From: Candidatus Poseidoniia archaeon
GTDB taxonomy: Archaea > Thermoplasmatota > Poseidoniia > MGIII > CG-Epi1
Direction: 5' to 3'
Length of the DNA stretch: 64,000 nt
Assembly: GCA_030748895.1 (NCBI GenBank)
Contig: JASMLC010000001.1
Span: forward strand, 42,345-106,344
Shown: piece after piece, positions 1 through 64,000 of the stretch
How the letters are laid out: each line of letters opens with the position of its first letter
How positions within the stretch are numbered: position 1 is the stretch's first letter
Translations under genes and position numbers: made by a program
The notes under the pieces: model-generated
Told to the model about the DNA's origin: nothing
The model's input: only the letters and a program-made list of their open reading frames with translations
Databases searched by the model: none

Positions 1-318
1 CGTGAGCGCCAGGTCATCGAGCCCCGGAATCGCCGCGAGCATCTGCACCAGCCGGTCGAGGTCAGTGCGCAACAGCGGCTCACCACCAGTTAATCGCACC
101 CGCGAGACGCCCAGTTCCACCAGCAGCCGCACCACCCGCGCCAGCTGTTCGTAGCTCAGCAGCTCTTCGCGCGCGACGAAACAGGGCTCCGGCCCGTCGG
201 CAGGCATGCAGTAGAGACAACGAAAGTTACAGCGGTCGGTGACCGAGAACCGCAGCTGGGTGAGGGGGCGGCCGTGGAGGTCACGCACCGGTCGCATAGC
301 CGACTGAGCAGAGTTCAT
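1..318 (-). CDS. moaA: GTP 3',8-cyclase MoaA, N-terminal part
   Basis: Radical SAM enzyme for the first step of molybdenum cofactor synthesis, converting GTP to the cyclic pyranopterin precursor. The visible 106 residues start MNSAQSAMRPVRDLHGRPLT and contain the strong MoaA signature SVTDRCNFRCLYCMP, with the CxxxCxxC cluster motif, followed by RLTGGEPLLR, the SAM-binding GGE region. The gene runs off the left edge of the window, so about two thirds of the protein is missing. An in-frame ATG at 297 is an alternative start. It is divergent from the nitrate reductase cluster, whose NarG needs this cofactor, so the placement is functionally sensible. G+C looks like the chromosome rather than like the nar genes. 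Confidence 0.93.
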   Translation of the reverse strand, partial: MNSAQSAMRPVRDLHGRPLTQLRFSVTDRCNFRCLYCMPADGPEPCFVAREELLSYEQLARVVRLLVELGVSRVRLTGGEPLLRTDLDRLVQMLAAIPGLDDLALT

Positions 319-348
319 ACCAATTCGCCAACAGGCCAGCCAGCGCTT

Positions 349-358
349 TAAAGATAGG
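349..358. promoter_or_regulatory. A/T box between moaA and the nar cluster
   Basis: GCTTTAAAGA is a near-palindromic A/T box 32-39 bases upstream of the moaA start and a plausible TATA element for it. An AGGAGG follows on the plus strand at 356-361. A second A/T stretch, ATAAATATACG at about 391-401, is the better TATA candidate for the nar cluster. The sequence between 319 and 460 shows no other structure. Confidence 0.4.
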
Positions 359-460
359 AGGTTGTGCGCGGTGCCGGCTCTCCAAAAGCATAAATATACG
401 TTGCTAACTTGCATAGATAGCATCTATACGATACATCGCTCAAACACATTTCGGCGAACT

Positions 461-1183
461 ATGCACCCCACCATACACCGATTGAAGTCTCGCAGAATCG
501 AATCTTTGGCAGTACTGGAACGGCGTCAGAATACGGCTGCAATCCTAATCATAGTGCTGGTGGCTCTGGTGGTGGTCAGTATCACCCCTCAGAATGCTAT
601 TGGGAAGGAGGGCGGTACCAATGAGTATGACCAATGTGTTTGCCATGGTTCCAACCCCTCATCTGATGTGAAAGTCATTTTGGACCTGCCGGTTGGAGGC
701 TATAACACTAGTGAAACCTACCTGATTGGTATTAGTTTCACTGGCGGCCCCGAGGAAAACCAAGATCCAGACACTGCACAGGGAGGCTTCTACCTCGATG
801 TTGATTCTGGAACTCTGGCAGCCACTGGTTCTGATGTGACCGTAACGGCAGATGGAAAGGAAGCCAATCACACCGCAGCAGGGAACGGGAAGCGCAGCTG
901 GAATCTGCAATGGACCGCCGGTAGCGCAGACTCCACGGTCTTCACCCTGCGAGTCAACTCAGTCAATGGCGATGGTCAACCCAATCTAGGAGATGAAGAT
1001 AGATGGAACAAAATTACAGTCACATACAACAGCGATGGAACGACAGGTATCAAGCTGGCCGAGAAAGGATGGGAAGCTCCCGAGAAAATGCTCGAATGGG
1101 AGTTGACACTGGTGCTGCTCTGTCTGGCGGGAATCACAGGCTATACCATGCGCAAGGTCACCCGCGGCCGGAGGAGGGAGTAA
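461..1183 (+). CDS. Membrane-anchored CxCH protein at head of nar cluster
   Basis: A 240-residue protein I cannot assign to a named gene. A membrane segment near residues 24-43 is followed by an extracytoplasmic domain of about 160 residues and a second membrane segment near 213-230 with a basic tail (RKVTRGRRRE). Just after the first segment is CVCHG (C59, C61, H62), one residue short of the classical CxxCH c-haem motif. The domain resembles exported choice-of-anchor/reelin-like domains that carry a CxxCH motif near the N terminus. Its stop lies 3 bases before narG, so it is probably co-transcribed and could be an electron-transfer or assembly partner; that is inference. The start is uncertain: a GTG at 371, nine bases after AGGAGG, and a TTG at 362 are alternatives. 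Confidence 0.6.
   Translation: MHPTIHRLKSRRIESLAVLERRQNTAAILIIVLVALVVVSITPQNAIGKEGGTNEYDQCVCHGSNPSSDVKVILDLPVGGYNTSETYLIGISFTGGPEENQDPDTAQGGFYLDVDSGTLAATGSDVTVTADGKEANHTAAGNGKRSWNLQWTAGSADSTVFTLRVNSVNGDGQPNLGDEDRWNKITVTYNSDGTTGIKLAEKGWEAPEKMLEWELTLVLLCLAGITGYTMRKVTRGRRRE
1170..1180 (+). promoter_or_regulatory. Strong Shine-Dalgarno for narG
   Basis: GGAGGAGGGAG ends six bases before the narG ATG at 1187. Most genes elsewhere in the window appear leaderless, so this strong site, and GGAGG at 7110-7114 before narI, fit translation from an internal position in one long nar transcript. Confidence 0.7.
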
Positions 1184-1186
1184 TTC

Positions 1187-4100
1187 ATGGCTTCAGACAA
1201 GCTTGATGGTGCCCGCTGGTTCCGCGTTGCTCCCGAATCACGAACCTGGGAGCAGTTCTACCGCGACCGCTGGTCATACGATCGCACAGTCCGTACCAGT
1301 CACAGCGTTAATTGTTCAGGCTCCTGCTCATGGGAAGTTTTCGTCAAGGATGGGCTTATCTGCTGGGAACTGCAGAAAACCGACTGGCCCCAAATCAATG
1401 ATGAAACGCCCAATTACGAACCGCGCGGTTGCCAGAGAGGTATCTCGGCCTCCTGGTATCCTTACTCACCTCTGCGCCCGAAGTACCCGTACGTCAGAGG
1501 AGTGCTGTGGGATTACTATCAAGAAGCGCGCAGCAATGGTCAGAACCCGGCGGCAGCCTGGGCTTCGATTGTTGACGACCCTGTAAAATCCGAGACATAC
1601 AAGAATGCACGGGGCAAGGCAGGGTGGAAACGCGTCACCTGGGACGAGGCTGCTGAGCTTGCCGCTGCGGCCCAGATTCATACTATCAAACGCTACGGCC
1701 CGGACCATCTCGCTGCTTTTTCACCGATTCCTGCAATGAGCATGGTTTCGTTCATTGGAGGTCAGCGCTGGAATAACCTGATGGGGGGCGTGATGCTCTC
1801 ATTCTACGAGTGGTACCACGACTTGCCACATATCATGCCAATGATGTGGGGGGACCAGACCGATGTAGCCGAGAGTGCCGACTGGTATCAGGGGACCTAC
1901 TGGATAGTCATGGGCTCCAACTTGCCGATGACCAGGACTGCAGACGCTCACTTCGCTTCCGAACACAAGTACAATGGCGGCAAGATTACCAACCTCTCAC
2001 CCGATTACTCGGATGTTACTAAGTTTGCCGATCTCTGGGTACAGATTAAGGAAGGGAGAGACGGTGCTTTCCTTAACGCTTGCATCCATGTGATTCTGAA
2101 GGAATACTATGTCGACCGGCAGTGTGAATACTTTCATGACTACGTTAAACGATACACCAATCTTCCTTTCTTGGTAGTGCTGGACAAAGAAGACAAAGTG
2201 TATCGTAACGGTCGGTTCCTGCGCGCCTCCGATATCAAAGCGTTTGTGGATGAGGAACACGGTGAATGGAAACCACTGCAGATGGATTCGAACGGTAAGT
2301 TGAAGATACCCACTGGTACCGTTGGCCACCGCTGGGAACAGGAAACCGAGGGGCGCTGGAACCTGACTCACCAGGATTCGTTGACTGGCAAGGATTACGA
2401 CCCGGCCCTGACACTGCTTGGAAGCAAAAAGGCCAAGGAAGTACAAGTAGCATTTTCTGACTTTACCAATACCTACGACGAACTGGGACAGACCGAGAAC
2501 ACGGGAAACCCAGCGATTGATCGCTATCGCGGAGTTCCTGCAGTGGAAGTCGAGACAGCCGAAGGGAAATTGCTGGTAACTACTGCATTTGACCTTTTGA
2601 TGGGTCAGTTTGGAGTTAACCGAGGCCTCTCTGGCGACTATCCAAAGGATTACGACGACCCAGAACAACCTTTCACGCCAGCTTGGCAGGAACAGGAGAC
2701 TGGCGTCAGTCGGGATTTAGCTATCCGAGTCGGGAGGGAGTGGGCAGATAACGCTGAAGCGACAAAGGGAAAATCACTCTTCATCACTGGTTCAGGCATC
2801 CTGCACTGGTACCACGGCGGTTCTCTCATCTACCGTGCTGAGGCGGTGATGGGGATTATCTGCGGTTGCCAGGGCAATAATGGTGGCGGTTTCGCCCACT
2901 ATGTCGGGACCGAGAAGATTCGTAATTACGCAGCCATTGGAATGCTCGGCGGTGCAACAGACTGGTACCGCCCGCCACGGCATCAGAATTCTACCTCTTG
3001 GCAGTACTTCCACACCGACCAGTGGCGCTACGACGGAATGCCACTCGATGCACTCTGGTCTCCTGGTGCGAAGTCACTGCCGAAGCATGGTCAGCACTCC
3101 GCCGACCTGAATCACCTGGCAGTGCGCAGCGGCTGGCTCCCATTCTTTCCGCAGTTTGACAAGAAAAATCCACTTGATGTGTACAAAGAAGCTGTTGCAG
3201 ATGGTTGCAAAACCGATGCGGAAATCACCTCTTGGGTTGCGAGACAGTTCAAAGACGGCAAGATGGACTTCGCTCTGACTGACGTTGATCACAAGGATAA
3301 CCATCCCAAAGTACTCACCATCTGGCGTGGCAACCTCTTCGGTACCAGCACGCGTGGTCAGGAGTATGGCCAGCGATATCTGCTCGGAACGCATGACAAT
3401 GTGCTCGGTGGAGAACGCTCCAAGGAGATGGTGGAGGAAATAAAGTGGCATGACCAAGTTGATGCCGGCAAGCTGGATTTGGTGGTAAATTTCAACCTGC
3501 GCATGGATTCTTCGGCCAACTATGCTGACATTGTCCTGCCGACCGCCCACTGGTATGAGAAACATGACTTGACCTGCAGCGACCTGCACTCCTTCCTGCA
3601 TCCTTTCAATCCGGCGCATGATCCACCGTGGGAGTGTAAAACTGACTGGGAAGGGTTCAAAGTACTGGCAAAGAAGTTCAGTGAACTGGCGGCTGACGAA
3701 TTCGAAGGACCTGTGAAAGAGGTGGTGATGACCGCGCTCCAGACAGATACACCTGATGAGATGGCACAGCCGCTAGGTAGAGTACACGACTGGCGTGCAG
3801 GCGAATGCGAACCGGTTCCAGGCAAGACCTTCCCCAATGTGAAGGTGGTTGAGCGTGATTACGCGCAGCTCTATGACCGGCTTACCACGATGGGACCGCT
3901 CAGCTGCCAGCCCGGTGGCTATGGTGCCAAGGGCATCGACTGGGACCTGAGTGGAGTTTACGAAGAACTCAAAGATAATCGTCAGGTTGGTACCAAAGAT
4001 GGCCGCCCTGACATAACCAGCGCCCAGCAGGTCTCCGAGGCCATCCTGCGCATCTCGCCCGAGTCCGATGGTGAGGTCTCCTACCAAATATTCAAGAATC

Positions 4101-4954
4101 TCGAGAAGCGAGTTGGGCTGCCATTGGCCGATATGGTGGAGCATGAGCGAGAGATTGCTCACTCCTACGTCGATCTCTCCTCGCAGCCGCGTCGCACACT
4201 AACATCGCCACACTGGTCGGCCATTGAGGCCGCAGGCCGTACATACGGACCGTGGACCATGAACGTCGAGAAACTGAAGCCGTGGCACACATTGACCGGC
4301 CGACAGGAAATCTACTTCGACCACGAAGGCTACGTTGACTTGGGTGAGGCACTCCCGACGTACAAGCCACCGATTGACACGGTCGCCATCGGCGATCTGC
4401 AGATGGACGAATTAAAGGATAGCAACGCCAAACTGTTACGCTTTCTCACCCCGCACGGCAAATGGCAGATTCACAGTAATTTCCGCGACACTTGGCAGAT
4501 GACCAATGTCTTCCGGGGAGGCCCACTTGGTTGGCTTAACAACGAAGATGCCACCGAGATAGGTGTCGAAGACAACGACTGGATTGAGATTTTTACCAAC
4601 AACGGTATTCAGGTCGCCCGAGCAGTCGTCAGTCACACGGTTTCCCGGGGCATTTGCATTGTTTACCACCAGAATGAGCGACATATCAATGTTCCATTCT
4701 CACCTCTCGCCAAGAAACGGGGCGCTACCGATCTGCGTGGAGGCGGCAATAACGCCCCGACGCGGGTGATGATGAACCCGGCCACTATGATCGGGGGCTA
4801 CGCCCAGTTCACTTATTTCATCAACTACTGGGGCACCAGCCCTTCGGAGCGTGATATGGGAGTGCTGGTGCGCAAGATGCCACTAACCGCAGAAGGCAAG
4901 CCAGTCTATCAGGAAAGTGAGCTTTTCAAGCTCCCCACGGAGGCAGACTCATGA
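1187..4954 (+). CDS. narG: Respiratory nitrate reductase alpha subunit NarG
   Basis: Catalytic molybdenum subunit reducing nitrate to nitrite. The 1255 residues match the usual length (about 1245) and align along the whole E. coli protein by eye. The FS0 cluster ligands are in HSVNCSGSCSW (H39, C43, C47) and RGCQRG (C82). The molybdenum-ligand Asp corresponds to D212 in WYHDLP. Further landmarks are FSPIPAMSMVS, WGDQTDVAESADWY and, near the C terminus, MIGGYAQFTYFINYWGT. The N terminus (MASDKLDGARWFRV) has no twin-arginine signal, unlike the exported NarG of haloarchaea, so the active site is predicted to face the cytoplasm. The last codons overlap narH by 4 bases (ATGA). Confidence 0.97.
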   Translation: MASDKLDGARWFRVAPESRTWEQFYRDRWSYDRTVRTSHSVNCSGSCSWEVFVKDGLICWELQKTDWPQINDETPNYEPRGCQRGISASWYPYSPLRPKYPYVRGVLWDYYQEARSNGQNPAAAWASIVDDPVKSETYKNARGKAGWKRVTWDEAAELAAAAQIHTIKRYGPDHLAAFSPIPAMSMVSFIGGQRWNNLMGGVMLSFYEWYHDLPHIMPMMWGDQTDVAESADWYQGTYWIVMGSNLPMTRTADAHFASEHKYNGGKITNLSPDYSDVTKFADLWVQIKEGRDGAFLNACIHVILKEYYVDRQCEYFHDYVKRYTNLPFLVVLDKEDKVYRNGRFLRASDIKAFVDEEHGEWKPLQMDSNGKLKIPTGTVGHRWEQETEGRWNLTHQDSLTGKDYDPALTLLGSKKAKEVQVAFSDFTNTYDELGQTENTGNPAIDRYRGVPAVEVETAEGKLLVTTAFDLLMGQFGVNRGLSGDYPKDYDDPEQPFTPAWQEQETGVSRDLAIRVGREWADNAEATKGKSLFITGSGILHWYHGGSLIYRAEAVMGIICGCQGNNGGGFAHYVGTEKIRNYAAIGMLGGATDWYRPPRHQNSTSWQYFHTDQWRYDGMPLDALWSPGAKSLPKHGQHSADLNHLAVRSGWLPFFPQFDKKNPLDVYKEAVADGCKTDAEITSWVARQFKDGKMDFALTDVDHKDNHPKVLTIWRGNLFGTSTRGQEYGQRYLLGTHDNVLGGERSKEMVEEIKWHDQVDAGKLDLVVNFNLRMDSSANYADIVLPTAHWYEKHDLTCSDLHSFLHPFNPAHDPPWECKTDWEGFKVLAKKFSELAADEFEGPVKEVVMTALQTDTPDEMAQPLGRVHDWRAGECEPVPGKTFPNVKVVERDYAQLYDRLTTMGPLSCQPGGYGAKGIDWDLSGVYEELKDNRQVGTKDGRPDITSAQQVSEAILRISPESDGEVSYQIFKNLEKRVGLPLADMVEHEREIAHSYVDLSSQPRRTLTSPHWSAIEAAGRTYGPWTMNVEKLKPWHTLTGRQEIYFDHEGYVDLGEALPTYKPPIDTVAIGDLQMDELKDSNAKLLRFLTPHGKWQIHSNFRDTWQMTNVFRGGPLGWLNNEDATEIGVEDNDWIEIFTNNGIQVARAVVSHTVSRGICIVYHQNERHINVPFSPLAKKRGATDLRGGGNNAPTRVMMNPATMIGGYAQFTYFINYWGTSPSERDMGVLVRKMPLTAEGKPVYQESELFKLPTEADS

Positions 4955-6501
4955 AAATCATGAAGCAGATGGGGATGATTTTCAACATGGACAAGTGTCT
5001 AGGGTGCAACACCTGTACCGTCGCCTGCAAGAATGTCTGGACCAATCGTGAAGGAGCCAAGTACATGTTCTGGAACAACGTCGAGACGAAACCCGGTATT
5101 GGTTACCCCAAAGAGTGGGAGAATCAGGAGGAGTATGGCGGCGGCTGGGAACTCACCGGTAAGAAAAACAAACCTCTGAAACTGAAATTGCATGGCAAGG
5201 GAAAGGCACTGCTCAACCTATTCTACAATCCTCGTCAACCAGAGATGGGCGACTATGTCAACCGTGATGGTACCTACACATTCACCTATGAAGACCTGCA
5301 CAGTCCTAAACTGCACAAGCAGCAGCCCGTGGCGCGCCCCAAGTCAGAAGTGACTGGCGAGGAGGATATTCCCATTGAATGGGGAGTCAATTGGGAGGAC
5401 AACGCCGCTGGGGCTCACGTGACCGGCCAGTGGGATTACAATTTCTCCGACATGAGTGAAGAGGCTCACAAGGCCATGCTTCAGTATCAGGACTCCTTCA
5501 TGATTTACCTGCCACGCATTTGCAATCACTGTGCCAATCCTGCCTGTGTTGGGGCCTGCCCTAGCGCGGCAGCACACAAGCGTGAAGAAGATGGCGTGGT
5601 GCTCATTGACCAGACTCGTTGTCGGGGCTGGCGCTATTGCGTTTCGGCTTGCCCCTACAAGAAGGCCTACTACAACTGGCGCTCGGGGAAGATGGAGAAA
5701 TGTATTCTCTGCTACCCCCGACTTGAATCCGGGCAACCACCTGCGTGCTTCCATGCCTGTCCAGGACGGATTCGTTACATGAGCCCCCTGCTCATAAATC
5801 GCGACAGAGTGATCGAAGTCGCTACGGCACCGGAGGCAGACTTAGTGGAGTTGCACCGCGAAATCGTACTTGACCCCCACGATCCAGAGGTCATCGCAGC
5901 AGCAAAGGAACAGGATATTTCAGAATCGTGGCTTGATGCTGCCCAGCGTTCCCCGGTCTACAAGATGTTCAAGGAGTGGAAGATCGCCCTGCCGCTGCAT
6001 CCTGAATTCCGTACTGTTCCGTCGCTCTTCTATGTTCCGCCCGAGAGCCCAGTGTCGTCGTCACTGGACAAGGGAACTCGGCGTTCAGCAATAGGTGGTA
6101 AAACGGTCCTTCCTAACTTAGAGGAATTCCGGGTGCCAATCAAGTACCTCTCCCGATTGCTAGCAGCTGGCAATGAACAGCAGGTTGAACAAGCGCTCCA
6201 GCGACAGCTTGCCCTGCGCCGCTACCGCCGTTCACAGCGGGTAGAAGGCAAACCGGACATCGAAGTACTGGCACAAGTGGGTCTGACTGCCGACCAGGCC
6301 GATCAGATGCACAGACTACTATCGCTTGCTTTCCTCAACGAGCGCTTTGTGGTTCCTACTACCCGGCGTGAAGAGACTGGCAGCAGCCCGCATGTTGAGC
6401 GTGGTTTCGTCGGTTTCCATGAAATGTCTCCGTTATCTCCTATGTCACGACGCGAAGAATGGCATGTCGACCACCACCGTAAGGACAAGGTGGAACCATG
6501 A
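4951..6501 (+). CDS. narH: Respiratory nitrate reductase beta subunit NarH
   Basis: Iron-sulfur subunit carrying electrons from NarI haem to NarG. Of 516 residues, the first cysteine group is CLGCNTCTVACK (C16, C19, C22, C26), then CNHCANPACVGACPS, CRGWRYCVSACPYKK and CILCYPR...CFHACPGRIRY. The Trp in CRGWRYC marks the [3Fe-4S] site typical of NarH, so three [4Fe-4S] and one [3Fe-4S] cluster are expected. There is no signal peptide, which agrees with a cytoplasmic NarGH. It overlaps narG and narJ by 4 bases each, indicating translational coupling. Confidence 0.97.
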   Translation: MKIMKQMGMIFNMDKCLGCNTCTVACKNVWTNREGAKYMFWNNVETKPGIGYPKEWENQEEYGGGWELTGKKNKPLKLKLHGKGKALLNLFYNPRQPEMGDYVNRDGTYTFTYEDLHSPKLHKQQPVARPKSEVTGEEDIPIEWGVNWEDNAAGAHVTGQWDYNFSDMSEEAHKAMLQYQDSFMIYLPRICNHCANPACVGACPSAAAHKREEDGVVLIDQTRCRGWRYCVSACPYKKAYYNWRSGKMEKCILCYPRLESGQPPACFHACPGRIRYMSPLLINRDRVIEVATAPEADLVELHREIVLDPHDPEVIAAAKEQDISESWLDAAQRSPVYKMFKEWKIALPLHPEFRTVPSLFYVPPESPVSSSLDKGTRRSAIGGKTVLPNLEEFRVPIKYLSRLLAAGNEQQVEQALQRQLALRRYRRSQRVEGKPDIEVLAQVGLTADQADQMHRLLSLAFLNERFVVPTTRREETGSSPHVERGFVGFHEMSPLSPMSRREEWHVDHHRKDKVEP

Positions 6502-7121
6502 GTATACCCTTGGCAGTCCGAGAGGCAGAATCCGAGTCAACCGTAAATCCGACTCTGGAGACAGTTTACCGTCTTATCTCGGATCTGTTCAGCCATCCTG
6601 AAACCCTTGACCGACCGACGGTGGAAGCTACAGCTGCGGAAGCGTGCGCGGCGCTACGTGAGGAAAAAAGCCTTGCGGCAGCGAAAGCATTGGAACAATT
6701 TCTAACAGAGGTTTGGGAAATCTCACCCGACGTGTATCTGGCGACCCTCGAGCTCACTCCTGCCAGTCCACTCTACATAGGCCACTATGCCTTCGACACG
6801 CCTGCAAGTTGCGCCGGCCTGGGATTTTCAGAGCGCAATGGCTACATGATTGAGTTGATTAACCTCTACCGTCATTTCGGTTTTGCCGTGGACCACGGTG
6901 AACTGCCAGACTTCCTGCCGGCAATGGTGGAATTTCTCTGGCTCAGTCTGGACCGACCAGAAGAATTGCGCCAGAAATTCATAAGCGACTACCTGCTTCC
7001 CTACCTGCCATCACTCGTGGCTTCCCTACAGAAAATCGAGAGCCCTTACCTGCACCTGGTGAAGGCGCTTGAACTGACAGCCGAAGTGGATATAGCACGC
7101 CTTTCAAAGGGAGGTGACTGA
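6498..7121 (+). CDS. narJ: Nitrate reductase assembly chaperone NarJ
   Basis: Cytoplasmic system-specific chaperone (NarJ/TorD family) needed for molybdenum cofactor insertion into NarG and attachment to NarI; it is not part of the mature enzyme. The 207 residues are a little shorter than E. coli NarJ (236) and mostly helical, with the family-like stretch YRHFGFAVDHGELPDFLPAM. Assignment rests on moderate sequence resemblance and the exact narGHJI order. It overlaps narH by 4 bases, and its stop is followed immediately by the narI start. Confidence 0.88.
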   Translation: MSIPLAVREAESESTVNPTLETVYRLISDLFSHPETLDRPTVEATAAEACAALREEKSLAAAKALEQFLTEVWEISPDVYLATLELTPASPLYIGHYAFDTPASCAGLGFSERNGYMIELINLYRHFGFAVDHGELPDFLPAMVEFLWLSLDRPEELRQKFISDYLLPYLPSLVASLQKIESPYLHLVKALELTAEVDIARLSKGGD

Positions 7122-7122
7122 A

Positions 7123-7836
7123 ATGGCCGATTTCTGGTCAATCTGGGCGGATTTCTGGTTCGGCGTATTTCCGTATCTGGCATTGGGTCTGTTTCTGGGC
7201 CTCCCGATTTACCGGGCCTACCGGGGGCATCTGGTATACCCGTTCAAAGAACAGTGGACTGCACGGGGCGACTTCGAATGGACCCCCCGACCCAGTGGAT
7301 TCTTCGGACGCCGCTGGATGGGGACTGCCAGTATGGCCCTCCACTGGGGTATCATTACTCTCTTCGTTAGTCACCTGCTGGGGTTGATTGGAGGTTACTA
7401 CGGTAAAACCAACTGGATTGAGGCCTTCCACTGGCTGGGACTGGCGGCAGGCCTGCTATTCGTCTATGGCCTTTCCATTGCCCTGATTCGAAGGGTAAAG
7501 ATTCCCGAGATGCGGGCCATGTCAAAGAACGAGGACTACATAATCCTGATTTGGCTACTCTCCATCGCACTGACGGCACTTTACCAGGTGATCGTCAACC
7601 GCTTTTTCGGTGCCTCAATGGATGTGGCACCGTGGGTAATCAGCCTCGTCAGATTCTCCCCTGATGTGGCGCTGGTGACCAGCAACTCGCTGATTACTCA
7701 GCTGCACCTTGGACTGGCCCTCGGTTTCTTCGCCTACTTCCCGTTTACCAAGATGGTCCATATGTGGAGCTACCCTTTTGGCTACATAACGAGGCCCTAC
7801 ATCGCCGTCCGGCAGTACATGCGCTGGGCGCGGTGA
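7123..7836 (+). CDS. narI: Nitrate reductase gamma subunit NarI (cytochrome b)
   Basis: Di-haem b-type membrane anchor that oxidises quinol and passes electrons to NarH. It has 237 residues and about five membrane segments. The four haem-ligand histidines are visible as ALHWG and VSHLLG in the first pair, and LHLGL and MVHMW in the second, matching E. coli H56, H66, H187 and H205. The ATG at 7123 is preferred because GGAGG at 7110-7114 sits 8 bases upstream; a GTG at 7114 overlaps that site. The 2-base gap after narJ shows tight operon packing. Confidence 0.93.
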   Translation: MADFWSIWADFWFGVFPYLALGLFLGLPIYRAYRGHLVYPFKEQWTARGDFEWTPRPSGFFGRRWMGTASMALHWGIITLFVSHLLGLIGGYYGKTNWIEAFHWLGLAAGLLFVYGLSIALIRRVKIPEMRAMSKNEDYIILIWLLSIALTALYQVIVNRFFGASMDVAPWVISLVRFSPDVALVTSNSLITQLHLGLALGFFAYFPFTKMVHMWSYPFGYITRPYIAVRQYMRWAR

Positions 7837-7842
7837 TGCTCC

Positions 7843-9609
7843 TTGACAATCAACAACACTGTGGCCGACAAAGAAGCGTTTGAAGAACTCTATGAAGGGG
7901 CAGAAGCAACCCCTCAACGGGCAACCCGGATACTAATCCTCAATACATTTGCCTTCACGATTAATTTCGCCTGCTGGATGATGTACGGCGTGCTCATCAC
8001 CCACCTCACCTTTGTAAACCAGCTTTACGACTGGGATCAGTCCGAGATTGGTTGGCTTATTGGCATTCCTGTGCTTACTGGAGCCTTGCTGCGATTACCA
8101 GTAGGTGGGCTTACTGACATGTACGGCGGTCGTAAGGTCTTCACAGGAGTAATGCTGGTTTCAGCCATCCCCATGTACCTCGTGAGTATGGCTAACAGCT
8201 TCTGGGGATTCTTCTTGGCCGGACTGGGCTTTGGAATCTGTGGAGCTTCATTTGCAGCAGGCATCGCCTACACCTCGATCTGGTTCCGCAAGGACAAGCA
8301 AGGCACTGCCCTCGGAATATTCGGAGCCGGCAATGCCGGAGCGGCGCTGACAGCCATCTGCGCTCCGAGGCTACTCGCCCATTTTACCAACGATGGTGCC
8401 AATCCAGACGGATGGCAGTCTCTGCCTCAACTGTATGCCGGGATGCTGGTCGTGACGGCAGTCCTCTTCTGGTTCTTCACTTACGAACGCAAAGTTAGAG
8501 GGGGGGAGGAGATTGCGATGAGGAAACGTCTGGAACCGCTTCGGGATGTGCGGGTCTGGCGGTTCGGACTCTACTACTTCCTCGTGTTCGGTGGTTTCGT
8601 CGCTCTCGCCCAGTGGCTGATCCCCTACTATGTCAATGTCTACACCGTTAGTGTGGCGACAGCTGGCATGCTGACTGCAATATTCAGCTTCCCTTCCGGA
8701 GTTATCCGCGCCCTAGGAGGCTGGATGTCGGACTATTGGGGTGCTCGCACCATAATGTACTGGATTCTCGGCGCATGTCTCCTTTCCTCAGTCTTGCTGC
8801 TTCCGCCTCGAATGGATGTCACCTCGCCGGGTGAGGGAGTTACTGCGCTTTCTGATGGCACGGTCATCAATGTGGACGAAATCAACCACACAATAATCGT
8901 CGAGGAGGCGAATGGGGTTAATCGCACCTACGAATATGATGGTGCGACCGAGGCAGAGTTAAAGAAACTGGAAGAAGGGTTTGGCAATGAGCTCCACATC
9001 CTTCCAGTTGTCAGCAGCTGGCAAGAGCCAATAGTCGAGATTGGCGATGAAATTGAACGGAAGGAATTGCTCGCCAAAGGAATCACATATATCGTTTTCC
9101 AGGCCAATGTCTGGATTTTTACCTTCTGGGTGTTCGTCCTCGGTATTGCGATGGGGATTGGCAAGGCTGCAGTGTACAAACACATCCCGGTCTACTACCC
9201 AAGGGATATTGGCGTGGTTGGAGGCCTGGTCGGCGTACTCGGTGGACTGGGTGGTTTTGTATGCCCTGTCATCTTCGGCTACCTGCTGGAGTGGACCGGG
9301 CTGTGGACCACCACCTGGGCCTTCTTCGTTTTCATCTCAGCCGCGTGTCTGTTCTGGATGCATCGCATCGTGCAGCGCATGACACATGCCCACGCTCCAA
9401 ACATTACACGACTGATTGAGGATCCAGGGGCATCGTTCATTCCATCGATTAATATTCGCTGCCCACACGATGAGGTCGATGCCGAAGTACATTTGCGCGT
9501 TGTTACCGGTGACCCAGCCGTACTCCAGGTGTCATGGTGTTCTAACTGGGTCGATGATAAATGTCCTAATCACTGCAGTTCACAATGCTTGGTAGAGACA
9601 GAAATGTGA
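7843..9609 (+). CDS. narK: NarK-type nitrate/nitrite transporter with Cys-rich tail
   Basis: Major facilitator (NNP family) transporter, 588 residues, much longer than the usual 400-470. Substrate-site arginines are in LLRLPVGGLTD (second helix) and IRALGGWMSDYWGA (eighth helix), and the glycine-rich nitrate signature is GIFGAGNAGAAL. Two additions are unusual: a soluble insert of about 90 residues (from MDVTSPGEGV to RKELLAKG) between membrane segments, and a C-terminal tail with five cysteines (RCPHD, WCSNW, KCPNHCSSQC). The start is a TTG 6 bases after narI; GTG at 7861 is an alternative, and no ATG is available. It probably imports nitrate for the cytoplasmic NarGH. Confidence 0.9.
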   Translation: MTINNTVADKEAFEELYEGAEATPQRATRILILNTFAFTINFACWMMYGVLITHLTFVNQLYDWDQSEIGWLIGIPVLTGALLRLPVGGLTDMYGGRKVFTGVMLVSAIPMYLVSMANSFWGFFLAGLGFGICGASFAAGIAYTSIWFRKDKQGTALGIFGAGNAGAALTAICAPRLLAHFTNDGANPDGWQSLPQLYAGMLVVTAVLFWFFTYERKVRGGEEIAMRKRLEPLRDVRVWRFGLYYFLVFGGFVALAQWLIPYYVNVYTVSVATAGMLTAIFSFPSGVIRALGGWMSDYWGARTIMYWILGACLLSSVLLLPPRMDVTSPGEGVTALSDGTVINVDEINHTIIVEEANGVNRTYEYDGATEAELKKLEEGFGNELHILPVVSSWQEPIVEIGDEIERKELLAKGITYIVFQANVWIFTFWVFVLGIAMGIGKAAVYKHIPVYYPRDIGVVGGLVGVLGGLGGFVCPVIFGYLLEWTGLWTTTWAFFVFISAACLFWMHRIVQRMTHAHAPNITRLIEDPGASFIPSINIRCPHDEVDAEVHLRVVTGDPAVLQVSWCSNWVDDKCPNHCSSQCLVETEM

Positions 9610-9614
9610 TAAGT

Positions 9615-11282
9615 ATGACAGAAGAAGATGAATCGAATAAGGAAATGGCTGCAACACCTGCTGTAGAATCCAAAGACCCGGGTACGGGAGTGCAGTTCGA
9701 TTGCTGGGACCCGGAAGACGATGAGTTCTGGGAGGAGTCGGGTAAGGGGCTAGCGAATCGCAACCTATGGATATCTATTCCCAACCTGTTTTTGGGATTT
9801 GCGATATGGATGGTTTGGAGTGTGATTGTCACGAAAATTCAGGGCATCCATGATGCTAACGCTGATATCTATTCATTCAGTGGTTGGGGGGGCCTGACTG
9901 GGGATGAATACAAGGCTCTGCTGTACATACTTCCAGGTGTGGCAGGGCTTGCTGGTGCGACCTTCCGCATCACTAATTCATTCATGATTGAAATCTCTGG
10001 TGGTCGTAATGTCATCGCTGCCACAACACTGTTACTGCTGCTGCCGATGGTTGGAGCAGGCATCGCTCTGAAGGACCCCGATGTCTCATTCACGGTACTA
10101 ATCATTTACGCATTGATGTCGGGAGTGGGAGGTGGGGCATTCGCCTCCTCGATGTCTAACATCTCCTTCTTTTATCCGCGCAAGATGCAGGGCCTTTCAC
10201 TCGGCCTTAATGCCGGACTTGGAAATCTAGGAGTAAGCGCGATGCAATTCTCAGTCCCAGTTGTGATGGGATTTGCCCTGTTTGGAGGAATGTCTGGTTC
10301 TGCAATCGGTGGTTATTATGTGGGTAACGCTGCTCTGCTGTGGGTACCGTTCTGTGCCTTTTTCATGGTTGCCGCATGGCTATGGATGAACAACATGCCA
10401 GAGCATGATGTAGCCAATACAGCAAACTCGCTGAAGAAATATTTCTGGCTTGAAGCGATTGGTTACATGGCTGCAGGAATCGTCGTCGCTGGATTCGTTG
10501 CCACCCGTGACAGTTCCATTTTTGTTTCACCTTTAATGGGTATTGTTCGCATCTTCATAATGGTCGGGATAGCGGTGGCCGTCACTCTCGCCCTGATGCG
10601 ATATGCTACACCGGGTCAGGTGAAGGAGAGTCTGTTAGACCAATGGAAGATATTTGGTAAAAAACATAATTGGTTGATGACCTGGCTCTACATCATGACC
10701 TTCGGATCGTTCATCGGCTTCTCCGCTGTCTTTCCCAAGCTCATTCTCGACGTATTCGGGTACTTGCCGGATGGCACAGACAACCCCTGGTACGACAACC
10801 AAGCATTGACTTACAGTTTCCTCGGACCGATGGTTGGTGCGGCATTACGTCCACCGGGTGGTTGGATGGCCGACAAGTGGGGTGGCGCTAGAGTAACTCA
10901 CTGGGCAACTGTGGTGATGGTTATTGCTACAATTGGAGTCGGTTTGATCATTGTCGCGGCACAGGCATCTGAGACCCCACAGGATTACTTTGTCTCATTT
11001 ATGGCTTTGTTCATGATTCTGTTCACCACCACCGGCATCGGGAATGGCTCGACATTCCGAATGATAGCCATCATATTCCCACGTAAACAGGCAGGCCCTG
11101 TTCTCGGTTGGACATCTTCTATCGCCGCATATGGGGCATTCATCATCCCGTCTGTATTCGCAGTCTCAATCGCCGCCAAAGTGCCTGAGTATGCAATGTA
11201 TGGCTTTGCCGCTTACTATGTCTCCTGTCTCGGAGTCAACTGGTGGTACTATGCTCGTAAAGATGCTGAGATGCCCTGCTGA
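9615..11282 (+). CDS. narK: NarK-type nitrate/nitrite transporter 2
   Basis: Second NNP-family transporter, 555 residues, diverged from its neighbour and so not a recent duplicate. A long acidic N terminus includes CWDPEDDEFWEESGKGLANR, a pattern common before the first helix of bacterial NarK. Substrate-site arginines are in ATFRITNSF and AALRPPGGWMADKWGG, and the nitrate signature is GLSLGLNAGLGNLG. ATG 9615, 5 bases after the previous stop, is chosen; ATG 9585 would overlap by 25 bases. Two NarK types in one cluster usually combine a proton-nitrate symporter with a nitrate/nitrite antiporter; which is which cannot be told here. It is the last gene of the low-G+C block. Confidence 0.9.
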   Translation: MTEEDESNKEMAATPAVESKDPGTGVQFDCWDPEDDEFWEESGKGLANRNLWISIPNLFLGFAIWMVWSVIVTKIQGIHDANADIYSFSGWGGLTGDEYKALLYILPGVAGLAGATFRITNSFMIEISGGRNVIAATTLLLLLPMVGAGIALKDPDVSFTVLIIYALMSGVGGGAFASSMSNISFFYPRKMQGLSLGLNAGLGNLGVSAMQFSVPVVMGFALFGGMSGSAIGGYYVGNAALLWVPFCAFFMVAAWLWMNNMPEHDVANTANSLKKYFWLEAIGYMAAGIVVAGFVATRDSSIFVSPLMGIVRIFIMVGIAVAVTLALMRYATPGQVKESLLDQWKIFGKKHNWLMTWLYIMTFGSFIGFSAVFPKLILDVFGYLPDGTDNPWYDNQALTYSFLGPMVGAALRPPGGWMADKWGGARVTHWATVVMVIATIGVGLIIVAAQASETPQDYFVSFMALFMILFTTTGIGNGSTFRMIAIIFPRKQAGPVLGWTSSIAAYGAFIIPSVFAVSIAAKVPEYAMYGFAAYYVSCLGVNWWYYARKDAEMPC

Positions 11283-11348
11283 CAACAGTTCAGGACCTCC
11301 TATTATTCTGTCAGTCACAGCTTCCAGAACAAAAAACTTACTTTTATA

Positions 11349-12164
11349 CTAATCTTCGGCAGCCGCGGCCGTGTTGGCCATCAGCATCGCGACCGTCATC
11401 GGCCCCACACCGCCCGGCACCGGCGTCAGCGCGCCCGCCACGTCGGCGACGCCGGGCGCGCAGTCGCCGACCAGCCCACCCGCGGTGTGGTTGACGCCGA
11501 CGTCCACCACCGTTGCACCGGGCCGCACCATCTCGGGCGTGACGGTATTCGGTCGGCCGGCAGCCACGACCAGCAGTTCGGCTTGCCGGGTGTGGTGCGC
11601 CAGGTCGGCCGTTGCGGTGTGGCAGACCGTCACGGTGGCGTTGGCCTGTGTAAGCATCACGGCGAGTGGCTTGCCGACGATGTTGCTGCGGCCAATGATG
11701 ACAGCGTGCTTCCCTGCGGGCGAGTGGCCGCTGCGCTCGAGCAGCTCCATGATGCCGGCGGGCGTACAGGGGCGCAACCCCGGTTCGCCGCGCAGCAGCT
11801 TTCCGAGGTTCTCGGGGTGGAAGCCGTCGACGTCGCACGCTGGCGCGATGCGCGCCAGCGCCGGCTCGAGGCCATCCGGTAGCGGCAGCTGGACGATAAT
11901 GCCGTGTTCGCTGGAGTTGAGCCGCTCGACAAGTGCCCTTAGCTCCCCGAGCGTGGTAGCGGCAGCGAGGTGGTGGTGCGCCAGCTTGATACCAACGCGC
12001 TCCGCGGCGCGTGACTTGGCGCGGATGTAGCTGGTCGAGGCGGGGTCTTCGCCTACCTGCACCACCGCCAGCCGGGGTGCGCTGCCGAGTTGGGCGACGC
12101 GCGCCTGCAGCTCGCTCTCGATGGCGGCCGCGACTGCCCGCCCGTCAATGATGGCAGCGCTCAT
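11349..12164 (-). CDS. folD: Methylenetetrahydrofolate dehydrogenase/cyclohydrolase FolD
   Basis: Bifunctional enzyme interconverting methylene-, methenyl- and formyl-tetrahydrofolate in one-carbon metabolism. The 271 residues are slightly under the usual 280-290. Landmarks are the substrate/catalytic segment STSYIRAKSRAAERVGI, GIIVQLPLPDGL, KDVDGFHP-like CDVDGFHPENLGKL, the nucleotide-binding VIIGRSNIVGKPLAVML and the C-terminal TPVPGGVGPMTVAMLM. The start overlaps the end of the upstream rusA by 4 bases, so both are one transcript. G+C returns to the high chromosomal level here. Confidence 0.96.
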   Translation of the reverse strand: MSAAIIDGRAVAAAIESELQARVAQLGSAPRLAVVQVGEDPASTSYIRAKSRAAERVGIKLAHHHLAAATTLGELRALVERLNSSEHGIIVQLPLPDGLEPALARIAPACDVDGFHPENLGKLLRGEPGLRPCTPAGIMELLERSGHSPAGKHAVIIGRSNIVGKPLAVMLTQANATVTVCHTATADLAHHTRQAELLVVAAGRPNTVTPEMVRPGATVVDVGVNHTAGGLVGDCAPGVADVAGALTPVPGGVGPMTVAMLMANTAAAAED

Positions 12165-12610
12165 TTGCCCCCCAAGGGGTCGAGGGTGTAGAGGCAGACT
12201 TCGACCCGCGGCGCGTCGCCCTGCGCGGCGCGCCGCTTGCGGACGACCAGCTCGGCGACCTGCCCGTCATCGTGGTAGAGCACGCCGCTCAGGCCATCCT
12301 TGACCGCCTTGGCGAGGTTGTCGGCGTCGGGGCGCTTGTCGTGGTGCTCTTCCGGCCGCGGGACGCGCTTGCGCCACTTGCTCCTGGGGCAGGGAAAGTA
12401 GGCCACGACGGTCAGGCCGAGGGGTCCTTCGAGCAGCCCGGCCACGCCAGCCTCCTCGCGGGCGCGCTGCGCCACGTAGGCGATATCGGCCTTGTAGACC
12501 TTCGACGCCTTGGGGTCGGTCGCCACGACGTAGCTGCCCTTGCGATAGAACCGCGGCCGCCCCTGCGCGACCGGCTTGCCGGGGATAGTGAACTCAATGC
12601 GCACGTCCAC
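12161..12610 (-). CDS. rusA: RusA-family Holliday junction resolvase
   Basis: A 149-residue protein with the RusA hallmarks: an N-terminal FTIPGKPVAQGRPRF and the acidic metal-binding stretch KRPDADNLAKAVKDGLSG followed by YHDDGQV. RusA dimers cut four-way DNA junctions. The family is mostly bacterial and phage-borne; archaea generally use Hjc, so this copy may be an acquisition, but nothing phage-like surrounds it. The start is GTG. It is translationally coupled to folD by a 4-base overlap and is divergent from the ABCE1 gene across 68 bases. Confidence 0.88.
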   Translation of the reverse strand: MDVRIEFTIPGKPVAQGRPRFYRKGSYVVATDPKASKVYKADIAYVAQRAREEAGVAGLLEGPLGLTVVAYFPCPRSKWRKRVPRPEEHHDKRPDADNLAKAVKDGLSGVLYHDDGQVAELVVRKRRAAQGDAPRVEVCLYTLDPLGGK

Positions 12611-12649
12611 CGTAGGGGCGGGGGGATTATGGCTTTCCCGCCGTATCCC

Positions 12650-12656
12650 TTAATTA
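12650..12656 (+). promoter_or_regulatory. TATA box of the ABCE1 gene
   Basis: TTAATTA lies 23-29 bases before the ATG at 12679, so the transcript is predicted to begin at or very near the start codon (leaderless). Confidence 0.55.
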
Positions 12657-12678
12657 CGAGAGCAGCAGCGGTGCGCCG

Positions 12679-14439
12679 ATGCGAGTCGCAGTACTGCACG
12701 AGGACCGTTGCCAGCCCAAGCGCTGCATGAACGAGTGCTACAACTTCTGCCCGCCGGTGCGCAACGGGGTCGAAGTCATCACCTGGCGTGAGGACGACAA
12801 GCCACTGGTTTCCGAACCGCTCTGCATCGGTTGCGGTATTTGTATTCACAAGTGCCCACACGACGCGCTCACGATTATCAATCTCCCGGAAGGCGACGAG
12901 CGTGAGACAATTCACCGCTACGGACAGAACGATTTCCGGCTCTTCCGGCTGCCGGCGCCGAAGCAGGGGCAGGTGGTCGGCCTGCTCGGCGCGAACGGCA
13001 CCGGCAAGACCACCGCCATCTCGCTGCTGGCGGGCGAGCTGGTGCCCAACCTGGGTGACTGGGAACTGGCGGGCGACTGGCCAGTGGTGCTGGAGCATTT
13101 CGCCGGCACCGAACTGCACGCCCATTTTGCGGCGCTGGCAGATGGCAGTGCCAGCGTCGCGCTCAAACCGCAGTACGTCGACCAGATTCCGAAGCGCTTC
13201 GCAGGCACGCTGCGCGAGCTGCTGGTGCGAGTCGCGGATGACGACAGGGTCGCCGAAGTGGTCGCCGAGCTGGGGCTGACCGGGCTCGACCAGCCGCTGG
13301 CGAAGCTCTCGGGCGGCGAATTGCAGAAGGGCGCTATCGCCGCGACGCTGCTGAAAGAGGCGGAGCTCTATTTCTTCGACGAACCCTGCTCGTATCTCGA
13401 TATCGAGCAGCGGTTGCTGGTGGCGCAGCGTATCGCCGAACTCGGCGCCACGAAATCGGTCGTGGTCATTGAGCACGACCTTGCCATTCTCGACTATGTT
13501 ACCGAGCAGCTGCACCTGCTCTACGGCGAGCCCGCGGCATACGGCATCGTCTCGCAGCCGCTGGGAGTCCGTCACGGCATCAACAGCTACCTTGAGGGGG
13601 AGCTGCGCGAGGAGAACGTGCGACTGCGCGACAGCCGCATCGAGTTCCTGGCGCACCCGCCGCGGACCGGCTGGGACGCGCAACCGCTCGTCAGCTGGCC
13701 GGAGTTGGAGAAGCAGCAGGGAAGCTTCAAGCTCAAAACGGCCACGGGCGAAATCCTGCAGGGGCAGGTGCTGGGCGTCGTGGGCGGTAACGCCACAGGC
13801 AAAACGACTTTCATGCGCATGCTGGTGGGCGACCTTGCGCCCGATACCGGGAAGGTTGAGCTGGCGCTGCAGGTTTCCTACAAGCCGCAATACATTACGC
13901 CGCAGTCGGACGTGCTGGTGGAGGAGTTGCTGCGTTCGACAGAAGGTTTCGACGAGCACTATTTAAAAACAGAATTGATGAATCCGCTTGCGCTGGAGAC
14001 CCTGATGCGGCAGGACCTCGAGTCCCTTTCCGGGGGCGAATTGCAGCGCGTCGCGATTGCCGAATGTTTGCTGCGCGAGGCTGATTTGTATCTCTTCGAC
14101 GAGCCCTCCGCGTATCTCGACGCGAACCAGCGCATGGTTGCGGCACGCACCATCCGGCGCTGCATGGAGCAGCGCACCGCTTCGGCGCTGGTGGTTGACC
14201 ACGACGTCTACTTCATCGACTACGTTTCCGATGGCCTGTTCTGCTTCTCCGGCACGCCGGGGGAACATGGCCTGGCGGAGGGCCCATTCAGGATGCGTGT
14301 CGGGATGAACCACTTCCTGAAGCGGCTCGATGTCACTTTCCGGCGCGACCGAAACACCAATCGCCCGCGCATCAATAAGCCCGGCTCACGGCTTGACCGG
14401 GCGCAGAAGTCGGCTGGCGAATATTACTACTCCAGTTGA
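12679..14439 (+). CDS. Ribosome recycling ATPase ABCE1 (Rli1)
   Basis: Twin-ATPase that splits ribosomes after termination in archaea and eukaryotes; 586 residues, the family length. The N-terminal ferredoxin-like domain has CQPKRCMNECYNFCPPV and CIGCGICIHKCP for two [4Fe-4S] clusters. The first ATPase has GANGTGKTT, LSGGELQKGAIAA and YFFDEPCSYLD; the second has GGNATGKTT, LSGGELQRVAIAE and YLFDEPSAYLD. It is not exported and has no membrane segments. Transcription is probably monocistronic or continues into the next gene, which starts 36 bases after the stop. Confidence 0.97.
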   Translation: MRVAVLHEDRCQPKRCMNECYNFCPPVRNGVEVITWREDDKPLVSEPLCIGCGICIHKCPHDALTIINLPEGDERETIHRYGQNDFRLFRLPAPKQGQVVGLLGANGTGKTTAISLLAGELVPNLGDWELAGDWPVVLEHFAGTELHAHFAALADGSASVALKPQYVDQIPKRFAGTLRELLVRVADDDRVAEVVAELGLTGLDQPLAKLSGGELQKGAIAATLLKEAELYFFDEPCSYLDIEQRLLVAQRIAELGATKSVVVIEHDLAILDYVTEQLHLLYGEPAAYGIVSQPLGVRHGINSYLEGELREENVRLRDSRIEFLAHPPRTGWDAQPLVSWPELEKQQGSFKLKTATGEILQGQVLGVVGGNATGKTTFMRMLVGDLAPDTGKVELALQVSYKPQYITPQSDVLVEELLRSTEGFDEHYLKTELMNPLALETLMRQDLESLSGGELQRVAIAECLLREADLYLFDEPSAYLDANQRMVAARTIRRCMEQRTASALVVDHDVYFIDYVSDGLFCFSGTPGEHGLAEGPFRMRVGMNHFLKRLDVTFRRDRNTNRPRINKPGSRLDRAQKSAGEYYYSS

Positions 14440-14475
14440 GGCTGCACTCTTATCAGCCAGTCGTAATGCGCCGGC

Positions 14476-17094
14476 GTGCTTCCAGAACTGGCTAGTGGGT
14501 TTACTCGAGCCTACACGCGCCTCATCCTGCGCAGCCCGTCGCTGACGGTACTGGTGCTCGTGCTGGTGACGCTGTTGCTGCTCAAGCCTGCCCTGACCTT
14601 CGAGCAGAATATGACTCGCGACATCGAAGTCTACCTGCCGGAAGGTGAGGAATCAACTGACCTACTGATTGAGGTGCGTCAAGACTGGGCCACGGACACA
14701 ATCATCGTCTATATCGAGACCCGCAACGCGAACGACCCGGAGCGGTTCAACGACCGCGTAATACACAATATCACCTACGTCCCGACGCTCAAGGAGATTG
14801 CGCGGCTGGAGCAGCAAATTGACCCGTACGGCCAGTCGATGGACCAGGACAAATATCAGGCAGACCGCGGGATTCAGGACGACATAATTTTCACGCTCAG
14901 TATCTCGACGCTAATCAAGGAGTTCAACTCGACTAACGCTCGCTTCATCGAGGCCACCGAAGGGAAGGTGTTTGGTGGCCTCTCGGTTGAGCAGCGCGAC
15001 GACGAACTGGTGAATGAGACCGGGCGCTACGCGATACCGAGCGACCAGGACCGGGTTGACCAGATTTACGCGCAGACTTCGGGTGCGCTCCAGAATTTCG
15101 CCATCGACACCAACGGCGACGGAATCCTCGATACCGCGTACATCATGTTTGCGCTCAAGTATTCAATCGGCGACAATGATGCGCGGCAGGCCGAAATCAT
15201 CACCAACATCCAGCAGGTAATCGACTCACGGCCGAGCCCGGCGCGCACCGAGATGACACAGACCGGACTGGTGGTGGTGCTGCATGAAGTCACGGAGCGC
15301 CTTTACGAGGACCTGCTGGCGATGCTGCCGATTTCGCTCATTATCGTGCTGGGGATGATGCTCTGGTTCCACCGCAACGTCTTCGTCATCCCGGTGGTGC
15401 TCATCCCGATTTTCTTCGCACTTATCTGGACGCTGGGACTAGTGCGGATTTCAGGGGTGGTGCTGACGCCGATGATTGTCGCCGCCGGGCCAATCCTAGT
15501 GGGGATTGGCGTCGATTACGGGCTACACGTCGCCAATCGCATCGTCGAATTCCGCGAAGCGGGGCTCTCGCATTTCAAGTCGACCAGTAAGGCGATGCTG
15601 ACCACCGGCAAGGCGACGCTGCTCTGCGCACTCACCGACACGATTGGCTTCTCAGCGCTCTTCATCTCGCCGATTGCGCCGATGCGTACGGTGGGGCTGA
15701 CGATGATAGTTGGTGTCATCTGTTCGTTCATTCTGACGGTGAGCATGACTCCCGCCATCATGAAGCTCACTAACTACACCCGCCACCACCCGAAAACGTG
15801 GACCGGCATTGCGCGTGTTTCGTCGCAGCAGTGGCGCGTTATCCTGCTGGTGGTGCTGCTGGTGACCGGCTACTCGCTGGCGCGGCTTTCGGTTATGGAC
15901 CAGGACATTCGCGGCGACGAGTCGGCGCCCGAGGATGTCGCCTCGATTCGCAAGCTGGCCGAATATTCCGAGAAGTTCGAGGCGGGGCAGACCGGCATCC
16001 TGCTCGTAGCGGGACCGCCCGATCGGCCGAAGCCGGCCGCCAAGGACCTCGACGTGCTGGACGTGATGAACTGGACTACGGTCGAATTGAATAATCTCAC
16101 GATTAACAACCGCAATTCGGGTGACCCTATCAACGTCTCGGCGTTCTCAATCGTCGATTTTTTCAAGTCAGCGCACATTAGTATCGAGGTTGGGCAGGGC
16201 GGTGACGAGGAGCCTTTCTTTGTCTTCGACGGCAGCTTCTGGGAGTTCCTGCACCACGAGTTCTTTGACAGTCAGGCGTGCCAGATCGAGACCGGCCTGT
16301 TCTACACCTGCGAAGAATTGCGGCAGGACATGATTGACGTCTTCTACGATTCGTTCACGGGAGAGATGCGCGCGATGTTGCTGACCGATGACTACACCAA
16401 GGCGCTCATTTACGTCAGTATGCCGTATATCAACATAGATGATACCGCGTTGCTGGTCGAGCGCACCGACAGTATCGCCTACTACTACAACACCCTGCTC
16501 TTCGACGCCGAACTGTCGCAACTCACTGGCGGCCCACCGGTCACAATCGCCATCAATCAGGGTATCCAGGATACGCAGTACAAGACCATCGGACTGAGCC
16601 TTGTGCTGGTGCTAGTGACGATGGTCCTGATTTTCCGTTCGTTCCGGTTCGGCTTCATCACCTTCCTGCCCATCCTGATTGTTGTCCTGTGGTATCCCGC
16701 CACAGTCCATACCGGCGGGACCAACCTGAATATCTTCACCGCCATGGTTGGTACCATCATCATCGGCATCGGTATCGACAACTCAATCCAGATTACCGAA
16801 CGTGTCCGCGAAGAAGGCACGCGTCCTGAAGGCATTAGGCGCGCCGTAGAACATACAGGCCAATCCGTGGTAGAAGCTACTTTCACAACGATGGGGGGCG
16901 TTCTGGCAGGTGTTATCATCTCGCTCTTCCGCACCCAATTTATCGGCTTGCGCAATTTCTTCGCGCTGATTATCACGCTGGTACTATTCTCGTTGCTGAT
17001 GGCGGTCTTCGCGCTCCCCAGCTTCTATCAGGCACTGCATCACTACGGCGACAAGTTCAGTCCGCGACGCCTGAAAGTCAAGCGGAAAAGTTGA
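14476..17094 (+). CDS. RND-superfamily (MMPL/HAE3-like) membrane exporter
   Basis: An 872-residue membrane protein with the duplicated RND layout: one N-terminal helix, a large exterior loop (residues about 40-270), a helix bundle (VILGMMLWFH... onward), a second helix and loop, then a second bundle near residues 700-850. Acidic residues within helices occur in GIGVDYGLHVANR and GIGIDNSIQITER, at the proton-relay position of this superfamily. The archaeal members are usually annotated as predicted exporters of lipids or hydrophobic compounds, but the substrate is unknown. The start is GTG, with CTCTTATCAG about 25 bases upstream as a TATA-like box. The 3' end overlaps the convergent ribH by 17 bases. 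Confidence 0.85.
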   Translation: MLPELASGFTRAYTRLILRSPSLTVLVLVLVTLLLLKPALTFEQNMTRDIEVYLPEGEESTDLLIEVRQDWATDTIIVYIETRNANDPERFNDRVIHNITYVPTLKEIARLEQQIDPYGQSMDQDKYQADRGIQDDIIFTLSISTLIKEFNSTNARFIEATEGKVFGGLSVEQRDDELVNETGRYAIPSDQDRVDQIYAQTSGALQNFAIDTNGDGILDTAYIMFALKYSIGDNDARQAEIITNIQQVIDSRPSPARTEMTQTGLVVVLHEVTERLYEDLLAMLPISLIIVLGMMLWFHRNVFVIPVVLIPIFFALIWTLGLVRISGVVLTPMIVAAGPILVGIGVDYGLHVANRIVEFREAGLSHFKSTSKAMLTTGKATLLCALTDTIGFSALFISPIAPMRTVGLTMIVGVICSFILTVSMTPAIMKLTNYTRHHPKTWTGIARVSSQQWRVILLVVLLVTGYSLARLSVMDQDIRGDESAPEDVASIRKLAEYSEKFEAGQTGILLVAGPPDRPKPAAKDLDVLDVMNWTTVELNNLTINNRNSGDPINVSAFSIVDFFKSAHISIEVGQGGDEEPFFVFDGSFWEFLHHEFFDSQACQIETGLFYTCEELRQDMIDVFYDSFTGEMRAMLLTDDYTKALIYVSMPYINIDDTALLVERTDSIAYYYNTLLFDAELSQLTGGPPVTIAINQGIQDTQYKTIGLSLVLVLVTMVLIFRSFRFGFITFLPILIVVLWYPATVHTGGTNLNIFTAMVGTIIIGIGIDNSIQITERVREEGTRPEGIRRAVEHTGQSVVEATFTTMGGVLAGVIISLFRTQFIGLRNFFALIITLVLFSLLMAVFALPSFYQALHHYGDKFSPRRLKVKRKS

Positions 17095-17485
17095 GCATTT
17101 CTGCGACGGCGTCGACCGCCTTGCGGGCATACGGAAGCAGCCGCGGCTCGATGTGCTGCGGCTCCGCCCCGGGGCCGATGACGCCCATGCCGACCGGCTT
17201 TCCGGTTGCGAGTTGCAGGTCGAGCACGGCCTGCACGACCGCCTGCCCCATCGCGAGCCCGTGCTGCGTCTCGCCGCGCTCGATGATGCCGAGCAGCACC
17301 GCGCCGGCGATATCGTCGCGCGCCAGCAGCCGTTGCAGCGCCAGCGGACATTCCAGCGCGCCCGGCACCCACCGTTCGGCGACGACCTCGAGCCCCAGCT
17401 CGCCGGCGCGCTCGCCCGCTGCGACTGCCATGCGCGCGACCGCTTCGCGGTGGTAGCTGCCGCAGACCAGCGCGATGCGGCTCAG
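17078..17485 (-). CDS. ribH: Lumazine synthase RibH, probable CTG start
   Basis: Condenses the ribB product with the ribityl-aminopyrimidine to form lumazine, the penultimate step to riboflavin. Reading from a CTG at 17485 gives 135 residues starting LSRIALVCGSYHREAVARM, which matches the first strand and helix of the family, and the total length is typical. The first in-frame ATG (17431) would remove that strand and leave 117 residues. GIIERGETQH supplies the catalytic His. The CTG overlaps the ribE stop as CTGA, equivalent to the usual ATGA coupling. No ATG, GTG or TTG is available in frame between. It is the last gene of the rib operon. Confidence 0.85.
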   Translation of the reverse strand: MSRIALVCGSYHREAVARMAVAAGERAGELGLEVVAERWVPGALECPLALQRLLARDDIAGAVLLGIIERGETQHGLAMGQAVVQAVLDLQLATGKPVGMGVIGPGAEPQHIEPRLLPYARKAVDAVAEMLNFSA

Positions 17486-18093
17486 CGTGCCTCCATGATG
17501 CGCGTGACGGTTTCGACGGCGGCGCGCGTCAGCGCGTCAACCTCGACGTTGAGCCGATCGCCCGGCTGGCGCGCACCAATCGTGGTGCGCGCCAGCGTCT
17601 CGGGAATGATGTGAACGACGAATTCGCCTGAATCGGGCCGGGTGCGGCCGACAGTGAGCGAGATGCCGTCGAGCGCCACGAAGCCCTTCTCGAAGATGCA
17701 GGCCATTGCGTCGCGCCCGACGCGCAGCCGCAGGTCGTGGACGCCCGCATCGGTTTCGACCGCCACGACCTCGGCGACGGCCGCGACGTGCCCCGAGAGC
17801 AGGTGACCGCCCAGTTCGTCGCCCAGCTTCGCTGAGCGCTCCAGGTTCACCGCGCCGCCGTTGGCGAGCCGCTCGCCGAGCGTCGTACGGGAGAGCGTTT
17901 CGGCGACGACGTCGAACTCCAGTGTACCGTCGCCAATCGCACTGACTGTCAGGCAAACACCGTCGACCGCTACGCTTGCGCCGGTCGCGATGCCAGCGGC
18001 GAAGCGGGCGGGTGGTTCGACCGCGATGCGCTGCGCGCCGTCGCCCTCGACGGCGCGCAGCGTGCCGGTGGCGGTCACGATGCCGGTGAACAT
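17482..18093 (-). CDS. ribE: Riboflavin synthase, lumazine-binding (bacterial) type
   Basis: Dismutates two lumazines into riboflavin. The 203 residues carry the classical MFTGIV start and two homologous lumazine-binding barrels: GVCLTV with SRTTLG in the first half, and GISLTV with ARTTIG in the second. LGGHLLSGHVA is the conserved central stretch. This is the trimeric bacterial/eukaryotic form; most archaea use an unrelated riboflavin synthase. ATG 18093 is fixed by the MFTGIV motif, 2 bases after the ribL stop. It sits third in ribB-ribL-ribE-ribH. Confidence 0.96.
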   Translation of the reverse strand: MFTGIVTATGTLRAVEGDGAQRIAVEPPARFAAGIATGASVAVDGVCLTVSAIGDGTLEFDVVAETLSRTTLGERLANGGAVNLERSAKLGDELGGHLLSGHVAAVAEVVAVETDAGVHDLRLRVGRDAMACIFEKGFVALDGISLTVGRTRPDSGEFVVHIIPETLARTTIGARQPGDRLNVEVDALTRAAVETVTRIMEAR

Positions 18094-18094
18094 C

Positions 18095-18532
18095 CTACTC
18101 CTGTCTGAAGATGCGCAAGATGCGCGCCACGATTTTGCGCGTCCCCGCCAGGCCATGCTCGAGCTTCGGCAGCCGCACGACTTTGGCGACGTGGCCGCGC
18201 TCGGCCAGCTTTGCCTCCAGCGCCTTGGGCTCGAACAGCTCCTGGTCGTGCCCCAGCGCGATGATATGCGGCCTGATTTCCTCCACGATGATGCCGAGCA
18301 TGTCGCCCTCGCGCCCCACCACGGCGCGGTCGACCGGCTTCAGCGCTGCGACCATCTCGGCCCGGATTGCGGCTGGCACGACCGGCTCGCGCTTCATGCG
18401 CCGCACCGTCGCGTCGTTGGCGATAATCACCACCAGTTCGTCGCCCAGTTCGCGGGCGGCTCGCAGGAAATGAATGTGTCCGGGGTGTAGCAGGTCGAAG
18501 ACCCCGGTGGCTACTACGCGCTTGCGTCCCAC
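18095..18532 (-). CDS. ribL: Archaeal FAD synthetase RibL
   Basis: Nucleotidyltransferase that converts FMN and ATP to FAD in archaea. The 145 residues match the small cytidylyltransferase-like family: ATGVFDLLHPGHIHFL contains the HxGH active site, and the C-terminal KLEHGLAGTRKIVARIL has the position of the second nucleotide-binding motif, although the usual ISTS-type serines are replaced. Cysteines seen near the C terminus of methanogen RibL are absent. It overlaps ribB by 19 bases. A glycerol-3-phosphate cytidylyltransferase role is less likely given the riboflavin operon. Confidence 0.86.
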   Translation of the reverse strand: MGRKRVVATGVFDLLHPGHIHFLRAARELGDELVVIIANDATVRRMKREPVVPAAIRAEMVAALKPVDRAVVGREGDMLGIIVEEIRPHIIALGHDQELFEPKALEAKLAERGHVAKVVRLPKLEHGLAGTRKIVARILRIFRQE

Positions 18533-19218
18533 GCGGCAACAATTTCATGCCCCTCCAAAAAAGGATATCTCTCTGCTTCAGCCCATGCGGCTGCTGCCTC
18601 GGGCGGCAGCCGCCCCCCGTCGTCAGCGAGCATCTCGCACCCGAAGGCGACCGGCGGTAGCCCCGCCATTTCAGCCAGCGCGACCATCAGTTCGGTGTGC
18701 CCCTGCCGCCCCGCCAGCCCATCGGGGTGCGCGACGCAGACCGGCACGTGTCCGGGGGACCGGAACCGCTCGCCCAGCAATAGTTGCGCCGCGTCTAGCT
18801 CAAGGTTGGCGGCAGCCAGCTCGCCGAAGGCGGCGACGGTGCGCGCGCGGTCGCGGTCGGTGATGCCGGTGTAAGTATCACGCGCGTTCAGCCAGAGCGA
18901 GAACGACGAGCGGCTGTCGTACGGCAGGTCATCCGCACGCAGTGCGGCCAGCGCCGGGAAATCGGCGGCCGCCGAATCGAGCACAGCGTCCATGAACGGC
19001 AGTCCCAGCCGCTCCGCCGCGGAATGCGCAACGGCGATGAAGACCAGCCCCCCGCCGCGCTGTCGCAGCAGCCGCACTCGCTCTGGCGCCGCGTGCCGGG
19101 CGCCGAAGACGATGTCGGTCTCTCCCTCGCGCCCCGGGGCGTCGTAGAGCAGCAGCGGCTCGCCCGCCCGTAAGGCGGCTGCGGCAGCCTCGACTGGCTT
19201 CGCGATGGTAGCGTCCAC
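18514..19218 (-). CDS. ribB: 3,4-dihydroxy-2-butanone 4-phosphate synthase RibB
   Basis: Makes the four-carbon precursor of lumazine from ribulose 5-phosphate. It has 234 residues. Signature segments are YDAPGREGETDIVFGA near the N terminus (acidic metal ligands), NARDTYTGITDRDRA and FRSPGHVPVCVAHPDGLAGR, with QGHTELMVALAEMAG following. It is monofunctional, with no GTP cyclohydrolase II domain. It is the first gene of the operon, and GTTTAAGAT at 19237-19245 is a TATA-like box 19-27 bases upstream of the ATG. Confidence 0.94.
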   Translation of the reverse strand: MDATIAKPVEAAAAALRAGEPLLLYDAPGREGETDIVFGARHAAPERVRLLRQRGGGLVFIAVAHSAAERLGLPFMDAVLDSAAADFPALAALRADDLPYDSRSSFSLWLNARDTYTGITDRDRARTVAAFGELAAANLELDAAQLLLGERFRSPGHVPVCVAHPDGLAGRQGHTELMVALAEMAGLPPVAFGCEMLADDGGRLPPEAAAAWAEAERYPFLEGHEIVAAWDASA

Positions 19219-19278
19219 GCTGCGCGACCCGCGCGCTATCTTAAACGGTTGCGTAGCTACGCGAAAATACGTAATTAA

Positions 19279-21093
19279 CTAGTCGCTGAGGACCTTGAAC
19301 TTCGGTTTCTCATCCGTGACCGCCTTGAATTGGGGAGCGTCATCCTCGACCGGCTGGAAGACCGGTACATCCTCATCGACTGCCTTGAACGATGGCTCAT
19401 CCGCGACCGCCTTGAAGGTGGGGGCGTCGTCTTCGACCGGCGCGAAGGTTGGCAGGTCGGCTCCGCTTTCGCGCACCATCGGGGAGCCGGTGTCGACCGG
19501 CGTAAAGGAGGGCACACTGCCACCGATACCGTGCTCGAAGGCGGGCTCCTCGCCGTTGCCCTTGATTTCACGCATCGCAGCTACCGCGGCGTCCTTGACG
19601 TCCTTGACCGCGTCGTTGGTCAGTATCAGCAGCGCATCCATCACGCCGGAGGGCATCTCGAAGTCGATTGCCCGCGCCACGGCTCCCAGCGCCGTAGCGG
19701 CGGTGGCGCGCACGCGCTGGCTGCGGTTCGTGGTCTCTTCTACGTAGAGCCTTACCAGTTCATCGAGTTCGCCGGGCGGCAGTTCGGGAATCCGGGTCCA
19801 GAGCTCCTTCGCGGCGAGGTAATCGCCCGCCAGGACTGGCTTGAGCAGTGCCTTGACGGTGACCCCCTTTTCCGGCGCGGGTTGCTTGCGCGCACGTTTC
19901 ACCTTGCGCACCTTGCGCTTGCGAGCGGCGGACTTGCGCTTGCGTATCGATACCTTCTTGGGGGGGACGAGCTCCATCCCTTCCTCTCCCTGTTGCAAAT
20001 GCGCCTTGCGTCCAGTCAGCTCACGCACCTTGAAAACCTGGTTGTGCGGCATCTTGTCGTCGTGCTTGTCGAGTCCTGCATTGTGCCGGCGACTGGCAAT
20101 ATCCGCGCCGCTTTCGCTGTCGAGCCCCGGGGAGACCTCGAACTGAGGTCCCTCGTTGAGCATCACCACTCCCGGCCCCCCGTCGGGCTGCCCCGTCGGA
20201 GGGCTGATTGGCTGCGGGTCGAAGAAGGGCTCCCGCGCGAGCAGCGCCCGCAGGTTGCCGTTGTTGTAAGCGTCGAGTGCAATCGCATTACCGGTGACTA
20301 GCTTGAGCAGCTCGGGCGCATTTGCGCCGCGCACCAGCCGTTCGACCGCGTTGAGCAGCTCGGGCCGCTCCTTGGCTAGAGCGTGGAATTCGGGCGCCAT
20401 CGCCCGGACTTCGGCCAGCTTCTGCTCCAGCCCGGTGTCAAGGCTGGGGCCGGAGCCGGGTTGCGGGGCGGTTGCGCCGCCAATCGAAACGACGTTGGTG
20501 AAAGTCTCCTCGAGGAATTCCTGCGGCGTGTAGGGCATGCGGCCACCGCCCTGCTCACGCAAGTCGCCCTCCAGCGCCCGCTCGCCGAGCGCCAGCACAA
20601 ACATACAGCGCGGCAGGTCAAGGTAGCTGGCCATGAACTCAATCAGCTTCAGCAGCACCCCGGGAGCAGCCATATCGACGCCCTGCACCAGCACCACCAG
20701 CGGCGGCTGCGTCACCAGCCGGTCGAGCAGCTTGCTCATCGCAGCGTCGAACTCGCGCATCGCCTCCATGTGGGCGGTGCCGCGCGTCACGACGGCTAGC
20801 TGGTCCAGTCCCTCCATCAGCCGGTTGGTAATTTCGGTGACCGTGCTGTCGTGATCCGAGAAGTCCTGCAACTGGAGCAGTAGCTGCTGCGCCAGCGGGA
20901 CGCCGAGGTTCGGCTCCGACAGGTGTCGCCGCGCGTTGAATAAAAGCACCGCCAGCCCGCGCTCTTGCAGTCGCGGTTCGAGCTCAACCAGCAGCCGTTT
21001 GCGCTCGGCCGGAGAACCATTGTAGAGTGCAACTGAGGACGGTGGTTTGCTTGCACCGGCCAGCTCTTCGAGACGCTGAAGGGCTTCTTGCAT
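19279..21093 (-). CDS. KAP-like NTPase/HEAT protein with PxFxxV-repeat tail
   Basis: A 604-residue protein of unknown function. The N-terminal 300 residues resemble a degenerate KAP/AAA-type P-loop domain: VALYNGSPAERKRLL (residues 21-35) stands where a Walker A would be but lacks GKS/T, and PPLVVLVQGVD (130-140) stands at Walker B. A linker with a very basic patch (RKRKSAARKRKVRKVKRARK) leads to a helical segment near 425-515 that looks like two HEAT-type repeats. The last 75 residues hold seven copies of a short motif, PxFxxV, in an acidic background. It is divergent from tRNA-Leu and shares an A/T box with it. It might be a scaffold, with the tail recruiting a partner; this is inference. 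Confidence 0.55.
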   Translation of the reverse strand: MQEALQRLEELAGASKPPSSVALYNGSPAERKRLLVELEPRLQERGLAVLLFNARRHLSEPNLGVPLAQQLLLQLQDFSDHDSTVTEITNRLMEGLDQLAVVTRGTAHMEAMREFDAAMSKLLDRLVTQPPLVVLVQGVDMAAPGVLLKLIEFMASYLDLPRCMFVLALGERALEGDLREQGGGRMPYTPQEFLEETFTNVVSIGGATAPQPGSGPSLDTGLEQKLAEVRAMAPEFHALAKERPELLNAVERLVRGANAPELLKLVTGNAIALDAYNNGNLRALLAREPFFDPQPISPPTGQPDGGPGVVMLNEGPQFEVSPGLDSESGADIASRRHNAGLDKHDDKMPHNQVFKVRELTGRKAHLQQGEEGMELVPPKKVSIRKRKSAARKRKVRKVKRARKQPAPEKGVTVKALLKPVLAGDYLAAKELWTRIPELPPGELDELVRLYVEETTNRSQRVRATAATALGAVARAIDFEMPSGVMDALLILTNDAVKDVKDAAVAAMREIKGNGEEPAFEHGIGGSVPSFTPVDTGSPMVRESGADLPTFAPVEDDAPTFKAVADEPSFKAVDEDVPVFQPVEDDAPQFKAVTDEKPKFKVLSD

Positions 21094-21151
21094 ACAGAGT
21101 TTTGTCCTTGAGCAGAAAGCAGATTCCTGCTGCTGTCGCGGCAGTCACCAT

Positions 21152-21161
21152 CTATTTTAAA
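21152..21161. promoter_or_regulatory. A/T box upstream of tRNA-Leu and the divergent KAP-like gene
   Basis: TATTTTAAAG is 26-35 bases before the tRNA-Leu 5' end and near-palindromic. On the minus strand it would place a transcription start near 21126, giving the 604-residue protein gene a leader of about 30 bases. Confidence 0.5.
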
Positions 21162-21186
21162 GGTTCGGGAGGGGTGGAAACTGAGT

Positions 21187-21274
21187 GCGGGGGTCGCATA
21201 GCCTGGCCAATTGTGCCGGACTTAAGATCCGGTTCCTCAGGGATTCGTCGGTTCGAATCCGACCCCCCGCACCA
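21187..21274 (+). tRNA. tRNA-Leu (UAA), CCA encoded
   Basis: The cloverleaf can be folded by eye. The acceptor GCGGGGG pairs with CCCCCGC. The anticodon stem CCGGA/TCCGG encloses the loop CTTAAGA, giving anticodon TAA. A long variable arm typical of leucine tRNA follows, and the T arm has GGTTCGAATCC. The discriminator A is at 21271 and CCA is encoded at 21272-21274. No intron. Confidence 0.96.
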
Positions 21275-21289
21275 TCCTTTACCGTTCAG

Positions 21290-21664
21290 CTACGGCGCTG
21301 CGCTCGTCGCCAGTCGGTGCCGCCGTGCGGCGACACGCCGGTAGAGCCAGCGCAACAGCGGCATCACGCCGGGAAACCGCGAGAGCAGCCAGAGCGGCCA
21401 GCCCCACCAGATGTGGCGGCAGATTTCGACGAGCGCATCGGCGCCGCCGAGCACGCTGTCATCGGGGAGCAGCAACAACAACTCGTCCGGGGCGGCGGTC
21501 ATGTCCGCCGCCCCGTCGTTCCGGGCGAGCCGCTCGCGCACCCACTCTGCCTCCAGCTCCGCCAGTGAGAAGCCGGCGCGCTGCGCCAGCCCGCCCCAGC
21601 GGTCGGCGAGCCCGCGGCAGAAGCTGCACTCGCCGTCATACAGCAGCCACCCCGCTCCAGACAC
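21290..21664 (-). CDS. DCC-family thiol-disulfide oxidoreductase-like protein
   Basis: A 124-residue protein of the DUF393/DCC family, recognised from YDGECSFCRGL near the N terminus (the family's DxxCxxC-type redox motif) and the later GADALVEICRHIWWGWPLW stretch. It probably has a thioredoxin-like fold; substrate and partner are unknown. The start is GTG. The C-terminal WLYRRVAARRHRLA is basic. It is convergent with tRNA-Leu, ending 16 bases after it. Confidence 0.82.
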   Translation of the reverse strand: MSGAGWLLYDGECSFCRGLADRWGGLAQRAGFSLAELEAEWVRERLARNDGAADMTAAPDELLLLLPDDSVLGGADALVEICRHIWWGWPLWLLSRFPGVMPLLRWLYRRVAARRHRLATSAAP

Positions 21665-21750
21665 GGTGCGCCAGCCGGCGCAGCGTAAAAGCGCGTTGCG
21701 TCGCCCTGTGGGGTCGCCCGCACGGCGTTACGCAGCTTAAATATCGGTCG

Positions 21751-22476
21751 TCAGAAAGGTGGAATGGTCCAGTAGACCATCGCGAGCGCCAGGATGCCGG
21801 CGACGATACCGCCCCACGCGGCGCTGCTCCACGCCATGATTTTGGAGCCGTCGAACGGCGGGACTGGAATCATGTTGAATCCGCCCAGGATGATGTTGAT
21901 GATAACCAGAAAGCGCGCCAGCGCGCCGGCCCAGCCGAGTGGCCCGGCGGCGCCAGCCAGCAGCAGGTAGAACGGCAGCGCCGCCAGCGCCAGCGCGATG
22001 TTGGTGAGCGGTCCCACCGCAGCGATGTGGCCGTGCTGCCGCGGGGTGACGTGGCCGGCGACCATCACCGCGCCCGGCGCCGCAATCAGGAAGCCGAAGG
22101 CGCCCATCAGCAGCGCCAGCAGCAGCCCGTTGCGGTTGCCGCGGTATTCGGCCCAGCAGCCATATTTCTGCGCCATCCACTTGTGCGCCAGCTCGTGCAG
22201 CAGGAAGCCGGTCATCACCGCCGCGAAGGACATCAGCAGTTTCACTGCAAAAATCGAGAGATTCGCCAGCGCCGCGCCGAGTCCGCCGGCGAGTGCCAGC
22301 GCCAGCGCGACCGTCAGTATCGCCACCGACTCGGCAATCTGCGCCTTCTCGTAGTCGGAGAAGAGCATCCCGCCCGGCCGGCGGTTAACCTGTAGCGGCT
22401 CGCCCCAGCCGGCGGTAAACGGGGAATACTCGGCGCGGTAAGTCGCCTGCCGGCCCCGCGAGCGGTCGCTCCACAC
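21751..22476 (-). CDS. Site-2-protease-like membrane metalloprotease (M50)
   Basis: Intramembrane zinc protease of the M50 family. The zinc-binding HELAH lies in a membrane helix (FLLHELAHKWMAQKYG), and the third ligand is in NMIPVPPFDGSKI near the C terminus. About five or six membrane segments are visible. No PDZ or CBS domain is present. The start is uncertain: GTG 22476 has CCTTAAGAC 19-28 bases upstream as a TATA-like box, while ATG 22548 would add 24 basic residues; an internal ATG lies at 22368. The substrate is unknown. Confidence 0.82.
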   Translation of the reverse strand: MWSDRSRGRQATYRAEYSPFTAGWGEPLQVNRRPGGMLFSDYEKAQIAESVAILTVALALALAGGLGAALANLSIFAVKLLMSFAAVMTGFLLHELAHKWMAQKYGCWAEYRGNRNGLLLALLMGAFGFLIAAPGAVMVAGHVTPRQHGHIAAVGPLTNIALALAALPFYLLLAGAAGPLGWAGALARFLVIINIILGGFNMIPVPPFDGSKIMAWSSAAWGGIVAGILALAMVYWTIPPF

Positions 22477-22527
22477 GGCGCGCCACCCTGCCCCCGTCTT
22501 AAGGAATTTGGCCGGCGCGCGACGCAA

Positions 22528-22539
22528 GCGCTTAAGCGC
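22528..22539. promoter_or_regulatory. Palindrome GCGCTTAAGCGC, possible TATA element
   Basis: A perfect 12-base palindrome with an A/T core, 18-29 bases before the GTG at 22557. It may serve as the TATA element of the three-gene small membrane protein operon that starts there. Confidence 0.35.
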
Positions 22540-22556
22540 GCCAGCCATCGGCGCGC

Positions 22557-22784
22557 GTGGGCGAAGGTCAGGAGCAGCTGCGCACGCGCATCGCCGCGCT
22601 CGAGGCGCAGCTGGAGGAGCAGCAGGCGGTGCACGCTGCCGAGATGAAGCGCCTCAAGTCGGAGAACTACGCGGTGCTCGAGGCGTCGCAGACGCGCTAT
22701 CAGGGTGAGCTCGCTATCCAGCACGCCAACTTCGAGCGACAGATTGCGGAGCTGAAGGCGAAGCTCCGGGCGTTCGACGCGTGA
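22557..22784 (+). CDS. Small coiled-coil protein
   Basis: 75 residues, almost entirely heptad-like (TRIAALEAQLEEQ, AEMKRLKSENYAVLE, RQIAELKAKLRAF), so a parallel or antiparallel coiled coil is expected. There is no signal or membrane segment. The start is GTG. It overlaps the next gene by 4 bases (GTGA), which supports it as real and co-translated. Function unknown; it may associate with the membrane protein encoded next. Confidence 0.6.
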   Translation: MGEGQEQLRTRIAALEAQLEEQQAVHAAEMKRLKSENYAVLEASQTRYQGELAIQHANFERQIAELKAKLRAFDA

Positions 22785-23452
22785 GTTCTCCCTTCTGGGC
22801 CGCCAACCTGCTCGGGATGCTGGTGCTCTTCGCTCCAGCGTTCTGGCTTTTCCTGCGCACCATCGCCCCCGTCGAGGAGCAGCTGGAGGAGCGCAAGCTC
22901 TATCTGGCGTGCGGCGGCGGCGCCATTTTCGGGACGATTGCCGAGGTGCTGATGCTGCTGGGCGGCTTCGACCGGCGCTCACCCACCGTGGGCTACGCGT
23001 CGCTGATGATTGTCGCGCCGGCGCTGGTGATGCTGGTGCTCTGGCTCGGGCTGCGGCTACGCACTTTCCGCGACGCGCGCTACGCCGGCTACTACGCGGC
23101 CGGCTTCGGCCTCTTCTTCGGCGCGGCGCACGAGTTCTGGAAGCTGCTTGTGCTCGAGGCGGGGCAGCCCGACGGAGTGCTGCCGTTCCCCGGCGGGCTG
23201 CTCGACGCCTGGTTCGGACTGGCGGCGACGGTGCTGCTGGGCGGCATGGCGCTCTGGCTTATGCCGGCGCTCCAGCGTGACAGCGGCGTCCGCACCGCCG
23301 CCCGGCTGGCGCTGCTCTACCTCGCCCTCGGCTTCCTGCGCATCTCGGCCATTGAGCGACCCGAGCCGGCGATTGACGCGGCGACGGCGCTCGCCTTCGC
23401 GGCGGGCGCCGCGGCGCTCTACCAGCAGGGAGTCGCGAGGCTACCGACGTGA
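22781..23452 (+). CDS. Polytopic membrane protein, unknown
   Basis: A 223-residue integral membrane protein with about seven hydrophobic segments, the first at LLGMLVLFAPAFWLFL. The loops carry EEQLEERK and LRTFRDARYAG. AAGFGLFFGAAHEFWKLL suggests a helix with buried His and Glu, loosely like PrsW-type or other membrane enzymes, but I cannot assign a family. The GTG start overlaps the upstream coiled-coil gene, and its stop overlaps the GTG of the next gene (GTGA at 23449-23452), so three proteins are coupled. Confidence 0.65.
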   Translation: MSSPFWAANLLGMLVLFAPAFWLFLRTIAPVEEQLEERKLYLACGGGAIFGTIAEVLMLLGGFDRRSPTVGYASLMIVAPALVMLVLWLGLRLRTFRDARYAGYYAAGFGLFFGAAHEFWKLLVLEAGQPDGVLPFPGGLLDAWFGLAATVLLGGMALWLMPALQRDSGVRTAARLALLYLALGFLRISAIERPEPAIDAATALAFAAGAAALYQQGVARLPT

Positions 23453-23613
23453 TTTTCACCATCATGCTCGTCCTGCTGTTCGTCGGGCTCATCGCCGGGA
23501 TTTTCCTGTGGCAGAAGCTCTACAACCCCGGGGAGCTCTGCGCGGAGTGCTACCGCGTGCTCCCGCCGGACGCACGCGAATGCCCGTGGTGCGGCGAGTC
23601 GCGCGACGATTAA
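23449..23613 (+). CDS. Small membrane-anchored zinc-ribbon protein
   Basis: 54 residues: one N-terminal membrane helix (MLVLLFVGLIAGIFLW) followed by a zinc ribbon with CAEC and CPWC about 17 residues apart. Coupled by GTGA to the preceding membrane protein gene. Its stop TAA shares the palindrome TTAA (23610-23613) with the stop of the convergent gene. Short tail-anchored ribbons like this are common in archaea and largely uncharacterised; a role in assembling or regulating the neighbouring membrane protein is inference. Confidence 0.65.
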   Translation: MIFTIMLVLLFVGLIAGIFLWQKLYNPGELCAECYRVLPPDARECPWCGESRDD

Positions 23614-24134
23614 TTCCGTCTCGGCTCCAAGATAATCATCAGCGCCCAGCCGGTCACGCCGCCGGCGAGCAGCCCCGTGATTATCCGCCGCGGATTGGTT
23701 GACTCGTAGTTGGTCAGCAGCTGGATGGTGCCATCGAGCCCGATGGGCACCAGCGCCAGCAGCACCAGCGGCAGCGACAGCTCCGGGCGACGCCGCAAGG
23801 CGACGGTGAAGCCCAGCGCAAGGCCGGCGAAGATGCCGAGGTCGCGCGTGCAGAACGGCATCTGGTTGCCTGCGTAGGCGTAGGAGCGGCTCGAAATCTG
23901 GTGGCAGTTTGCGTCGCCCAGCCAGTAGACCACCGCGGCGATGGGGTTCATCGCGTCAATCGTCTCGCGGTTATCGACGCGCCCGACGTAGCCCGACAGG
24001 TCCCCGGTCGCCCCCGGCTCGAGCAGCAGCGGCCCGCCTGCGACCAGTAGCACCCAGCCCCAGAGCAGCGCCAGCGCCACCTGTTCGCGGCGTGAAAGCG
24101 CGGTGACGAAGCGCGCCACTTGCGAAGCGGTCAC
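23610..24134 (-). CDS. DUF2085 membrane protein
   Basis: A 174-residue membrane protein with about four or five helices. The conserved cysteine/histidine pattern of DUF2085 is clear: CHQISSRSY, then GNQMPFCTRDLGIFAGL, and later PIGLDGTIQLL with STNPRRIITGLLAG. Function unknown; the paired Cys and His in exterior loops suggest metal or redox binding, which is inference. Its start overlaps the end of the zinc-ribbon/TM gene at 24131 by 4 bases, so the two are co-transcribed. Confidence 0.85.
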   Translation of the reverse strand: MTASQVARFVTALSRREQVALALLWGWVLLVAGGPLLLEPGATGDLSGYVGRVDNRETIDAMNPIAAVVYWLGDANCHQISSRSYAYAGNQMPFCTRDLGIFAGLALGFTVALRRRPELSLPLVLLALVPIGLDGTIQLLTNYESTNPRRIITGLLAGGVTGWALMIILEPRRN

Positions 24135-25123
24135 ACCTCGAACCGCTCACGGTCGCCGAGCAGCAAAAGTAATGCAGCTAGAGACAACAAACTGCCGAGC
24201 AGGAAGCCCCAGCTCAGGATGCCGGCGACCGCGCCGAAGAGCGCCAGCCGGAAGTGGCGCTCGAGCAGCGCCGCACCTGCTCCCATCAGCGCCAGCAGCG
24301 CCATCAGCGCCAGCACCGGCGCCTGCGCAGCGCTGGGCGGCCACGGTCGCGCGACGTTGCTGCGCTGGTCGATAATATCGTGACCGTCACCCGGCTCGAG
24401 CTGTGCGTTGAGCAGGTTGGTCGCAGCGGGCCGCAGGTCAATCCAGGTCGAGTGGGTGCGGAAGCCGGGGCTGAAGAAGGTCACCTTCAGTTCGCCGCTG
24501 GTCAGGTTGTGCAGGAAATAGCGCCCTTCCCCGTCGGTGAACGCCTGCTGGCCGCCCGCGGCGACCCGCACGTTCTCGAGCGCGGTGCCGTTGACGTCAA
24601 TCACCGAGCCGTAAAGGCTGGCTGTCGCATCGCCTTCCCACGGCGAGTCGTAGCCGCTCCACTTGATGGCTGTCGCGGTCGCCGCGAACAGCCCGAGCAC
24701 CGCCACCGCGAGCAGCAGCAGCCCCGCCAGCTGCGCCTTGCTGCGCGGGCCGTCGATGACCGATTGCAGCCGCTCTGTGCGGTAGGCGGTCGAGAGCTCG
24801 CCCAACAGCTCGAGTGTCCCGGGCGCGCTCGGCTCGGGCGGGACAGGTGGCTCATCGGGCGGTGCGGGCTCCGGCGGCGCGGTTTCCGGCTCGTCGCCTT
24901 CCGGCGCCTCCTCTTCGGTAGCCACTTCTTCGTCGCCTTGCGGGGATTCCTCTTCGGCCGCCTTTTCCGCTGCCGCCTCCGGGGCGGCTTCCACGGCGGG
25001 CGCTTCCTCGCCCGGGACGTTGAAGCCGTGGTCGCAGCTGGGGCAGGCGACCGACCGCCCCGGCCGGCGTCCGGTATCGAAGCGGATGAAGCAGACCGGG
25101 CACTCCAGTTGTTGCGTCACCAT
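24131..25123 (-). CDS. Zinc ribbon, acidic linker, TM and carboxypeptidase-regulatory-like domain protein
   Basis: 330 residues, domains in order: an N-terminal zinc ribbon (CPVC...CPSCDHGF); a linker of about 70 residues made mostly of Glu, Ala and Pro; a membrane helix (LAGLLLLAVAVLGLFAATAT); a carboxypeptidase-regulatory-like beta sandwich (LYGSVIDVNGTALENVRV ... GRYFLHNL); and three C-terminal helices. The ribbon is predicted in the cytoplasm and the sandwich outside. Function unknown. It starts 50 bases from the divergent uppP and shares one A/T box with it. Confidence 0.7.
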   Translation of the reverse strand: MVTQQLECPVCFIRFDTGRRPGRSVACPSCDHGFNVPGEEAPAVEAAPEAAAEKAAEEESPQGDEEVATEEEAPEGDEPETAPPEPAPPDEPPVPPEPSAPGTLELLGELSTAYRTERLQSVIDGPRSKAQLAGLLLLAVAVLGLFAATATAIKWSGYDSPWEGDATASLYGSVIDVNGTALENVRVAAGGQQAFTDGEGRYFLHNLTSGELKVTFFSPGFRTHSTWIDLRPAATNLLNAQLEPGDGHDIIDQRSNVARPWPPSAAQAPVLALMALLALMGAGAALLERHFRLALFGAVAGILSWGFLLGSLLSLAALLLLLGDRERFEV

Positions 25124-25142
25124 CGGCGCGGACTTGCACCCG

Positions 25143-25155
25143 CGTTAAATAAACG
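25143..25155. promoter_or_regulatory. Shared bidirectional A/T box
   Basis: CGTTAAATAAACG lies midway between the ATG of uppP (25173, plus) and the ATG at 25123 (minus): about 24 and 26 bases from its centre. Both genes therefore look leaderless and served by one near-palindromic TATA element. Confidence 0.6.
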
Positions 25156-25172
25156 TGGCGACTCGCCGCGCG

Positions 25173-25970
25173 ATGGAACCAGCGATAGCGTTGCTGCTCG
25201 GCATCGTGCAGGGGCTGACCGAGTGGCTGCCGGTCAGCAGCAGCGGCCACTTGGTGATTTTCGAGCACCTCAGCGGCGTGCGCCCGCCACTCTTCTTCAA
25301 CATCGCGCTGCATCTCGGCACGCTGCTCGCCGCCGGCTGGCTGCTGCGCACCGACATTGCGGGCGCGCTGCGCGCGACGCCTGCTGCGCTGCGCGCAGTG
25401 CGCACCGGCACGACCGATCCTGACGAGCGCACCGTGCAACTGGTGCTGCTCGCGAGCATCCCGACGGCGATTATCGGCTTCAGCTTTGACGCCTTTGCGA
25501 GCGGCTGGCTCGGCTCGCTACAAATTACGGGAGTTGGGCTGCTCGTGACCGCTGGCGTGCTCTGGCTCTCGCGCGGTCGCGGCGGCACGCTCGACGTGGC
25601 GAGCGTGCCGCTCGTCGTCGGCCTCTGGATGGGGCTGGCGCAGGGGCTGGCGGTGCTACCGGGACTCTCGCGCTCGGGGCTGACAATTGCGGCCGGCATG
25701 GCGGCTGGCATGCGCCCGGTCGCGGCGGCGCGGCTCTCGTTCCTGATGTCGATGCCCGCCATCCTCGGCGCAACCGCCCTCGAGCTGCTGCAGGAGCGCG
25801 AAGGCGCGCTCGCGGGAGTCGCGCCGGCCGAGTTCCTGCTCGGGATGGCTGCCGCCGCCATCACCGGCTTCCTCGCGCTGCGCTGGCTGCTGGCGCTGGT
25901 GGAGCAGCAGCGGTTCCACTGGTTTGCGCCATATTGTGGGCTGGTCGGCGCGGCGCTCCTGCTGCTGTAA
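25173..25970 (+). CDS. uppP: Undecaprenyl-diphosphatase UppP (BacA family)
   Basis: Integral membrane phosphatase recycling polyprenyl diphosphate carriers; in archaea the carrier is probably a polyprenyl/dolichyl phosphate for glycan transfer. It has 265 residues and about eight helices. The two active-site motifs are GIVQGLTEWLPVSSSGHL at the N terminus and AQGLAVLPGLSRSGLTIAAG in the second half. ATG 25173 fits the A/T box 24 bases upstream; a GTG at 25155 would add six residues. The last 20-30 codons are duplicated downstream after a dispersed repeat. Confidence 0.93.
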   Translation: MEPAIALLLGIVQGLTEWLPVSSSGHLVIFEHLSGVRPPLFFNIALHLGTLLAAGWLLRTDIAGALRATPAALRAVRTGTTDPDERTVQLVLLASIPTAIIGFSFDAFASGWLGSLQITGVGLLVTAGVLWLSRGRGGTLDVASVPLVVGLWMGLAQGLAVLPGLSRSGLTIAAGMAAGMRPVAAARLSFLMSMPAILGATALELLQEREGALAGVAPAEFLLGMAAAAITGFLALRWLLALVEQQRFHWFAPYCGLVGAALLLL

Positions 25971-26020
25971 CCTTGCAGCGCAGCCTATCTGTCCTCGCTT
26001 CGCTCGGCCAGCGGCTGCTC
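25971..26020 (+). repeat. Dispersed repeat, copy A
   Basis: 50 bases directly after the uppP stop. It matches copy B (34455-34504, opposite strand) at 40 of 50 positions and copy C (26833-26877). In one frame it reads QRSLSVLASLGQRLL, compared with QRNLSGLAELGQRLL in B and RNLSGLALLGQRLL in C; many differences are at third codon positions. It runs straight into a second copy of the uppP 3' end. Confidence 0.7.
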
Positions 26021-26098
26021 GCCCTCGTAGAGCAGCAGCGGTTCCACTGGTTTGCGCCCTACTGCGGGCTGGTCGGCCTCGTTATCCTGTCGCTCTAG
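26021..26098 (+). pseudogene. Duplicated 3' end of uppP
   Basis: Reads LVEQQRFHWFAPYCGLVG and then six further residues before a TAG at 26096-26098. The stretch 26030-26077 repeats 25902-25949 with only 3 mismatches in 48 bases, all silent (third bases of Pro, Tyr and Cys codons). The TAG shares CTAG with the stop of the convergent lipoprotein gene. This may be the original end of uppP displaced by an insertion, or a remnant of a second gene copy. Confidence 0.75.
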
Positions 26099-26706
26099 CG
26101 CTGCAGGATTTCGGTCTGGACGACTAGTTCATAGTTGCCCGAATAGAGTTGCGAAGCGACCCCCTCCATCCCCGAGCCGGAGATGGTGATGGTCCACTCG
26201 CCCTCGACCGTGGGGAGCGGTGGCGAGTAGGGGCCGATTTCCTTCTCGTTGCCAGTCCAGTAGACGATTTCGTAGCAGGGCGGCTCGCGGTCATCACGGC
26301 AGAACACCTCGCCGTCCGGGGTGCGGAAGGTGAGGTCGAGCGTTCCCGCCGGCCCTTCCTCGGGTTGCTCGCCACCGATGAGCATGTAGTCAATCGTAAT
26401 CTCGACTCGCAGGTAGCGCGCACCTTGCGGCAGCTCGAACTTGTGGGTATATTCGACCCACGAGAGGTTCTGCAGCGCCTGCTGGAACTGGAGCGGGTCC
26501 TCGGCAATATCCAGCACGGCCTCGATTAGCGTATCCTGGTCCTGGTCGGGGTCGGGCGCGAACTGCCCCTCGAAGTGGTTGAGTTCGACCTGCGTGTAGA
26601 CCGCCTCCGGCTCGGGCACCAGCCGGTCCATCAGCCCGTTCATGGCGGGAACGTCGATGCAGCCCACCGTGGCGAGCATCAGCGCGACCGCCAGCATCCG
26701 CTTCAT
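26095..26706 (-). CDS. Predicted lipoprotein, unknown
   Basis: 203 residues starting MKRMLAVALMLATVGCIDVP: a signal peptide whose VGC lipobox predicts a lipid-anchored Cys at residue 16. The exported part ends in a beta-rich region (EGEWTITISGSGMEGV...) resembling jellyroll or proprotein-convertase-like exterior domains, and contains one possible disulfide (VFCRDDREPPCYE). I do not recognise the family. ATG 26706 fits an ATTAAA box 23-28 bases upstream. A longer frame extending to 26970 is rejected because that stretch includes the box and a dispersed repeat. Confidence 0.65.
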   Translation of the reverse strand: MKRMLAVALMLATVGCIDVPAMNGLMDRLVPEPEAVYTQVELNHFEGQFAPDPDQDQDTLIEAVLDIAEDPLQFQQALQNLSWVEYTHKFELPQGARYLRVEITIDYMLIGGEQPEEGPAGTLDLTFRTPDGEVFCRDDREPPCYEIVYWTGNEKEIGPYSPPLPTVEGEWTITISGSGMEGVASQLYSGNYELVVQTEILQR

Positions 26707-26728
26707 GTCCGCCCCGTGCGCTTGAAGG

Positions 26729-26734
26729 ATTAAA
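26729..26734 (-). promoter_or_regulatory. TATA box of the lipoprotein gene
   Basis: TTTAAT on the minus strand, 23-28 bases upstream of ATG 26706, indicating a leaderless transcript. Confidence 0.5.
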
Positions 26735-26832
26735 GATTGTCGCCGTCGCCGCAGGCGGCAGCAGCCGCGTGTCGCGCGTAGCGGGACACGCCAGACTGCG
26801 CTTGCCAGCCTGCGACCGACGGGAGCGGGCGA

Positions 26833-26877
26833 CAGCAGCCGCTGGCCGAGCAGGGCGAGGCCAGAGAGGTTGCGCTC
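26833..26877 (-). repeat. Dispersed repeat, copy C
   Basis: Matches copy B at 38 of 45 positions. It lies in the divergent region between the lipoprotein gene and gltX, oriented as in copies A and B relative to its reading frame (RNLSGLALLGQRLL). It abuts a perfect GC-rich hairpin. No duplicated gene end was found beside this copy. Confidence 0.65.
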
Positions 26878-26904
26878 GCCGCCGCCGCGAGTCGCGGCGG
26901 CGGC
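26878..26904. other. Perfect 12-base inverted repeat (GC-rich hairpin)
   Basis: GCCGCCGCCGCG and its complement CGCGGCGGCGGC are separated by AGT. It sits directly next to copy C of the dispersed repeat and 32 bases before the gltX start. It lacks a T-run on either side, so a terminator is not indicated; it may be part of the repeat element or regulate gltX. Confidence 0.6.
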
Positions 26905-26936
26905 AGATTGATAACCCCACCATCGCCCTCGTCGCC

Positions 26937-28562
26937 GTGGAAGCGGAAGAGGCGCTGCGCGCAGCCGCATTGCAGGAGGCGGCGCGGCATGGTGCGGCGC
27001 AGCCGAAATCGGTGCTGGGGAAGGTGCTCGGCGCGCACCCGGAATTGCGGTCGCAGGCGCGTGAACTCAGTGCAGTCGCCGAGCGCATTGTCGCCGAAGT
27101 GAACGCGCTCTCGCCCGCGGAAGTGGCGGCACAGGCGCCCGCCCCACCGGAGCCCCGCCAGGCGACCGACAGCGGCCACCGCGGGCTCCCGCCGCTCGAG
27201 GCCGACGGTGCAGTGGTGCTGCGCTTCGCGCCCGGTCCGAGCGGGCCGCTGCACTTCGGCCACTCGCGCGCGGTGGCGCTGAACCACGCTTACCGCGAGC
27301 TGCACGACGGCAAGCTCATCCTGCGGCTGGAGGACACCAACCCGGCGGCGGTCGACCCCGGCGCGTACGACCTGATTGCGGCCGACATGGAGTGGCTCGG
27401 CGCGACGCCCGACGAGACGGTGGTGCAGTCGGATCGGCTCGAGATTTACTACGACGACGCCCGCGAACTGCTGTCGCGCGGCGCGGCCTACGTCTGCCAT
27501 TGCGACGCCGAGGAGTGGCGCGAGCTGAAGCGCCAGAGCACCGCCTGCCCCTGCCGCGGCGGCAAGCCTGAGGCGCAGCAGGCAGCGTTCGAGGCGCTGC
27601 TTTCCGGGGACGACGACATCGTCGTCGTGAAGACTGACCTCGAAGACCGGAACCCGGCGCTGCGCGACTTCGTCGCCTTGCGGGTCGCTGAGGCGGAGCA
27701 CCCGCGGCAGGGCGACGCGTGGCGGGTCTGGCCGACCTACAATTTCGCCGTCGCGGTCGACGATTACCGGCTCGGCGTGACGCACGTATTGCGCGGCAAG
27801 GACCATTTGAACAACACGCAGCGCCAGCAGTGGGTCTACCGCCACCTCGGCTGGGACGAGCCGCAATTCATCCACTACGGACTGGTCTCGATTCCTGACA
27901 CGCTGCTCAAGACCAGCACCATCCGCGAAGGCCTCGCTGCCGGGGAATACTCGGGCTGGGACGACCCCCGCCTCGCGACGCTGGGGGCGCTGCGGCGCCG
28001 CGGCTACCAGCCGCAGGCTATCATGGATTACTGGGTCGCCGCCGGCGTCAAGGAGGCCGATATTTCCCTGTCATGGCAGAACCTGGAGGCGGCCAACCGC
28101 GCGCTCGTCGAGCCCGAAGCAAAGCGGCTATTCTGGGTGCCGGAGCCGGTCGAGTTGAGGCTCGACGCGCCACAGCCGCTGGAGAAGCATGCGCCGTTCC
28201 ATCCCGACCGCGACGAGATGGGCGAGCGACGCGAAACGGTCGCGCCGGGTGCGACCGTTTCGCTGCCGGCGGCCGACGTGCAGAAGCTGGCAGAGGGCGA
28301 CCTGCTGCGGCTGAAAAACCTCTGCAACTGCCGGCTGCGCGACGGCCGGCTCGAGCACGCCGGCGACGACCCGGTCAAGGGCGTGCCAATCGTCCAGTGG
28401 TGCGCAGCCGGCACACCGTTGCAGCTGCTGCGGCCGGACGGCTCGGCGACCGATGGCATCGCGGAGCCGGCGACGGCAGAACTGGAAGGCGAAGTGGTGC
28501 AGTTCGAGCGAGTTGGCTTCGTCAGGCTGGAGCGAGGGCGAGCGCTATTCCTGCACCGCTGA
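26937..28562 (+). CDS. gltX: Glutamyl-tRNA synthetase, archaeal type
   Basis: Charges tRNA-Glu (and in many archaea tRNA-Gln for later amidation). About 541 residues. The archaeal N-terminal helical extension (SVLGKVLGAHPELR...EVNALSPAEV) precedes the class I core: FAPGPSGPLHFGHSRA is the HIGH region. A KMSKS-like loop is altered, around LLKTSTIREG. A beta-barrel anticodon-binding C-terminal domain follows, as in archaeal GluRS/eukaryotic GlnRS. The start is uncertain: GTG 26937 has TTGATAA 23-29 bases upstream, and no ATG lies in frame nearby. Confidence 0.93.
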   Translation: MEAEEALRAAALQEAARHGAAQPKSVLGKVLGAHPELRSQARELSAVAERIVAEVNALSPAEVAAQAPAPPEPRQATDSGHRGLPPLEADGAVVLRFAPGPSGPLHFGHSRAVALNHAYRELHDGKLILRLEDTNPAAVDPGAYDLIAADMEWLGATPDETVVQSDRLEIYYDDARELLSRGAAYVCHCDAEEWRELKRQSTACPCRGGKPEAQQAAFEALLSGDDDIVVVKTDLEDRNPALRDFVALRVAEAEHPRQGDAWRVWPTYNFAVAVDDYRLGVTHVLRGKDHLNNTQRQQWVYRHLGWDEPQFIHYGLVSIPDTLLKTSTIREGLAAGEYSGWDDPRLATLGALRRRGYQPQAIMDYWVAAGVKEADISLSWQNLEAANRALVEPEAKRLFWVPEPVELRLDAPQPLEKHAPFHPDRDEMGERRETVAPGATVSLPAADVQKLAEGDLLRLKNLCNCRLRDGRLEHAGDDPVKGVPIVQWCAAGTPLQLLRPDGSATDGIAEPATAELEGEVVQFERVGFVRLERGRALFLHR

Positions 28563-28577
28563 TTCGCTGACGACTGA

Positions 28578-28586
28578 TATATAAAA
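28578..28586 (+). promoter_or_regulatory. TATA box of gyrB
   Basis: TATATAAAA, one of the strongest A/T boxes in the window, 51-59 bases before the gyrB ATG; a leader of about 30 bases with GGTAG before the ATG is implied. A second box, CTTTTAACC, lies at about 28598. Confidence 0.6.
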
Positions 28587-28633
28587 TCAGGGACACACTT
28601 TTAACCCCATACGCCTGCCGTCCCGACAGGTAG

Positions 28634-30604
<1,971 letters not shown>

Positions 30605-30676
30605 GGCTGCTCCGGCGCGACTAGCTGTATTCCGTTTCCATCCGGAATAGCCGCAGCCCAATATAAATTATAATAG

Positions 30677-31477
30677 TCAAGTTCCAAGTCTGAACTCGGA
30701 AAGCAGCCCCCGCACGGTCGCGACTGCCGAGAGCGCCGCCAGGTGCGAAGTGCGTGGATTGCGCAGGCTCGGCAGGTTCGCGACCTCGACGCGCATGCGG
30801 CCGAAATCGCCCTCGACTGTGATGATGTGGGTGTTGCGCTCCGCGTCCGGGTCGGCGACGATGCGCACCCGCGTGCCCTCGGCGCCGAGCCCCGCCAGCC
30901 CGAGCGTCGCGGCGACGTTAACGTTCTGCGGAAAGCGGCGGCACGCTTCGGCGGCGGCACCGTCGAAGATGGTGCGCGGCTTGCGGATGCGTGCCAGCGC
31001 GCCGCCTTCCCACGCCTCGGTGCCCTCGAACATGCGCGGCGGCTTGCGCGTCTCCAGTTCGACGCTGTGCAAGTTGCCGACTTGAGCCGACTTGAGCCCG
31101 TCCAGTCCCGCAATGGCGCCCGACGGGACGTGGAAGTGGCTGCCGCCCTTGCGCGCTGCGCGCCTGAGCGCGCGCAGCGTTGCGGGTTCGGCGAGCGCAC
31201 CGACCGACATCACGACCAGCTCGCGCCCCGCCTCGAGCACGGCGGGGCCGCGCGACCGCACCGCCGCCTGCGACGCCGCCTCGACAACCACCTCGACCTC
31301 ATCGAGCATCGCGCCGAAGCTGGGGACATAGGTGATTTTGTCCATCGCACGCGCCAGTTCGCGAGCGCGGGTGCGGGCGCGGTCCCAGATGATGATTTCG
31401 CTGACACCCGGCTCCGCCTGCAGGAAGCGCGCCAGCGTCGAGCCGATTGAGCCGCAGCCAATCAGCCCGAGTCGCAC
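30677..31477 (-). CDS. nadX: L-aspartate dehydrogenase (NadX-type)
   Basis: NAD(P)-dependent enzyme that oxidises L-aspartate to iminoaspartate, the entry to NAD synthesis, or works in reverse in amination. It has 266 residues. The N-terminal Rossmann motif is GLIGCGSIGSTLA; the family segment SVGALAEPATLRAL and the C-terminal THIITVEGDFGRMRVEVANLPS...NPRTS are typical. A homoserine dehydrogenase-like fold is shared, but the length and motifs favour aspartate dehydrogenase. It overlaps the upstream aminotransferase by 16 bases. Confidence 0.85.
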   Translation of the reverse strand: MRLGLIGCGSIGSTLARFLQAEPGVSEIIIWDRARTRARELARAMDKITYVPSFGAMLDEVEVVVEAASQAAVRSRGPAVLEAGRELVVMSVGALAEPATLRALRRAARKGGSHFHVPSGAIAGLDGLKSAQVGNLHSVELETRKPPRMFEGTEAWEGGALARIRKPRTIFDGAAAEACRRFPQNVNVAATLGLAGLGAEGTRVRIVADPDAERNTHIITVEGDFGRMRVEVANLPSLRNPRTSHLAALSAVATVRGLLSEFRLGT

Positions 31478-32556
31478 AGCCGCTCCATCACGCGCGGGAA
31501 ATGCTCGGCGAACCGCTCGACCTCGGGGGTCGGCAGCGAGAAGGAGACGCGCACGAAGCGGTCGCCGAAGCGCGCCGAGACGTAATTACCGGCGCGGATG
31601 AAAACCTGATGGTCGTAAAGCAGCGCATCCTGCACCGCCTGCGGCGAAACCCCGCACTCCGCGATGTCGATGACCATCATGCTGGCTGCCGACGGGTAGA
31701 CCGGCAGGTGCGCGGCGTCGACGGCGTCGACGGCGCGCTTGATGATGGCCTGGTTGCGGTGGCAGGTTTCAAGGTTCCGCGGCAGCCACTCCGACTTTGT
31801 CTCGAGCGCGGCAATCGCGGCGCGCTGGCCGATAATTGAAATCCCCAAATCGGAGACCATACTGCCGGCGATGTCATCGATGAACTCCTGCGGTGCCACC
31901 AGCGCCCCCACGCGCAGCCCCGCCAGCCCGCAGTTCTTGCTCACCGAGTAGGCGATGATGGTGCGCTCCGGTGTGAACTCGGTCGCCAACGTGTGCTCTG
32001 GTGCGAAGTCGCGGTAGGTGATGTCATCGATAATCCACAGGTCGTGCTCGCGCGCGATTTCGCAGAGCGCGCGCACCTCCTCACGCGGGTAGGTCGAGCC
32101 GAGCGGGTTGAGCGGGTCAATCAGCAGGATGCTCTTCGTCTCCGGCGTAATGGCAGCCCGGACCGCGTCCAGGTCGAAGCGGCAGCTACCGCCGTAAATC
32201 GGCAGGTCGGTGCACTCGGCGCCGCCCATTTTCGCGAACTTGTGGATGATGAAATAGGACGGGTCTGACGTAATCATGCGGCTCCCGGGCGGCTGCAGGT
32301 AGCGCATCAGGCAGTAGAGCGCCTCAGTGCCGCCGTTGGTGATGTGCATCCCGAAGTCGGGCAGTCCCAGGTCTTCGCGGATGAGCTCGCGCAGCCGCGG
32401 CAGCCCCTGCGCGAGCGGATACTTGTTGAATTCCCGGCTGGCGGCCGAGTCGCGGATGGCCTGCTCGATGGCGGGATGCGTCGGCAGGTGGTTGGTGTTC
32501 TGCGCCATCCAGACGATGTCGTCGCGACCGTGCGCGTACGCGAAGTCCCCGCTCAT
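31462..32556 (-). CDS. Class I/II PLP-dependent aminotransferase
   Basis: 364-residue fold-type I aminotransferase. The cofactor Lys is in YSVSKNCGLAGLRVG, the phosphate/ring-contact region is TNGGTEALYCLMR, and the Asp of LWIIDDITYRDF binds the pyridine nitrogen. The usual NPNNPTG is changed to DPLNPLGS. The C-terminal Arg in RFVRVSFSLP should bind the substrate carboxylate. The substrate cannot be read from sequence; translational overlap with aspartate dehydrogenase suggests aspartate/oxaloacetate or a linked amino acid. Histidinol-phosphate aminotransferase is an alternative. Confidence 0.85.
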   Translation of the reverse strand: MSGDFAYAHGRDDIVWMAQNTNHLPTHPAIEQAIRDSAASREFNKYPLAQGLPRLRELIREDLGLPDFGMHITNGGTEALYCLMRYLQPPGSRMITSDPSYFIIHKFAKMGGAECTDLPIYGGSCRFDLDAVRAAITPETKSILLIDPLNPLGSTYPREEVRALCEIAREHDLWIIDDITYRDFAPEHTLATEFTPERTIIAYSVSKNCGLAGLRVGALVAPQEFIDDIAGSMVSDLGISIIGQRAAIAALETKSEWLPRNLETCHRNQAIIKRAVDAVDAAHLPVYPSAASMMVIDIAECGVSPQAVQDALLYDHQVFIRAGNYVSARFGDRFVRVSFSLPTPEVERFAEHFPRVMERLCDSG

Positions 32557-32641
32557 CGCGGGCGACGCGTCAGGGCTGAATTAAGAGTGCGCCCGGCGCG
32601 GCGGCCCCCGGCTTCATTAAGCGCCCGAGCGGTTCGTCGGC

Positions 32642-33544
32642 GTGCGCGCGCCCCTGCGACTCTGGCTGCGATTCATCGGCGTCGAGTTCTGGCTGGTCGC
32701 GCTGGTGCCGTTCCAGATTGGTTTCATCGTCGGCGCGCAGGCGTGGAGCAGCGCCGCTGGCTTTCTGGGGCTGGCGACGGTGGCGCTGCTGACGTCGAGC
32801 AGTTTCGTCCTGAACCACCTCTGCGACCTCGATAGCGACCGGCGGAATCCCCGCAAGGCGTTCAGCCTGCTCGTGCGGGGCGACCTCACCCCGGCAGCCG
32901 GATGGGCGCTCTTCGGCGCGCTGCAGGCGGCGACGCTGGCGCTGGCGGCGCTCGCGGGGCGCGATTTTTTCCTGTGCCTGCTCGGCCTTACGGCGATTTC
33001 GCTCGCCTACAATATCGCGCCGCTGCGGCTCAAGGAAAGGCCGGGACTGGACATCGCTTCCAACGGCGCCAGCCTCGGCTTCCTGCTGCCGCTGGCGGGC
33101 TGGTCGCTCTCGCAGCCGCTGGCGGAATTCCCGCGACTCTACTTTGCGTCGGTCGTCTGCTATCTCGTCGCGTTCTACTGCCCCACGATGGCGGTCGACG
33201 TCGCCGCTGACCGCGCGGTCGGCACGACCACCTTCGCGACGCGCTTCGGCGCGGTGGCGACGATGCGGCTCTCGTGGGCTGCGACGACTGCCGGCGCCGG
33301 AATCCTGTTCTGGAGCGGCGCGACCGACGCGTTTCCGTGGGACCGCAACCTGCTCTGGTGGACCGGCTGGATTCTGCTGCTGCAGCCGCTGGCGCACTGG
33401 CGCGAGCTGCCGCCCAACGTTGCGCCAGACTACGAGACGGTGCGTCGCGGGTCGATTATCCTCGCGACGATTGCGGCACTCGCGACCGCGTCGTTCCTCT
33501 GGCTCTACCTCTCTGGCTCGCCGTCTCCACCCTTCAGGCGTTGA
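32642..33544 (+). CDS. UbiA-family prenyltransferase
   Basis: Integral membrane aromatic/lipid prenyltransferase, 300 residues with about eight or nine helices. The two Asp-rich motifs are NHLCDLDSDRRNPRK (first) and DVAADRAVGTTT (second), which bind Mg-diphosphate. Archaeal members include geranylgeranylglyceryl-phosphate geranylgeranyltransferase (DGGGPS), quinone prenyltransferases and haem O synthase; which one this is remains open, and the first motif is not a perfect NDxxD. The start is GTG. The 3' end overlaps the convergent zinc-ribbon gene by 11 bases. Confidence 0.85.
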   Translation: MRAPLRLWLRFIGVEFWLVALVPFQIGFIVGAQAWSSAAGFLGLATVALLTSSSFVLNHLCDLDSDRRNPRKAFSLLVRGDLTPAAGWALFGALQAATLALAALAGRDFFLCLLGLTAISLAYNIAPLRLKERPGLDIASNGASLGFLLPLAGWSLSQPLAEFPRLYFASVVCYLVAFYCPTMAVDVAADRAVGTTTFATRFGAVATMRLSWAATTAGAGILFWSGATDAFPWDRNLLWWTGWILLLQPLAHWRELPPNVAPDYETVRRGSIILATIAALATASFLWLYLSGSPSPPFRR

Positions 33545-33713
33545 CGAAGCCGAGAATCTTGCGGCAGTTCGCGCAGGAGATGGACATGACCTGCCCGCCG
33601 CCAGTATCCAAATCGATGGCACTGAAACGGTAGGTGTTATCGACCACGCCGATATCCTTCTTGCAGAAGGGGCATTTCTCCGGCGCGTCCGGGTCTGCCG
33701 AGCTGCTGAACAT
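33534..33713 (-). CDS. Small zinc-ribbon protein
   Basis: 59 residues with CPFCKKD and CANCRKIL about 30 residues apart, making one zinc ribbon, and a short beta-rich middle (TYRFSAIDLDTGGG). No membrane segment. The long open frame continues upstream but the ATG at 33713 fits an A/T box 21-30 bases upstream. Function unknown; small ribbons of this sort are common archaeal genes of uncertain role. Confidence 0.7.
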   Translation of the reverse strand: MFSSSADPDAPEKCPFCKKDIGVVDNTYRFSAIDLDTGGGQVMSISCANCRKILGFVNA

Positions 33714-33733
33714 GGGTGCAGCGCAGGCTGCCG

Positions 33734-33743
33734 TGTATTTATG
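33734..33743. promoter_or_regulatory. Shared bidirectional A/T box
   Basis: TGTATTTATG is centred about 25 bases from ATG 33713 (minus strand) and about 25 bases from GTG 33763 (plus strand). The two start codons are 50 bases apart, the same geometry as at 25143. Confidence 0.6.
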
Positions 33744-33762
33744 CGCGCGGTCGCTGCCCTTC

Positions 33763-34437
33763 GTGGCGGGACGGCTGTTGCTGGTGGGGACGGCGCACGT
33801 GATGGAGCTGGCGCTGCCGCTCGAGCGGGTGCTGCGCACTTTCGACCCCGACGTCGTCGCACTCGAGCTTGACCCCCAGCGCTGGGCGGCCTTGCGGGCG
33901 CCCGTCAGGCCGCGCCGCGGTCCGCTGTTGCTGCGGCTGCTCGCGTCGCTGCAGGAGCGGCTGGGCGAAATGCTGGGCGCGCCGCCCGGCAGTGACATGC
34001 TCGCCGCCGGCCGCACCGCGCAGCGGCTCGGTGCGCGGCTGGCGCTGGTGGACCTGCCGGTCATCCCGACGCTACAGCGCGCCTGGCGGGCGCTCGGCTG
34101 GCGCGAGCGGCTGGCGCTGGCGCGCGAGCTGCTGCCGCCGCTGCTGGGCGCGGATGCGCTGGCGAGCGGGCCGGCCGCCGCGAACCCGCTTGCGACCGGC
34201 GACTTCTCGCGCGAACTCGCTGAGTTCGCGCGCCGCTTCCCGTCGCTGCAACGCGAGCTGATTGACCGCCGTGACCGCCACATGGCGCGCCGGCTGGTGG
34301 CGCTGCTGCGCGACGGCCAGCGCGTGGCGGCGGTCGTCGGCGAAGGCCATTTGCCGGGGCTGGAGCGGCGGCTCGCTCGTCTGTCTCCAGATATGGTGCC
34401 GCTCAGCCGGCTGCTCGCGCTGCGCGGAAACGGCTAG
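33763..34437 (+). CDS. TraB/PrgY family protein
   Basis: About 224 residues. The family start is LLLVGTAHVMELALPLERVL, followed by PDVVALELDPQRW, and the end has IDRRDRHMARRLVALLRDG with VVGEGHLPGLERRL. These Glu, His and Arg residues are the conserved TraB set, thought to form a metal-dependent hydrolase site; enterococcal TraB acts in pheromone shutdown, and the archaeal role is unknown. The membrane helices found at the C terminus of many members are missing, so this is the soluble form. GTG 33763 is chosen by the A/T box; ATG 33712 would add 17 residues. Confidence 0.82.
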   Translation: MAGRLLLVGTAHVMELALPLERVLRTFDPDVVALELDPQRWAALRAPVRPRRGPLLLRLLASLQERLGEMLGAPPGSDMLAAGRTAQRLGARLALVDLPVIPTLQRAWRALGWRERLALARELLPPLLGADALASGPAAANPLATGDFSRELAEFARRFPSLQRELIDRRDRHMARRLVALLRDGQRVAAVVGEGHLPGLERRLARLSPDMVPLSRLLALRGNG

Positions 34438-34438
34438 C

Positions 34439-34463
34439 TTACTTGCTGGTGCCGCAGCAACCG
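34439..34463 (-). pseudogene. Duplicated 3' end of the Nfu-type gene
   Basis: On the minus strand it reads GCCGTSK followed by TAA, matching the end of the Nfu-type gene (GCSACGASK, TAG). It lies past the dispersed repeat and one base from the stop of the convergent TraB gene. The arrangement mirrors that at uppP. Confidence 0.55.
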
Positions 34464-34504
34464 CTGGCCGAGCTCCGCGAGGCCAGAAAGATTGCGCTGC
34501 GAGG
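34455..34504 (-). repeat. Dispersed repeat, copy B
   Basis: 50 bases matching copy A at 40 positions, oriented the same way relative to the gene it follows (downstream of the Nfu-type gene on the minus strand). Its frame reads SQRNLSGLAELGQRLL. Its end merges with the duplicated gene end. Confidence 0.7.
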
Positions 34505-34527
34505 CGAAGCTGAGCATGTTGTGCCAG

Positions 34528-35175
34528 CTATTTGCTGGCACCACAAGCACTGCAACCGCCGCCGCCACCGCCGCCCGCCTTGCCGCCGCCGGCGCCCTTG
34601 CCGGGCGCGAAGTAGGGGTCTTCGCCCTCCACATGGTCGGTGACGTCGACAACCTCGCTGATTTCCGGGACTTTCTGCCGCAGGTAGGATTCGATGCCGT
34701 GCTTGAGCGTCACGTCGGCCATGCCGCATCCCTGGCAACCGCCGCCCATCTGGACGAACGCCTTGCCTTCCTCGACCCGCTGTAGCGTGACGACGCCGCC
34801 GTGGTTGGCGATGCTGGGGTTAATCTCGTTGATGAGCACGGCCTGCACGCGCTCGAACAGCTCTTCGCCGCCCGCCGTGGCCGTTTCGCCCACGGCCGGC
34901 TCGCCGCTCGCAATTTGCGCGCGGATGGCGTCGCCAATCAGCTTGCCGATTTCGGGCCACGCCGCGTCGCCCTGCTTGGTTATGCTGACCGTGTCGCGCG
35001 CGATGGTGACTGCGCTGACGTCCGGCAGCGCGAACAGCGCCTCGGCCAGCGGCGCCCCTTCGGCTGCCGCTGCGGAAGCGAAGCTGGCGTTGCCACCGTG
35101 CAGGCTGCGGTCAACGACGAAGCGGCACACCTGTGGGTCGGCGGTCGGCTCGCCCCGGATGCGGATTTCGGACAT
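34528..35175 (-). CDS. Nfu-type Fe-S cluster scaffold/carrier protein
   Basis: 215 residues. An N-terminal Nfu-N-like domain (CRFVVDRSLHGGNASFASAA) precedes a NifU C-terminal-type domain (INPSIANHGGVVTLQRVEEG with the cluster motif GGGCQGCGMADVTLKHGIE). The two Cys of CxxC are expected to hold a [4Fe-4S] cluster between two subunits. An unusual C-terminal tail of glycine and lysine ends in a second pair, CSACGASK. It may deliver clusters to the many Fe-S proteins encoded here. Its 3' end is partly duplicated downstream. Confidence 0.88.
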   Translation of the reverse strand: MSEIRIRGEPTADPQVCRFVVDRSLHGGNASFASAAAAEGAPLAEALFALPDVSAVTIARDTVSITKQGDAAWPEIGKLIGDAIRAQIASGEPAVGETATAGGEELFERVQAVLINEINPSIANHGGVVTLQRVEEGKAFVQMGGGCQGCGMADVTLKHGIESYLRQKVPEISEVVDVTDHVEGEDPYFAPGKGAGGGKAGGGGGGGCSACGASK

Positions 35176-35201
35176 CCTGCGGGGGCTGCGCTGTCGCGCT
35201 A

Positions 35202-36581
35202 TTAAGTGCTTTGCTGGCTGAGTTCCAGCAGCGCCGGACTCGGCTCGGCGCAGCAGTACCAGCTCTCGGAGAGCCGCGGTCCCGCCGCCGCCGCCATCGT
35301 AGGCGGCGGCGCCTGTCCGGCAGCGGAGCGCGCCACGCTCCAGAGCGCGTGGAACAGCGTCGCATCATCGCCACCCTCTTCGGCGACCGCAACCGCCTCG
35401 CGGTGCAGCGCATCCATGCGCGGGTCGGGGTGCTCCCAGCGATGGCCGAAGTCAGCTGCGCTGAGTCCGCGCAGGTGCGGCGCCATCCCGGAGTGGTCGA
35501 GCAGCGCCGACCCGGGCGGCAGCAGCAGCCGGATGGTGAACTGCACCGGCTCGATGGCCCCCACCAGCGCGTTCGCGGCGGCGAACTCGAACAGCTCCAG
35601 ATAGTCGTCAAGCGTCGTCCACGGTGTGAAGGCGACCAGCGACGGGCGCATCGTAATCCCCGCCGCGCGCGTCGCCGCCAGCGCCCGCTCGACGTCGAAG
35701 CGCGTATGCCCCTTGTCAAGGATTTCGAGCACGCGGTCGCTGAGCGACTCGACCGCCGTGACGATGAACAGGCAGCCGCACTCGGCCAGTTGCGGAAGCA
35801 AATCGGCGAAGCGCAGCAGGTGCTCGACCTTGGCGGTGACGTCAAACGTCAGCTGCGGGAACTCGGCGTGCAGCGCCTCGGCCACCCGCAAGGCGTGCCG
35901 CGGGCCGTTCAGGAAATCGGGGTCGCCGAAGGTGATATGCTGCGCCCCGCCGGCCACCTGCTTGCGCACCTGCTGTAGCACGTTCTCGACGGGAACCGCG
36001 AAAAAACGGCCGTTGTAGACCGGCGTGACTGGACAGTGGCGGCAGGTGTACTTGCACCCCCGCGTCGCCTCGGCGAAGCCAGCCGGCGCGGAGTGGCCGT
36101 TGTCCAACAACTCGGCGTAGCCGCCCGCAAGGCCGCTGCCGTCGGGAACCGGGTAATCCGGCCGCGCCAGCAGCGGTGCTGCCGACATTGGCGCAGATTC
36201 GCCCCGCGCCAGCGCCTCACAGAGCGCAACCAGCGCCTGCTCCGACTCCCCGCCAAGGCAGCTGTCGGCAACGTTGGCGAGCAGCCAGTCGCGGTTGAGC
36301 TGCGCGTAAAGGCCATGGAAGCAGATGTGCACCGCCGCGTTCAGTTCCCGAACGCGCCGGGCGACCGGCACCGCCAGCCGCAGCGCGGTGTGCATCGGGA
36401 CCGAAATCGCAACCAGCTGCGCCTCGCGCACCGCGCCCTCGTCCAGCTCGCAGGTCGCCAGGTCCGTTACCCGCGGCGCGAAACCGGCACGCCGCAGGAA
36501 TGCCGCCGGCCAGGCGATGCCGGCCGGCGCATGCCCTAGCTCGTAGCACGAGAGTAGCAGGATGCTGCCGTCGCCGTGCAT
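35202..36581 (-). CDS. B12-binding-like radical SAM protein with CCAEP tail
   Basis: 459 residues. An N-terminal region like a cobalamin-binding domain (SILLLSCYELGHAPAGIAWP...) precedes a radical SAM core with ATRGCKYTCRHCPVTP (CxxxCxxC) and FGDPDFLNGPRHA. The C terminus has SWYCCAEPSPALLEL, which fits the family I recall as CUAEP/CCAEP-tail radical SAM (seleno)proteins; both tail cysteines are encoded by TGC, so this is the cysteine form. Its reaction is unknown. ATG 36581 is chosen because it restores the typical N terminus; the longer frame upstream is antisense to the Mrp gene's codons. It follows the Mrp gene by 17 bases. Confidence 0.8.
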   Translation of the reverse strand: MHGDGSILLLSCYELGHAPAGIAWPAAFLRRAGFAPRVTDLATCELDEGAVREAQLVAISVPMHTALRLAVPVARRVRELNAAVHICFHGLYAQLNRDWLLANVADSCLGGESEQALVALCEALARGESAPMSAAPLLARPDYPVPDGSGLAGGYAELLDNGHSAPAGFAEATRGCKYTCRHCPVTPVYNGRFFAVPVENVLQQVRKQVAGGAQHITFGDPDFLNGPRHALRVAEALHAEFPQLTFDVTAKVEHLLRFADLLPQLAECGCLFIVTAVESLSDRVLEILDKGHTRFDVERALAATRAAGITMRPSLVAFTPWTTLDDYLELFEFAAANALVGAIEPVQFTIRLLLPPGSALLDHSGMAPHLRGLSAADFGHRWEHPDPRMDALHREAVAVAEEGGDDATLFHALWSVARSAAGQAPPPTMAAAAGPRLSESWYCCAEPSPALLELSQQST

Positions 36582-36598
36582 AGCGGCCGCGGTGGCGC

Positions 36599-37963
36599 TC
36601 AAACCTCGAACGCCGCTGCGTCGGCCGCCGCATCGCCAATGGCGCGTAGTCGCGCGAACTCGAAGATGCCGCTGTTGTGCCCGTCGCTGAAGTCGAGTCG
36701 CACCGCGTAGCGCCCGATGCTGGCGGTCGAGGCGACCGTGATGTCGGCCGGAACCTGCTCTGGCTGCAGCAGTTTCTCGCCCGAGAACTCGTCGACGCAG
36801 CCAGCGCAGGGGCATTCGCTGCGCAGCGTGTGCGCCGGGATAATTTGCTCGGCACCGTCGCGCCACTTCACCTGCACCGCGCCACCCGCCACCACCGCCA
36901 GCTCCTGCGGCGCGGCCGGGTTGAGCGCCTCGCCCAGCGCCGTCGCAGAAGCGCGCGCCATAGCCTCGCCCGCCAGCGCAGCGAACGCGTCGCCGATTTC
37001 GCCCTCCGCGATTGGCTTGCCGGCGTCCATCGCCGCGGCGATGCTGGAGTTGAGCGGGATACGCGATAGCAGTGGAATGTCCAGTTTCTGCGCTGTGGCT
37101 TCGCCACCGCCTTCGCGAAAGATGGGATCGCTGTGGCCGCATTCTGGGCAGTGGTAGTAGGCCATGTTCTCGACGATGCCGAGTATCGGGACCTTTACCT
37201 GCTGGAACATGTGCAGCCCCTTCTCGGCAATCGTGTGCGCCACCTCCTGCGGCGTCGTGACGATGATTGCCCCGGAGAGCGGCACCGCCTGCGTCAGCGT
37301 CAGCTGGATGTCGCCCGTCCCCGGTGGTAAATCGACGAAAAGGTAGTCGAGTTCGCCCCACGCTACCGCGCTCAGGAACTGCTGCACCAGCTGCGACGCA
37401 ATCGGCCCACGCCACACCAGCGGCGTTTCCTTCGTGGTCAGGAATCCCATCGACATCACCTTGAGGCCGTGCGCCGCGACCGGCTCAAGGACTCCATGCA
37501 GGCTCCCCGCCAGGCTATGGTCGCGCAGGCCAAGCATTCCCGGCACCGACGGGCCGTAGACGTCGATGTCCAGAATCCCGACGCGCGCGCCAGCCCGCGC
37601 GCAGGCGAACGCCAGGTTCACCGCCACCGTTGACTTGCCGACGCCGCCCTTGCCGCTCGCGACTGCGACAATCTGCTTCACCTGCGCCAGCGCGGCGGGC
37701 GTCGTCTGGGACTCGAGCGCCGGCAGCCGCGGCACCTCCCACGCCGTCTTGATATCGACGTCATCGACGCCGTCGAGCGCCAGCAGCGCCTCGCGGCACT
37801 GCCCCGCCAGCGCGTCGCCGTGCGGGGACGCGGGCGACGGCAGCCGCAGCGTGAAGCGCACGCGGCTGCCGCTAGCGGTCAGCCCGCGCACGTAGCCCAA
37901 GCTGATGACGTCCCGCTTCAGCAGCGGGTCTCTGACTGCGCGCAGCGCTTCTTCGGCTCCCAT
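36599..37963 (-). CDS. Mrp/ApbC-type Fe-S carrier ATPase with C-terminal DUF971 domain
   Basis: 454 residues, three domains: an N-terminal MIP18/DUF59 domain (RAVRDPLLKRDVISLGYV), a ParA-like ATPase with the deviant Walker A SGKGGVGKST, DLPPGTGD and the cysteine pair YYHCPECGH, and a C-terminal DUF971-type domain (VQVKWRDGAEQIIPAHTLRSECPCAGCVDE...YAVRLDFSDGHNSGIF). Mrp proteins carry [4Fe-4S] clusters to target enzymes; fusion to DUF971 occurs in plant HCF101. ATG 37963 has a CAAATACAA box 22-29 bases upstream; a TTG at 38008 is an alternative. Neighbours are the radical SAM and Nfu genes, a small Fe-S group. Confidence 0.9.
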   Translation of the reverse strand: MGAEEALRAVRDPLLKRDVISLGYVRGLTASGSRVRFTLRLPSPASPHGDALAGQCREALLALDGVDDVDIKTAWEVPRLPALESQTTPAALAQVKQIVAVASGKGGVGKSTVAVNLAFACARAGARVGILDIDVYGPSVPGMLGLRDHSLAGSLHGVLEPVAAHGLKVMSMGFLTTKETPLVWRGPIASQLVQQFLSAVAWGELDYLFVDLPPGTGDIQLTLTQAVPLSGAIIVTTPQEVAHTIAEKGLHMFQQVKVPILGIVENMAYYHCPECGHSDPIFREGGGEATAQKLDIPLLSRIPLNSSIAAAMDAGKPIAEGEIGDAFAALAGEAMARASATALGEALNPAAPQELAVVAGGAVQVKWRDGAEQIIPAHTLRSECPCAGCVDEFSGEKLLQPEQVPADITVASTASIGRYAVRLDFSDGHNSGIFEFARLRAIGDAAADAAAFEV

Positions 37964-38106
37964 GGGCGGCACCACGGGACGTCCGTTGTATTTGGAGTTT
38001 TTCGTCAAAATGCTGATAATGACTGCGCGTTACGGCACAATGTTCTTTTTCGTCAACATTTTGCGTCCGGCGGTGCCACGGGCGCCGCCGGGCAGAAAAG
38101 GTTGGT

Positions 38107-38222
<116 letters not shown>

Positions 38223-38248
38223 GACCATCGGCTCGACCTTGGGGGGGT

Positions 38249-38260
38249 ATTTAGAATTTA
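38249..38260 (-). promoter_or_regulatory. TATA box of 5S rRNA
   Basis: TAAATTCTAAATA on the minus strand, 27-38 bases upstream of the 5S 5' end. Confidence 0.5.
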
Positions 38261-38288
38261 GCGCCCGGCGCCCGCTGGCATCCGCATT

Positions 38289-39188
38289 TCAGGCTTCGGC
38301 GGCCGCTTCGCGCACCTGCCGGATGCGCTCGGAAGCTTCGCGGCGGGCGATGCGCTCCTGCCGCCGCGACTCGACGCGCTCCATGATGAGCTTCATGTAC
38401 ATCGCGTCGTGCTCCATCAGCGGCGAGTCGGAAATCATGATAACGTTGTAGTCGTTCTCGAGGATTACCTCGGCCAGATGCTCGAACTTGATTTCGCCCC
38501 GCTTGACCGGAGCGTAGTGCCGCTCGTTGCCGTCGACGTCGAACTCGACTCCCGAGAAGTGGCAGTAGAACTTGTCGAGCCCGAGGTTGGCCTCGAAGAA
38601 GTCGAAGACGCGCTTGAAGCTCTCGCGGTCATTGAGCCAGCGGTTACCGCGTGCGTGGAGGTGCGGCCAGTTGATAATCGGCACCAGCCCGCGCACTCGC
38701 TGGCAGAGCTCGGTGATTTCGCGCAACGTGCCGAACAGGTCGGGTCGCCCCGAGAGCTCGACACCGATGCGCGGGCGGAAGTTGTGCTGCAGGTAGTGGT
38801 TGCGCAGCTCACGGAAGGCTGGCACCAGCGCCTCGATCGCCTCGCGCGAGGAGAAGTCATGGTAGGGGCCGATGTGAGTGACGATAGTGCGCGCGCCAAT
38901 CTTCGTCCCGATTTCACCGGCGAACTGCAGGAACTTGCTCGACTTGTTACGCATGTAGCCATTGCCAAGGAAATCCATGTAGTAGGGCGCGTGGATTGCC
39001 ATGTAGATGTCGAGCGAGTGGGCAATCTCGCCCAGCTCCTCGAAGTCATCCAGTTCGACGACCGCGCGGCCGCGCACCAGCTGGATTTCCATCGCGTGCA
39101 GTCCCAGCGCGTGGATATCCTCGATGCCGTCGCGGACGGTGCGTCCCTTGCACGAGAGCGGTATCCCCGCCGGCCCGAAGCGAATCAT
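38289..39188 (-). CDS. Endonuclease IV / xylose-isomerase-like TIM-barrel protein
   Basis: 299 residues of the AP endonuclease family 2 (TIM barrel). MIRFGPAGIPLSC is the family start, and metal-ligand candidates are IHAPYYMDFLG, VTHIGPYHDF, GVELSGRP, WPHLHARG, YCHFSGVEF and ISDSPLMEHDA. It resembles archaeal proteins annotated as deoxyribonuclease IV, so base-excision repair of abasic sites is the likely role; a sugar isomerase is the alternative. The highly charged C-terminal helix (ERVESRRQERIARREA) is extra. ATG 39188 fits a GTAAAATAG box 23-32 bases upstream. Confidence 0.82.
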   Translation of the reverse strand: MIRFGPAGIPLSCKGRTVRDGIEDIHALGLHAMEIQLVRGRAVVELDDFEELGEIAHSLDIYMAIHAPYYMDFLGNGYMRNKSSKFLQFAGEIGTKIGARTIVTHIGPYHDFSSREAIEALVPAFRELRNHYLQHNFRPRIGVELSGRPDLFGTLREITELCQRVRGLVPIINWPHLHARGNRWLNDRESFKRVFDFFEANLGLDKFYCHFSGVEFDVDGNERHYAPVKRGEIKFEHLAEVILENDYNVIMISDSPLMEHDAMYMKLIMERVESRRQERIARREASERIRQVREAAAEA

Positions 39189-39210
39189 GGTTCGGCCCGC
39201 AAACCGGGGT

Positions 39211-39238
39211 TCTATTTTACCTGTTGGCCGTTTTATAA
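39211..39238. promoter_or_regulatory. Divergent TATA pair between the endonuclease gene and leuS
   Basis: GTAAAATAGA (minus strand, 39211-39220) is 23-32 bases from ATG 39188. TTTTATAA (plus, 39231-39238) is 23-30 bases from GTG 39261. Both genes look leaderless. Confidence 0.6.
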
Positions 39239-39260
39239 CGGAGCGCCGACTGCCGCGGCC

Positions 39261-42116
39261 GTGAGCACCCCCGCACGGGAAGCGAAGTGGCAGCAGCGCT
39301 GGGACGCTGCGCGGCTCTTCGAGGCGGAGCCCGACCCCGGGCGCGAGAAATATTTCGTCACTTTCCCGTATCCCTACGTCAACGGCTACCCGCACCTGGG
39401 GCACGGCTTCACGCTCCTGCGCGCCGAGATGATGGCACGCTACCAGCGCATGCGCGGGCGCAACGTGCTGTGGCCCTTCGCATTCCACTGCACCGGCACC
39501 CCCATCGCCGCCGCGGCGCAGCGCGTTGCCGAGCAGGAACCGAGCCAGATGCGCGCGCTGGAGCAGATGGGCATCACCGGCGAGCTGGCGGAGTCGCTGG
39601 CGGAGCCGCAGGCGTGGTTCGAGCACTTTCCGGAGCGGTTCCAGCAGGACTTGCAGGCGCTGGGGCTGGCGGTCGACTGGCGCCGCAGCTTCATCACCAC
39701 CGACCAGAACCCGGCCTACGACGCGTTCATCCGCTGGCAGTTCAACCGGCTGCGCGAGGGCGATTACCTGCGCAAGGGGTCGTTCCCGGTCGTCTGGTGC
39801 CCCGAGCGCGAGACGGTCGTCGGCGACCACGACCGCGTCTCGGGCGAGGGCGAGACACCGCAGGAATACTGCCTGCTCAAGTTCCGCGGCGACGCCGGTA
39901 CGCTGGTCGCGGCGACGCTGCGGCCCGAGACGGTCTTCGGGCAGACCAACCTGTGGGTTGACGGCAGCGGCACTTACGCGCGAGCGCGGGTCGACGGCGA
40001 GGAGTGGATTTGCTCACAGCAGATGCCGGCCAAGCTGCGGTTGCAAGGGCACGCGGTCGAGGAACTGGGCACCATCACGGGCCGCGAACTTATCGGGCAG
40101 CGCTTTGCGGCGCCGGGGGTCGACCGCGAGCTGATTGTGCTACCGGCCGATTTCTGCGACGCCGCCATCGGCTCCGGCATCGTGACGTCAGTCCCGAGCG
40201 ACGCGCCGGACGACTGGCAGGGGCTGGCGGACTTGCAGGAATCGGCCGCGCTCTGCGCCAAGTGGGGTCTGGACTATAAATATATAAAAGAAATCGAGCC
40301 GCTCGCCATCATTGATTCGGGCGAGCTCGGGACCGTTCCGGCGCCCGCGCTCTGCCGCCAGATGGGTGTGCGCGACCAGCATGACCGCGCCCGGCTGGAG
40401 GAGGCGAAGCAGCAGCTCTACCTGCACAGCTTCCAGCATGGCGCGATGCTCAAAACGGTCGATATGGGCTGCGCCGGACTGCCGGTGGACACGGCGCGCG
40501 AGAAGGTGCGCGCGGCGCTCATCGCCAGCGGCGACGCCGCGCGCTACTACGAGCTGACCGGGCCTGCACGCAGCCGCTGGCTCACCGACTGCACCGTCAA
40601 AATCGTCGAGGACCAGTGGTTCCTGAAATACGGCGACGAGGCGTGGACCGCGCGTACCCGTGAGGCGCTCGATGGCATGACGCTCTTCCCGCGCAAGGCG
40701 CGCGCGCAGTTCGAATATGTGCTGGGCTGGCTGCGCGACTGGGCCTGCGCGCGCGAGCAGGGCTTGGGAACGCGGCTGCCGTGGGACGAGAAGTGGGTCA
40801 TCGAGTCGCTGAGCGACTCGACCATCTACATGGCCTACTACACTGTCGCGCATCACGTCAACTCGCTGCCGGCCGCAAAACTGGGTGGGGAGCTTTTCGA
40901 GGCGCTCTTCGGCGACGGCGACCCCGCCGTGGTACCGGGCATCGACGCGACACAGGTGGCCGCATGGCGTGCCGAATTCGAATACTGGTACCCTTACGAC
41001 TTGCGCGTGAGCGGCAAGGACCTTATCCAGAACCACCTTTCGTTCAGCCTGTTCAACCACACCGCCATCTTCCCGCCCGAGAAGTGGCCGCGCGGTTTCG
41101 CGGTCAACGGCTGGGTACTGGTCGACGGCGAGAAGATGTCCAAGTCGCGCGGCAACATCTACACCATCCGGCAGCTGATTGACCGCTACGGCGCCGACGC
41201 AACACGGCTGACTCTTTGCAACTCCGGCGAAGGGCTCGATGACCCCAACTGGGAAGCGAGCTTCGCCGACACCGCCGGCCGCAAGCTGGAACGCTGGCTG
41301 CGCTTTGTCGCCGCCAACGCCGGCAGCGGACGCGACGAGCCGCACCCTGCCGACGACTGGTTTGCGGCGATGCTCTCGCAGGCTGCGCACGGCGCGCGGC
41401 GGGCGTGCGACCGGATGCGCTTCCGCACGGCGATGCGCCGCCTTTTCTTCGAGCTGCCGCGCCACTACCGCTGGTACCTGCGACGCTGTGGAAAGCCACG
41501 CAGGGACCTGCTCCACGACTATCTTTCGACCGTCACGCGCGGGCTGGCGCCGATAGTGCCGCACCTGTCCGAGGAGGCATGGGAGCTACTCGGCGGCGAC
41601 GGTTTCGCCAGCGAAGCGTCCTACCCGGACGGCGATCCAGCGCCCGCGACGCTGCTGCGCGGCGAGGCGCTGGTCCAGCGCACCCACGCCGACATTGAAG
41701 CCATCCTGAAAGTGGCGCGCATCGAGTCGCCGCAGGCGATTACGCTGCTGGTCGCGCCCGACTGGAAGTGGCAGGCCGTCGGACTCGCTGCCGGACTGGC
41801 CGACGAGCGTGGCCGCGTCGATATGCAGCCGCTGATGAAGGCGGCGATGGCCGCGCTTCCCGCCGCGACCCGGAAGGAGGCGGCCGCCTTCCTGAAGCGA
41901 TGGGTGATGCAGGAAATCCCTGCGCTCGGCCCCGGCTGGGCGGCGCGCTACGCCGAGCAGCTCGACGAGGAGGTGGTGCTCGAGCAGGCTTCCAACTTCC
42001 TCGCCGCAACGTTCGGCTGTGAGGTGGCGGTTGCGCCTGCCGGAGACGCGACAGGTGGAGCCGCCGGGAAGGCGCGGCAGGCGGCGCCGCTGCGGCCCGC
42101 TATCTTCGTGAAATAG
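39261..42116 (+). CDS. leuS: Leucyl-tRNA synthetase, archaeal/eukaryotic type
   Basis: Class I synthetase of 951 residues. The HIGH motif is in YPYVNGYPHLGHGF and KMSKS is EKMSKSRG; the editing domain (CP1) lies between. A long C-terminal part with an RNA-binding tail is as in archaeal LeuRS. The start is GTG 39261, fixed by the TATA box and by the position of the first conserved block (SKWQxxW-like AKWQQRWDAARLF). A longer open frame reaches back to 38409 but is antisense to the endonuclease gene and is rejected. Confidence 0.96.
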   Translation: MSTPAREAKWQQRWDAARLFEAEPDPGREKYFVTFPYPYVNGYPHLGHGFTLLRAEMMARYQRMRGRNVLWPFAFHCTGTPIAAAAQRVAEQEPSQMRALEQMGITGELAESLAEPQAWFEHFPERFQQDLQALGLAVDWRRSFITTDQNPAYDAFIRWQFNRLREGDYLRKGSFPVVWCPERETVVGDHDRVSGEGETPQEYCLLKFRGDAGTLVAATLRPETVFGQTNLWVDGSGTYARARVDGEEWICSQQMPAKLRLQGHAVEELGTITGRELIGQRFAAPGVDRELIVLPADFCDAAIGSGIVTSVPSDAPDDWQGLADLQESAALCAKWGLDYKYIKEIEPLAIIDSGELGTVPAPALCRQMGVRDQHDRARLEEAKQQLYLHSFQHGAMLKTVDMGCAGLPVDTAREKVRAALIASGDAARYYELTGPARSRWLTDCTVKIVEDQWFLKYGDEAWTARTREALDGMTLFPRKARAQFEYVLGWLRDWACAREQGLGTRLPWDEKWVIESLSDSTIYMAYYTVAHHVNSLPAAKLGGELFEALFGDGDPAVVPGIDATQVAAWRAEFEYWYPYDLRVSGKDLIQNHLSFSLFNHTAIFPPEKWPRGFAVNGWVLVDGEKMSKSRGNIYTIRQLIDRYGADATRLTLCNSGEGLDDPNWEASFADTAGRKLERWLRFVAANAGSGRDEPHPADDWFAAMLSQAAHGARRACDRMRFRTAMRRLFFELPRHYRWYLRRCGKPRRDLLHDYLSTVTRGLAPIVPHLSEEAWELLGGDGFASEASYPDGDPAPATLLRGEALVQRTHADIEAILKVARIESPQAITLLVAPDWKWQAVGLAAGLADERGRVDMQPLMKAAMAALPAATRKEAAAFLKRWVMQEIPALGPGWAARYAEQLDEEVVLEQASNFLAATFGCEVAVAPAGDATGGAAGKARQAAPLRPAIFVK

Positions 42117-42148
42117 TGATAGTGTCCCAACGATTATCGTTTTGCAAT

Positions 42149-42160
42149 CTATATATATAG
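42149..42160 (+). promoter_or_regulatory. Strong TATA box of the surface protein gene
   Basis: CTATATATATAG, a perfect palindrome and the most canonical TATA element in the window. The start is expected near 42180, followed by a leader of about 27 bases with GGGAG at 42193-42197 before ATG 42207; strong, non-leaderless expression fits a surface protein. Confidence 0.7.
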
Positions 42161-42206
42161 CCCCCGACTCGGCCGGCCCCCGGGTTTCCTGCCGGGAGTG
42201 ATCACC

Positions 42207-44540
42207 ATGACTCAACAGCGACAATCGCTCAAAGTCCTGCTAGCCACTGCGATGCTGCTCTGCGGAGCATTCGCGGGGCTGCTTCTCGCAACCAATGCGA
42301 GCGCGGCTACCTACGACCGGGACGGCTTCGTTCTGGCTGACGGCGCCGGCCTTTCTGGCGCGACAGTCAGTGCGTTCAACAGCGCTACCGGCGCGGTAAC
42401 GAACACCTCAACGCTCGAAGACGGCTGGTACAGCCTCGACAACCTCGAGGATGGCGACTACCAGTTCGGTTACGAGATGGCGGGCTACCTCGCCGTCGTG
42501 AACGACGTCACCGTCGACGGCAGCGGCAGCATGGATGATGTTATCTTGGTCGCCACGATGGGCGGTTCCGACAGCTTTGCCGGCAACGTCACCGACGGCT
42601 CCTCGGCAATCGAGGGCGCCAGCGTCACGCTGGCAGGCGAGGAATCTGGCGACGACTGGTGGGGCGGCAGCGCCGCTTACGAGCGCAGCGCAACCACGGA
42701 CGCCGACGGAAACTACAGCTTCAGCGGACTCGCCAACGAGTCCTTCACGCTGCGGGTCACGGCTGCGGGCTACTATTCCTCAATTAGCAGTTCAGCAAAT
42801 GTCGTGCTTTCAGTGGTCAACGATGACAACCTGAAGTATGTGCGCATCCTTGACGGCGACGGCAACACGCTGCGCGACGCCGAGGTCATGCTCTACGAGG
42901 CTTCGACCGCCACCTGGGGCGCGGCCGAGAAGCTGGGCGGTGCGACGCACGTCGTGCGCCCCAGCGCAGCGAGCAACGGCAACTACATCTTCGCGTTCCA
43001 CGCGGACTACGCCACCGGCGTAACCGTGGCTGGCGACGGCGCGGGCGAGAATCTGGAAATCGTGCTCGACACTGCTTCGAGCGGTACCCGGGTTGCGGCG
43101 CTGCCGGGCGTCCCCGCAGTCACCTCGAGCATTCCGGTAATGGACGTCAGCGGCATGACTGTGCTGCTGCAACTCAACCCCGGCCCGACGGCTGACGTCG
43201 TGGTCACCAGCGAGGCGAACATGCTCGCCGGCGCGTATGTCGTCGCAGTCGATGAAGCGGTCAGCTTCTCGGCGGCCGGCGCGAGCGCGACGGTCGGTAT
43301 CACGCAGCTGGAGTGGGACTTCGGCGAGGGCGGCGCAAGCACCTACGGACAGGAAGAGCTCAACCATTCCTGGAGCGCGGGCGGCAGCTACACAGTCAAC
43401 CTGACCGCGATGGACCAGTACGGCAACGTGGACACCGCCAACGTCACAATCCTGGTTGACGGCAGCGCGCCCACTTCCAACTTTACGACTACGGTCAAGG
43501 CTTCCATTGACGACGAAGGCGCAGCCTACAATGACACCAACGTCAACGAAGACACCTCGACGCTGGTCTTCAACGGCTCCGGCTCGAGCGACGGCGAGAG
43601 CGAGATTGCCTCCTGGGTGTGGGACTTCGGCGAAGAGGGCAGCGACAGCGGCTCGGTCGTCAGCAAGCAGTTCAGCGAACCCGGGGAGTATGAGGTCACG
43701 CTCACCACCACCGACGCGGCTGGCAACAGCGCCTCGGATTCGGCAACAATCATCGTGAACGACGTCACCATCCCCGACGCCAAGTTCACTTACTACTACG
43801 ACATTAACGGCAACGGCACCATCGAGGCAGATGAACAAGCCTTGCAGAAGGCAATGGAGGGCGCTCCGGTAATCTTCAACGCCTCGAGCACCGAGGACAA
43901 CTTCGACTCACTGGCTGACCTCACCTTCAACTGGGTGTTCGATGACGGCATGAGCGATTCCGGCGCCGTGGTTGAGCATGTTTACGCCGAGCTGCAGGAA
44001 GGGGGGTTCAACGTCGTCCTGACGGTCACCGACCGCGCTGGCAACGAAGCGGTCTTCGGGGCGCTGGTCGAGCCGGCGACGATGGTGCGGCCTGACCTCT
44101 TCATCTCCTCGCTCAACTTCACCAGCGACTCCCCGCAGGAGGGCGACAACCTCGTGATGGAGGCAACGCTCAAGCTGCTGCAGGAGAACATCTCCGGTAG
44201 CTTCAACGTCGCATTCTACGCCGACTCGATTGCAGCCGGCAACGAGTTTGCTAACATCTCGGTCGATGGCGCTAACCTCAGCGCCGGTATCGAGCACTCA
44301 TACACGCTAACGGCTACGTGGAGTAACATCCCCAAGGGCGAGCACACGATTTTTGTCGTGGTCGACGCCGCTAACGTAATCGACGAGGGCGTTGAGAAGA
44401 ACGAGCTGGTGAAACTGGTCACAGTCAAGGCTGCCGATGACGGCCGCGACTGGACCTCAATCGGGCTGATTGCTGCCATCGTGATGGCGGTCTTCGGAGC
44501 GCTGGGCTACATCTACCGCGACCAGATCTTCGGCAAGTAA
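42207..44540 (+). CDS. Large exported PKD/CARDB surface protein, C-terminal anchor
   Basis: 777 residues. A signal peptide (LLATAMLLCGAFAGLLLATNASA) is followed by two or three carboxypeptidase-regulatory-like repeats (YSLDNLEDGDYQFGYEMAGY; YSFSGLANESFTLRVTAAGY), then three PKD domains (LEWDFGEGGASTYG; WVWDFGEEGSDSG; FNWVFDDGMSDSG), a CARDB domain (RPDLFISSLNFTSDSPQEGD...), and a C-terminal membrane helix with a short basic tail (YIYRDQIFGK). N-glycosylation sequons are frequent. It is probably an abundant cell-surface or S-layer-associated protein. The start is ATG 42207 with a GGGAG leader site. Confidence 0.85.
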   Translation: MTQQRQSLKVLLATAMLLCGAFAGLLLATNASAATYDRDGFVLADGAGLSGATVSAFNSATGAVTNTSTLEDGWYSLDNLEDGDYQFGYEMAGYLAVVNDVTVDGSGSMDDVILVATMGGSDSFAGNVTDGSSAIEGASVTLAGEESGDDWWGGSAAYERSATTDADGNYSFSGLANESFTLRVTAAGYYSSISSSANVVLSVVNDDNLKYVRILDGDGNTLRDAEVMLYEASTATWGAAEKLGGATHVVRPSAASNGNYIFAFHADYATGVTVAGDGAGENLEIVLDTASSGTRVAALPGVPAVTSSIPVMDVSGMTVLLQLNPGPTADVVVTSEANMLAGAYVVAVDEAVSFSAAGASATVGITQLEWDFGEGGASTYGQEELNHSWSAGGSYTVNLTAMDQYGNVDTANVTILVDGSAPTSNFTTTVKASIDDEGAAYNDTNVNEDTSTLVFNGSGSSDGESEIASWVWDFGEEGSDSGSVVSKQFSEPGEYEVTLTTTDAAGNSASDSATIIVNDVTIPDAKFTYYYDINGNGTIEADEQALQKAMEGAPVIFNASSTEDNFDSLADLTFNWVFDDGMSDSGAVVEHVYAELQEGGFNVVLTVTDRAGNEAVFGALVEPATMVRPDLFISSLNFTSDSPQEGDNLVMEATLKLLQENISGSFNVAFYADSIAAGNEFANISVDGANLSAGIEHSYTLTATWSNIPKGEHTIFVVVDAANVIDEGVEKNELVKLVTVKAADDGRDWTSIGLIAAIVMAVFGALGYIYRDQIFGK

Positions 44541-44559
44541 ACGCACCGCGCCTGCTGCT

Positions 44560-45552
44560 TTAGTGCCCGCGCGAAGCCATCTTCGTTTCCAGCGCCGCCT
44601 CTTCCAAGCCGTCCATCGCGCTGCCGAGGTCGTCCGAGACTTTCGCCACGACGTGTGGGTCGTCGAAGTGCGCGGTCGCCTCGACGATGGCGCGCGCGCG
44701 CTCGGCCGGGTCGTCAGACTTGAAGATGCCCGAGCCGACGAAGAGTCCGTCCATCCCGAATTGCATCATCAGCGCCGCGTCGGCCGGCGTCGCGATACCG
44801 CCTGCCGTGAAAGTGACGACCGGCAGCCGCCCCAGCTTCGCGACCTCGTCCATCAGCTCGGCGATTTCAGCCTCGATTTCGCTGCGCGGCATCTCGAACG
44901 GAGTCGCGCCAGCTGAAGAACCGAGGTTGGTTACCACCTCGCGGTCGAGCTCGAAATACTTGTCAACGACGCGGGTCGCCATTGCGGCGCGGTCGTCAGA
45001 TTGCTGCACCGCTGCGATTTCGGCGTCGAGCAGCCGCGCGTGGCGCATCGCAGCGACGATGTTCCCCGTCCCCGCCTCGCCCTTGGTGCGAATCATGGCC
45101 GAACCTTCCCAGACGCGGCGCAGCCCCTCACCGAGCGAAGTGGCGCCGCAAACGAACGGGACGGTGAAGTTGCGCTTGATGACGTGGAAGTAGGGGTCGG
45201 CCGGCGTCAGCACTTCCGACTCGTCAATCATGTCCACTCCCAAAGCTTCGAGCACGCGCGCCTCGGCGGTGTGGCCGATACGGCACTTGGCCATCACCGG
45301 AATCGTGGTGCAGTCGATAATTTCGCGAATCTTCTGCGGCTCCGACATGCGCGCGACGCCGCCTTCGGCACGGATATCAGCCGGCACGCGCTCGAGCGCC
45401 ATGACTGCGACGGCGCCGGCGTCCTCGGCAATCGCTGCTTGTGCAGCGTCGGTTACATCCATGATGACTCCGCCTTTCTGCATGCGGGCGAAGCCGCGTT
45501 TCACCAGTTCCGGGCCGTGTTGCAGCGAATGCAAATCAAGTTCGAGTGGCAT
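44560..45552 (-). CDS. pdxS: Pyridoxal 5'-phosphate synthase subunit PdxS
   Basis: Builds PLP from ribose 5-phosphate, glyceraldehyde 3-phosphate and ammonia, with glutaminase PdxT as partner. The 330 residues include an extension in the middle relative to the usual 290-300. Landmarks are [54 protein letters not shown] and [19 protein letters not shown]. It lies 10 bases after tRNA-Ala on the same strand, so both are probably one transcript. No pdxT is in the window. The product could supply the PLP enzymes encoded nearby (Kbl, aminotransferase). Confidence 0.95.
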
Positions 45553-45562
45553 GTTATGCTTC

Positions 45563-45639
45563 TGGTGGACCGGGCGGGATTTGAACCCGCGGCCTCCGCC
45601 TTGCGAAGGCGGCGATCTTCCGGGCTGATCTACCGGCCC
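45563..45639 (-). tRNA. tRNA-Ala (CGC), CCA encoded
   Basis: The acceptor GGGCCGG pairs with CCGGTCC and contains the alanine identity pair G3-U70. The anticodon stem CCGCC/GGCGG encloses TTCGCAA, giving anticodon CGC. The T loop is GGTTCAAATCC. CCA is encoded. CTTATTG at about 45665-45673 is a TATA-like box 26-34 bases upstream. Confidence 0.95.
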
Positions 45640-45685
45640 ACTCCCGCGGCGGCAGTTCCCGCCGGCAATAAGGTTTCACTTGTCG

Positions 45686-46489
45686 CTACGCCGCCAGATG
45701 TTCCTGCGCCGCCTCTGCCAAGGCATTGAATAGCTCTTCATCATCCACCGACTCATAGCCGCCACCCCTGGCGACGTGCAGGATATCCACTTCGAGCACA
45801 TCCTCACCGCCGTCGGCGGGCGACATCACCGCATACTCCTCGCCTTCCATCTCGAGCGTGCCGTGGACCCGGAAGCGGTGCTCCCGCCCCTCGGAGTCGG
45901 TCAGCACCTCGATGTCGCCACCGTCCGGCGCTGCGGGAGCGTCCGCCGCCGCCTTGCTGCCGCCGAGGAACGGCAGGCTCCAGCCGCCCGCTGCGTCAGC
46001 GACGCTGATTTCGCGCCCCATCGCTTCGGACCAGCCGTTGATAATGGCCTTCTGGTCGAATCCCGAGGCGGCTTCGAGCTTGCTCCAGTTGTTGATTGCC
46101 CAGGGCGACCTCTCGAACTTGTCGGACAGGAGCCTCAGGAACATGCGCAGGTCGTTAGGGTTAGCTGTCCCGATTTTCAGCCGGAGGTAACAGTTGCGCG
46201 GGACGCCGTAGAAGCCCTTGTATTTCTGCGCTGAAAGTCGCGCCTTGAAACCGGCGAAGCGGAAGGCGGCGGTCCAGTTCATCTCGTCAAAGCCGCTCTC
46301 GCGCAGTTTCACCTTCGCGTCGGAATCGATTTCCTGCGCGCAGGCCCAGAAGGCGTCGAAGAAGTCGGTCAGCCAGACCAGCCCGAAGGTGCCCCGGCCG
46401 ACTATCTCTAGCTGCCCTTTCTGTAGCAGCTTGCGCTTCGCCAGCGGGTGCTTTTTACGAGGCTGCGCCAGCAGGGTCACGACGTGCAT
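45686..46489 (-). CDS. DUF1292-tailed protein, unknown
   Basis: 267 residues. The C-terminal 90 residues resemble a DUF1292-type domain (EVLTDSEGREHRFRVHGTLEMEGEEYAVMSPAD). The first 170 residues are a mixed helical domain with aromatic clusters (FFDAFWACAQEID, NWTAAFRFAGFKA) and RRNCYLRLKIGT-like basic strands that I cannot assign. There is no signal or membrane segment. ATG 46489 fits CCATTTTATC at 46511-46520, 22-31 bases upstream. It is divergent from dnaG. Confidence 0.6.
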   Translation of the reverse strand: MHVVTLLAQPRKKHPLAKRKLLQKGQLEIVGRGTFGLVWLTDFFDAFWACAQEIDSDAKVKLRESGFDEMNWTAAFRFAGFKARLSAQKYKGFYGVPRNCYLRLKIGTANPNDLRMFLRLLSDKFERSPWAINNWSKLEAASGFDQKAIINGWSEAMGREISVADAAGGWSLPFLGGSKAAADAPAAPDGGDIEVLTDSEGREHRFRVHGTLEMEGEEYAVMSPADGGEDVLEVDILHVARGGGYESVDDEELFNALAEAAQEHLAA

Positions 46490-46594
46490 TGTGCCGGCAG
46501 CATGGGGCTGGATAAAATGGCTCCGTCGCGGACCGCCAGCTTTAATTAGGTCCCGGTACCGGCCGGGTCGGCCTGCGGGCCATTACGGTAATCA

Positions 46595-46619
46595 CTTTAT
46601 CGACTCTCGGCAAAGAGTC
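46595..46619 (+). promoter_or_regulatory. dnaG promoter with inverted repeat
   Basis: CTTTATC (46595-46601) is followed directly by GACTCT-6 bases-AGAGTC (46602-46619), a perfect 6-base inverted repeat between the presumed TATA box and the transcription start near 46625. A repressor bound there would block RNA polymerase, but no regulator is identified. Confidence 0.4.
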
Positions 46620-46681
46620 CTGGACCAGACGTTCGGACTTGCTTGAGAGAGGCTCAGGCCGCACAAGCAAAAGGTGGAAAA

Positions 46682-47989
46682 ATGACAGACCCCAACAGTA
46701 GTAAGTACGTTATCCAAGCCAGAATCACGGCCAGCGGCGTGGTTGAGCGATCAGACGTTGTCGGTGCAATTTTCGGTCAGACCGAAGGGTTGCTCGGCGA
46801 CGAACTGGACCTCCGGGACATGCAGAAATCGGGCCGTATGGGCCGTATCGAAGTGGACATCAAGAGCACCAAGGGCAAGTCCACAGGTGAAATTACCATA
46901 GCCTCCAGTATGGACCAGGTGGAGACTTCGGTCTTTGCCGCCGCGCTCGAGACAGTCGAGCGCGTCGGTCCCTGCAAGGCGACCCTGAAGGTACTCAACC
47001 TCGAGGACAGTCGTGCTGGCAAGCGCGACCAGATTATCGAGCGCGCCCGCGAGCTGCTGCTCGGCATCGTGACCGAGTCCCGCAGCGCCGGAGTCAACAT
47101 AACCGACTCCGTCAGGCAGCTAATCCAGACTGATGAAATCGTCACCTATGGCGGCAAGCTCCCCGCGGGGCCCAATGTCGATAAAAGCGACGCCATCATC
47201 CTGGTCGAGGGACGCAGCGACGTCCTGAACCTGCTGCGCCACAGTATCAAGAACGCTATCTCGGTCGAGGGGACCAACATCCCCAAGGAGATTGTCGAGC
47301 TGTGCAAGTCACGCACCGTCACTGCTTTCGTCGATGGCGACCGCGGTGGCGAAATGGTCCTGCGCGAGCTGTTTCAGGTCGCCGACGTTAATTACGTCGC
47401 GCGCGCACCCTCTAACACCGAGGTCGAACATCTGGGTCACAAGCAGATTATGAAGTGCCTGCGCGACAAGTCGACTACCGAGCTGTTCAAGGACCAGAAC
47501 AAGTGGGCGCAAGATGGCAAGAAAAAACGCTCGCGACGTGGCGGACGCAAGTCGAAGACCAGCAAGGACACGAAAGCGCCCGCAGAGGCGCCAGCCGCTG
47601 AGCCCGAAGCGGCGGTGGAAGAGCCCGCAGCCCCGTCTGAGGCACCTGCAGAGAAGCCAGCCGCTGAGCCAGAGGCAGTCACGGCTGCCGCCCCCGCAGA
47701 AGCACAGGCACTGCTCAAGCACCTTGACGAGCTCAAGGGCAGCAAGAACGTGCGGTTGCTCTCGGGCGAGAAGCTAAGCGACGAACTCCCGATTACCAAG
47801 CTGCAGGAAAAGCTGCAGTCGAAGGGCAACAACGGCGTCACAGCACTGGTGATGGACGGTATCATCACCCAGCGGCTGGTCGACCTCGCCCCCGAGGCGG
47901 GCATCTCGACCGTCGTTGCCGAGAAGAAGGGACCGCTCCCGCGCAAGCCGGTCGGCCTTTCACTCTACACCCGCAGCGACCTTAGTTAA
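46682..47989 (+). CDS. dnaG: Archaeal DnaG-like protein
   Basis: 435 residues. The archaeal DnaG start (SKYVIQARITASGVVERSDVVGAIFGQTEGLL) precedes the Toprim core: IILVEGRSDVLNLL with the catalytic Glu, then FVDGDRGGEMVL with DxD. In archaea this protein has primase activity and is a stable exosome subunit that recruits poly-A-rich RNA. A linker near residues 300-345 is rich in Ala, Glu and Pro, and a C-terminal domain follows. ATG 46682 is chosen because it begins the conserved block and has AGGTGG upstream. Confidence 0.95.
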   Translation: MTDPNSSKYVIQARITASGVVERSDVVGAIFGQTEGLLGDELDLRDMQKSGRMGRIEVDIKSTKGKSTGEITIASSMDQVETSVFAAALETVERVGPCKATLKVLNLEDSRAGKRDQIIERARELLLGIVTESRSAGVNITDSVRQLIQTDEIVTYGGKLPAGPNVDKSDAIILVEGRSDVLNLLRHSIKNAISVEGTNIPKEIVELCKSRTVTAFVDGDRGGEMVLRELFQVADVNYVARAPSNTEVEHLGHKQIMKCLRDKSTTELFKDQNKWAQDGKKKRSRRGGRKSKTSKDTKAPAEAPAAEPEAAVEEPAAPSEAPAEKPAAEPEAVTAAAPAEAQALLKHLDELKGSKNVRLLSGEKLSDELPITKLQEKLQSKGNNGVTALVMDGIITQRLVDLAPEAGISTVVAEKKGPLPRKPVGLSLYTRSDLS

Positions 47990-48052
47990 AGCGGCTCAGC
48001 CGCCTTGGCAAATGGTTAAATCCGGCAGTAGCCGTCGCCGCATGGCGAGAGC

Positions 48053-48280
48053 ATGGCAGATGACACCAGCATAGACGAAGAGGGCCTGCGGCGCTCAGCG
48101 CGTAGCCAGATAATCGTGGACACCATCGAGCGCAGTCTCGAGAAGATGATGTTCGTCGAGGCGAGCATGGCGCGCGAGATGGATTCCAAGGACCTGTTTC
48201 AGGTCAAGCGCGAAGCGGTCGCGGCGGTGGCCGAACTGCGATACGCGCTCTCAATCCTGACCGGCAAGCTGGAAATCTGA
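48053..48280 (+). CDS. Small helical protein, unknown
   Basis: 75 residues, probably two helices (SARSQIIVDTIERSLEKMMFVEASMARE; DLFQVKREAVAAVAELRYALSIL). No recognised family. The ATG follows GTTAAATC (48015-48022) by 31 bases, and its stop overlaps the pyrF ATG by 1 base, so it begins the operon with pyrF, ccmA and ccmB. It could be a nucleic-acid-associated or regulatory protein, but nothing in the sequence decides this. Confidence 0.6.
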   Translation: MADDTSIDEEGLRRSARSQIIVDTIERSLEKMMFVEASMAREMDSKDLFQVKREAVAAVAELRYALSILTGKLEI

Positions 48281-48906
48281 TGGGGTCCCGGCTGCTGCTG
48301 GCGCTGGACGAGACAGACCCGCAGCGTGCCTTTTCCGTAGCCGAAGCGGCAGCACCGCATCTGGCCGGTATCAAGCTGAACTGGCCGCTGCTGATGCAGG
48401 GCGGCCTCGAGACGGTCGCGAAGCTGGCTGAGCTGGCGCCGGTCATCTGCGACCTGAAGGTAGCGGACATTCCCAACACGGCGCGCCTCATCGCCGAAGC
48501 GGCCTACGGCGCCGGCGCGGCCGGCATCATCGCGCACGCGTTCCCCGGTGCCGGCCCACTGCGCGCCATCCGCGACGTGGCGCCCGAGCGCGACCTGTAT
48601 GCGGTCATCACGATGTCGCACCCCGGCGGCGGCGAATTCTTCGACATCCCGGCACTGGCCGCCGTCGCGCGCGACGGCGGCGCAACCGGTGTCGTCGCCC
48701 CGGCAACGCGGCCCGAGGACATCGCCGCCGTGCGGGCCGCGGTCGGCGACCTGAAAATCATCGCCCCCGGTGTCGGCGCGCAGGGGGGTGACCCCCGCGC
48801 CGCGATTGACGCCGGTGCCGACCTCATAATCGTGGGGCGCGCCATCTACCAGGCGGACGACCCGGGCGCCGCTGCGCGGGAATACGCCGCCGCGCTGGGC
48901 GACTGA
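48280..48906 (+). CDS. pyrF: Orotidine 5'-phosphate decarboxylase PyrF
   Basis: Last step of UMP synthesis. The 208 residues are the archaeal size. The catalytic Lys/Asp array is CDLKVADIPNTA (DxKxxD), LLLALDETDPQRA is the first strand, and the phosphate-binding end is GVGAQGGDPRAAIDAGADLIIVGRAIYQ. It overlaps ccmA by one base (TGATG). Confidence 0.95.
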   Translation: MGSRLLLALDETDPQRAFSVAEAAAPHLAGIKLNWPLLMQGGLETVAKLAELAPVICDLKVADIPNTARLIAEAAYGAGAAGIIAHAFPGAGPLRAIRDVAPERDLYAVITMSHPGGGEFFDIPALAAVARDGGATGVVAPATRPEDIAAVRAAVGDLKIIAPGVGAQGGDPRAAIDAGADLIIVGRAIYQADDPGAAAREYAAALGD

Positions 48907-49523
48907 TGCTCGTCGTCCGCGGGCTGCAGAAGGCGTTCGGCGCGCGGCGCGTGCTGCGCGGGCTCGACCTCGCTGTTGAAAACGGCGAAGTGGTACTGTT
49001 GCAGGGCGAGAACGGCGCCGGCAAGTCGACGCTGCTACGCATCCTCGCGACGCTCGACCGCGCCGACAGCGGCGAAGCCGCGGTCGACGGCTTCGCGCTC
49101 TCCGACGGCGTCGAGGTGCGGTCGCGCATCGGCTTCGCCGGCCACCGCCCCGGTTTCTACGGCGAGCTGAGCGGCCGCGAAAACCTGGCGCTCTGGGCGC
49201 GGCTGCACCAGCTGCCGGAGCACGCGGCGGAGATTGATGTTACTCTCGAGCGTGTCGGGCTCAAGGCGTTTGCCAATGACCGCACTTCCATCTATTCCCG
49301 GGGAATGTTGCAGCGACTGGCGCTGGCGCGCGCGTCGCTGCACCGGCCGACGACGCTGCTGCTCGACGAGCCGTTCGCCGCGCTCGACTCTGCCGGCCGC
49401 GAGCTGCTGCGCACGCTCATCTCCGAATGGCGTGACGATGAGCGGGCGGTGCTGGTGGTGGCGCACGGCAGCGGCCTCGCGGCGGACCGCACGCTGGCGC
49501 TCGCCGGCGGGGTGCTGGCGTGA
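48906..49523 (+). CDS. ccmA: ABC transporter ATPase, CcmA-type (haem exporter)
   Basis: 205-residue single ATPase. Walker A is GENGAGKST, the signature is YSRGMLQRLALARA and Walker B is LLLDEPFAALD. The family is CcmA of cytochrome c maturation, which drives release of haem-charged CcmE. The pairing with the ccmB-type permease downstream by a 4-base overlap supports this over a general ABC-2 ATPase. The other Ccm proteins are not in the window. The presence of c-type cytochromes in this organism is an inference from these genes. Confidence 0.85.
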   Translation: MLVVRGLQKAFGARRVLRGLDLAVENGEVVLLQGENGAGKSTLLRILATLDRADSGEAAVDGFALSDGVEVRSRIGFAGHRPGFYGELSGRENLALWARLHQLPEHAAEIDVTLERVGLKAFANDRTSIYSRGMLQRLALARASLHRPTTLLLDEPFAALDSAGRELLRTLISEWRDDERAVLVVAHGSGLAADRTLALAGGVLA

Positions 49524-50179
49524 ACCCGCTGGCGGCGCTGGTGCGCAAGGAGCTGCGCGTCGAGCTGCGGTCGCTGCAGGGCACCGTCGCGGCGGCGCTG
49601 CTGGTGCTGGCGCTGCTGCTGCTGCTGCGCTTTACGCTCACCAACGACGAAATCGCCCGCGCGCGACTGGCGCCGGCGATTCTCTGGAGCGTGCTGCTCT
49701 TCGCCGGGCTGGGATTGCTGACGCACACCGCGCTGCGCGAAGGCGACCGCGGCACCGGCGAGATGCTGCGGCTGGCGCCGCTCCCGCGCGCGACGCTGTT
49801 CCTCGGCGCCTGGGCCGGCAACCTGCTGCTGCTCTCGGGGCTGACGCTGGTCGCTTTCCTGTTTTATATATTGCTCTTCGAGAACTCGTTCGGCCCCGCA
49901 TGGCCTTCCGCGCTCGCAATCCTGCTGCTCTCAGCGGTCGGCGTTTCCGCCGCCGGGACGCTCACGACGCAGGCGGCGGCACCGCTGCCCGGCGCGTGGA
50001 TGCTCGGGACGCTGCTCGCGATTCCGCTGCTGCTTTTCACCGTCGTCGAAGCATCGCTGCGCGCGTTGCAGGCGCTACTGCTCGACGATGGTGGCGTCGC
50101 GACCGCGCTGACGCTGTTGCTGCTTTACGACCTTGCGTTCCTCGCGGGCGGTGCGTGGCTCAGCGAACTGGCCGACTAG
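49520..50179 (+). CDS. ccmB: Haem exporter permease, CcmB-type
   Basis: 219 residues and six membrane helices, the CcmB size. LVRKELRVELRSLQGT is the conserved amphipathic start and EGDRGTGEMLRLAPLPRATLFLG resembles the family coupling loop. It overlaps ccmA (4 bases) and, at its 3' end, the convergent msrB by 4 bases. Codon use is very G+C rich. Confidence 0.85.
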   Translation: MNPLAALVRKELRVELRSLQGTVAAALLVLALLLLLRFTLTNDEIARARLAPAILWSVLLFAGLGLLTHTALREGDRGTGEMLRLAPLPRATLFLGAWAGNLLLLSGLTLVAFLFYILLFENSFGPAWPSALAILLLSAVGVSAAGTLTTQAAAPLPGAWMLGTLLAIPLLLFTVVEASLRALQALLLDDGGVATALTLLLLYDLAFLAGGAWLSELAD

Positions 50180-50559
50180 CGCCGCTCAAGCCGCAACGCG
50201 GCGGAGTTGATGCAAAAGCGCAGTCCCGCGGGCGGTGGTCCGTCGGGGAAAACATGCCCAAGGTGTGACTCGCAACCGGCGCAGGCGACCTCGATGCGGC
50301 GCACGCCGAGCGAGTCGTCCTCGTGCTCGGCGACCGCCCCGTCGGCGACCGCCGCGCTGAAGCTGGGCCAGCCGGTGCCCGAGTCGAATTTCGCTTCCGA
50401 GTCGAACAGCGTTGTGCCGCACGCTGCGCAGCGGTAGCTGCCGGCGTCATGGCAATCCCAGTATTCGTTGGCGAAAGGGGGCTCGGTCGCGCTACAGCGA
50501 CAGACCTCGTATTGCTCGGGCGTTAGCTGCGCACGCCATTCGGTGTCGCTGAGCTTCAT
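50176..50559 (-). CDS. msrB: Peptide methionine (R)-S-oxide reductase MsrB
   Basis: Repairs oxidised methionine in proteins. 127 residues. Zinc ligands are in RCAACGTTLFDS and CAGCESHLGHVF; the catalytic Cys is in RFCINSAAL. The typical TEPPFANEYWD and FDSGTGWPSF segments are present. ATG 50559 (MKLSDTEWRAQLTPEQYEV) is chosen over the GTG-type start at 50610 because it begins the conserved block and avoids overlap with kbl. Confidence 0.95.
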   Translation of the reverse strand: MKLSDTEWRAQLTPEQYEVCRCSATEPPFANEYWDCHDAGSYRCAACGTTLFDSEAKFDSGTGWPSFSAAVADGAVAEHEDDSLGVRRIEVACAGCESHLGHVFPDGPPPAGLRFCINSAALRLERR

Positions 50560-50584
50560 CGGCTGCGCATCGCCTTGCGGGTTT

Positions 50585-51760
50585 TCACAGCACTCCCGCC
50601 GCCTTGCCACCCGCCTCGAACGCCGCCAGCGCTTCGTCCAGGTCGCCGCGCTCGAGCCCGGCGTTCATGATGACGCGGATGCGCGCCTTGTCGCGCGCGA
50701 CCATCGGAAAGACGATGGGCAGCGCGAAGACGCCGCGCTGCATCAGTTCACCGCTCAACGCCTGCGCCTGCTTCGAAGAGCCGCACATGGCAGGGATTAT
50801 GGGGGTCGTGGAAACGCCAGTATCGTAGCCGAGTTGCTGCAGCCCACGGCGGAAATAGGCGGTATTCTTCCAGAGATTCACGACGTGCTGCGGCTCTTCA
50901 TCGAGCACGTCCAGCGCAGCGGTGCAGGCGGCGACCGTCGCGGGCGGGGCGGAGCCCGAGAGCAGGAAGGTGCGCGACTTGTTGAAGGCGTATTTCGCGA
51001 GATGTTCGCTGCCGGCAGCGAGCCCGCCGACGACACCGAACGCCTTGGAGAAGGTCCCCATTTCGATATCGACCTTGTCTTCGACTCCATAATGGACCCC
51101 GATTCCGCGCCCCTCGCCCAGCACGCCTTCGCCGTGCGCGTCGTCCACGTAGGTCATTGCGCCATATTCTCCGGCGAGCGCGCAGATTTCGTCGAGCGGC
51201 GCGGTGTCGCCGTCCATCGAGAAGACGCCGTCGGTGATGATGAGCCGGCGCCCCGTGTCGGGAACCTTGCGCAGCAAATCTTCCAGCCTGCCCATGTCGT
51301 TGTGCGCGTAGATGTTGCGTGCCGCCTTCGTCAACCGCACCCCGTCAATAATTGAGCCGTGGTTCAGCTCGTCGGTGAAAAGGTGGTCGCCCTTGCCTAC
51401 TAGCTGCGGAATCAGCCCGGCGTTGGCGGCGAAGCCGGTCTGGTAGTAGATGGCAGCGTCACGGCGCTTGAACTCGGCGATGCGCTGCTCCAGCCGGACA
51501 TGCAGGTCCATGTTGCCCGCAATCGGCCGCACGCTGCCCGAGCCGGCACCGTGGCTCTCGACGGCGGCAATCGCCGCCTCTTTCAGCCGGGGGTGGTTAC
51601 TCAGGTTCAGGTAGTTGTTCGAGCAGAGCATCAGCCGCTCGCGCCCGTCAACCAGGCAGCGGGGTGCGCTGGGGCCTTCCAGCACCGGCGGCCGCCAGTC
51701 CAGGCTCGCTGCCACGAGCGCCTCGTACTCGTCGCGCATCCAGCCCGTGGGGTCACTCAT
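50585..51760 (-). CDS. kbl: Glycine C-acetyltransferase (2-amino-3-ketobutyrate CoA ligase)
   Basis: PLP enzyme of the alpha-oxoamine synthase family, 391 residues. The cofactor Lys is in MGTFSKAFGVVGG, the Asp-His pair in YVDDAHGEGVLG, and LCSNNYLNLSNHPRLK is typical. With the threonine dehydrogenase encoded just upstream it converts threonine to glycine and acetyl-CoA. The gene overlaps that dehydrogenase gene by 4 bases, so they are coupled. Confidence 0.93.
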   Translation of the reverse strand: MSDPTGWMRDEYEALVAASLDWRPPVLEGPSAPRCLVDGRERLMLCSNNYLNLSNHPRLKEAAIAAVESHGAGSGSVRPIAGNMDLHVRLEQRIAEFKRRDAAIYYQTGFAANAGLIPQLVGKGDHLFTDELNHGSIIDGVRLTKAARNIYAHNDMGRLEDLLRKVPDTGRRLIITDGVFSMDGDTAPLDEICALAGEYGAMTYVDDAHGEGVLGEGRGIGVHYGVEDKVDIEMGTFSKAFGVVGGLAAGSEHLAKYAFNKSRTFLLSGSAPPATVAACTAALDVLDEEPQHVVNLWKNTAYFRRGLQQLGYDTGVSTTPIIPAMCGSSKQAQALSGELMQRGVFALPIVFPMVARDKARIRVIMNAGLERGDLDEALAAFEAGGKAAGVL

Positions 51761-52716
51761 TGCGCCTCCCTCCGCAGGTTTTCAAGCATGTCGTCGACCA
51801 TCTCCTCCAGCCCGAAACGGGGCGACCAGCCCCACTCCTCGCGCGCGGCGGAGTCGTCGACCGCGTCGGGCCATGAGTCGGCAATCGCCTGCCGCGAGTC
51901 GGGCGCGTAGCGGCACTCGAAGCCGGGGATGCGCTGCGCGATGGCGTCCGCTAGCTCCCGCGCCGCGAAGGACATCGCGCCGAGGTTGAAGTCGGCGCGG
52001 CGGTTCAGCGCCTCCAGCGGCGCGTCCATCAGGTCCAGAGTGCCTTTCAGCGCGTCCGGCATGTACATCATCGGCAGCCGCGTTTCGGGGCCGACAAAGC
52101 ATTCGTAGCTGCCGTCCCGCAGCGCAGCGTGGAAGATGGCGATGGCGTAATCGGTTGTCCCGCCACCCGGGGCCGCCTGCCACGAAATGAGTCCGGGGTA
52201 GCGCACCCCGCGTGCGTCGACCCCGTAGCGCTGGAAGTAGTAGTCGCAGAGGATTTCACCGGCGACCTTGGTGACGCCGTACATCGTGCTCGGGTGAAGT
52301 GGTGTCTCCTGCGGCGCCACCGCCGGCGTATCGGGGCCGAAGACCGCAATCGAGCTCGGGCAGAACAAGCGTTGCCCTCGCTCGCGGGCGACCTCGAGCA
52401 CGTTGCGCAGGCCGTTGAGGTTGACCTCGTAGCAGAGCGCCGGATTAGCTTCGCCGCCCACGGAAAGGATGGCGGCGAGGTGGTAGACTGTGTCAATATC
52501 GTGCTCCGCGACGGCTTGCGCGTAGCCCGCGGCGTCGGTGACGTCGCCCACCACCGAAGGGCCGCCCTCGGCGACCTCGGGAGCAAGCGGGCTGGAGCGG
52601 TACATCGCGACGACATCCCCGGCGGGGAAGCGCTCCCGCAAGGCGAGGACAAGCTCGGTTCCAATCTGCCCCGCGGCGCCAGTTACCAGTATTCGGCGCT
52701 GTTCGCGAGTGGACAT
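51757..52716 (-). CDS. L-threonine 3-dehydrogenase, short-chain (SDR/epimerase) type
   Basis: 319 residues of the NAD-dependent epimerase-like type of threonine dehydrogenase known in Thermoplasma and Flavobacterium. The Rossmann motif is GAAGQIGTEL, the catalytic Tyr/Lys pair is in STMYGVTKVAGE, and the family-specific RYPGLISWQAAPGGGTTDYA identifies it. The ATG at 52716 fits a CTAAAATAG box 21-29 bases upstream; a longer frame extending to 53076 is antisense to tpiA. It leads the operon with kbl. Confidence 0.92.
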   Translation of the reverse strand: MSTREQRRILVTGAAGQIGTELVLALRERFPAGDVVAMYRSSPLAPEVAEGGPSVVGDVTDAAGYAQAVAEHDIDTVYHLAAILSVGGEANPALCYEVNLNGLRNVLEVARERGQRLFCPSSIAVFGPDTPAVAPQETPLHPSTMYGVTKVAGEILCDYYFQRYGVDARGVRYPGLISWQAAPGGGTTDYAIAIFHAALRDGSYECFVGPETRLPMMYMPDALKGTLDLMDAPLEALNRRADFNLGAMSFAARELADAIAQRIPGFECRYAPDSRQAIADSWPDAVDDSAAREEWGWSPRFGLEEMVDDMLENLRREAQ

Positions 52717-52736
52717 GCGCCCGCCATTATGGCGCA

Positions 52737-52772
52737 CTATTTTAGGCTCGGCGGCGCGCAACTTCCTTTTAG
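52737..52772. promoter_or_regulatory. Divergent TATA pair for threonine dehydrogenase and tpiA
   Basis: CTAAAATAG (52737-52745, minus) serves the ATG at 52716; CTTTTAG (52766-52772, plus) lies 20-26 bases before ATG 52792. Confidence 0.5.
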
Positions 52773-52791
52773 CGGCCGGGCTTCGCCCCGC

Positions 52792-53463
52792 ATGGCGCTG
52801 CGCACGCCGCTGATGGTCGTCAACCTGAAGACTTACCCGCAAGGTCACGGTGAGGCGGGCTTCGCGCTCTGCCGCGCAATGGCCGCCGTTGCGGAGGAAT
52901 CGGGCGCCTGCCTCGCGGCTGCGACCAGCGCGCTCGACCTGCGGCGCTTCGCGCACAAGGGCGGCGTTCCGGTGCTGGCGCAGCACGTTGACGCTGCGCC
53001 CGAGGGCGCGCACACCGGCGCGGTGCTTCCGGAGGCGGCCGTTGCGGCGGGCGCGGTCGGCACGCTGGTCAACCACGCTGAGCGACAGCTCGACTGGCCC
53101 ACCATCGAGGCAACGCTGGCGCGCGCCCGCGAGGCGGGGCTGGCGACCGTGCTCTGCACCGCCGACGTCGCGGCGACCGCGCGCGGCGCCGCGCTGCGGC
53201 CGGACTATGTCGCGGTCGAGCCGCCCGAGCTCATCGGCGGCGACATCTCGGTCTCGACCGCGCGCCCCGAAGTCATCAGCGACTCGGTCGCAGCGGTGGC
53301 CGGGACCGGCGTGCCGCTGCTCTGCGGCGCCGGGGTCAAGACGCGCGCCGACGTCGAAAAGGCGATGGAGCTGGGCGCGGCGGGCATCCTGCTGGCGTCG
53401 GGCGTCGTGAAGGCGGAGGACCCGGGAATGGTGCTGGCGGAGCTGGTTCAGGGGCTGTCATAA
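52792..53463 (+). CDS. tpiA: Triosephosphate isomerase, archaeal type
   Basis: 223 residues, the shorter archaeal form. The start VVNLKTYPQGHG has the active-site Asn/Lys, the catalytic His is in NHAERQ, the catalytic Glu in VAVEPPELIGG, and the phosphate-binding GAGVKTRADVEKAMELGAAG is present. ATG 52792 is preferred; longer frames are antisense to the dehydrogenase gene. It supplies glyceraldehyde 3-phosphate for glycolysis/gluconeogenesis and PdxS. Confidence 0.95.
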   Translation: MALRTPLMVVNLKTYPQGHGEAGFALCRAMAAVAEESGACLAAATSALDLRRFAHKGGVPVLAQHVDAAPEGAHTGAVLPEAAVAAGAVGTLVNHAERQLDWPTIEATLARAREAGLATVLCTADVAATARGAALRPDYVAVEPPELIGGDISVSTARPEVISDSVAAVAGTGVPLLCGAGVKTRADVEKAMELGAAGILLASGVVKAEDPGMVLAELVQGLS

Positions 53464-53465
53464 AC

Positions 53466-53499
53466 TATTAATATAAGGCTGGTTGACAACCGCCGGTTG
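53466..53499 (+). promoter_or_regulatory. groES promoter with nested inverted repeats
   Basis: TATTAATATAAG (53466-53477) is the TATA box. It is followed by GGTTGACAACCGCCGGTTG (53481-53499), in which the units GGTTG/CAACC form two overlapping inverted repeats, 5-1-5 and 5-3-5, spanning the expected transcription start near 53497. It is a candidate operator for a heat-shock regulator, none of which is identified here. Confidence 0.5.
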
Positions 53500-53542
53500 C
53501 CTACCGGGAATACACACAAATCCTGAGGGTGACCCAGCAAAA

Positions 53543-53821
53543 ATGGTGAAAAAAATGTCAGTCGGAATTGAGCCTTTGGGCGAGATGGTCCTGCTCGAGC
53601 TACAGGAAGCCGCGGAGAAGACAGATAGCGGTTTCCTGCTGCCCGAAGCAGCGCGCGAAAAGATGAACGTCGGCCTCGTGGCAGGCGTCGGCCCTGACGC
53701 AGAACACGTCAAGGCGGGCGACCGCGTGGTCTACAAGAAATATGCCGGGACGGAAATTGCCTGGCAGGACAAGGATTACCTGCTCCTCAAGTCGGAAGAC
53801 TTGCAGGCGAAGGTGCTTTAG
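53543..53821 (+). CDS. groES: Co-chaperonin GroES
   Basis: 92-residue lid of the group I chaperonin. [19 protein letters not shown] matches the GroES start, [19 protein letters not shown] contains the mobile loop position (though short), and [14 protein letters not shown] and [12 protein letters not shown] match the C-terminal half. The start is ATG 53543 (MVKKMSVG); ATG 53555 is an alternative. It lies 9 bases before groEL, giving one operon. Confidence 0.93.
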
Positions 53822-55498
<1,677 letters not shown>

Positions 55499-55531
55499 TC
55501 CCGTTTGTCACAAAAAAACCAGATCTGAACC

Positions 55532-55555
55532 GGCGGCGGGCATCAGCCCGCCGCC
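55532..55555. terminator. Perfect hairpin between groEL and a convergent gene
   Basis: GGCGGCGGGC and GCCCGCCGCC pair over 10 bases around an ATCA loop. On the minus strand a T-run (TTTTTTT near 55512-55518) follows. It may end transcription of the minus-strand gene ending at 55556, and perhaps groEL. Confidence 0.55.
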
Positions 55556-56206
55556 CTATGATAGCCTGATTTCCGAGAGATAGCCCGGCAACTCGATATC
55601 GCTGGCCAGCCCCGCTGCCGGCTCCGGCTCGCCGAGCACGGTTTCGACCGGGACCACTCCAGCCCAGACCGGCTGGTCCCGCTCTGCCAGTTCTTCACCG
55701 ACCGGGATGGCACGAATCTTGGCTGCGCCTTCTCGTATATCCATCCAGAGCACGCCGGTCGCTTTCAGTTCCGAATCGCTCGGCTGGCGCACTTCCCCCC
55801 AGCGGCCGCGCGCGATGCGCTCCATGAGTTTCTCGAGCGATGCCAGCTTCTCCCCGGGGTCATCCACGCTCCGGGCAGTTCCGAAGAGCATCACCGAGCG
55901 GTAGTTGACCGAGTGGTTGAAAGCCGAGCGCGACAGCACGATGCCGTCGAGCAGGCTCACCGTCAGGCAGACCTCGCACTCCGTCTGTGTCTGTAGCGCA
56001 CGGCTGGCAGCGGAGCCGTGCCAGAATATGCGCTCACCGTCGCGCCAGAAAAGCGTCGGCGTCACCAGCGGTGCGCCGTCGAGCACGTACCCGACGTGGC
56101 AGAGCAGCGCCGCGTCCAGAATTGCGTTGACCGTCTCGCGGTCGAAGCTGCCGCGCTCGGAGTGCCGCACGGGCTGGCTGCGGCCGGTCTGTTCGAGTTC
56201 AACCAC
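55556..56206 (-). CDS. FMN-binding pyridoxamine-phosphate-oxidase-like protein
   Basis: 216 residues of the split-barrel flavin family (NimA/PNPOx-like). Landmarks are ALLCHVGYVLDGAPLVTPTLFWRDGERIFWHGS and VNYRSVMLFGTARSV. The substrate is unknown; related proteins reduce nitroimidazoles or bind F420/FMN. GTG 56206 is chosen because it begins just within the end of the upstream peroxiredoxin gene (8-base overlap); a longer frame to 56296 is less likely. Confidence 0.8.
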   Translation of the reverse strand: MVELEQTGRSQPVRHSERGSFDRETVNAILDAALLCHVGYVLDGAPLVTPTLFWRDGERIFWHGSAASRALQTQTECEVCLTVSLLDGIVLSRSAFNHSVNYRSVMLFGTARSVDDPGEKLASLEKLMERIARGRWGEVRQPSDSELKATGVLWMDIREGAAKIRAIPVGEELAERDQPVWAGVVPVETVLGEPEPAAGLASDIELPGYLSEIRLS

Positions 56207-56516
56207 GCTGCGCCTCCAGCTCCGCCAGCACTTTCGCCGCGTGCCCCTTCGCGCGCACGTTGGGCCACGCCCGCGCAACCGTGCCATCTGGCGCAATCAG
56301 GAAGGTCGAGCGCGCGACGCACTCCAGCGCCGCAAACTCCGCGCCGAGCGCCGTGAATTCCTGCGCCTCGACCGTGCAGCCCGGGGTGTCGTCGCGCGGG
56401 TAGAAGTAGAGCGCCAGCCAGCGGCCGGCGAAGTCAGCCAGCGAGACGGTTATGCCCTCCTGGTCGACCGCCTCGAAGGGCGGTGCGGAGTCGTTGGCCT
56501 GTGGGATTTCAGACAT
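56199..56516 (-). CDS. bcp: Shortened Bcp-type peroxiredoxin
   Basis: 105 residues, against the usual 150 or so. The peroxidatic Cys is present in DDTPGCTVEAQEF and the end ARSTFLIAPDGTVARAW is typical. Between them about 45 residues, containing the GVSxD strand and the helix that follows, are missing in frame, so the thioredoxin fold looks incomplete. Activity is doubtful without structural compensation. It overlaps the flavin gene by 8 bases and follows pccB by 21 bases. Confidence 0.75.
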   Translation of the reverse strand: MSEIPQANDSAPPFEAVDQEGITVSLADFAGRWLALYFYPRDDTPGCTVEAQEFTALGAEFAALECVARSTFLIAPDGTVARAWPNVRAKGHAAKVLAELEAQRG

Positions 56517-56537
56517 GGTTTTTCAAGAAGATAAGTA

Positions 56538-58082
56538 TTAAAGTGGAATGTTGCCGTGCTTGCGCTTCGGCCGCGGCTCGCGCTTGCTGATGCAGCGCTC
56601 GAGTCCGCGCAGCAGTTCGGCGCGCGTATCGCGCGGGAAAATGACGCGGTCGATGTACCCCATTTCGGCCGCAATCCAGGGCGACGCGAACTTCTGGCGG
56701 TACTCGTCGGTTAGCTCGCGCCGCTTCTTCTCGGGGTCGCTCGCGGCGGCCAGCTCCTTGCGGAAGATGATATTCACCGCCCCCTCGGAGCCCATGACTG
56801 CGATTTCGGCGGTCGGCCACGCCAGGTTCAGGTCGGCGCGAATGTGCTTGGACGCCATCACGTCGTACGCGCCGCCGTACGCCTTGCGCGTTATCACCGT
56901 CAGCTTCGGGACGGTCGCCTCGGCGAAGGCGTAGAGCAGCTTGGCGCCGTGGCGGATGATGCCGCCATGCTCCTGCTCGCGCCCCGGCAGGAAGCCGGGG
57001 ACGTCGACGAAGGTGACCAGCGGCAGGTTGAACGCGTCGCAGAACCGCACGAAGCGCGCCCCCTTCACCGACGCGTCGATGTCGAGACAGCCTGCCAGGT
57101 GCTGCGGCTGGTTGGCGACGATGCCGACCGGGCAGCCGCCGAGTCGCGCGAAGCCGATGACCATGTTCTGCGCCCAGTCCGGCTGCAGCTCCAGGAAATC
57201 CTCCTCGTCGGCGACCGCCGTGATAACCTCGCGGATGTCGTAGGGCGTGTTGGGGTTGTCCGGCATCAGCGCGTCGAGTTGCGGCAGCTGCGCGTCGCCT
57301 GGCGGGGGCGTTAGACGTGGCGGCTGCTCCAGGTTGTTCTGCGGCAGGAATGCGAGCAGCCGCCGCAGCTTGGCGAAGGCGGCCTGCTCATCGGCGGCGG
57401 TCAGGTGTGCGACGCCCGAAAGCGATGAGTGGGTCTGCGCACCGCCCAGTTCCTCGAAGCCGATTTCCTCGTGCGTCACCGTCCTGATGACGTCGGGGCC
57501 AGTGATGAACATGTGCGAAGTGCTTTCGGCCATGATGATGAAGTCGGTCATCGCCGGGCTGTAGACTGCGCCGCCGGCGCACGGCCCCAGAATCAGGGAG
57601 ATTTGCGGGACGACTCCCGAGCACTGGACGTTGCGCCAGAAAATCTCGGCGTAGCCCCCGAGCGAAACGACGCCCTCCTGGATGCGTGCGCCGCCCGAGT
57701 CGTTGAGCCCGATGACCGGGGCGCCCATCCGTGCCGCAAGGTCCATCACCTTGCAAATCTTCTCGGCGTGCACTTCCCCGAGCGCGCCGCCGAAGACCGT
57801 GAAATCCTGCGCGAACAGGTAGACCGGCCGCCCTTCGATGGTGCCGTGGCCGGTCACCACCCCGTCTCCGGGCGGCCGTCGCTTCTCCATCCCGAAACCT
57901 GCTGTGCGGTGCTTCGCCAGCGCGTCCAGCTCGACGAAGCTGCCGTCATCGAGCAGCGCCTCCATTCGCTCGCGCGCGGTCAGCTTGCCCCGCGCGTGCT
58001 GCTTCTCGACCCGCGCCGCGTCAGAGCGCTGTGCCTGCGCCAGCCGCTGCTCCAGCTCCTCGATGCGCTCGCGGGTCGTCAT
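56538..58082 (-). CDS. pccB: Acyl-CoA carboxylase carboxyltransferase subunit (PccB-type)
   Basis: 514 residues, the family length. Carboxyl transfer from biotin to propionyl- or acetyl-CoA. Landmarks are [100 protein letters not shown] and [11 protein letters not shown]. The biotin carboxylase and biotin-carrier subunits are not in the window. The ATG at 58082 fits CGTTATAG at 58101-58110. Propionyl- versus acetyl-CoA preference cannot be read. Confidence 0.93.
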
Positions 58083-58100
58083 CGGCCGGCAGCGGCTGGC

Positions 58101-58136
58101 GGCTATAACGGTGGCTGCGTCCGTTAACCCTAAACC
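58101..58136. promoter_or_regulatory. Divergent TATA pair for pccB and hisS
   Basis: CGTTATAGCC (58101-58110, minus) is 19-28 bases upstream of the pccB ATG at 58082. CCTAAACC (58128-58136, plus) is 22-30 bases before the hisS GTG. Confidence 0.5.
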
Positions 58137-58157
58137 CCTTCCCTCGCTCGTGGCAGC

Positions 58158-59420
58158 GTGAGCGACCTTCAGTCCGTGCGCGGGACCCGTGATTTCTACC
58201 CGGAAGAGATGCGACTGCGCGGCTGGCTTTTTTCGCATTTCCGCGCCGCGGCGCAGCTGCACGGCTTCGAGGAATATGATGCACCGATGCTGGAGCATGA
58301 GACTCTGTATACACGCAAGGCGGGCGAGGAAATTACCAACCAACTCTACACCTTTGAGGACAAGAGCGGTCGCCGCGTCGCGCTGCGCCCCGAGATGACG
58401 CCGTCGCTGGCGCGGATGGTGCTGGCGCGCGCCGGGGCGCTGCCGCTGCCCATCAAGTGGTTCTCGATTCCGCAGTGCTGGCGCTACGAGCGCATGCAGC
58501 GCGGGCGCGGGCGCGAGCACTACCAGTGGAACGTCGATATCTGGGGCTGCGCGGGCGTCGAGGCGGACGTCGAGCTGCTGGCGGTGCTCTGCACTTTCTT
58601 CGGCCGTGTGGGTCTGACGCCCGACGCGGTCGGAATCCGCGTCAGCAGCCGCAAGGTGTTGCAGGAAGTGCTCGACTCGGTCGGCGTCGCGGGCGAACAG
58701 TTCGCCGCGGTCTGCATCGTCGTCGACAAGCTCGGCAAGCTGCCGCCGGCCGAGGCGGCAGCGCAGCTCGGGAAACTGGGGCTGGACGACACGGCGGTCG
58801 CCACTATCCAGCGCGTGCTCGGGCTGCGCGACCTTGATGCGCTCGCGGCGGCGTTGGGCGACGACAGCGGTGCCGTCGCCGAGCTGCGGTCGCTCTGGGC
58901 ACTGGCGGAGGGCTACGGCCTGACGGAGTGGCTCGATTTCGACGGCGCAATCGTGCGCGGGCTCGCCTACTACACCGGCCCCGTCTTCGAGGCGCATGAC
59001 CGCAGCGGCGAGCTGCGCGCGGTCTGCGGCGGCGGCCGCTACGACAAATTGCTCGGGACCTTCGGCGGGAAAGACCTGCCGGCGACCGGTTTCGGCTTCG
59101 GCGACATGGTAATCCTGGAACTGCTCAAGGACCGCGACCGGCTGCCGCAGCTGGCCGGCAGCGTGCAGGACGTGGTCTTCGCGCTCAATCCCGAGTTGCG
59201 GCCGGCGGCGATGGACGTCGCCGGCCGCTTGCGCGCGCAGGGCCGCAGCGTCGACCTTGTGCTCGAGGAGAAGCGGCTCAAGTGGGCGCTGAAGCACGCC
59301 GACCGCTGCGGCGCGGAACGGCTGCTGCTGCTCGCGCCGAAGGAGTGGGAGCGCGGGCTGGTCAAGGTGCGCGACCTTGCCAGCGGCGTGGAGAGCGAAG
59401 TCGCGCCGGACGCGCTCTGA
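58158..59420 (+). CDS. hisS: Histidyl-tRNA synthetase
   Basis: Class II synthetase, 420 residues. The start [19 protein letters not shown], motif 2 [26 protein letters not shown] and the histidine-specific [13 protein letters not shown] and [10 protein letters not shown]-like [14 protein letters not shown] are present. The C-terminal anticodon-binding domain ends with [13 protein letters not shown]. The start is GTG 58158, with a TATA-like box at 22-30 bases. Confidence 0.96.
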
Positions 59421-59462
59421 AGCGGGGCAAGCGTTGAAAAGCGGCCGTGGATGCGGAGCCGC

Positions 59463-60137
59463 ATGGAGTTCGATAACCGGCGGATTTTCCGCATCGTCGC
59501 GCTGGCGCTGGTCGGTTACTACTGGCTGCTGTCGGTCGTCATCGGCGGCGATGGCCCCGCCGCGGGACGCTGGGCGGGCGGGCTCTCCTTCCTGTCGAAC
59601 TGGAACCTGACCCTGAACCTGCTGGTGGCGCTGGGCGCCATCAAGTACGAGTTTGACGGCCAGAAGCGGCTGGACATCCCCCTCCTCGGCGCCGCCATGG
59701 GCATCAACATCATCGTCGTGCTGCTTTTCTGGACGCTGCGGGCGATGGGCGCGCTCGGCGAGGTGCAGGCGTATGATTCCTTCGCCGCCCTGTTCCAGAA
59801 CTACTACGTCCATCTCGGGACGTCGATTTTCCTGTTTGTCGAGGCGGTGCACTACAGTCAGCCGTTCGAGGAGTGGAAGCGCTCGTACGGAATATACATG
59901 GTCATATTTTTCGGATATATTTTCTGGATGGAGGCGTTCGTCTCGCAGCGGGACAGCTTCCCGTGCGGTGAGGTAAGCTGCGGCTTTCCCTACGAGTTCC
60001 TGAACGACCTTACCACCACCGGCCGCATCATCTTCTACGGCGGAATCTTTGCCATGGGCAATCTCGCCTTCGCCGGCAGCTACTGGCTGGCGCAGTTCTG
60101 GGAAGAGCGCCGGGATTCCGGGGACGCGACCGAGTAG
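59463..60137 (+). CDS. Six-helix membrane protein (FAR-17a/Pr6Pr-like)
   Basis: 224 residues and about six hydrophobic segments. [16 protein letters not shown], then [21 protein letters not shown] loosely fit the FAR-17a/AIG1-like or Pr6Pr membrane families (a polar Asn-Trp pair and a His), so a lipid or ester hydrolase role is possible; I am not sure. Two cysteines (CGEVSCGF) lie in an exterior loop. ATG 59463 is chosen over 59451 by a TTGAAAAG box 24-31 bases upstream; both give the same protein less four residues. Confidence 0.55.
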
Positions 60138-60139
60138 TT

Positions 60140-60889
60140 TCAGCGCCCCAGCCGTGCCCGGAGCGCTTGCGCCCGCTCATCTAGCGACTCGCGCAGGCGG
60201 GCGCGCACCAGCCCGTTGCGCTCCTGCCATTCGGCCATGCGGGTGCGCAGCCGGCGCGAATGCCAGTAGTCGCCCGCCTCCTCCGAGAGCGCGGTGATGG
60301 CGTCCATGATTTCGTCGGTGAATTCGCGCAGCGCCGCGCGGTTCGCCTCTTCGGCCGTGAAGTAGAGCGGCTCGCCGAACTCGTAGTAGAAGCGGCGCCA
60401 GAGCCGCGGGACGCGCTTGCCGACCGGGATGACGCGGTCGGTCTCCCGAATGGCGACCGGCACGACCGCCGCGCCGGTGGCGGCCGCCAGCCGTGCCGCG
60501 CCGGTGCGACCGCGCCCCGGCTGCCCGTCGCGGGACCGGGTTCCCTCGGGGAAGATGCCGACCGCGCCGCCGTCGCGCAGGACCGCCTCGGCCGCGCCCA
60601 GCGCGTCGCTGGCGTCGCCGTCGCGGTCGACCGGGATGACGCCCATGCGGCCGAATAGCGCGCCGCGCAGGCGGCCTTCGAAATGCTCCTGTTTGGAGAG
60701 GTAGCTGACCTCGCGCGAGGTGGCGGTCATGATGAACGCCGGGTCGATGTGCGAGAGGTGGTTGGCGGCGATGATTACCGGCCCGTCGGGCGGCACCGAC
60801 TCCTGCCCGCGATAGCGCGGTCGGAAGCAGAGGTGCAGCGCGCGGCCGAGCGTCTGCCTGACGAGGTTGTAGTCGCGCGACGCGCCCAT
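60140..60889 (-). CDS. plsC: PlsC-type 1-acylglycerol-phosphate acyltransferase
   Basis: 249 residues. The acyltransferase block I NHLSHID (H-x4-D) and block [10 protein letters not shown] are clear; a motif for phosphate binding ([11 protein letters not shown]) follows. In bacteria the enzyme acylates lysophosphatidic acid. PlsC is unexpected in archaea, whose core lipids are ethers, but has been reported in Marine Group II and Asgard genomes. It might acylate other substrates. The gene is convergent with the six-helix protein gene, two bases apart. Confidence 0.88.
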
Positions 60890-60970
60890 TGACCGCGGCA
60901 GCCGCGCCGGGTTCTTAATCCTTGAGCGCAGACGAAACGAGTTTCGGCAACAGCCGAATCGGCGACCGAA

Positions 60971-61237
60971 TCAGAGCAGCGACTGCTCGAGCAGCTCGAC
61001 CGACTGGATGCTTTCCAGCGACGCCAGTCCGGCTTCGACTTCGTCGACCAGCCCGGCCCGGTCAGGGCCGATTACCAGCGCGTCAATCGCCATCAGCCCG
61101 AAGGCGAAGGGCGAAACTTCGTGCGCGCCCAGTTTTGCGTCGGCCGGCAGCGTTGCCGGCAGCGCCGCGACGACCGCCGCGGTATCGATTGCCGGGGATT
61201 CCGGCATCAGCCTGTATTTCAGAGCAACTTCGCCCAT
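60971..61237 (-). CDS. Elongation factor 1-beta (aEF1B)
   Basis: 88 residues, the archaeal size. Guanine-nucleotide exchange factor for EF-1A. Start MGEVALKYRLMPESPAID, followed by ALP...GAHEVSPFAFGLMAIDALVIGPDR and the C-terminal ESIQSVELLEQ typical of aEF1B. ATG 61237 fits a GCTATATCG box (61260-61269) 23-32 bases upstream; the open frame upstream of it lies antisense to ferredoxin. Confidence 0.93.
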   Translation of the reverse strand: MGEVALKYRLMPESPAIDTAAVVAALPATLPADAKLGAHEVSPFAFGLMAIDALVIGPDRAGLVDEVEAGLASLESIQSVELLEQSLL

Positions 61238-61259
61238 GGCGGCGCCACCGCAGGCGGGG

Positions 61260-61299
61260 CGATATAGCAGTTTCGCGGTCCTGAATAGCATTATTAACC
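61260..61299. promoter_or_regulatory. Divergent TATA pair for aEF1B and ferredoxin
   Basis: GCTATATCGC (minus, 61260-61269) is 23-32 bases upstream of the aEF1B start. TTATTAACC (plus, 61291-61299) is 23-31 bases before the ferredoxin ATG. Both leaderless. Confidence 0.6.
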
Positions 61300-61321
61300 G
61301 CCTCTGAAATCGGCCCGCAGC

Positions 61322-61666
61322 ATGGCCATCGACGAGAACTACCTTTCGACCTACGAGCAGTCTGCGACCTACGACGGCGAGAACCAGCCTATCGAAATCT
61401 GGACCAGTGCTGACCAGCCCTACGAGGGCGTCGGGTCGGACAAACTCGCCATCTGGGGCACCATCGTCGGCGTCGACTTCGACCTTTGCATCGCCGACGG
61501 GGCGTGTATCGACGCCTGTCCGGTCGAGGTGTTCGAATGGCTCGACACGCCGGGGCACCCCGCCTCGGAGAAGAAGGCCATCATGATTCGTGAGGAAGAG
61601 TGCATCATCTGCCGCGCCTGCGAGTCGGTCTGCCCGGTCGAGGCAGTCCTGATAAGCGAGGATTAA
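61322..61666 (+). CDS. Dicluster ferredoxin with N-terminal extension
   Basis: 114 residues. Cluster motifs are [18 protein letters not shown] (first) and [15 protein letters not shown] (second). The Asp in CxxDGxC at the first cluster suggests a [3Fe-4S]/[4Fe-4S] pair, as in Sulfolobus and Thermoplasma zinc-containing ferredoxins, with the typical [14 protein letters not shown] between. The 40-residue N-terminal extension corresponds to the zinc-binding region in those proteins, but His ligands are not clear here. Start ATG, leaderless. It is a candidate electron donor for oxidoreductases in the cell. Confidence 0.93.
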
Positions 61667-61693
61667 TAGCGCAGGCAGCAAAGGGGGCGCAGC

Positions 61694-62308
61694 ATGGATG
61701 ATAGCGACTTGCGTCTCGGCGGCTGGAAACGCCCGCGTCGCATCACGCTGGCGCGTATCCTCGGCCTGCTAATCACGGTCGGGCTGGTTGTGGTGCTGGT
61801 TGGTCCGCAACTGGTCGACCCCTTCACTGCGAAAGTGGGCAATATCGAATCATTCTGGCAGCACACCGATGAGACTGACTCGCAGGAGTACAATGGCCTG
61901 CTAAAGCTACGCACGCAGGAATACGAATCTGCCGATGGAAAGACCGGGCTGCTCTACGTCATCTCGCTCAGCTCGCTGGTCCCGCTCGCCGACCTGCCGC
62001 TCGACCTTGAGCAGGCGGTCGCTGACCGCGTACAGGAAGAGGCGGAGCTACAGCAGGCCGAGCTGAGCAATGGCCGCCGCGTCGGCACGCTCTCCATCTC
62101 GCAAGGCCACACTGCCGAGCTGCTGCAGTGGGACGCAAAGGTCGCCGGCAGCGGCGGCTTCTTCGGCTGGCTTGGTGTTGGCAGCGACCTACAGCTGCGC
62201 GCTGCCTACTGGGAGGTCGAGCAGGGACTGGTAATCTGCGTCGCCTTCGGGACCGAACTGGTCCGCATTGACGAGGCGACCCGCATGGTCCAGTCGGTGC
62301 AGGCATGA
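61694..62308 (+). CDS. Membrane-anchored protein, unknown
   Basis: 204 residues with an N-terminal positively charged stretch (KRPRRITLAR) and one membrane helix (ILGLLITVGLVVVLVGPQLV), then an exterior domain of about 160 residues rich in beta strands, loosely like the exterior part of DUF3485/EpsI proteins. I cannot assign a function. It has an ATTAATAG box at 61662-61669, 25-32 bases upstream, overlapping the ferredoxin stop, so both could be separate transcripts. Its stop overlaps the start of the TFS gene by 4 bases. Confidence 0.6.
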   Translation: MDDSDLRLGGWKRPRRITLARILGLLITVGLVVVLVGPQLVDPFTAKVGNIESFWQHTDETDSQEYNGLLKLRTQEYESADGKTGLLYVISLSSLVPLADLPLDLEQAVADRVQEEAELQQAELSNGRRVGTLSISQGHTAELLQWDAKVAGSGGFFGWLGVGSDLQLRAAYWEVEQGLVICVAFGTELVRIDEATRMVQSVQA

Positions 62309-62604
62309 TGATTTGCCCCGGTTGCAAGGGCTTGCTCTACCCTCAGGGCGACAAGCTGGCGTGCCGCCGCTGCGGCCACACGCAGTCAAAGGGCGCGGCG
62401 CAGGTGGTCGACCATGAGCGCGAAGAGCAGGAGCAGGTGGTGATGGATTCGGTCGACGGCACGTTGCCGCGCACGACCATCATCTGCGACAAGTGCGGGC
62501 ACGGTGAGGCGACCTGGGTCCTGCGGCAGACGCGCGCAGCCGACGAGCCGGCGACGCGCATCTATCAATGCACTGGCTGTCGCCACAAGTGGCGCGAATA
62601 CTAG
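62305..62604 (+). CDS. Transcription elongation factor S (TFS, RPB9/TFIIS-like)
   Basis: 99 residues. The N-terminal zinc ribbon CPGCKGLLYPQGDKLACRRC and the C-terminal TFIIS-type ribbon ICDKCGHGEATWVLRQTRAADEPATRIYQCTGC are typical. The acidic Asp-Glu pair in RAADEPATR inserts into RNA polymerase and stimulates transcript cleavage. Coupled to the preceding membrane protein gene by a 4-base overlap. Convergent with the following gene, with a 4-base overlap. Confidence 0.95.
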   Translation: MMICPGCKGLLYPQGDKLACRRCGHTQSKGAAQVVDHEREEQEQVVMDSVDGTLPRTTIICDKCGHGEATWVLRQTRAADEPATRIYQCTGCRHKWREY

Positions 62605-64000
62605 GCGAGCCGTCCGCCCGCCTCGAGCAGCCGGTTGCGCAGCACTGACTGCAGCTCCTCGAGCAGCTCCTGCGCCGCTTCGCCCTGCGAGGCGCGGCAC
62701 AACAATTCGAGCTCGATCCCTTCGTCGCCGTGCGGTTTTGCAACGACCATCGCCAGATAGACAGTCTCGTCGAGGTTCGAGCGCGCGGCGAGGTAGCTGA
62801 TGTCGCTCCCCTCTTCGTGGCGTTGCCCGCAGACCGCCAGCCCCGTCAGGCCCTCCAGCGCCTCTGTCGCGGCGGCGAGGGTGACGGCGTCGAGCCGCAG
62901 TTCGCTGCTGGCGCTCTGCTCGCGATGCTCGGCGCGCAGGTCGGCATGCTCCTCCTCGGAGAGCGGCAGCGGCACCAGGTAGCAGCCCGGCAGCGCCGCG
63001 TCGAGCGCGCCGAGGCTGGCCGTGCAGTGCTGCCCGGTCGCGTCGCGATACTGCGCCACCAGCACCGCCCGCGACGGGTCGCGGCTGAGCGGGTTGAAGC
63101 TAAAGCTGACGCTGGTGCGCTCTCCCGACGCCAGCAGTCCCGGGCGCACCACGCCGTCGGCGGGCGCGGTGAGTGCGAGGCCATTGCCCTCGAGCTTCAG
63201 CCGCAGCGCCACGCCCTCCAGTTGCTCATCGCTGGTGTTGTGCAATTGCGCCTGCAGCTTCACTCCTTCCTTGTCGGCGCTGAATGCCAGCTGCTCGAGT
63301 CGCAGCTGCTCGAAGCGGTCGGACATCTCGACGAAGGCGGTGATGCCCTCGACCCGCTCGCGGATGCGGTCGCACGCCGCCAGCGCCGCCGCCTCCTGCT
63401 CGCGCACCGCCTGCAACAGCTCGGGCTGGCTGGTGGCAGAGCCGGAGGTCATCCAGTCCATCGCCACCTGCCGGGCCGCCTCCTCGACCTGCTTGCGCCC
63501 GGTGCGCCGCTCCTTCAGCAGCGCCCGCACCTTCTTTCGCTCGGCGGGGAGCGCCGCGAGCGCCTCCTCGATGCAGGCGAGCTTGCGCTGTAGCTCGTCG
63601 CTGCCTTCGCGGTCGCCGAAGGAGTCGGCCACCTTGCGGAGCCGTGCGAGATATTCGCTGATTTCCTTGTCGAGCGCGCCCGGTGCGCCGCTCCCCGACA
63701 GCTGCTGGTGCCGTGAATAGAAGGGGTAGAGCCGGCTCGCCAGCGCCTCGGGCTGGCCCTCGGGCAGCCCCAGCTGCTGCATGAAGCGCGGCAGCTGGTC
63801 GATGTAGCCGACATGCTGCTGGTGCAGCGCCTCGAGCTGCGCCCGCAATTTCTCCAGCGCGCTGAACGCCTCCTTGAGTGCATCGAAGCGGCCGCCCGCC
63901 TTCGCCTCCGCCTGCTCGAGCGCGTGCGCGACGCCCTCCGGCTCCGGCTCCCACGCGGTGACCTTGCGGTGGAGCTGCCGCACCTGCGCCAGCAGTTCGC
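62601..64000 (-). CDS. Coiled-coil protein with C-terminal two-lobe domain, 5' end outside window
   Basis: At least 465 residues are visible and the frame continues off the right edge (…ELLAQVRQLHRKV). The first 250 residues are helical and coiled coil (FDALKEAFSALEKLRAQLEALHQQH; SDELQRKLACIEEALAAL). The last 220 form a beta-rich lobe (LQAQLHNTSDEQLEGVALRL … SVSFSFNPLSRDPSRAVLVAQYRD) and a second lobe ending in LLEELQSVLRNRLLE, an order reminiscent of adaptin/coatomer appendage domains. That resemblance is weak and by eye. Function unknown. Confidence 0.55.
   Translation of the reverse strand, partial: ELLAQVRQLHRKVTAWEPEPEGVAHALEQAEAKAGGRFDALKEAFSALEKLRAQLEALHQQHVGYIDQLPRFMQQLGLPEGQPEALASRLYPFYSRHQQLSGSGAPGALDKEISEYLARLRKVADSFGDREGSDELQRKLACIEEALAALPAERKKVRALLKERRTGRKQVEEAARQVAMDWMTSGSATSQPELLQAVREQEAAALAACDRIRERVEGITAFVEMSDRFEQLRLEQLAFSADKEGVKLQAQLHNTSDEQLEGVALRLKLEGNGLALTAPADGVVRPGLLASGERTSVSFSFNPLSRDPSRAVLVAQYRDATGQHCTASLGALDAALPGCYLVPLPLSEEEHADLRAEHREQSASSELRLDAVTLAAATEALEGLTGLAVCGQRHEEGSDISYLAARSNLDETVYLAMVVAKPHGDEGIELELLCRASQGEAAQELLEELQSVLRNRLLEAGGRLA

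Follow-up and report, generated by a model that had tools for sequence, protein, structure and literature searches.

A very small hairpin element that looks like a previously undescribed kind of gene-end-swapping mobile DNA in a marine archaeon

Introduction

Many genomes carry short hairpin repeats behind their genes, and the route by which most of these repeats were inserted is unknown. REP sequences are short extragenic multicopy hairpins with internal irregularity that lie 3′ of genes; in the REP/RAYT system they carry a GTAG or CGTC tag at the foot (tags as given in PMC3733652). The attC sites of archaeal integrons consist of an outer box, an unpaired spacer and an inner box placed directly after a stop codon, and keep their structure while their sequence varies (PMC9668308). 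Islands inserted by tyrosine recombinases into tRNA genes or gene 3′ ends, such as those found by Islander (PMC4383910), split their target and restore it, leaving a displaced fragment at the far end. ORF-less mobile hairpins whose mechanism is unknown occur in the mitochondrial genomes of sponges and Allomyces, those of Allomyces being reported without flanking duplications (PMC2800124). In fungal mitochondria (Allomyces atp6; Glomus atp6, atp9, cox2 and nad3), mobile-ORF gene hybrids have a foreign end that replaces the native one, with the native duplicate left downstream; the native copy matches a close relative, whereas the inserted copy has diverged at the DNA level with its protein sequence conserved (PMC3630166).

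The locus described here is the 3′ end of uppP in an archaeal chromosome, where a hairpin of a multicopy family separates two copies of the gene end. The mobile-ORF hybrids are its closest precedent for end replacement, although they include an endonuclease ORF and measure several hundred to more than 1000 bases, whereas our insert amounts to about 100–130 nt including the new end and contains a hairpin but no ORF. The family resembles REP in being short, extragenic, multicopy, internally irregular and 3′ of genes. Unlike REP/RAYT, it has neither tag at the foot (AGC or GGC precedes the core), its target is duplicated, and no Y1 transposase (PF01797) was found in the genome under study or in five congeners (64–97% complete). 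Like the mitochondrial hairpins it is ORF-less, but duplications, not reported for those of Allomyces, are its hallmark. As with gene-end islands, the gene end is restored and a native fragment displaced (at uppP and at the MFS, AhpC and glutaredoxin genes); unlike them, the insert is about 0.1 kb, leaves no room for an integrase gene and occupies many different targets in one genome. In a limited literature search we met no element described as having both a hairpin of such size and gene-end duplication, and the family would seem to be gene-end-swapping mobile DNA, very small and of a kind not described before.

Genomes compared

The window, that is, the whole 64-kb stretch of DNA analysed, belongs to a 1.4-Mb marine euryarchaeal genome of 72 contigs (G000; contigs C1, C2 and so on). 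Its two nearest sister species, G001 (the Cayman_92 MAG) and G002 (the NP106 MAG), are about 90% identical to it, and species sampling was confined to five congeners (G001–G005), the genomes of the genus used being 64–97% complete. G000 and G002 were used in the form of stretches totalling about 1.16 Mb and 0.9 Mb, respectively. The relatives picked out by our GTDB scan are metagenome assemblies, as G000 probably is too. Gene names outside the window are Pfam matches.

The uppP gene end is duplicated around a hairpin

The features of the window that concern us are the following.

25155..25970, + strand: open frame of uppP (BacA family; PF02673, E 3.5e-67), ending in the tail GAALLLL, which we read as a replacement
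25885..25978, + strand: near copy X, made up of the uppP end now in use and a few bases beyond its stop; 94-nt direct repeat, an outlier against the congeners
25976..26019, + strand: hairpin element R, 39-nt core at 25980-26018; covariance-model match of 67.3 bits, with compensatory changes in both stems among 15 copies
26013..26106, + strand: far copy X′, read from the empty-site alignment with G001 and G002 as the older uppP end, joined to native downstream DNA
26095..26706, − strand: convergent lipoprotein-like gene (open frame, sequence), whose stop overlaps that of X′
26760..26803, − strand: diverged hairpin copy adjoining the next one; 31.8 bits, absent from G002
26834..26877, − strand: second hairpin copy near uppP; 67.5 bits, absent from G002
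34456..34499, − strand: hairpin copy 30 nt 3′ of a NifU-like gene (PF01106), found with the covariance model

A sequence-only reading of this DNA had pointed out that 25902-25949 recurs at 26030-26077 with three differences in 48 positions. These (25931 A/C, 25934 T/C and 25937 T/C) do fall on third codon positions and are silent. A second copy of the last uppP codons is thus present, but its extent had been understated, as the duplication spans 94 nt rather than 48 (25885-25978 against 26013-26106, with 19 mismatches and a spacing of exactly 128). All seven differences in the first 20 codons are silent, and the hydrophobic tail differs in protein, reading AALLLL up to the stop in the near copy and LVILSL in the far one. 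The right foot of the hairpin, CGGCTGCT, doubles as the start of X′, which lies outside the present uppP product. The TAG of X′ (26096-26098) and the stop of the lipoprotein-like gene overlap in CTAG (26095-26098), as had been noted. Searches returned no Pfam family for the latter gene and no Rfam family at the uppP locus. A flank-to-flank alignment score of 47.5, compared with a maximum of 13 among 300 shuffles, excludes chance.

Alignment of the uppP loci of G001 and G002 gave the empty site that the sequence-only reading had named as support for an insertion, lacking exactly one 128-base unit. Both relatives have a single uppP end without the repeat, fused to the end of the lipoprotein gene; 128 bases were therefore inserted in the G000 lineage. 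The tail of the far copy resembles those of G001 and G002 (LIILSLSL and LIVISL up to the stop), and that of the near copy does not, which marks the far copy as the older and makes the near copy look like the replacement. The empty sites and the tail comparison thus support the earlier proposal that the far copy is the original end and that the repeat was inserted together with a replacement end. Neither the agency of an integrase nor an origin of the replacement end in another species has been proven.

Three other origins of the structure were considered. A decayed full second copy of uppP is excluded, the homology being limited to 94 nt. Tandem duplication by slippage would put a second hairpin after X′; it was rejected because there is none and because G001 and G002 are free of any hairpin at uppP. 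An assembly artefact was judged unlikely, since many genes show the same structure, the contigs concerned are long, and G001, which was assembled independently, has it as well.

The hairpin belongs to a structured, nearly species-specific family

The repeat after the uppP stop had been called dispersed, and it is: loose BLAST gave 36 matches in the genome, with E<1e-4 for seven, the repeat itself among them. A covariance model built from seven copies matched 17 times in G000, once in G001 and once well in G002, with no matches in other genera or in relatives beyond the three closest. After inspection we count about 26 copies in G000, and the family is nearly absent from the sister species. The remark that the inserted unit is far too short for a normal element was correct, but uppP does not stand alone: the genome has all these hairpins and about ten further copy-hairpin-copy sites. 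A pattern of the two conserved feet occurred 14 times in G000 and twice in a reversed-pattern control. A purely structural search required a 6-bp outer stem that opens with GC, an internal loop in which 3 nt, T first, face a single C, and an inner stem of 4 or more. It returned 21 hits in G000 (about 1.16 Mb), compared with 2 when the G000 sequence was reversed, and 4 in G002 (0.9 Mb). Among about 85,000 GTDB genomes, the exact subfamily pattern matched only G001 and G002, and two hairpin patterns had zero matches among 2.9 million viral contigs that might have revealed a viral carrier.

The core measures 36-49 nt. Its outer stem is conserved (GCARCC/GGYTGC, with compensated changes in some copies), its internal loop is asymmetric, with 3 nt, the first of them T, opposite a single C, and its inner stem varies. 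A gap-free alignment of fifteen equally long copies has 97% of its cells paired; 7 of 12 pairs have changed on both sides (22 cells, compared with 6.1 expected in shuffles), and the signal is lost when the partners are slid. The inner stem is nearly free in sequence (CTGGCC/GGCCAG, GTGGTC/GACCAC, GTGGAA/TTCCAC, CGTGTC/GACACG), and the feet, GCGCARCCT and CGGYTGCT, are conserved. Since the inner stem is free yet paired and the feet are kept, it is the folded single strand that matters. At many genes the hairpins lie 0-38 nt behind the stop codon.

To the left of the hairpins at C9:13594, C1:69104, C5:2021, C8:56160 and C10:35226 there is a recurrent extension resembling CTCCCTYYGGTCGC..CTTCGC; at some sites the hairpin may be just part of the element.

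The same anatomy recurs at other loci

Copies of the target flank a hairpin at the following sites as well.

C1:129763: MFS transporter, 60 nt
C18:759: AhpC
C2:75386: PQQ/zinc-ribbon protein
C3:102283: M14 peptidase
C4:19180: flavoprotein, 47 nt, with four differences, all silent, including TAG/TAA
C4:15383: glutaredoxin
G001: behind the NifU gene, in a second species
C10:35226: gene start, 34 nt, the right-hand copy being the working start
C2:80016: site after a gene
C4:106924-107043: tandem pair
C1:143720-144115: surroundings of tRNA-His, several times over, with four hairpins, a 54-nt broken tRNA copy and the intact tRNA

With a target copy on either side of the hairpin, the gene retains a complete end. 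When 973 gene ends were scanned, the top five gene-end duplications of G000 all enclosed a hairpin, and none did in G002. The outer stem of the flavoprotein hairpin is different but fully compensated (GCGACT/AGTCGC), so that this locus was found independently of the repeat sequence. In the tRNA-His cluster the 5′ end of the tRNA (AACCCCGCC) is repeated; G002 has the intact tRNA only. The NifU orthologue of G001 has its own hairpin at the gene end, with a clear end duplication. Those hairpin sites that G002 covers have no hairpin there, and in a reciprocal case a hairpin of G002 is missing from G000. No clear target duplication was seen at C18:3327, C3:30437, C2:107346, C2:107733 and C14:4406, which counts against the explanation proposed below.

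The right junction is tight, the copy starting at the hairpin foot. There the foot CGGYTGCT and the target usually share 2-8 bases: GGCTGCT at uppP, CGGYTGC at the MFS gene, GGYxGCT at NifU in G001 and 2-4 bases at other loci. The left junction is loose, often with 0-30 nt extra between the duplicated part and the hairpin, and some of these extras recur between copies. Target duplications of variable length with a precise 3′ end and a variable 5′ end are thus present, a pattern not specific for RNA-mediated insertion.

The glutaredoxin gene ends of G003 (L252) and G005 (L253) are followed directly 3′ by different hairpins, as the gene is followed by one in G000, and throughout the genus the end of this gene looks like a hotspot. 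The hairpin variants in G003–G005 were observed at single loci only.

The attached gene end often looks like the newcomer

We compared each stranded copy with a congener and with its attached partner. The differences of X′ from the congener and from X, respectively, numbered 13 and 17 nt at uppP, 0 and 8 at the MFS gene, 3 and 6 at AhpC, and 6 and 9 at glutaredoxin. At four of the six loci with orthologues the stranded copy is therefore nearer to a congener than to its attached partner, which agrees with the fungal hybrids, and the attached end looks like a replacement. At the MFS gene, the attached copy is like G003 and G004 (AAG CTG) and the stranded one like G001 and G002. In the youngest case, the zinc-ribbon gene, the two copies group as sisters, and at the NifU gene of G001 the odd one is X′; plain duplication followed by decay predicts both patterns, and they count against replacement. 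As the compared stretches are short, lineage assignment is weak at each single locus.

The last 60 nt of hairpin-followed genes are also unusually diverged from G002 (ranks 1, 4, 15 and 16 of 505; Mann-Whitney p=1e-4 for eight such genes), and no general drop in identity at gene ends relative to G002 was found. The uppP genes of G001 and G002, both hairpin-free, are 97-100% identical except for about 200 nt at the 3′ end, where identity falls to 72-88% before recovering. The end of uppP thus seems to be exchanged even without a hairpin, and this patch is possibly the footprint of a lost insertion or of an end exchange. The pattern of end divergence fits replacement of gene ends better than decay of a duplicate. 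The codon CGG, which X and X′ of uppP have in common, was not seen in the sampled congeners, whose uppP products are 80-94% identical to that of G000 in amino acids; any donor would therefore belong to a close lineage.

At C2:3548, G000 has another MFS-like gene end, this one of G003 type, in addition to its G001/G002-type end. It is either a paralogue or a transferred copy.

Proposed mechanism and alternatives

We consider it probable, though by no means settled, that a single insertion produced the uppP interval, that the inserted DNA is a small mobile element without an ORF that folds into a hairpin, and that the donor-type end X thereby replaced the old end. The mechanism is inferred. A break or nick would form in the gene at a GGYTGCT-like site close to its 3′ end; the hairpin foot would join the target on the right side of the nicked site; and the upstream side would be repaired from a donor molecule consisting of the same gene and then the hairpin. 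The donor-type end would thereby take over, the old end staying downstream as X′. An enzyme would have to act in trans, and the data leave the choice between a DNA and an RNA intermediate undecided. The mobilising enzyme is unidentified: none was found linked to the hairpin family, which counts against this explanation. The two tyrosine recombinases of G000 (C19:254-1237 and C20:553-1575), neither linked to a hairpin, are untested candidates. More speculatively, and with rather less confidence than in the single insertion, we raise the possibility that a categorically new, ORF-less, mobile single-strand hairpin of about 40 nt travels between species with the end of the gene that precedes it, enters that gene in its new host by exchanging the ends and so spreads with the gene left intact, such that gene-tail cassettes are moved in trans.

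A simpler possibility is that an ordinary mobile hairpin makes long, variable target-site duplications (about 11-94 bp) by widely staggered nicks, X and X′ being identical at insertion and X later changing silently, through coding selection or allelic exchange, while X′ drifts. The geometry fits, with its tight right end, sloppy left end and target on both sides. So does the young zinc-ribbon case, where X is close to X′ (2/28), and the 34-nt duplication at the gene start, where X′ keeps the start, is simple to explain in this way. However, X′ should then change faster, whereas at uppP, MFS, AhpC and glutaredoxin it is X that does. Nor does decay of a stranded copy predict the silent-only differences in AhpC, the flavoprotein and the first 20 uppP codons. 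There is also no Y1 transposase in the genomes searched and, in 13 genomes, no reverse transcriptase (PF00078), which a retrotransposed, SINE-like element would need. We therefore think this account rather unlikely as it stands, although staggered target duplication may be the common core of all the insertions.

The fold invites comparison with integrons. If the hairpin were an attC-like single-strand site, X and the hairpin could leave together as a circle of about 100-130 nt, which a tyrosine recombinase would insert at secondary sites resembling GGYTGCT; recombination at the foot would yield exactly gene-X-hairpin-X′, and G000 does have two such recombinases. The layout (paired outer and inner boxes, unpaired spacer, variable loop, position right behind the stop codon), with compensatory changes in both helices, meets the description of a folded attC hairpin. 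But the R box core GTTRRRY / RYYYAAC is not conserved, the triplet being GTT in only 5 of 15 aligned copies and GCT in 9; both recombinases (77 and 50 bits) fall below the integron-integrase cut-off of 265 (TIGR02249), and no integron integrase was found. There is also no cassette array, and the cassettes would be mere gene ends or fragments. We regard this origin as very improbable. Fainter still is the prospect that the hairpin was already resident, as a terminator or a REP-like feature, and that frequent interspecies recombination imports gene-X-hairpin tracts, an imprecise far end at short shared sequence stranding the old end (homology-facilitated illegitimate recombination). Microhomology at the right junction and the imported look of the gene ends would agree with it; left unexplained are why every illegitimate end coincides with the hairpin foot and why one species has about 26 copies and its sisters nearly none, and the tRNA-His and gene-start insertions have no donor gene end.

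In our preferred reading, the insertion of a small hairpin element, the insertions can still be read from their sites: target copies flank the hairpin, sister species have the site empty, and the junction is tight on the right and loose on the left. The mechanism can therefore be tested from sequence. If the attached end is truly imported, this would explain how a tiny parasite can harmlessly enter useful genes at their coding ends, and would make the element a source of interspecies gene-end exchange in uncultured marine archaea.

Other repeats and insertions near gene ends

A near-exact tandem repeat in G000 (C8:25565-25715), absent in G002, has a 75-nt unit that holds an oppositely oriented hairpin variant. 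The M14 peptidase end in G002 (L103:4987-5898) has no hairpin; it has an insertion of about 0.9 kb, seemingly with a methyltransferase-like frame. A second short repeat (about CATCCCCGTCAGGCGAC) lies near gene ends at C4:19100-19179, at the end of the gene C3_34948_36049_- and near C2:75386, and seems to be the source of the last codons of one gene, which ranks third of 505 in end divergence.
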